From: a virus
IMG/VR virus record: IMGVR_UViG_3300022934_000210
Coordinates: 1-22,673 of that record
DNA length: 22,673 bases
Strand: one strand, 5' to 3'
Part shown: positions 1 through 22,673 of the stretch, piece by piece
Numbering within the stretch: position 1 is the stretch's first letter
How the letters are laid out: each line of letters begins with the position of its first letter
Program-made: the position numbers and the translations under genes
The notes under the pieces: generated by a model
Databases searched by the model: none
What the model saw: only the letters and a program-made list of their open reading frames with translations
Told to the model about the DNA's origin: nothing

Positions 1-122
1 TCACCTATCTGTACGCCTACCCAATCGTCATCATTTCCAGCGTCTAGGTCAGGCAGTACCACTGTGTCGTACATACAGGTAAGGTAGCCACGTTCATAAT
101 CATTCAGTTGTAAGGTCTTCAT
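1..122 (-). CDS. Unknown small early-type protein, cut by window edge
   Basis: A reading frame starts with ATG at 122 on the minus strand and runs off the left edge without a stop, giving 40 residues (begins MKTLQLNDYERGYLTC). A GGGAAG Shine-Dalgarno-like stretch lies about 7 bases before the ATG. The start overlaps the end of the upstream 53-aa gene, the same tight overlapping style as the rest of this leftward cluster. The visible part is acidic, with a run of Asp near the edge (DAGNDDDW). I do not recognise a family. Real coding is supported by the overlap and ribosome binding site, not by homology. Confidence 0.55.
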   Translation of the reverse strand, partial: MKTLQLNDYERGYLTCMYDTVVLPDLDAGNDDDWVGVQIG

Positions 123-261
123 CGTTCGCTTCCCATTTCTTGATACGGAAAAATATAGGCAAGTTTCTTTGTTTAATCTCTCGCCCCGCTCTATCGTACT
201 CTGGCGTAATCTCAGGGATTTGTAAAGCCTGTTTCAATTCTTCAATCGTTGGTACGTTCAT
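100..261 (-). CDS. Unknown 53-aa protein
   Basis: This small minus-strand gene starts at ATG 261 and encodes 53 residues (MNVPTIEELKQALQIPEITP... ending EANDEDLTTE). A strong GAGGAAA Shine-Dalgarno sequence sits about 6 bases upstream. Its start overlaps the last codons of the 79-aa gene and its end overlaps the start of the next gene, so translation of the chain is probably coupled. The protein is charged and mostly predicted helical, with no membrane segment or known motif that I can see. Function is unknown. By position it belongs to the early leftward operon, where phages often keep small host-takeover proteins, but that role is inference. Confidence 0.6.
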   Translation of the reverse strand: MNVPTIEELKQALQIPEITPEYDRAGREIKQRNLPIFFRIKKWEANDEDLTTE

Positions 262-481
262 CGTCGGTTTCCTCAACTAACTGCGTTGACATTTTGTCCC
301 ATTCGCCACGCCGCATACGAAACTTTTTGTTTTGTACGGGTGTGCAAATACGAACCCATTTACGTCCGACAACAGCCCACACGAGCCGTGTGCCGGATAC
401 TGGTAGTCGCAAATCGTAGAAATCCACACGGTATAGTTTAGCCGTGTCCCACGTTGCCTCTTTTGGTCTAGCTATTTTCAT
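242..481 (-). CDS. Unknown 79-aa basic protein
   Basis: The frame stays open upstream to 628, but that part lies inside the 95-aa gene. The sensible start is ATG 481, just inside the end of that gene, giving 79 residues (MKIARPKEATWDTAKLYRVD...). The middle is rich in Arg, Lys, Val and Trp and looks like a small beta-rich fold (VWAVVGRKWVRICTPVQNKK). The C-terminus is acidic (EETDDERTND). No catalytic motif is visible and I do not recognise the family. Genes on both sides overlap it by about 14-20 bases, consistent with one leftward polycistronic message. Confidence 0.6.
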   Translation of the reverse strand: MKIARPKEATWDTAKLYRVDFYDLRLPVSGTRLVWAVVGRKWVRICTPVQNKKFRMRRGEWDKMSTQLVEETDDERTND

Positions 482-755
482 CTTTGCCCAAGTTAAATTC
501 AAAATGTAATTTATCTGCGGCATATTGCAGTTCTTGCATTTCAAATAGCGATACAGCTTTGATACCGCCCATGTCAACATCCAGAGCCGTGTCCAACACC
601 GTTTGCAACTTACTGTGTAAATCAGCAAGTGCTACACGCTGGTCAAAGTTTAGTTTGTTTATCCTATCCTGACGATTGACACGAGCCTTCATGCGTTCGT
701 TTTCCCAATAGGCTATGCGTTCATCAGTTGTCATGTTTTGTAGCTTCTTAGCCAT
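468..755 (-). CDS. Unknown 95-aa helical protein
   Basis: This is the first gene after the terminator-promoter pair at 789-856, read leftward from ATG 755, with a GAAGGGAA ribosome binding site a few bases upstream. The 95-residue product (MAKKLQNMTTDERIAYWENE...) is highly charged and probably all helical: a basic first half, then a region around residues 40-85 with regular Leu, Ala and Val spacing that could form a short coiled coil. It has no Cys, signal peptide or membrane segment. I do not recognise it. Its position as the promoter-proximal gene of an early sub-operon suggests early expression, which is inferred. Confidence 0.7.
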   Translation of the reverse strand: MAKKLQNMTTDERIAYWENERMKARVNRQDRINKLNFDQRVALADLHSKLQTVLDTALDVDMGGIKAVSLFEMQELQYAADKLHFEFNLGKDENS

Positions 756-788
756 CGTTCGTTCCCTTCATTGATTAACGATACATAA

Positions 789-817
789 CCAATATCGATA
801 ACTAAACAGGCTGTCAA
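789..817 (-). promoter_or_regulatory. Sigma70-like promoter for the 95-aa gene and downstream early genes
   Basis: On the minus strand a perfect -35 box TTGACA (817 to 812) is followed by a 17-base spacer and TATTGG (794 to 789) as a weak -10. The ATG it would serve is at 755. The spacer ends with TATCGA, almost the same as in the promoter-like sequence before the primase gene (1526-1554), which also has TTGACA, 17 bases and TATTCC. The repeated architecture makes a shared early promoter type plausible. The -10 match is only moderate. Confidence 0.5.
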
Positions 818-818
818 C

Positions 819-856
819 AAAAAAAAGAAACGGGGCCAGAAATTAATCCAGCCCCG
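819..856 (-). terminator. Rho-independent terminator after the first early genes
   Basis: Read on the minus strand, CGGGGCTGG (856 to 848) pairs with CTGGCCCCG (839 to 831) over 9 positions, including two G-U pairs, around an 8-base AT-rich loop. TTTC and eight further T follow (830 to 819). This is a textbook intrinsic terminator placed just after the stop of the 83-aa gene at 883. The -35 box of the next promoter begins one base beyond the T-run, so a stop and a restart sit back to back. Confidence 0.8.
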
Positions 857-882
857 CTCCCCAACCAACGAACGAAACAACC

Positions 883-1134
883 TCACGACACCTCGTAAGG
901 TATACCTAGTCTTAACACCGCCTGTTTGTTAGTGTCAAGCCACTTTTTGCATTCATATCGACTTTTTCCAACAAAAATCATAACGTGCCGCAAATAGTCT
1001 ACACAGTCTTTTGATTTGACAAGTTCACGGCTTGTCTCGCCCATACGGACGGACGATGCCGGAACAACCAACGCCCACTTGTAATCAGGACGTTCAACAA
1101 TTTCTATTTCAAGCTTCTTCGTCTTCAATGACAT
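883..1134 (-). CDS. Unknown 83-aa protein
   Basis: Two in-frame ATGs exist, at 1143 and 1134. The GAGGAAG Shine-Dalgarno sequence lies directly against the first but 9 bases before the second, so 1134 is chosen (MSLKTKKLEIEIVERPDYKW..., 83 residues). The protein alternates hydrophobic and charged residues in its first half (beta-like), followed by a helical, Cys-containing second half (CVDYLRHV, YECKKWLD). No recognised motif is present. Its start overlaps the end of the 71-aa gene, and its stop lies just before a strong intrinsic terminator, so it is the last gene of the 1448-883 transcription unit. Confidence 0.65.
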   Translation of the reverse strand: MSLKTKKLEIEIVERPDYKWALVVPASSVRMGETSRELVKSKDCVDYLRHVMIFVGKSRYECKKWLDTNKQAVLRLGIPYEVS

Positions 1135-1324
1135 CTGCACCATCTTCCTCTAACGCTTCAATGTAAATATCAATAGCTTCTCGTATCAAATCAGCTACCG
1201 CAACTTGTTCAATTGACTTTCTTTGCATCTGTTCAGCCGCTGATGCAAGCTTATCATACTGAACCTGTTTCAACATCAGGTTGTATGTTTTAGTGGGTTC
1301 AAGAATCTTGTTGGGTCTTGGCAT
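1109..1324 (-). CDS. Small putative ribbon-helix-helix DNA-binding protein
   Basis: This 71-residue protein (MPRPNKILEPTKTYNLMLKQ...) starts at ATG 1324 behind a good AAGGAAG ribosome binding site. A short basic N-terminal strand (KTYNLMLKQVQYDKL) is followed by two helices, the second being VADLIREAIDIYIEAL. This resembles the RHH/CopG layout: a strand that enters the major groove, then two helices. The C-terminus is strongly acidic (EEDGADVIEDEEA). Known RHH proteins of this size are dimeric transcription regulators, and its place next to the divergent control region would suit a regulator. The fold call is from pattern only. Confidence 0.5.
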   Translation of the reverse strand: MPRPNKILEPTKTYNLMLKQVQYDKLASAAEQMQRKSIEQVAVADLIREAIDIYIEALEEDGADVIEDEEA

Positions 1325-1448
1325 CCCGCACTTCCTTTTCAGATAGTTTATCCAATTTACTTTTCTTTTTACTTGGTATAACCTGCTTATTATATTGTTT
1401 ATCCCGTAGGGATTTAGCTATCGGGTTGATTTTATTATTAATTTTCAT
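1299..1448 (-). CDS. Small basic NPIAKSLR-type phage protein, 49 aa
   Basis: The frame from ATG 1448 to TGA at 1299 encodes 49 residues beginning MKINNKINPIAKSLRDKQYN, followed by a Lys-rich tail. From memory, small basic proteins with an N-terminal NPIAKxLR motif recur in many marine and enteric phages, usually next to early regulatory or replication genes. Their function is unknown. The C-terminal end overlaps the start of the 71-aa RHH-like gene by 26 bases. It is the first gene leftward of the divergent control region. The high Lys and Arg content suggests nucleic-acid binding, which is inferred. Confidence 0.7.
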   Translation of the reverse strand: MKINNKINPIAKSLRDKQYNKQVIPSKKKSKLDKLSEKEVRDAKTQQDS

Positions 1449-1473
1449 AATAGGTTATCCCCATAGGGTAGGT

Positions 1474-1501
1474 TAAATAAATAGGTAGCACGATGTGTCA
1501 A
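1474..1501 (-). promoter_or_regulatory. Possible leftward early promoter
   Basis: On the minus strand TTGACA (1501 to 1496) is followed by 16 bases and TATTTA (1479 to 1474), about 25 bases before the ATG at 1448. A second TTGACA (1511 to 1506) lies just upstream. The -35 box is perfect but the -10 is weak. The position, between divergent gene clusters and before the first leftward gene, supports a promoter. Confidence 0.4.
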
Positions 1502-1531
1502 GTCCTGTCAACATAAAAAATGCAGTTGACA
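1496..1531. repeat. Cluster of three TGTCAA/TTGACA boxes in the divergent control region
   Basis: TGTCAA occurs at 1496-1501 and 1506-1511, and its reverse complement TTGACA at 1526-1531. The second and third boxes form an inverted repeat separated by 14 AT-rich bases; the first two are direct repeats 10 bases apart, one helical turn. They may be overlapping -35 boxes of divergent promoters, an operator for a regulator such as the nearby RHH-like protein, or both. Confidence 0.5.
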
Positions 1532-1554
1532 AGGTTTGCTGTATCGATTATTCC
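1526..1554 (+). promoter_or_regulatory. Possible rightward promoter for the replication operon
   Basis: TTGACA (1526-1531), 17 bases, then TATTCC (1549-1554). The arrangement matches the minus-strand promoter at 789-817, including TATCGAT at the end of the spacer. Transcription would start near 1561, at the ATG chosen for the primase (1562), so the first message could be leaderless. If the primase instead starts at 1520, this element would lie inside the gene and would not be its promoter. Confidence 0.4.
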
Positions 1555-1561
1555 TTGTGAT

Positions 1562-2365
1562 ATGAAATCACCGAACTGGCTAAAAGGTTACATCGAATCG
1601 CTGGACATCCAGCCATTGGGACGCTATCGATCTGACTGTCCCGTGTGTGGCAAAACGAACACGTTCAGTGTAACAGATGATGGATTGCAACGCATGTGGT
1701 TTTGCTTTCATGCAGACTGCAATGTGTCTGGTCGTACTGGTATCACACTATCACGACAACATGCAAATACTGTGTTCAAACGGTCACAGGCAGATGTGCC
1801 TGTTCCCCGTACTAGAAACACTTACGAACTACCCCCAACATTTGTTAGTCTTTCTCGTAACTTAGACGCTGAACTTTATGTAAAACGTGTACACGCATAC
1901 GATGCGTACCTTGCTGGTCGTGCTGATATTCGCTACGATTTCAAGTCGAATCGTGTTGTGTATGTAGTCAAACACGAAGGTAAGGTAGTCGATGCGGCTG
2001 GTCGTTCACTAGATGGCAGAGGAGCCAAGTGGTATAGATATGGAAATAGTCGATATCCCTTTTTATGTGGTACAGGAGATACCTGTATTGTTGTGGAAGA
2101 TTGTGCTAGTGCTTGTGCTATTTCAAGTAGTGCGGCGGGAGTAGCCCTGCTTGGCACGAGCCTACTAGACGAACACGTTGAATTTTTATCTAACTACAAA
2201 CGTGTGTTCGTTGCACTAGACAAAGACGCAACTGACAAGGCTCTTGACATGGTAAAAATACTGTGTAGAAAAGTACCGACAAAATTAATGGTGTTGCACC
2301 GCGATTTGAAAAACCTAACGAACGAGGAAAGAGATGAGTTCATACGATCCTACATCGATAGATAG
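1562..2365 (+). CDS. DNA primase (zinc finger plus TOPRIM), separate from helicase
   Basis: This 267-residue protein resembles the primase half of T7 gp4. It would make short RNA primers at the phage replication fork. A zinc-binding site is visible near the N-terminus: C26-x2-C29 and C48-x4-C53. The TOPRIM metal-binding motifs follow: the Glu of IVVEDCASACA (E179) and the DxD of FVALDKDATDKA (D220, D222). T7 joins primase and helicase in one chain; here the helicase is the next gene, overlapping by 32 bases, so the two probably act as a complex. The start is uncertain: ATG 1520 would add 14 residues, but it lies upstream of the likely transcription start, and neither ATG has a clear ribosome binding site. 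Confidence 0.85.
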   Translation: MKSPNWLKGYIESLDIQPLGRYRSDCPVCGKTNTFSVTDDGLQRMWFCFHADCNVSGRTGITLSRQHANTVFKRSQADVPVPRTRNTYELPPTFVSLSRNLDAELYVKRVHAYDAYLAGRADIRYDFKSNRVVYVVKHEGKVVDAAGRSLDGRGAKWYRYGNSRYPFLCGTGDTCIVVEDCASACAISSSAAGVALLGTSLLDEHVEFLSNYKRVFVALDKDATDKALDMVKILCRKVPTKLMVLHRDLKNLTNEERDEFIRSYIDR

Positions 2366-3563
2366 GCAAATACTTGGTTTTTGTCTGAACAACGACTTCT
2401 TTAGTCGCGTAAAGAACATAGTAGACCGAACTATGTTTGAAAAAGAGATGCGTGACATTTTTGACACACTGACATATGCACACACTAAGTACGGCAATGA
2501 CCTGACAGTAAACGAACTGGCAAGCCTATTCAATGACCGTAACCCTGCTATGCCAGAAGCTACCCGCAACAAGGTGCATGAGACTATTGCAACCTTAGAT
2601 GTTGGTAACGCTGACAATGCTGACCTGCACCTAGACCTTGTGCATAATTTCTGGTTGCGTGATCGTGCGCGGCAGATAGGTGAGAAGGCCATTGAGATAT
2701 TTACAGGGGACAGTGAGGAGTTTGGTGAGTTACGCCGCTTGATTGAAACTGTAGAAGACGGACGCATCAGCGACAAGACTACATATACAAAAGTTGAAGA
2801 TGACCTTGATTCCTTGTTGGATAATGAGGCGGGTGATCCTGACTTCCCTTTTAGCTATGACCTGATCTCAGAGCATGTGGGTGGCCTAGATCGGGGTAAC
2901 TTAGGTATCTTGTTTGCCCGTCCAGAAGTTGGTAAGACAACGTTCTGCTGTTTCCTTGCGGCATCCTACATAAAGCAGGGTTTCAAGGTTGTGTATTGGG
3001 CTAACGAGGAACCCGCACCAAAGATTAAGTTGCGTATTATTCAGTCGTACTTTGGTTTAACACGGGCAGAAATGATCAGCGATAGACGTGCCTTATCTGC
3101 TAAGTACATTGATGAAATATCACCTTTGCTCACCATCATGGATTCAGTTGGCACATCAGTCGAGGAAGTCGATGAGTACGCCAAGCTGAACAAACCTGAT
3201 ATCATGTTCTGTGACCAGCTAGATAAGTTTCGTATTGCTGGCGAGTTCAATCGTGGAGATGAACGCCTCAAGGAAACCTATGTGGTTGCACGAGAAATAG
3301 CTAAAAGAAACAAGGCGTTAGTGTGGGCTGTTAGTCAGGCAAATTATGAGGCACACGACAGACAGTGGATTGACTATTCGATGTTGGACAACTCACGCAC
3401 GGGCAAGGCTGGTGAGGCTGACATAATCATAGGCATAGGTAAGACAGGATCTAGTGAGATAGAAAATACCGTTCGTCACATCTGCATATCCAAGAACAAA
3501 CTCAACGGGTGGCACGGTATGATCAACGGACAAATTGACATTGATCGTGGGATATACTACTGA
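2334..3563 (+). CDS. Replicative DNA helicase, DnaB/gp4-like RecA fold
   Basis: A 409-residue hexameric-type helicase that would unwind DNA ahead of the polymerase. The N-terminal 150 residues resemble the DnaB N-terminal helical domain (DRQILGFCLNNDFF). The RecA-like core has Walker A FARPEVGKTTF (about 194-204, matching the DnaB ARPxxGKT form), the catalytic Glu region YWANEE (221-226), Walker B IMFCDQLD (290-297) and the H3 motif WAVSQAN with Q335. ATG 2334 follows GAGGAAAGAG, a strong ribosome binding site within the end of the primase gene, so the two are translationally coupled. The stop overlaps the HNH gene start (TGATG). Family assignment is secure; closeness to DnaB versus T7 gp4 is less so. 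Confidence 0.9.
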   Translation: MSSYDPTSIDRQILGFCLNNDFFSRVKNIVDRTMFEKEMRDIFDTLTYAHTKYGNDLTVNELASLFNDRNPAMPEATRNKVHETIATLDVGNADNADLHLDLVHNFWLRDRARQIGEKAIEIFTGDSEEFGELRRLIETVEDGRISDKTTYTKVEDDLDSLLDNEAGDPDFPFSYDLISEHVGGLDRGNLGILFARPEVGKTTFCCFLAASYIKQGFKVVYWANEEPAPKIKLRIIQSYFGLTRAEMISDRRALSAKYIDEISPLLTIMDSVGTSVEEVDEYAKLNKPDIMFCDQLDKFRIAGEFNRGDERLKETYVVAREIAKRNKALVWAVSQANYEAHDRQWIDYSMLDNSRTGKAGEADIIIGIGKTGSSEIENTVRHICISKNKLNGWHGMINGQIDIDRGIYY

Positions 3564-3874
3564 TGGTGTTCAATGCAGAGAGTAAGAAGCGGTGGATGCG
3601 GCGCAGAAAGGCACGGCGAAAACACTGGTTAAACAAATATAAACTAGCTAAGTCTTGTGAATTATGCGGATATAATAAAAGCCCTTATGCCTTACACTTT
3701 GATCACTTAAATTCAAGCACAAAGGTAAAAGCTGTATCTCGTATGATAATGGGGTCATTGAAAACCTTGATGCTTGAACTTCGTAAGTGCCGTGTGCTAT
3801 GTGCTAACTGTCACTTCGTTGTATCTGCTGAAGAAGAACTTAGAAAGGCCGGACATGAACGTATTGACTTTTGA
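3563..3874 (+). CDS. HNH endonuclease, free-standing, 103 aa
   Basis: A small basic protein with the zinc-HNH layout: C32-x2-C35, the catalytic D47-H48 in HFDHLNS, and the C-terminal LCANCH with C80, N82, C83 and H84. The first 30 residues are very rich in Arg and Lys, which suits DNA binding. It lies between helicase and DNA polymerase, overlapping the first by one base and the second by 20. Such HNH proteins in phages can be homing endonucleases that spread next to polymerase genes, or can aid packaging or host DNA degradation. The sequence does not decide between these. Codon use looks like its neighbours apart from a slightly A-rich middle. Confidence 0.85.
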   Translation: MVFNAESKKRWMRRRKARRKHWLNKYKLAKSCELCGYNKSPYALHFDHLNSSTKVKAVSRMIMGSLKTLMLELRKCRVLCANCHFVVSAEEELRKAGHERIDF

Positions 3875-4439
3875 TGTGGAAACAACACACATACACAAGG
3901 ATAATGGTGGCACCACTGCCCTGCCGTACTTCGGTAACAGGCTCGTGTCTATTGGGTACAAACGTTTGTCATTACCCTACATACACTACCACTGCTACTA
4001 TCATGCAGACAGAGAAGCCCACGACTTTGCACCAGAATTATTTCAAGAGGCACTTGACGAAGCTGACATGGTTGTGGGACAAAACATCAAGTTCGATTTA
4101 TCATGGATACGGGAATGTGGGTTCGTTTACGATGGCGAGATATTTGATACGATGGTGGCGGAATACGTTCTTGCCAAAGCCCAGCGTTGGCCTCTTGGAC
4201 TTGCTTCTCTTGCAGAAAAGTATGACGTTACCCGCAAGGAGAAGGACCTTGTCGAGCCGTATCTTAAAGATGGTAAGACGTTCTACGATATACCGTGGGA
4301 GATAGTAGAAGAGTACGGTAAAGCTGACGTACTAGCTACAGAAGAAATAGCATTGAAACAGCTTGAAGCCTTTGGCACTACCTTTGAGGAACTATATAAT
4401 GCAACGAACTTTACTACCAACCTTGAGACTGTCGCTTGA
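3855..4439 (+). CDS. DNA polymerase family A, 3'-5' exonuclease part (split gene)
   Basis: A 194-residue proofreading domain. All three exonuclease motifs are visible: ExoI FDVETT (D7, E9), ExoII VGQNIKFDL (N77, D81) and ExoIII EEYGKADVL (Y154, D158). ATG 3855 has AGAAAGG upstream and lies within the end of the HNH gene. In relatives such as T7 gp5 and HMO-2011, this domain is joined to the polymerase. Here the frame ends at TGA 4437-4439 while the rest continues in the +1 frame. Sequence similarity to a full-length enzyme seems to end near N185; the last nine residues would be out of frame. The part may work as a separate subunit, be joined by +1 frameshifting, or be broken by a mutation or sequencing error. 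Confidence 0.85.
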   Translation: MNVLTFDVETTHIHKDNGGTTALPYFGNRLVSIGYKRLSLPYIHYHCYYHADREAHDFAPELFQEALDEADMVVGQNIKFDLSWIRECGFVYDGEIFDTMVAEYVLAKAQRWPLGLASLAEKYDVTRKEKDLVEPYLKDGKTFYDIPWEIVEEYGKADVLATEEIALKQLEAFGTTFEELYNATNFTTNLETVA

Positions 4440-5940
4440 GATGACAGACGTTCTGGCTCGTATGGAGCGGAACGGATTGAAGATAAACTTAGACACACTA
4501 GAAGAAATACGGCAAGAGTATCAGCGTGAAATGGACGAACTAGAGGTTCGCCTAGAACGCCTTGCACGGGACGCTATGGGGGATACCCCTGTCAACTTAT
4601 CTAGCCCCGATGACAGGAGCGTGTTGCTCTATTCACGGCGTGTTAAAGACAAGAAGACATGGTCACGCATATTTAACTTAGGTCACGAAATGCGCGGCAA
4701 CACGATGAAACCCAAGCAACGAACTCGTATGAAGCGTGGTGAGTTTAAATCTGCAGTTAAGAACATGACTGACGTTGTGTACAAGACACGAGGCTCACAG
4801 TGTGATGGGTGCAGGGGTGAAGGACGTGTACGCCCCCTGAGAAAAGATGGCACACAAGGTAAGGCCGTTCGTATATGTAAGCGGTGTAATGGTGCAGGTG
4901 TCTTGTACATACCTACAGGAAAGGTTGCCGGATTTAAGATCATACCACGTGACCCAATGGATACAGCGGCGGCTGGGTTTAGGACTGACAAGGTTACGCT
5001 TGACAATATTTCAAGCAATTTATCGGGGGATGCAAAGGAGTTCGTTACAGCGTACGTTCGTTACAATGCGTTACGAACTTACCTGTCCACATTTGTAGAA
5101 GGAATGAAGAACAATGTTGATGCGAATGGTTTCATCCATCCAGAATTCATGCAGTGTATTACGGCGACGGGTCGTCTTTCGTCTAGGAATCCTAACTTTC
5201 AGAATATGCCGCGTGGAAATACCTTCGCTATACGGAAGGTTGTCGAGAGCCGCTTCACGGGTGGCTTTATACTTGAAGGGGATTACTCGCAACTAGAATT
5301 CAGGGTGGCTGGCTTTCTTGCAAAGGACGGTCAAGCGTACATTGATGTAAAGGATGGTACAGATGTTCACAGCTATACTGCAAGCATTATCGGATGCACA
5401 CGTCAAGAAGCAAAGGCACACACGTTCAAGCCTCTCTATGGCGGCGTTACTGGAACAGATGATCAGCAACGTTACTACCGTGCGTTCAAAGAAAAGTACG
5501 AGGGTGTCACAGAGTGGCACAAGGAACTACAGAAAGAAGCCGTACGCAAGAAAGTTATAACTTTACCAAGTGGTAGGCAATATGCTTTCCCAACAGCTAA
5601 GTGGACTGAGTGGGGAACTGCAACGAACCGTACGGCTATCTGTAACTATCCAGTGCAGGGGTTTGCAACAGCCGACTTGTTGCCAGCCGCTCTGGTTCGC
5701 CTAGATAAAATGATGCGTACAAGAAATTTAAATTCTGTAATCTGCAACACTGTGCACGATTCGATTGTGCTTGATGTACACCCAGATGAAAAAGAGGCTT
5801 GCATCAATCTGTTAGCCTATGCTATGCGTAGTTTACCCGAAGAGACGATGAACAGGTACGGTGTCGAATATGACATGCCTGTAGGAATCGAACTAAAAAT
5901 AGGCAAAAATTGGCTTGACTCAGAAGAAATAGATGTGTAA
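4399..5940 (+). CDS. DNA polymerase family A, polymerase part with DnaJ-like zinc module
   Basis: A 513-residue chain if started at ATG 4399, which has GAGGA 8 bases upstream (the only in-frame start further up is a TTG at 4363). It contains motif A GDYSQLEFRV (D295), the O-helix R335-x3-K339-x3-F343-x3-Y347 (RQEAKAHTFKPLYGG) and motif C VHDSIVLDV (H453, D454). At residues 135-166 there is an inserted zinc module with two CxxCxGxG units (CDGCRGEG, CKRCNGAG), half of a DnaJ cysteine-rich region. This insertion is the known mark of HMO-2011-type polymerases. The residue equal to E. coli Pol I 762 is Phe. Overlap with the exonuclease part is 41 bases in another frame; joined by one skipped base they give 694 residues. 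Confidence 0.9.
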   Translation: MQRTLLPTLRLSLEMTDVLARMERNGLKINLDTLEEIRQEYQREMDELEVRLERLARDAMGDTPVNLSSPDDRSVLLYSRRVKDKKTWSRIFNLGHEMRGNTMKPKQRTRMKRGEFKSAVKNMTDVVYKTRGSQCDGCRGEGRVRPLRKDGTQGKAVRICKRCNGAGVLYIPTGKVAGFKIIPRDPMDTAAAGFRTDKVTLDNISSNLSGDAKEFVTAYVRYNALRTYLSTFVEGMKNNVDANGFIHPEFMQCITATGRLSSRNPNFQNMPRGNTFAIRKVVESRFTGGFILEGDYSQLEFRVAGFLAKDGQAYIDVKDGTDVHSYTASIIGCTRQEAKAHTFKPLYGGVTGTDDQQRYYRAFKEKYEGVTEWHKELQKEAVRKKVITLPSGRQYAFPTAKWTEWGTATNRTAICNYPVQGFATADLLPAALVRLDKMMRTRNLNSVICNTVHDSIVLDVHPDEKEACINLLAYAMRSLPEETMNRYGVEYDMPVGIELKIGKNWLDSEEIDV

Positions 5941-5974
5941 TATCTATCTACAACCCTTAATACAGGAGAATGAT

Positions 5975-6832
5975 ATGCAAGGGACAGACGTAATGAACAT
6001 TGACGATATGGACGCAATTGTAACAGCATTTAATAATGATGATGCAGAAGCTTTGATGGAAGCATCAGGACAAGGTGTCAACACCAACCGCCAAGTCGGT
6101 CTACCTCGTTTGAATATCAACTACGATGCAGAGACTGAAGATGGTCAGACATTGCCTCGTGGTGCTTGGAAGATGTACATGGATGGCAGGTTTATCTATG
6201 CAGAAAAGGTAACAGTGCAACCTATCCTGCGTACGTTTGAGTACAGTGTATGGGATCAGGAATCAGGTACCTTCTCATCCAAGTCAGTACAGAAGACCAG
6301 CCTGTCTGGTATGTTCCCAGATACGGTGGGCACAAATAAATGTGGTCGCCTGACCCGTGAAGAGGAAGATCGTCTGTCAAAAGATGATATTGCTTATTTA
6401 AATTCTCGTGCAGTCGTGTGCAACCAAGTAATCTACGGTAAGATTTCTGGTTCGTTTAAAACGGCTGACGGAACTGAAGTCACGATTGAGGACCAGCCTG
6501 TAGTCGCTTACTTCAAGCGTTCGGGCTTCAAACCAATCAACGACTTCATTAACGGTCTGTCTAAGCAGAAGAAGCTTATGCAGAAGTGTAAAGTCTCCCT
6601 TAATACACACCGTCACAAGAACGGCAGTGTTACTTTCTGGACGCCTGTTCCGGCTCTGGAAAGTGAAGTTACGATCACTGATGAAGACAAGCAACTTATG
6701 TCTATGTTCGCGGAAACCGTGAAGGGGCATAACGAAAGCGTAATGAATCAGCATCGTGAAGCTGTAAAGCTTATCGCTGACGATGACGACATCGATCTAG
6801 CAGCGGACTTTGATGATGCTAACGCTGCTTAA
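5975..6832 (+). CDS. Putative single-stranded DNA-binding protein
   Basis: A 285-residue protein starting at ATG 5975, chosen because AGGAGA lies just before it; an earlier ATG at 5933 overlaps the polymerase stop and has no such site. The body is beta-rich with alternating aromatic and basic residues (KMYMDGRFIYAEKV, VAYFKRSGFKPINDF, VSLNTHRHKNGSVTFW). The last 20 residues are very acidic (ADDDDIDLAADFDD). A basic beta core plus acidic tail is the layout of phage ssDNA-binding proteins such as T7 gp2.5, which use the tail to contact polymerase and helicase. Its place right after the polymerase fits. I do not recognise a named family, so the role is inferred. Confidence 0.55.
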   Translation: MQGTDVMNIDDMDAIVTAFNNDDAEALMEASGQGVNTNRQVGLPRLNINYDAETEDGQTLPRGAWKMYMDGRFIYAEKVTVQPILRTFEYSVWDQESGTFSSKSVQKTSLSGMFPDTVGTNKCGRLTREEEDRLSKDDIAYLNSRAVVCNQVIYGKISGSFKTADGTEVTIEDQPVVAYFKRSGFKPINDFINGLSKQKKLMQKCKVSLNTHRHKNGSVTFWTPVPALESEVTITDEDKQLMSMFAETVKGHNESVMNQHREAVKLIADDDDIDLAADFDDANAA

Positions 6833-6845
6833 AATACAAGACTAT

Positions 6846-7709
6846 ATGATCAAGGCTCTCAGGGGGGAAACTACCGTCTCCCCTGAGACTCTTTCTGCGT
6901 TCAAGCAGGAATGTAGTGATTCTGTAGTTAAACAACTTACAACTGAACGGGGTGATTTCCGTATCCGTATGTCTGGCTTGGGGCGTCCGCTTTGTCAGCA
7001 GGTGCTAGACAAGCATGGCATCAAGGAAGAGATGGAATACAACACCCTGTTCAGATTTATGTTTGGCGATCTCACAGAGTCGATCCTGATGCTGATTATG
7101 AAAGAGGCTGGTGTAGACATCGTAGACTACCAGCGGCCTGTTGAATTGAAGCTGGGTGATGAGACTGTGAAAGGAACCCTTGATGTTATCATCAGGGATG
7201 AAACAGGCCAAGAGAAGGTCTGGGATATCAAGTCCGCAAGTGATTGGGCGTTTCGCTACAAGTTCACAGGGCTTGGTGGATACGACAAACTAAAAGAAGA
7301 AGACCCCTTTGGCTATGTTATGCAGGGCTTCTTGTACAGTGAGGCAGTGGGTATGCCATTTGGCGGCTGGATCGTTGTCAACAAGTCGAGCGGACAGGTA
7401 GCCATCGTTGAGGTTCCTGACTGGTCACAAGATGACAAGGAGCCGTATCTGAAGGATGCAGAGGAACGTGTTCGTTTCCTGACTAATCCTGACGTGAAGC
7501 CTTTCAAGCCGTATAAGGCAGAGGCTGAGACGTACAAGGTAAGCGGTGAGATAGTTAAGACAGGTAACACTGTACTGCCACAACAATGTAGCATGTGTGG
7601 ATATCGTTCTCACTGTTGGCCTAACGCTGTCTTGCACGACAGGGTAACCTCACGAGCAAAGAGTCCGCCGCAAGTTTGGTACTCGACTCTTAAAAAGAAA
7701 GCAGTGTGA
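6846..7709 (+). CDS. RecB/Cas4-like exonuclease, PD-(D/E)XK with probable Fe-S cysteines
   Basis: A 287-residue nuclease. The PD-(D/E)XK core is visible: GTLDVI (D113), VWDIKSAS (D127, K129) and the RecB-type QxxxY motif, Q160-GFL-Y164. Three C-terminal cysteines (C248, C251, C257 in CSMCGYRSHC) plus an N-terminal Cys (C50 in LGRPLCQQ) match the split four-cysteine iron-sulphur arrangement of Cas4 and AddB. The likely task is end resection of phage or host DNA, feeding recombination and nucleotide recycling. No CRISPR genes are nearby, so a CRISPR role is unlikely. The start is uncertain: TTG 6810 and ATGs at 6813 and 6816 are also in frame but lie within the end of the previous gene. Confidence 0.8.
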   Translation: MIKALRGETTVSPETLSAFKQECSDSVVKQLTTERGDFRIRMSGLGRPLCQQVLDKHGIKEEMEYNTLFRFMFGDLTESILMLIMKEAGVDIVDYQRPVELKLGDETVKGTLDVIIRDETGQEKVWDIKSASDWAFRYKFTGLGGYDKLKEEDPFGYVMQGFLYSEAVGMPFGGWIVVNKSSGQVAIVEVPDWSQDDKEPYLKDAEERVRFLTNPDVKPFKPYKAEAETYKVSGEIVKTGNTVLPQQCSMCGYRSHCWPNAVLHDRVTSRAKSPPQVWYSTLKKKAV

Positions 7710-8089
7710 TGCCTTACTTGTTTGTAAAGAACTACGAAACCGAACTGATGAATATGAACAAAAATTTGTATCATATTTTTATAGAGTCAGTCGGTAAGAG
7801 TGGGGGAGAGAGACGGGTAGCCCAGATGCGAATACATCAAAATGGGCTACCCCTCACATTGGTTGAAAACTACAGCAAGACAGGACAGCTTCAAGCTGAG
7901 ACTGAGGTACGAGACATAAAGACTGTAGAAGAACAGCTACAGAAGATTAGCAGAACATCATTTGGCGGGGCTTATGTATGTGTGCCGATGCACCCTTTAA
8001 CAATCGAACTTACCAATATAGAAAGACTATCCCCCAAACTGGCAGGGTACTTAATAAAGCGGTTACATTCAATAGGAATAGAATTTTGA
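7709..8089 (+). CDS. Unknown 126-aa protein
   Basis: The ATG at 7709 overlaps the TGA of the exonuclease gene (TGATG); two later ATGs (7748, 7754) are also possible starts and would remove the first 13-15 residues. The product has a beta-rich first half (MRIHQNGLPLTLVENYS) and a helical second half ending LAGYLIKRLHSIGIEF. No catalytic motif or membrane segment is visible and I do not recognise it. It lies between two nuclease genes, and its stop overlaps the TTG start of endonuclease I, so it is part of the same translation chain. It may be a small partner of one of them, which is only a guess. Confidence 0.65.
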   Translation: MPYLFVKNYETELMNMNKNLYHIFIESVGKSGGERRVAQMRIHQNGLPLTLVENYSKTGQLQAETEVRDIKTVEEQLQKISRTSFGGAYVCVPMHPLTIELTNIERLSPKLAGYLIKRLHSIGIEF

Positions 8090-8454
8090 AAAAAGCAGGA
8101 TACAGATCACAGTTCGAACTGAATCTGGCACGTACACTTATAGACAACAACGTTCCTTTCGAATACGAAAACGAAAAGTTCAAGTACATACCAGAGCCTC
8201 GTAACTATACTCCCGACTTCTATCTGCCTGACAGTAATATATATGTAGAAGCTAAAGGCCACCTGACTAAAGATGATCGTGTTAAGATGGTGCTAATAAA
8301 GAAGCAACACCCAGACCTTGATATACGATTTGTGTTCCTTAGAGCGTCGAATAAGATTTACAAAGGTAGCAAAACGACGTATGCTGCTTGGTGTGAACGA
8401 CATGGATTTGAGTGGGCAGAAGGTTCAATACCCACAGATTGGTATAAGAAATGA
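8086..8454 (+). CDS. Endonuclease I, T7 gp3-like Holliday junction resolvase
   Basis: A 122-residue enzyme that would cut branched DNA before packaging and help break down host DNA. The four catalytic residues of T7 endonuclease I have clear equivalents: E11 (YRSQFELNL), D44 (NYTPDFYLP), and E55 and K57 (IYVEAKGHL). Spacings of 33, 11 and 2 compare with 35, 10 and 2 in T7. No ATG lies near the start of the conserved part. TTG 8086, overlapping the previous stop and preceded by AGGAATAG, gives a protein beginning three residues before the conserved GYRSQFE. The next gene starts at its stop codon (ATGA). Confidence 0.85.
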   Translation: MKKAGYRSQFELNLARTLIDNNVPFEYENEKFKYIPEPRNYTPDFYLPDSNIYVEAKGHLTKDDRVKMVLIKKQHPDLDIRFVFLRASNKIYKGSKTTYAAWCERHGFEWAEGSIPTDWYKK

Positions 8455-8801
8455 GCAACGACGAATATCATCAGGCTATGGAAGCGGCATCTCTTCTGCC
8501 GGACAGATACTACATCATACTCAGATCAACAGGGAATGGTGAATTCACTCTGTCAGCTTACGACACAACTGGTAAGGAATACGAAGACGATGAAGACTTC
8601 AGCCCTGCTATGTTGATACAAGAAGGTGCGCTTGACATGATACGGTTTCATACAGACGAACTGTACGATCAAGGTGTAGCGGCAGTTAAGTTTCGTATTA
8701 CCGGACAGGAAATTTTAGATGAGGCTGGAGTTGACGATCCCAGAGTCATAAAGTCAATTCAAGGTAATGTAATTAAAGTAGACTTTGGATCAGAACAATG
8801 A
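8451..8801 (+). CDS. Unknown 116-aa acidic protein
   Basis: It starts at ATG 8451, overlapping the endonuclease I stop by four bases, and ends overlapping the MazG start. The 116-residue protein (MSNDEYHQAMEAASLLPDRY...) is acidic, with an EYEDDEDF stretch in the middle, and seems to be a mixed alpha-beta domain. It has no Cys, no membrane helix and no metal-binding motif that I can see. I do not recognise a family. The four-base overlaps on both sides argue for coupled translation within the nucleotide-metabolism and repair part of the operon. Confidence 0.7.
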   Translation: MSNDEYHQAMEAASLLPDRYYIILRSTGNGEFTLSAYDTTGKEYEDDEDFSPAMLIQEGALDMIRFHTDELYDQGVAAVKFRITGQEILDEAGVDDPRVIKSIQGNVIKVDFGSEQ

Positions 8802-9127
8802 ATTTAAATGAGTATCAAAAGCAAGCAATGCGTACAGCTATCTTTTCTGAAAGAGACGGTTATATCTATACAGCGTTAGGTTTGGCTGGTGAAGCTGGCG
8901 AAATAGCAAACAAGGTCAAGAAGTTTGTACGCGACGGATATACCCCCGAAGAATTACCAAACAAGATAAATGATCTTCGCGCTGAACTAGGAGATGTCTT
9001 GTGGTACGTTGCGGCTATGGCAGAGGTTCTTGAAACGAACCTGCAGACTATTGCAGAAGCTAACCTAAAGAAGTTGCAAAGCCGTAAGGAGCGTGGTAAG
9101 TTATCTGGAGATGGAGATAACCGATGA
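8798..9127 (+). CDS. mazG: MazG-like nucleotide pyrophosphohydrolase
   Basis: A 109-residue all-helical protein with the MazG metal-binding pattern: ALGLAGEAGEIANKVKK (E32, E35) and RAELGDVLWYVAAMAE (E63, D66). MazG enzymes hydrolyse (d)NTPs to monophosphates, and bacterial MazG can also act on ppGpp. Marine phages often carry it, and proposed roles are clearing abnormal nucleotides or tuning host starvation signals. Its length matches single-domain phage MazG, not the two-domain bacterial form. It overlaps both neighbours by four bases and stands just before the DUF3310 and RNR genes, so it belongs to the nucleotide-supply cluster. Confidence 0.9.
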   Translation: MNLNEYQKQAMRTAIFSERDGYIYTALGLAGEAGEIANKVKKFVRDGYTPEELPNKINDLRAELGDVLWYVAAMAEVLETNLQTIAEANLKKLQSRKERGKLSGDGDNR

Positions 9128-9396
9128 GACACGAAGATTACATGAGGCATTTGGAACAAGCTGGCAAAGAAGCATATGGGGGAATAGACCTTGTCAATAG
9201 TCCGCCACACTACAATCAAGCAGGTGTCGAGTGCATTGAGGCAATCAAGGCGGCGACAGACGATGGATATGAATACTACCTGCAAGGAAACATCATCAAA
9301 TACCTCTGGCGATACCGATACAAAAACGGAATCCAAGACCTTGAAAAAGCACAGTGGTATCTCAACAAACTGATCGAAACATTAGAAGAGGAATAA
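9124..9396 (+). CDS. DUF3310 family protein
   Basis: A 90-residue protein with the DUF3310 signature: SPPHYNQAGVECIEAI (residues 26-41) followed by YYLQGNIIKYLWRYRYKNG and a final helix DLEKAQWYLNKLIETL. The family is widespread in phages; T7 gp1.7, which has nucleotide kinase activity, carries this type of domain. The location between MazG and RNR fits a role in nucleotide metabolism, but activity cannot be read from this sequence. The ribosome binding site GGAGATGGAG lies in the end of the MazG gene, and the ATG overlaps the MazG stop. Confidence 0.85.
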   Translation: MRHEDYMRHLEQAGKEAYGGIDLVNSPPHYNQAGVECIEAIKAATDDGYEYYLQGNIIKYLWRYRYKNGIQDLEKAQWYLNKLIETLEEE

Positions 9397-9399
9397 GAC

Positions 9400-11328
9400 A
9401 TGAGCAACATGTTACCCACACCATATCAACAATTCATTCACAAGTCACGCTATGCACGGTGGCTGGACGACGAACAGCGTCGTGAGAACTGGGATGAGAC
9501 TGTGGATCGATACGTCGATTTCATGATCAATCAGGTTCAAGGTAAGTGCAATGTTAAATTAGATAATAAAGTAGTCGAACAGATTCGGGAAGGTATTCTG
9601 AGTCTAGATGTGATGCCATCTATGAGGGCCATGATGACTGCAGGGCCAGCGTTGGCTCGTGACAACATCTGCGGCTATAATTGTAGTTACATTCCTGTCG
9701 ATAGCCCTCGTGCGTTCGATGAATGTATGTATATTTTAATGTGTGGTACTGGTGTAGGCTTTAGTGTGGAGAGAGAGAATGTTGACAAGCTTCCTGTGGT
9801 GTCTGACAATTTTGACGTATCTAGCATCGTTATCACAGTAGGTGATAGTAAGCCGGGATGGGCAAAAGCTTTGCGTGAACTAATCGCGCTACTGTACGCC
9901 GGACAGATTCCCACATGGGATATGTCAAACGTACGTCCATCAGGTGAGCGTCTCAAGATTATGGGTGGACGTGCATCAGGCCCACAGCCTCTTGCAGATC
10001 TGTTTACGTTCGTTGTAGAAACATTCAAGAAAGCAAAAGGTCGTCGGTTGTTCCCTGTCGAATGCCACGACTTGATGTGTAAGATTGGTGAGATTGTAGT
10101 TGTGGGTGGCGTTCGTCGCTCTGCCTTGATTAGCCTATCTAACTTGAACGATGATCAGATGGCACACGCCAAGTCGGGTATGTGGTGGGAGACAGAGCCA
10201 CAACGTGCGTTGGCTAACAACTCTGTAGCCTACAAGCAGAAGCCTGAGATGGGTACGTTCATGCGTGAGTGGCTTGCGCTGTACGACAGTAAGTCTGGTG
10301 AGCGTGGTATGTTCAACCGTGAAGCAGCAGACAAGCAAGTAGGCCGCAACGGACGCCGTGAGCAAGGCCACATGTGGGGAACGAACCCGTGTTCAGAGAT
10401 TATCCTGCGTGGCTATCAGTTCTGTAATCTGTCAGAGGTTGTTGTTCGTGAAACGGACTCACTAGATGATTTGAAGAGTAAGGTTCGTTTAGCTACAATT
10501 CTTGGAACCCTTCAGTCTACCTTGACAGACTTCAAGTATTTGAGGAAGGTATGGAAAGACAACACAGAGGAAGAGCGTTTGTTAGGCGTATCCTTGACTG
10601 GTATCATGGATCATCCCGTGCTTTCAAAGAACGTAGACAGCAAGCGTTGGCTAGAAGAAATGCGTCAAACAGCCGTAGATACAAACAAGAAGTTTGCGAA
10701 CATGCTTGGAATACCTCAGAGTGCAGCAATCACTTGTGTAAAACCGTCGGGTACTGTATCTCAACTCGTGGACGCGGCTAGTGGTATTCACGCACGGCAC
10801 AACGATTACTTTATTCGTACGGTTCGTGGTGACAACAAAGACCCGTTGACACAGTTCCTTATCGAAAGCGGTGTGCACAACGAGCGTGACATGATGAAGC
10901 CAGACTCTACAACAGTCTTTAGCTTCCCTATGAAGTCACCAGAGGGTGCAGTAACTCGTACACAGATGACTGCTATTGAACAGCTAGAACTGTGGAAGAC
11001 GTATGCGATTCATTGGTGTGAACACAAACCCTCTATCACTGTGTCTGTTAAAGAACACGAGTGGATGGATGTAGGTGCGTGGGTGTATGAGAACTTTGAC
11101 GTGGCATCAGGTGTATCGTTCTTGCCGCACAGCGATCATACCTATCAGCAAGCCCCGTACCAAGACATCGAACCAGATGAATACTTGGAATGGAAGAAGC
11201 TGTACGAAGGTGTGGTTATCGACTGGAACAAGCTTTCTGAGTTTGAAAAGGAAGACAATACCAGCGGATCACGGGAACTTGCCTGTACTGCTGGCGTGTG
11301 TGAAGTAGTGGACTTGAACGCGGCATGA
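9400..11328 (+). CDS. nrdJ: Class II (adenosylcobalamin-dependent) ribonucleotide reductase, monomeric type
   Basis: A 642-residue enzyme that would reduce ribonucleoside triphosphates to deoxy forms for phage replication, using vitamin B12 coenzyme. It resembles the monomeric Lactobacillus leichmannii RTPR. NPCSEIILRGYQFC gives the thiyl-radical Cys C331, the general-base Glu E333 and the redox Cys C342, exactly 11 residues after C331 as in C408/C419. The partner Cys is C91 or C95 (NICGYNC). A C-terminal C629-x4-C634 pair (ACTAGVC) matches the reducing pair C731/C736. It is about 100 residues shorter than the L. leichmannii enzyme. A strong GAGGAATAAG site precedes ATG 9400. B12 dependence implies a host that makes or imports cobalamin. 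Confidence 0.92.
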   Translation: MSNMLPTPYQQFIHKSRYARWLDDEQRRENWDETVDRYVDFMINQVQGKCNVKLDNKVVEQIREGILSLDVMPSMRAMMTAGPALARDNICGYNCSYIPVDSPRAFDECMYILMCGTGVGFSVERENVDKLPVVSDNFDVSSIVITVGDSKPGWAKALRELIALLYAGQIPTWDMSNVRPSGERLKIMGGRASGPQPLADLFTFVVETFKKAKGRRLFPVECHDLMCKIGEIVVVGGVRRSALISLSNLNDDQMAHAKSGMWWETEPQRALANNSVAYKQKPEMGTFMREWLALYDSKSGERGMFNREAADKQVGRNGRREQGHMWGTNPCSEIILRGYQFCNLSEVVVRETDSLDDLKSKVRLATILGTLQSTLTDFKYLRKVWKDNTEEERLLGVSLTGIMDHPVLSKNVDSKRWLEEMRQTAVDTNKKFANMLGIPQSAAITCVKPSGTVSQLVDAASGIHARHNDYFIRTVRGDNKDPLTQFLIESGVHNERDMMKPDSTTVFSFPMKSPEGAVTRTQMTAIEQLELWKTYAIHWCEHKPSITVSVKEHEWMDVGAWVYENFDVASGVSFLPHSDHTYQQAPYQDIEPDEYLEWKKLYEGVVIDWNKLSEFEKEDNTSGSRELACTAGVCEVVDLNAA

Positions 11329-11498
11329 ACTGTTGGCATTGTAAACACGAGTTGGTGTGGGGTGCAGACCACGACATCGACCATGAAGACGAAGAGTATT
11401 GTATGGAAACGAACTTGAGTTGCCCTAGCTGTGGTTCGTTTGTTATGGTGTTCCTACCGAAAGAAGGTATCTATGATCCAAGTAAAAATAACACCTGA
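11325..11498 (+). CDS. 57-aa zinc-ribbon protein
   Basis: A short gene whose ATG overlaps the RNR stop (ATGA). The 57-residue product starts MNCWHCKHELVWGADHD and has two CxxC knuckles, C3/C6 and C33/C36 (SCPSCG), the standard spacing of a zinc ribbon. An extra C26 and an acidic middle (DIDHEDEEYC) lie between them. Such mini zinc ribbons bind nucleic acid or proteins and are common but uncharacterised in phages. It overlaps the nuclease gene that starts at 11473 in another frame. Whether it works with RNR or with the nuclease is not shown. Confidence 0.8.
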   Translation: MNCWHCKHELVWGADHDIDHEDEEYCMETNLSCPSCGSFVMVFLPKEGIYDPSKNNT

Positions 11499-11967
11499 GA
11501 TTATTCGCCGTGCCAAAAAGAAAGCTGCCACTGTAGGCAATCTACAGGGCAGCATCACGGGCAGTCTCAGTAATGTGGTGGGTGCGATAGGTGAGATTAT
11601 CGTAGAGGACTATACGGGCGGCACAGAGGCCAACAGCAAGGACTTTGACTTGATGGTAGGAAACGAACGTGTTGACGTAAAGACTAAGCGGTGTAACACA
11701 ACCCCCTCACCTAACTACGATTGTTCTGTAGCCGCACACGGTACAAAGCAAGACTGCGATAGCTACGTCTTTGTTCGAATCTTGACCGATCACAGCAAGG
11801 CGTGGATACTTGGCAAGATACCTAAAGCAGACTATTATAAGAAGGCAACTAAATACCGTGTAGGAGATGTAGACCCTGCAAACGGCTTTGTGTTCAAAGC
11901 TGACTGTTACAACCTAGCAATACAAGAACTAGAGAGTGTCAATGCCAAAAAAGAAGCACAAGGCTAA
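11473..11967 (+). CDS. Putative PD-(D/E)XK nuclease
   Basis: A 164-residue protein starting at ATG 11473, with AGAAGG 6 bases upstream; the frame is open earlier, to 11431, but those residues overlap the zinc-ribbon gene. A likely nuclease core can be read: GAIGEIIVEDYTGG (E41), KDFDLMV (D59) and RVDVKTKR (D68-x-K70), the order expected of restriction-endonuclease-fold enzymes, where D59 and D68/K70 would hold the metal. Three later Cys (C84, C95, C145) could be structural. It would be the third PD-(D/E)XK-type enzyme of the operon after the RecB-like exonuclease and endonuclease I. Substrate and cut type are unknown. Confidence 0.6.
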   Translation: MIQVKITPEIIRRAKKKAATVGNLQGSITGSLSNVVGAIGEIIVEDYTGGTEANSKDFDLMVGNERVDVKTKRCNTTPSPNYDCSVAAHGTKQDCDSYVFVRILTDHSKAWILGKIPKADYYKKATKYRVGDVDPANGFVFKADCYNLAIQELESVNAKKEAQG

Positions 11968-12166
11968 CCTGTTTCAATTTACAGCGTACTTGAATCAGGA
12001 CGGACATGTCGAACTGATATGGGATGGTGTGCCACCTCACGAGTTCGAATCAGCAATGAACAAAGGGATGCCAGAGTATGAAGGTGCACACTCAATAGCA
12101 TCCCTGTTGCGTTATCTACGGTCTATGGCAGATGAAATGATGGAAAAGTCTGGAAAGTTTATTTAG
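11942..12166 (+). CDS. Unknown 74-aa protein, last gene of the rightward operon
   Basis: It starts at ATG 11942 inside the end of the nuclease gene, with GAGAG upstream; a GTG at 11936 would add two residues. The 74-residue protein (MPKKKHKANLFQFTAYLNQD...) has a basic N-terminus, a beta-like middle (HVELIWDGVPP) and a C-terminal helix (SIASLLRYLRSMADEMME). I do not recognise it. It ends with TAG at 12164-12166, which overlaps the stop codon of the convergent Met-rich gene, so the two transcription units meet with no spacer. Confidence 0.65.
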   Translation: MPKKKHKANLFQFTAYLNQDGHVELIWDGVPPHEFESAMNKGMPEYEGAHSIASLLRYLRSMADEMMEKSGKFI

Positions 12167-12363
12167 GCTTTACCCATAGCTGGTTGCATAGCCATGTTAG
12201 GCTGTTTAAATAGTGGTTCTTGTGGAGCCGACATCATCATGCCCCCCATTTGAGCCTTCTTGCGGGGCTTTTTTGTTGCCATGCCGCCATACATCATTGG
12301 CTTACGCTTTGCAGCACCACCATACATCATGGGTTTGCGCTGTCCGTTATTGTACATTTTCAT
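12163..12363 (-). CDS. Met-rich KPMMYGG repeat protein, 66 aa
   Basis: The last gene of the leftward virion block, 11 bases after the 1464-aa protein. It encodes 66 residues, 14 of them Met, with an exact repeat of RKPMMYGG (a tandem unit of about 11 codons), then MATKKPRKKAQMGGMMM and a Pro/Met-rich tail. The protein is basic and probably disordered. I recall similar short Met/Gly/Lys-rich proteins at the end of structural blocks in marine podoviruses, with no known function. Co-transcription with ejection proteins suggests a virion or assembly role, which is inferred. Its stop overlaps the stop of the convergent plus-strand gene. Confidence 0.7.
   Translation of the reverse strand: MKMYNNGQRKPMMYGGAAKRKPMMYGGMATKKPRKKAQMGGMMMSAPQEPLFKQPNMAMQPAMGKA
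12241..12274 (+). terminator. Possible intrinsic terminator for the rightward operon, inside the Met-rich gene
   Basis: GCCCC (12241-12245) pairs with GGGGC (12264-12268), leaving an 18-base loop, followed by six T (12269-12274). A shorter inner hairpin, AGCC/GGCT, is an alternative. It lies about 75 bases past the last rightward stop and is antisense to the Met-rich gene. The G+C stem and T-run fit an intrinsic terminator, but the loop is long and no other terminator is visible at the junction. Confidence 0.45.
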
Positions 12364-12374
12364 TTCATCACCCT

Positions 12375-15300
12375 CTATTGAGAAATTGTTTCTAGTTCAA
12401 ACTGTGTTTGCTGCTCTCTCTGTGCATCTTGCTGTGCAGCTAAGATAGCTTCTTGTGGAACGAACTCAGGTGCCTTATCTCCTGACTCGTATATTGATCT
12501 AGCCAAGAATGATTTAGCTAGAACTGTAAATCGTTGGATATCGTCTTGTGTGACTTCTCCCGGAGTCTCAAGCACCTTACGTAAGATACCTGCTGCCTCT
12601 TTGTTTGATGCTGCAAGTTGCAAAGCGTTAATCTCGTTGTGTGACATTACACGGACAGCGAACTCTGCCGCAACGTAGGTCGGGCTAACCATACCACGAG
12701 CAATGTTAAACGCACGGCTGATAACTTCGTTTGGAGATATACCGCGAATCTGTCCCTTTGGTGCGAACTGTGTAGCGGCTGCACCAGAAGCGTACATCAT
12801 GTATTCGCTGATGTCTTGCATGAAGCTTATGTGATCTTCATCCATAAACTCTTCTAGGATAGCAGTGACGTTTGGATTGTCTAGATCAGCGTGAAGGCTG
12901 GCTGCATCTGTCAGGGTTTCCACAGTTCGTTTCTTACCATCAAGAGCCTTGAAAGTTATCTTATCATTAGCCTGTTTACCTGCACGTGCTAACAAACCAT
13001 TCATCAGCATGTACCGCATACCCTCATTAAACTCTTGTAGGGCATCTTCTTGAGACATGCCAGTGCTTACCATCGTATCAACGAACTCTGCCTTTAAGCC
13101 CTGCATCAAACTAACGTCATTATTTAATACGTACTTTTCATAGAATCGTAATGCGTCTTTTTCGCCAGATAGTTGTTCAAACTGCTGGACAGTCCGCTTT
13201 CTAAGACCTACAGCTTCTGCAGCAATTGTCCCCATGTCTCCTACTACACCGTTGATCTCGTCTGTAAATTCTTTGTATTGTTGACGGAGACTTTTGCTAA
13301 CAGCCATCAAGTCTACAATATCCTGTTCTTGAGCAATCACCTCAGTCAAATCAACTAATGGGCGTTGTACTGCTGGGCCATCACCTTCTTTGACCATAAC
13401 TTGAATGTTCGGGTTTACTCTATCTAAGAAGTTTACTGCTGCATCGAAATTGTACGTTCCTGACGGTAGATCATTGTTCAGAAGATCTGCACGAACAGCG
13501 TCACGCAATCCCTTTTCCTTTGCAGCACCCCAGTATTCATGTAGGTTTGCTCTGATCAGGTTTTGAACATTTTCAAACTTTGCACGTCCTCTGTCTGTTG
13601 TCAGATCAAATACAATGTTACCTGCTTCGTCTCTATCTCCCCAGAAACGAACTAGATCGTCCATCATGTTTCTAAGCTTATCAGATGCAAACGCCTTATC
13701 GTTCATTGCATTATCTATAGCTACAGCAAGATCTTTGTGCCAAGTCTCTGGTTCACTGCCCAGCTTGTAAGGTGCCCGTCTGCCGCCCGGTGTTCTTGTA
13801 ACGAATTCAGGACCGCTCCTTGCATTTGCAATCTGGTCACCCTTGCTGCTCATGCGAATCGGATCAAATATCAAATCCCGGTATGTGTCCCGTGCAAGTT
13901 GTACTTCAGCAAAAACTTCAGGATCTGCTCTCAGGGCATCATCAAACAAGTTCGCTGCATCTCTGTACGGCTTTGCCATCTTGTCGTCTTGTATCGATGC
14001 AGCTTTCTTGGCAAAGTGTCTGCGAACCTCATCTACTTCAAACGGTTTAGCTACGAACGGCGCAAACCCACTACCTTCTTTCGCACTAAAGTGTAAGGCC
14101 ATGTCTACAAACGAAACCTGATCACCTAAGAAATCGGGATTAGCTTTGCCATCTGCAAGGCGAGGTGTCGTAACCCACTCGACCAACTCAGACAAATCTT
14201 CATCGTCTAGTTCCATGTTCTTACGCAACGAACGCTCTGCCATATCGTTGAAAGCATTGAACGCCATGCGACCAGATCGACCACTCAAGAACTCTGCTTG
14301 AGCACTAAACAAACCACGCAGAGATTTGGAGTCTATTTCACCCTGTGATTGTACAAGTGCGTTTATGGCACCCCTGATATCGATATCACGGTCACCGATG
14401 ACTTCATCTGCTTTTGTATAAGCATTTCGTGCAAGAGCGTAGATGCTGGACATGTGAGCGTCGTAGATATCTTCTTGTAAGATACCCAACTGTCGGCGGT
14501 GTTCTGCCGTTCCTCTGAGGCCCTTTATAGCTTCAGCACGTTCGTTTAAGGCCAGAGATACCTCCGCTGCATTTTTTAGGATTATCTCGCGCTTTGCTTT
14601 GATATCCATTGCTGCATTAGGAGACAGAGCAATTTCCATTTCTGCCAATCTATTTACGATGTCGGCGTCTATCTCTACATCAGGATTGGATAGCATGTTC
14701 GCTTTGTAACTTCTAAGGGCTTCCATGTACTGAACTTTTCTGTTGGCAATGTTCATGCGTTCAGCATCTGCCGCTGCTTCAAAGTTCTTTACCCAGCCAG
14801 CTATAAACTTACTATCGTCAGGATCTACGCCTGTAGCCATAGAAATTTCTTTTAAACGATTGATAGCAAGGCTTGCCTGTTCTAGTGCGTTTTCACTTTG
14901 CATCTGAAATTGAACAGCATCCGACAACTCCTGCCCTTTTACATTTTTAAGAGCGTTGAACTCTAGGGCTTGAAGAGGTGCTAACCCTGATATGTGAGCA
15001 AAGGAAAGCTGGAACACCCTATCGGCTTCTTCCCGTGCTTCTCCGTCTGGGAACCTTGAAAGTATTCTGTCTTTTAGTTCGATGTAGTTGTCGATAGATT
15101 TGTAGACCAATTCTTGTTGTTGTGGGTCTAGCTGTTTCATCATTTTATCAAGAAGCTTTACAGATGCTAATTCTTTGCCCTTTAGACGACGACCTAGTGA
15201 TGCTTCCATTTCTGCCACATCTCTGTTTACCAAAAGACCCGTTGGTATAGGTGAAATATTTTCTAGGAATTCACCTATATTAGAACCTATAGAATTAACC

Positions 15301-16769
15301 AGCGGTATTTTTGCTATAAATCTAGCTGGTCCGCCTACGACTTTATTTATTGTTGGTCTTCCACCAAAAGCAAATCCTAGTGCACCTATCATGCCACCTG
15401 TCTCCGGCTCTATTCCAAGAAGACCGGGTAGCAAGTTATAACCTGTTGTCTGACCAATTGCGATAACTGCTTCATCTACGAACAGGTTGAACATGTAAGG
15501 GTTAGATGCACCGTTGTATATCAGTCTGTTTCTTCGGGCTTGTAATCTGTCGATATCGCCGCGCAAGACTATTGCGTCATTACCCTTTTTAGTAGCAAGT
15601 TCTTTTGTCTTTTTGTCTATTGCTGCGTTTAAGTCTTTTATATTTTGACGGGCAGTTTGATTTGTTTGTGCAGCCCCTATAGGACCACGATTGTTCAGAG
15701 TAGCACCTATTCCGGCTGTCATTTTTCGCCAGTATTTAGTAAAGGTGTTTGTTTTTTCTTGTATCTCTTTGTTTCTTATGAAAGTTACCGGATCCATCAG
15801 GGCAACTTTTCTATCGGTTTTGGCAGCAGTTTCGTACACACCTAGTTGCTTCTTGCCCTTTTGTAAATGAACAAGACCGAATGCGCCGCTAATAGGAGCG
15901 TTTAATGCAAGGAACGACAGCCCCTGTTCGCCTGTAGTCAGTTCGCCAAACCCAAAGTCTAGCATCTCTTCGCCTACACCCGGCGGTATCATAGGGAGTT
16001 CTAGTCTACCCATACCTTCTATTTCAGGATTGTACGTATCTTCGTATGCTACTTGCCCGTACTTCTCAATGAACTTTTCTTTGAACCTGTCGTTCATTAC
16101 GTCGTCGTAGGTCGCACTAATTCCAAACTCATCCATCTGCGAACGATAATTTGCAAAAGCTTCCGCCACTAGGGGTTGTCTCTTAGCCCACGCTTCTTCC
16201 CAAGTCACATCACCTGACATAGATTCAAACGCAGCAGGAGCAACGTGCATACCTAGAACCTGAAGATAGTTCGGTACGTTAGCCAAGAATCTAGGTGTCT
16301 CTGCTAATTGTGCACCTGTTTCAGAAAAGAACTCGCCTGTACGGTAGTAGTCAATGATCAAGTCACGAACTCGTGGATCTTTAATCTTGGGATCTAGGAA
16401 CGAGAACAACCGCTTCCGATTCTCCACGTAATCTTCCGCCGTTTCTTTTTGACTTTCAGACAGGCTATCAGGAAGGTTCGTTTCGATACCTTCGTCCGTC
16501 ACCTTTGTAAAAGCAATAGGCGACTGAACTGGTGCCATCTTTGCAGAGTCTATCTCACCTAAGATGTACCGCTGTGCTTTCTGATCACCTTGCCTTGCCC
16601 TGTCTATTGTAAACTGAGGTATTTCGAACCCGTTGATTACAGTAGACGAACCTGATAGGACCTCATCGTAGGTCGGAACCTTTGACGTATCAGGGGAAAG
16701 CGACTCCACCGCTTTACTTTGTAGAGATAGTGGTAGATTAGCTGTAGGTGTTCTTTGAATCTGATTCAT
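12375..16769 (-). CDS. Very large internal virion / DNA-ejection-type protein, 1464 aa
   Basis: The longest gene of the window, starting at ATG 16769 and following the 813-aa gene after 3 bases. The 1464-residue product (MNQIQRTPTANLPLSLQSKA...) is mostly predicted helical and charged, with many Glu, Lys, Ala and Leu stretches. A more hydrophobic, Gly-rich region lies around residues 430-490 (GGMIGALGFAFGG, IAKIPLVNSIG). I see no lysozyme, protease or polymerase motif. In T7-like phages the giant proteins at the end of the structural block (gp15, gp16) form the internal core and are injected to build a DNA channel. Size, position and composition fit this class, but direct homology is not recognised. 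Confidence 0.65.
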   Translation of the reverse strand: MNQIQRTPTANLPLSLQSKAVESLSPDTSKVPTYDEVLSGSSTVINGFEIPQFTIDRARQGDQKAQRYILGEIDSAKMAPVQSPIAFTKVTDEGIETNLPDSLSESQKETAEDYVENRKRLFSFLDPKIKDPRVRDLIIDYYRTGEFFSETGAQLAETPRFLANVPNYLQVLGMHVAPAAFESMSGDVTWEEAWAKRQPLVAEAFANYRSQMDEFGISATYDDVMNDRFKEKFIEKYGQVAYEDTYNPEIEGMGRLELPMIPPGVGEEMLDFGFGELTTGEQGLSFLALNAPISGAFGLVHLQKGKKQLGVYETAAKTDRKVALMDPVTFIRNKEIQEKTNTFTKYWRKMTAGIGATLNNRGPIGAAQTNQTARQNIKDLNAAIDKKTKELATKKGNDAIVLRGDIDRLQARRNRLIYNGASNPYMFNLFVDEAVIAIGQTTGYNLLPGLLGIEPETGGMIGALGFAFGGRPTINKVVGGPARFIAKIPLVNSIGSNIGEFLENISPIPTGLLVNRDVAEMEASLGRRLKGKELASVKLLDKMMKQLDPQQQELVYKSIDNYIELKDRILSRFPDGEAREEADRVFQLSFAHISGLAPLQALEFNALKNVKGQELSDAVQFQMQSENALEQASLAINRLKEISMATGVDPDDSKFIAGWVKNFEAAADAERMNIANRKVQYMEALRSYKANMLSNPDVEIDADIVNRLAEMEIALSPNAAMDIKAKREIILKNAAEVSLALNERAEAIKGLRGTAEHRRQLGILQEDIYDAHMSSIYALARNAYTKADEVIGDRDIDIRGAINALVQSQGEIDSKSLRGLFSAQAEFLSGRSGRMAFNAFNDMAERSLRKNMELDDEDLSELVEWVTTPRLADGKANPDFLGDQVSFVDMALHFSAKEGSGFAPFVAKPFEVDEVRRHFAKKAASIQDDKMAKPYRDAANLFDDALRADPEVFAEVQLARDTYRDLIFDPIRMSSKGDQIANARSGPEFVTRTPGGRRAPYKLGSEPETWHKDLAVAIDNAMNDKAFASDKLRNMMDDLVRFWGDRDEAGNIVFDLTTDRGRAKFENVQNLIRANLHEYWGAAKEKGLRDAVRADLLNNDLPSGTYNFDAAVNFLDRVNPNIQVMVKEGDGPAVQRPLVDLTEVIAQEQDIVDLMAVSKSLRQQYKEFTDEINGVVGDMGTIAAEAVGLRKRTVQQFEQLSGEKDALRFYEKYVLNNDVSLMQGLKAEFVDTMVSTGMSQEDALQEFNEGMRYMLMNGLLARAGKQANDKITFKALDGKKRTVETLTDAASLHADLDNPNVTAILEEFMDEDHISFMQDISEYMMYASGAAATQFAPKGQIRGISPNEVISRAFNIARGMVSPTYVAAEFAVRVMSHNEINALQLAASNKEAAGILRKVLETPGEVTQDDIQRFTVLAKSFLARSIYESGDKAPEFVPQEAILAAQQDAQREQQTQFELETISQ

Positions 16770-16772
16770 AGG

Positions 16773-19214
16773 TTACGCACCTGTTCCCGGTTTCTTGACG
16801 TATCTTCCGTTCTTTACGATGTACAATCCCGGCAATGTTTCTCCGGTTTGTTTATCCTGTAAGGTTAAACCACTGAGGTTATTACCATCGATCACAGTGA
16901 CCAACTCTGGATTTAAACCTTGTACGATACGAGGGCCAGCAGGTTGTGGTGGGGCACCTGCTGTACCATTGTCGCTTTGAATCTCCGCATTTGCTTCAGG
17001 TTCAGGTGTTTTTACTACGCCTTGTTGTTGTTCTGGTGCAGTCACAGTCTCTGCAGCCGGAGTCGCCGGAGCCGCCGGAGCCTGTGTAGTGGCAGGAGCA
17101 GTAGCAGGTGCTTGAGTTTGAGTAGACGACCTCAAGTTATCCGCTGTGAGAGGCTTGATATTTTCAACAACAGCCCCGTCTTTGTTGACGTACACGTTTT
17201 GTCCATCCTGCTTAACAGGATTACCATCTTCACCTATTGCTATGTATACAGCAGAACCATCTTCTGCAACGGCACTAGATGATAGTTGATTCGGTTGCGG
17301 TGGAGCGTACGCAGTTACAGGTGCGGCTACATCTAGGTAGTTAGCGTAGCTTAGATACCCTGCTTTCTTTGCTAGTCTATCTACTGCATAAACCCCGCGA
17401 ATTAGTTTCTTAGATCCAACTGTTGCTTTTGAAGTGGCATCTCCAGCTATTTCAATGATAGCACCATATCTCTGTTTCTTTACTTCAAAGTCTTTAATAG
17501 CAACTTCAAGACGTGCCTTCATCGACTTGACGGTATCAAAGTTCTTACCTAAACGAACAAGCTGTGCTTCGATATCTTGGTTAGATAAACGACCTGATGG
17601 ATCAGCAGCACGTGCCATCTGGAATGCAAGGGCTATTCGTATAGCTTCGAATCGTGCGTATCTTGCACCTGCTTCTGCTATAGTTTCACCCGGCTTTCGT
17701 TTAGAATTCATACCTGTGATTCGGGCTTGTTCTATCCGGCTGTTTAATCCTGAGATGTATTCAGTTGTAAGGAACTCTACGGGATCACCGTTATCATCTA
17801 CTTCAGCAACTCTTCTCTGCGCTTCAGCGGCACTAACTATATTAGAATTAGGGGCAAGGTCTGCTACATCTGCCTTTTGAAGATTGGGTGATTCATCGCC
17901 TACAAGGGCTGTAAAGATTGCACCTGCAGAAGCAAGCTTGCCCTTAATCATGTCTAGTCCGGGTGGGCCAACAAAGTCGTTCTCGACCATAGCTTTGAGG
18001 CCGTACAGACCTGTTTGTTGCGCCTCACTGCCTAGTGTATCGGTTAGTTCTTGATCTAGGGTGACCAGCTTATCGAAGTCTTCTTCTTTTGCTTCCCGAC
18101 CAAATATAGTCTTTGCAGCATAAAGCTTTGTAGTGATAGCCTCATCTACATATTCAAATCCAGTATCAGGATTCCAGTTATCTAGATGCTGAAATGCACC
18201 GAACACGTAGGCCATACCAATAGGATCATTGTTTACTTTATTGCTTACTGTCTGTATCAATTCTTTCGCATCTTGAGGTCGCATAGTATTGATAGCAACG
18301 TTCTTAGTAGGAAATACCAAGCCTCTTTTTGCGTAATCTTGTGCAATATCACGTGCAGCATCAAAGTACATCTGTCTTTCGTCTTTACTTCTTCCGCCAG
18401 CTTGAGACGTGTACTGTGCCCACACATTCGGTAGAGCGTTTATGTCCGTCCGTAAAGACATACCCAATTGTGCGTAACCAAACTGGTTGTCTGCTATACC
18501 ACTCATAGTAATAACGTTACCAAAGTTAGCCGGATCAACGGCTGCTGGTGTCCCGGTGCCTTGTGCATATGCTTGGTTCAAGATAGAATAATTTGGATCT
18601 TGTGTTCTTAGGCGCATCACTTTATCAAACTCTTGGGCTGGACCGAACATGGTCATGTCCATTTGAACTGTGTTACCAGCCTGTTTGTTTGCATTGTAGC
18701 TGTTCATTATAAATGCAGCGTGACCTTTGTACAGGTTTACGACTTCATTTATGACAGGTTCAGGTGCGGTGGCAAGCTTTTGCAAAGCGACTGGATTGGT
18801 AAACAAACGGGAGTTCATTTCAGCAATAGCTGCGTTACTGTCGCCTGTTCCAAACTTTCTAACGTCTACACCAAACCCAAATTCATAGTCACCCGATCCA
18901 ATTAGTGATTCATAGGTTCCTGCTTTTTGTATGGCAGTCTGTGCTTTTGCCAAGTCGATATCGATACCGTCTGTAGCACGACCAAAGATGTCTATGTTAG
19001 GACGGTCATCTATCTTTTGTTGGGCAGATTTGATTATGTCAGAAACGGCACCATAGCCTTTCTTTGTTGCTTTTCCTTCCAACAAAGATTTCAAGGCCAT
19101 TGTTTCGATGCCATCTAGCTTTTCCTGTTCGCCTAAACGACGCTGCTTTTCTGCATCAATATTTTCACGGAAGCCTTTGACTAGGCCCATTGCAAACGCT
19201 GCACCAATACCCAT
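16773..19214 (-). CDS. Large internal virion-type protein, 813 aa
   Basis: It starts at ATG 19214, one base after the stop of the 184-aa gene, and encodes 813 residues. The N-terminus (MGIGAAFAMGLVKGFREN) has a short hydrophobic, Gly/Ala-rich segment and then a long helical region with many Lys, Glu and Ala (LAKAQTAIQKAGTYE). Near the C-terminus a disordered linker of about 64 residues (698-761) is rich in Ala, Pro, Thr and Gln (QAPATAPATTQAPAAPATPA), followed by a small beta-like end domain (NPELVTVIDGNN, LPGLYIVKNGRYV). No enzyme motif is visible. Position between smaller virion genes and the 1464-aa protein suggests an ejection or inner-core protein like T7 gp15, which is inference. Confidence 0.65.
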   Translation of the reverse strand: MGIGAAFAMGLVKGFRENIDAEKQRRLGEQEKLDGIETMALKSLLEGKATKKGYGAVSDIIKSAQQKIDDRPNIDIFGRATDGIDIDLAKAQTAIQKAGTYESLIGSGDYEFGFGVDVRKFGTGDSNAAIAEMNSRLFTNPVALQKLATAPEPVINEVVNLYKGHAAFIMNSYNANKQAGNTVQMDMTMFGPAQEFDKVMRLRTQDPNYSILNQAYAQGTGTPAAVDPANFGNVITMSGIADNQFGYAQLGMSLRTDINALPNVWAQYTSQAGGRSKDERQMYFDAARDIAQDYAKRGLVFPTKNVAINTMRPQDAKELIQTVSNKVNNDPIGMAYVFGAFQHLDNWNPDTGFEYVDEAITTKLYAAKTIFGREAKEEDFDKLVTLDQELTDTLGSEAQQTGLYGLKAMVENDFVGPPGLDMIKGKLASAGAIFTALVGDESPNLQKADVADLAPNSNIVSAAEAQRRVAEVDDNGDPVEFLTTEYISGLNSRIEQARITGMNSKRKPGETIAEAGARYARFEAIRIALAFQMARAADPSGRLSNQDIEAQLVRLGKNFDTVKSMKARLEVAIKDFEVKKQRYGAIIEIAGDATSKATVGSKKLIRGVYAVDRLAKKAGYLSYANYLDVAAPVTAYAPPQPNQLSSSAVAEDGSAVYIAIGEDGNPVKQDGQNVYVNKDGAVVENIKPLTADNLRSSTQTQAPATAPATTQAPAAPATPAAETVTAPEQQQGVVKTPEPEANAEIQSDNGTAGAPPQPAGPRIVQGLNPELVTVIDGNNLSGLTLQDKQTGETLPGLYIVKNGRYVKKPGTGA

Positions 19215-19215
19215 C

Positions 19216-19770
19216 TTACTCAGCCTCTCGTTTCATATTAATAAAGTTTTCTTCTTCAGGCTCTTCAGGCGCATAGCCTCTACGAATGTCTGCGTTTATC
19301 TTTTCGCTAATCACAGCAAACATCTGAGGATTGTTACGCTTCATCATACGGAAGAACGTCTCATCGTCCATTTCGTCTTTTTCTAGTTCGTCGTCACGTT
19401 CAAAGAAACGATATGGAATGCCTTCTTCTTCTGCCATGCCAGCAATAACCATTGCAAGCGGACCTTTGATCAGCAAGCCTACGTCTGGTGTGAAGTTACC
19501 TTCCTGAAAGTTCTGTATGATATAGCCTTCAACTAGAGCCTCTACAGATGCACCAATCATAAGAACCTTCATCAGTTCCTGTTTGTTTTTCTTGCGACCT
19601 AGCTTTTGTATAGCTATGTTCAAAGCTTCTTCAGGATCAACAGTTTTAGGAGGCTGTCCCCACGGCCACTGTTGATTATCTGTTGTCAGGCTGTATCCCG
19701 GTGGTGCCGGAGCAAACGGGTCTTTTGCTTCAATCGAACCCGCTGCTGCTCTATTAGGATCTATCTTCAT
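19216..19770 (-). CDS. Putative virion structural protein, 184 aa
   Basis: It starts at ATG 19770, overlapping the end of the 163-aa gene by four bases. The 184-residue protein begins MKIDPNRAAAGSIEAKDPF and has a Pro-rich N-terminal segment (FAPAPPGYSLT, WPWGQPPKTVDPEEAL), a central helical part with a mildly hydrophobic stretch (LLIKGPLAMVIAGMAEEEG) and a very acidic, Met-rich C-terminus (ELEKDEMDDETFFRMM, EEPEEENF). I recall similar proteins with an N-terminal PG-x-SLT and PW-x-xPP pattern in other marine podoviruses, annotated only as structural. The exact role is unknown. Confidence 0.6.
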   Translation of the reverse strand: MKIDPNRAAAGSIEAKDPFAPAPPGYSLTTDNQQWPWGQPPKTVDPEEALNIAIQKLGRKKNKQELMKVLMIGASVEALVEGYIIQNFQEGNFTPDVGLLIKGPLAMVIAGMAEEEGIPYRFFERDDELEKDEMDDETFFRMMKRNNPQMFAVISEKINADIRRGYAPEEPEEENFINMKREAE

Positions 19771-20258
19771 ACTTGTATCTCTGTTAATTCAGGAGTTTCA
19801 GTAACAATAGTGCGTCGTCCAGCTTTCAGGGTAGGGGCTACGTTTCCTGTAGCTGCGCGTAGATTTGCCATATGATTATTATTAGATTGAATCAGACGCT
19901 GGGCTGCTTGCCTAACCGCTGGGTTAGAATACAGTTGTCTTTGTATAGGAGACAGTTCGACACGACCAGTAGCTTGTCCGCGAGTCAGTTCCTGTACAGA
20001 ACGATTCTTTCTAAATTCTGTAGGCTGAAAGTATTGACCTTCGTTCTTTTGTCCGGGGCCTATACCTTGAGACTTTAGGAATGCTCCAGCCCCCTTTTTG
20101 ATGAAGCCGCTCATAACCCCGCCTGAACCAAGCAAACCGCTGGTAGCACCTATCTGTGGCATCATTCCCGGTGGTGCACCAGAAGCGGGACTACCAAACA
20201 AGAAATCCTTACCAATATCCCAAGCTGTGGATAACATACTGCCTAAACTAAAACTCAT
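19767..20258 (-). CDS. Putative virion protein, 163 aa
   Basis: ATG 20258 follows AAGGAA, 12 bases after the 448-aa gene. The 163-residue product starts MSFSLGSMLSTAWDIGKDFL, an amphipathic helix, then a Gly-, Pro- and Met-rich segment (GAPPGMMPQIGATSGLLGSGG), then a basic Gln- and Arg-rich half (SPIQRQLYSNPAVRQAAQRL). The N-terminal Gly/Ala/hydrophobic character would allow membrane contact, as in small injected virion proteins such as T7 gp14. That comparison rests on layout and gene order only. No enzyme motif is seen. Confidence 0.55.
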   Translation of the reverse strand: MSFSLGSMLSTAWDIGKDFLFGSPASGAPPGMMPQIGATSGLLGSGGVMSGFIKKGAGAFLKSQGIGPGQKNEGQYFQPTEFRKNRSVQELTRGQATGRVELSPIQRQLYSNPAVRQAAQRLIQSNNNHMANLRAATGNVAPTLKAGRRTIVTETPELTEIQV

Positions 20259-20270
20259 ACCCTATTCCTT

Positions 20271-21617
20271 CTAACTTGCAACCCAAGCAGCAATCCAGTT
20301 ACCAATACCCATAGCTAAATCATCTTTTTGTTTCTTATCATATAGCTTGTTCGTATTGGCAAATTCCATAGCCATGATACCAACCTCGTGCTGTCGTTGC
20401 AGTTGTGATTCAGACTTCTGGAAATTCCAAGCAGCAACATCACGATACTGTTGCCACAAATTGTTCAGAGCATTCTGGGATGCGTTGAATGCGTTTTGTG
20501 CGTTCTGTCGGTTCGCTTCGTTTTGGGCTGCAGTGTTAGCTGTATTGACTTGTCTGCGCCACTGTGCGTTTGATTGGTCAACAGCGTATTGCATATTAGC
20601 GTTGAACTTATCACGAGCATCTTTCAAAGTAGCATTGAACTGGTTCATGGCATTTGCTTCACTAACGTTGAATTGTTCCATAGCAGCTACACGGTTGGCA
20701 TTAGCTGTCTCAACCTGTGAACCTAACTCTGCAAAGAACTGCTCAACCTGTAGTTCGTTCTTGGCGTTGAACTGCTGTCGTGCATTCTCTTCTGCGGCAT
20801 CCTTGAAAATACCTTGAGTCAAGGCGTTGTATGAAAGTGTGTTGGCTTGTTGCTGTGCATCCAAGTTCTTTGTTTCAGTAGCAAGCAATGACTGTGCGTT
20901 CGTTACAGCCGCTGTTAAACGAGCGTTCAAGTTAGCTTTGTCCATTGCAGCATAGGTTGCGGCGTTAGCCAGAGCCATCTGCTGTTCGTTTTTCAAATTC
21001 TCTAGCTGGATGGTTGCATACTTGTTTGCATCTTGGCTTGCAATAACTACGCCTGATTCAAGAACTGCTTGTGTCATTGCAGCAGCAGCCATCGAACTTG
21101 CACCCAAGCCCCGTGCTTGCATCACACCTGTTATCTTACGAACGGCAGGAGAGGCCCACGGGGGAAGTGGCTGACCTTGCTGAACACTGTTCATCAGTTG
21201 AGAAAGCTGATACTGTGTCGTTGCTTGTGGGTCAAGCTGCTGAGTCGCGGCAGTTCCTATTGCACCAGCAGACGGACCAGCTTGTACGCCCGTCATATCG
21301 ACTTGAACAGGCTGCGTAATTTGTGCAGCTTGCATCGGACCCATAGCTTGAATGTCAGAGGTAACGTCATCGATAGCACCTACCTGCCCAACAGTAGGCG
21401 AACTTGCAGTGGGTACTGTGGGGGTTAAGCCTTGCGTACTTGCAGTAGTGACGGTTGCACCTGCTGTTGGTTGCAACATCTTGTTAGCAGTTGATTCAAG
21501 TTCACTTGGGTCTACATTCTGCAATACAGGACTAACTTGAGGAACTGAACTGGTGTCCCCAGATGCAAGAGTACCGACCTCTTGTTGTAATTCTTGATCA
21601 GTTGTAATCGCTGCCAT
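20271..21617 (-). CDS. Virion protein with long 11-residue repeat helix, 448 aa
   Basis: It starts at ATG 21617, three bases after the 74-aa gene. Residues 1-135 are low in structure and rich in Thr, Val, Gln and Ala. Residues 150-200 form a compact conserved-looking part (PPWASPAVRKITGVMQARGL, SSMAAAAMTQAVLESGVVI). Residues 204-390 are 17 uninterrupted 11-residue repeats with Asn at the fourth position in 13 of them (for example NQFNATLKDAR, DKFNANMQYAV). Such hendecads form long amphipathic or right-handed coiled helices. The C-terminus is Trp-containing (GIGNWIAAWVAS). Its place between fibre and ejection-type genes suggests an inner-core or tail structural protein. No named family is recognised with certainty. 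Confidence 0.65.
   Translation of the reverse strand: MAAITTDQELQQEVGTLASGDTSSVPQVSPVLQNVDPSELESTANKMLQPTAGATVTTASTQGLTPTVPTASSPTVGQVGAIDDVTSDIQAMGPMQAAQITQPVQVDMTGVQAGPSAGAIGTAATQQLDPQATTQYQLSQLMNSVQQGQPLPPWASPAVRKITGVMQARGLGASSMAAAAMTQAVLESGVVIASQDANKYATIQLENLKNEQQMALANAATYAAMDKANLNARLTAAVTNAQSLLATETKNLDAQQQANTLSYNALTQGIFKDAAEENARQQFNAKNELQVEQFFAELGSQVETANANRVAAMEQFNVSEANAMNQFNATLKDARDKFNANMQYAVDQSNAQWRRQVNTANTAAQNEANRQNAQNAFNASQNALNNLWQQYRDVAAWNFQKSESQLQRQHEVGIMAMEFANTNKLYDKKQKDDLAMGIGNWIAAWVAS
20448..21008 (-). repeat. Protein-level 11-residue repeat array (17 units)
   Basis: This stretch encodes residues 204-390 of the 448-aa virion protein. It divides without any gap into 17 units of 11 residues. 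Asn sits at unit position 4 in 13 units, hydrophobic residues (often Phe, Ala or Met) at positions 3 and 11, and Gln, Asp or Glu at positions 1-2. The repeat is seen in the protein; the DNA copies have diverged. Confidence 0.85.
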
Positions 21618-21620
21618 GAA

Positions 21621-21845
21621 TTAGTCCCTTTGTAAAACTCTGTCTAGTTTATCTTCAACACGGTGTAATGCTTCCATCACTTGGCGTACGTCACTGCGTA
21701 CGTCTTCACGAGTAGCATACTCTTCACGTGTCTTGTTTAACAATATCTCTAATCTTTTCTGCTCACGGGTCATGCCGTTAGCCCACCACGCACCACCTGC
21801 AGCAAGAATACCCAAGAGCATATCTACGAGGCTGGTCATTTCCAT
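21621..21845 (-). CDS. Small membrane-anchored coiled-coil protein, 74 aa
   Basis: ATG 21845 overlaps the stop of the 58-aa gene (TGATG). The 74-residue protein begins MEMTSLVDMLLGILAAGGAW, a single hydrophobic segment (about residues 5-23) with a Gly/Ala/Trp-rich end, followed by a highly charged helical tail with heptad-like hydrophobic spacing (LEILLNKTREEYATRE, VMEALHRVEDKLDRVL). This one-helix-plus-coiled-coil form is common among small phage proteins located between fibre and lysis genes. It could be a holin-like or spanin-like lysis protein, or a minor virion protein. No lipobox is present, so an outer-membrane spanin is unlikely. Confidence 0.65.
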   Translation of the reverse strand: MEMTSLVDMLLGILAAGGAWWANGMTREQKRLEILLNKTREEYATREDVRSDVRQVMEALHRVEDKLDRVLQRD

Positions 21846-22021
21846 CAGTCAGCATCCGCTATGGTCAGTTCGCCAGCTTCCACTTGGCGTAGGATTTCTG
21901 CGTAGTGGCGGTTGGCTGGGTCAAGGGGTACTGATAATACTTTACCATCAATCGTTACTGAAATAGATGCGTTAGAATTATCCATTGGGCTTTTATTGTA
22001 TACAGCTAATGTTATGTTCAT
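21845..22021 (-). CDS. Unknown 58-aa protein of a type recurring in marine phages
   Basis: This short gene runs from ATG 22021 to TGA at 21845, two bases after the tail-fibre stop and overlapping the next ATG. It encodes 58 residues (MNITLAVYNKSPMDNSNASI...). The central part reads SVTIDGKVLSVPLDPANRHY followed by AEILRQVEAGELTIADAD. The short beta-hairpin with VPLDPANRHYxEIL and a final helix ending EAGxLTI resembles a small protein family I recall in many phages next to tail genes, with unknown function. Tight packing on both sides supports it being a true gene. Confidence 0.75.
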   Translation of the reverse strand: MNITLAVYNKSPMDNSNASISVTIDGKVLSVPLDPANRHYAEILRQVEAGELTIADAD

Positions 22022-22023
22022 TT

Positions 22024-22673
22024 TTATAACTCCGAATCAAACGCAACTCTAGCACTTGCATTTTCGTACCTTACTACTGTAGCTTGACCACCCGTACCGG
22101 ATGCTTCTGAACTGTTTCCGATTGCCGCCGCTGATGGGGAACCTTTACTTAAGGTAAAACTATTAAAGTAGTCTGCACCGCTGTTTCTAAATGATACATA
22201 GTAATTTGTTCCACTTGTAGCATCCACTGTAGGTGTCGCCCTCATTGTAACTGGAAATTGCACCACTACGTCAAGGCTTGAAGAACTATAGTAACTTCCA
22301 ATCCCAATATCGCCAGTGTTGCTACCTGTTCCTTGACCGTGAAAGTAATAATACCGCTGACACCTAGCCAATTCATCGCCATAGCTTCTGTGTTCAAACG
22401 GCGTGGCTGTCTCGCCTACTTCTAGCTGTACGCCTGTGATGTACCATTCGTTGCTTGTGCTATCTGCAAGATTTACTTGACCCACTGCACGATTAGCTGA
22501 TGTAGCAGATTCCCAAGATGTAGCCAAAGTCCCAGATGTATAAGTGCTTCCAGCACCTAAATACATATTCAAAACAAAACTACTGGCATTGTCATTATCA
22601 AACGCACCAGTTGTGTCACCAGCAAATGTAAGTTCTTTTTTTTCCCAAGTGTTAGCAGATGAAACTGTATATG
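22024..22673 (-). CDS. Tail fibre / receptor-binding protein, C-terminal part (cut by window edge)
   Basis: The frame enters from the right edge without a start and ends at TAA 22024, giving about 215 residues. It begins YTVSSANTWEKKELTFAGDT, with a Ser/Thr/Gly-rich, beta-sandwich-like region (FVLNMYLGAGSTYTSGTL), then ITGVQLEVGETATPFEHRSY and GDELARCQRYYYFHG, a junction seen in many phage tail fibres after a carbohydrate-binding-like domain. The last 110 residues are Ser-, Thr- and Asn-rich with aromatic residues and would be the receptor-facing tip. These proteins bind the host surface. An internal ATG at 22572 is not a real start, because conserved fibre sequence continues upstream of it. 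Confidence 0.8.
   Translation of the reverse strand, partial: YTVSSANTWEKKELTFAGDTTGAFDNDNASSFVLNMYLGAGSTYTSGTLATSWESATSANRAVGQVNLADSTSNEWYITGVQLEVGETATPFEHRSYGDELARCQRYYYFHGQGTGSNTGDIGIGSYYSSSSLDVVVQFPVTMRATPTVDATSGTNYYVSFRNSGADYFNSFTLSKGSPSAAAIGNSSEASGTGGQATVVRYENASARVAFDSEL

Follow-up and report, generated by a model that had tools for sequence, protein, structure and literature searches.

Two overlapping genes for the exonuclease and polymerase of a family A DNA polymerase: probable old fission of a replicative enzyme in a marine phage lineage

In the viral DNA analysed here (the window, 22,673 nucleotides), the proofreading exonuclease and the polymerase of a family A DNA polymerase are carried by two overlapping genes. 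The most probable explanation, to which we give a probability of about 0.8 from comparison with relatives, is an old and inherited fission of this phage replicative (Pol I-type) enzyme, resulting in a two-protein proofreading polymerase. At the level of the genes, the comparative sequence evidence demonstrates that the two are separate, conserved and under selection, and that the polymerase has its own start signal and is translated independently of the exonuclease. We infer that the two chains bind non-covalently and act as one proofreading polymerase in a Klenow arrangement. A sequence-only reading of the window had left four options, namely a genuine two-chain polymerase, programmed +1 frameshifting, a recent mutation, or a sequencing or assembly error; the first is the one that the comparisons support.

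Organization of the two genes

The exonuclease ORF extends from ATG3855 to TGA4439 (194 aa). The polymerase frame is open from 4363, and its ORF runs from ATG4399 to the stop at 5940 (513 aa). Since 4399-3855 = 544, the polymerase lies in the +1 frame relative to the exonuclease, and the two ORFs overlap by 41 nt. All exonuclease motifs had been placed in one frame (3855-4439) and all polymerase motifs in the +1 frame (to 5940), and both ORFs were indeed found complete. The proposal that a separate 513-aa polymerase could be made from ATG 4399, with GAGGA 8 nt upstream, also agreed with our reading in start, spacing and length. Skipping T4410 had been suggested as a way to join the frames; joined here at a slightly different base, they do yield a protein of 694 aa. 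An intron or insertion at the window's junction was ruled out, as the ORFs overlap with nothing between them. The main features are as follows.

3855..4439, + strand: gene 1, DEDDy 3'-5' exonuclease chain, 194 aa (PF01612; AF2 pTM 0.86; closest solved structure, the exonuclease domain of E. coli Pol I)
3873..3881, + strand: Exo I, DxE (D7, E9), invariant in all relatives, split or fused, that cover the position
4083..4097, + strand: Exo II, N77..D81, invariant (223/223 split)
4314..4328, + strand: Exo III, Y154..D158, invariant (223/223 split)
4386..4390, + strand: Shine-Dalgarno-like GAGGA for gene 2, within gene 1, 8 nt before ATG4399 (SD match of at least 4 nt at 249/259 split loci)
4399..4439, + strand: ORF overlap, 41 nt, exonuclease C-terminal tail out of frame with the polymerase N-terminus; polymerase frame constrained (rough dN/dS 0.07), exonuclease tail not; exonuclease residues 185-194 with pLDDT <50
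4399..5940, + strand: gene 2, 513 aa, the family A polymerase chain, comprising thumb, palm and fingers plus a DnaJ-type zinc insert (PF00476; AF2 pTM 0.75; nearest fold, Bst Pol I large fragment)
4801..4824, + strand: first CXXCXGXG motif (C135, C138), invariant
4876..4899, + strand: second CXXCXGXG motif (C160, C163), invariant
5278..5301, + strand: motif A, GDYSQLEF (D295), invariant
5401..5445, + strand: motif B / O-helix, RQEAKAHTFKPLYGG (Phe at the 762 position)
5752..5763, + strand: motif C, VHDS (D454)

The exonuclease chain matches PF01612 in Pfam (E 1.4e-11) and is annotated by PHROGs as a Pol I 3'-5' exonuclease, the best match being phrog_17, a fused DNA polymerase (E 1.7e-23). The DEDDy residues of proofreading family A polymerases (D7, E9, D81, Y154 and D158) are all present, on a separate chain. 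The polymerase chain matches PF00476 (E 1.9e-51), and PHROGs also call it a family A polymerase. It contains the Pol A domain, motifs A, B and C and the catalytic Asp; D295, K339 and D454 are invariant, as are the four zinc cysteines, which are located in this chain. Invariance of the catalytic residues of both chains and of the zinc cysteines refers to 223 aligned split sequences, gaps at truncated ends aside. The partial DnaJ domain typical of HMO-2011-type DNA polymerases (DNAPs), which separates exonuclease from polymerase and carries two CXXCXGXG motifs, was found; the single polypeptide comprising exonuclease and polymerase was not found in the window.

The two chains were folded separately in AF2. 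Each was confidently folded alone and matched the corresponding domain of solved Pol I. For the exonuclease, the best solved match was E. coli Pol I, with a further resemblance to stand-alone DEDD nucleases such as NrnC; its tail (residues 185-194) is predicted to be disordered. In the polymerase model the first helix begins at residue 6, which places the cut in a linker, and the best solved match was the Bst Pol I large fragment. According to these models, the cut follows the final helix of the exonuclease and precedes the first one of the thumb, and each protein is thus predicted to be a complete fold.

Primase and DnaB-like helicase genes lie upstream of the exonuclease, in the HMO-2011-type order. 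An HNH endonuclease-like gene (3563-3874, + strand) is located between helicase and exonuclease; HNH homologues were observed immediately ahead of the exonuclease gene in 46 matches, each of them at a split locus. Further downstream, a class II ribonucleotide reductase (9400-11328, + strand) is 70% identical to that of HMO-2011, as compared to 42% for the polymerase, reflecting either uneven divergence or mosaicism. One structural-side protein of the partial window matches HTVC033P and HMO-2011. Two very large proteins of 1464 and 813 aa (12375-16769 and 16773-19214, - strand) gave no match in the phage collection.

Distribution of split and fused polymerases

A first search recovered 80 relatives at 73-100% identity, and all those covering the exonuclease region (77/77) displayed the same +1 split. 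In the HTVC033P-like set, 79 of 80 polymerases are fused. In the exception, L161, the frame is broken at a single place within the exonuclease domain, probably through an assembly error. Closeness-ranked searches alone are biased with respect to the group boundary. Therefore, a DNA-pattern scan not ranked by closeness was added, which together with further searches brought the number of distinct polymerase sequences that include an exonuclease region to 428. L161 left aside, 259 of these are split loci. Counted as distinct sequences, not as independent events, relatives whose polymerase is at least 60% identical to that of the window are all split (202 split, 0 fused), with the same +1 relation in 202/202; between 50 and 60%, 57 are split (L161 excluded) and 46 fused; below 50%, all are fused (122/122). 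By this comparison the split arrangement is far beyond chance, since it recurs in every relative above 60% identity.

All cultured HMO-2011-type phages examined (11/11) have one fused ORF. A natural split had been expected to be unusual in this phage group, which holds for the cultured phages, but not for the large uncultured lineage to which the window belongs. Cellular genomes gave only 3 distant matches (43-48%), and a search of plasmids for relatives gave nothing close.

These data bear on the idea of a sequencing or assembly error, or of a recent disabling mutation, in one contig. Such errors do occur in the data set, as exemplified by the frame break of L161. However, the same junction is found at about 260 distinct loci, which refutes both an error and a recent mutation. 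Moreover, both halves are under strong purifying selection, with dN/dS values of 0.10 for the exonuclease, 0.087 for the polymerase and 0.07 for the first polymerase codons (these values, about 0.1 for both chains, are rough because dS is high). We consider this explanation to have a negligible probability.

Start of polymerase translation

Among the 259 split loci, the polymerase start codon is ATG in 219, TTG in 34 and GTG in 6. A Shine-Dalgarno (SD) match of at least 4 nt precedes the chosen start at 249/259 loci versus 374/2299 internal ATGs, a contrast that is inflated, as the start-choosing script favoured ATG and SD. The SD-like motif and the start codon are conserved while the encoded residues differ between subclades (FEELYN, LKEWATQ, WPNKESLV). 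Analysis of site variability revealed that the frame under codon constraint changes at the polymerase start codon, from that of the exonuclease to that of the polymerase: until about 16 nt upstream of the ATG the third positions of exonuclease codons vary, and from about 15 nt downstream of it the third positions of polymerase codons do. The loci used here were chosen for a 41-nt overlap, so that conservation of the stop codon itself is built in. Past the polymerase ATG, the exonuclease tail is unconstrained in its own frame.

These observations are consistent with a mechanism in which gene 1 would be translated as the first ORF, and ribosomes would start separately at ATG4399 for gene 2, using the SD embedded in gene 1. 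The overlap probably leads to translational coupling, and the two chains would then associate into a Klenow-like proofreading enzyme. Judging from the sequence, a low level of a frameshifted exonuclease-polymerase fusion product may be made besides the two chains.

Alternative explanations

Programmed +1 frameshifting would join both frames into one 694-aa polymerase, a normal-looking enzyme, and the relation is indeed +1 in the window and in most split loci. However, it is +2 in 22 distinct loci, which are deeper members with mostly a 4-nt overlap, and overlap lengths range from 4 to 68 nt among split loci (4, 8, 11, 17, 23, 29, 35, 41, 44 nt and others). When the relatives' junctions were compared, the CTTTA stretch was not kept even among close relatives of the window and no conserved slippery site was found. 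Relatives one base shorter in CTTTA, which would give a single frame, were also looked for among these sequences, and none was found. Three loci from two lineages carry intact genes between exonuclease and polymerase: a 146-aa PDDEXK gene (PDDEXK_14 family) in L362 (4419-4859), and four to five small ORFs over about 1.2 kb in L366 and L399. No single frameshift could therefore join the two halves there. Conservation of the polymerase SD and start codon also argues against a shift, as does the onset of polymerase-frame constraint at the start codon, though a shift at that place could also give this. With neither a conserved shift site nor one constant frame relation, and with whole genes between the ORFs in some relatives, programmed frameshifting is strongly disfavoured; we rejected it for the lineage and consider it very improbable for the window.

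An exonuclease acting alone, in recombination, end processing or nucleotide recycling, would leave the polymerase in effect proofreading-free. The ability of the chain to fold alone, its resemblance to DEDD nucleases such as NrnC and the separation of the genes in some relatives are in line with this. On the other hand, adjacency and gene order are kept at nearly all split loci, the best match is the exonuclease domain of Pol I, and all fused relatives keep both domains together. Altogether, we consider an independent exonuclease unlikely, and a two-protein proofreading polymerase is preferred.

History of the split

A tree built from 89 polymerase sequences placed the split loci in one clade (SH-aLRT 100). 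This first tree left out L364, a fused but partial sequence, for its length; when added later, L364 fell inside the split clade. It stands for about 40 fused loci (L364, L435-L479) of about 55% identity. A concatenated exonuclease-polymerase tree likewise nested L435, a fused representative of this group, inside the split clade. The history may thus include re-fusion or several fissions, and the L364-like loci may represent a re-fusion. Nevertheless, a single clade of all split loci was not rejected (AU p 0.166), and the junction helix of the L364-like group is MNE, as in some other fused phages, whereas it is LSxEM in split loci. A history of more than one independent fission, or of a single fission that the L364-like group later reversed by re-fusion, is given somewhat less than even chances against one fission; either history is compatible with the two-gene mechanism.

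A broader picture can be drawn, which we hold tentatively and at just short of even odds: within one large lineage of marine phages, the proofreading domain of a replicative family A polymerase would have become a subunit of its own; fused relatives survive, junctions vary, genes were inserted between the halves and re-fusion possibly occurred.

Comparison with known systems

The HMO-2011-type DNAPs (HMO-2011, HTVC033P and CRP phages) share with the window the exonuclease, the family A polymerase and the partial DnaJ zinc domain that carries two CXXCXGXG motifs, and these phages also have primase and helicase upstream of the polymerase. Polymerase identity between the window and the cultured members is 39-49%. 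The cultured phages encode one ORF of 678-716 aa, whereas the window has two genes. A survey of HMO-2011-type phages described a DNAP that unites exonuclease, DnaJ and polymerase domains; for its tree, DNAPs >540 aa with at least 80% coverage were kept (PMC9038755), a cut-off that a 513-aa chain would not pass.

In all members of the Kuravirus-like phages (e.g. Escherichia phage YF01, gp49/gp70), polymerase and 3'-5' exonuclease are encoded separately (PMC9965538); their genes are distant, whereas those of the window overlap, and its phage group still includes fused relatives. The OM43 phages MEP401 and MEP402 have a DNAP in two ORFs with a small ORF inserted, for which the authors suspected an intron (PMC10580990). 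These phages and Vibrio phage ICP2, relatives of the HMO-2011 group, resemble the window in their two-ORF DNAP, but the break lies inside the polymerase domain, unlike that of the window, which falls exactly between exonuclease and polymerase. Finally, the window exonuclease matches PHROG 403 and 192, 'DNA polymerase exonuclease subunit' (E 3.5e-11 and 3.5e-5), less well than the fused phrog_17. Separate exonuclease and polymerase proteins are thus already known in other phages. The overlapping-gene split in HMO-2011-type relatives appears to be new: searches of a literature collection that covers few subscription papers gave no report of it.

Significance

Phage family A polymerases normally contain their own proofreading activity; in hundreds of uncultured marine phages it is encoded as a second protein. 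Marker-gene surveys are affected, since length filters such as >540 aa would exclude the 513-aa split polymerases. Because the enzyme occurs naturally in both split and fused relatives, it is testable how covalent linkage affects fidelity and processivity. If the exonuclease is indeed a separate subunit of the polymerase, these phages would provide a natural series for studying replicase fission and a possible tuning of phage mutation rate by a proofreader that can detach.
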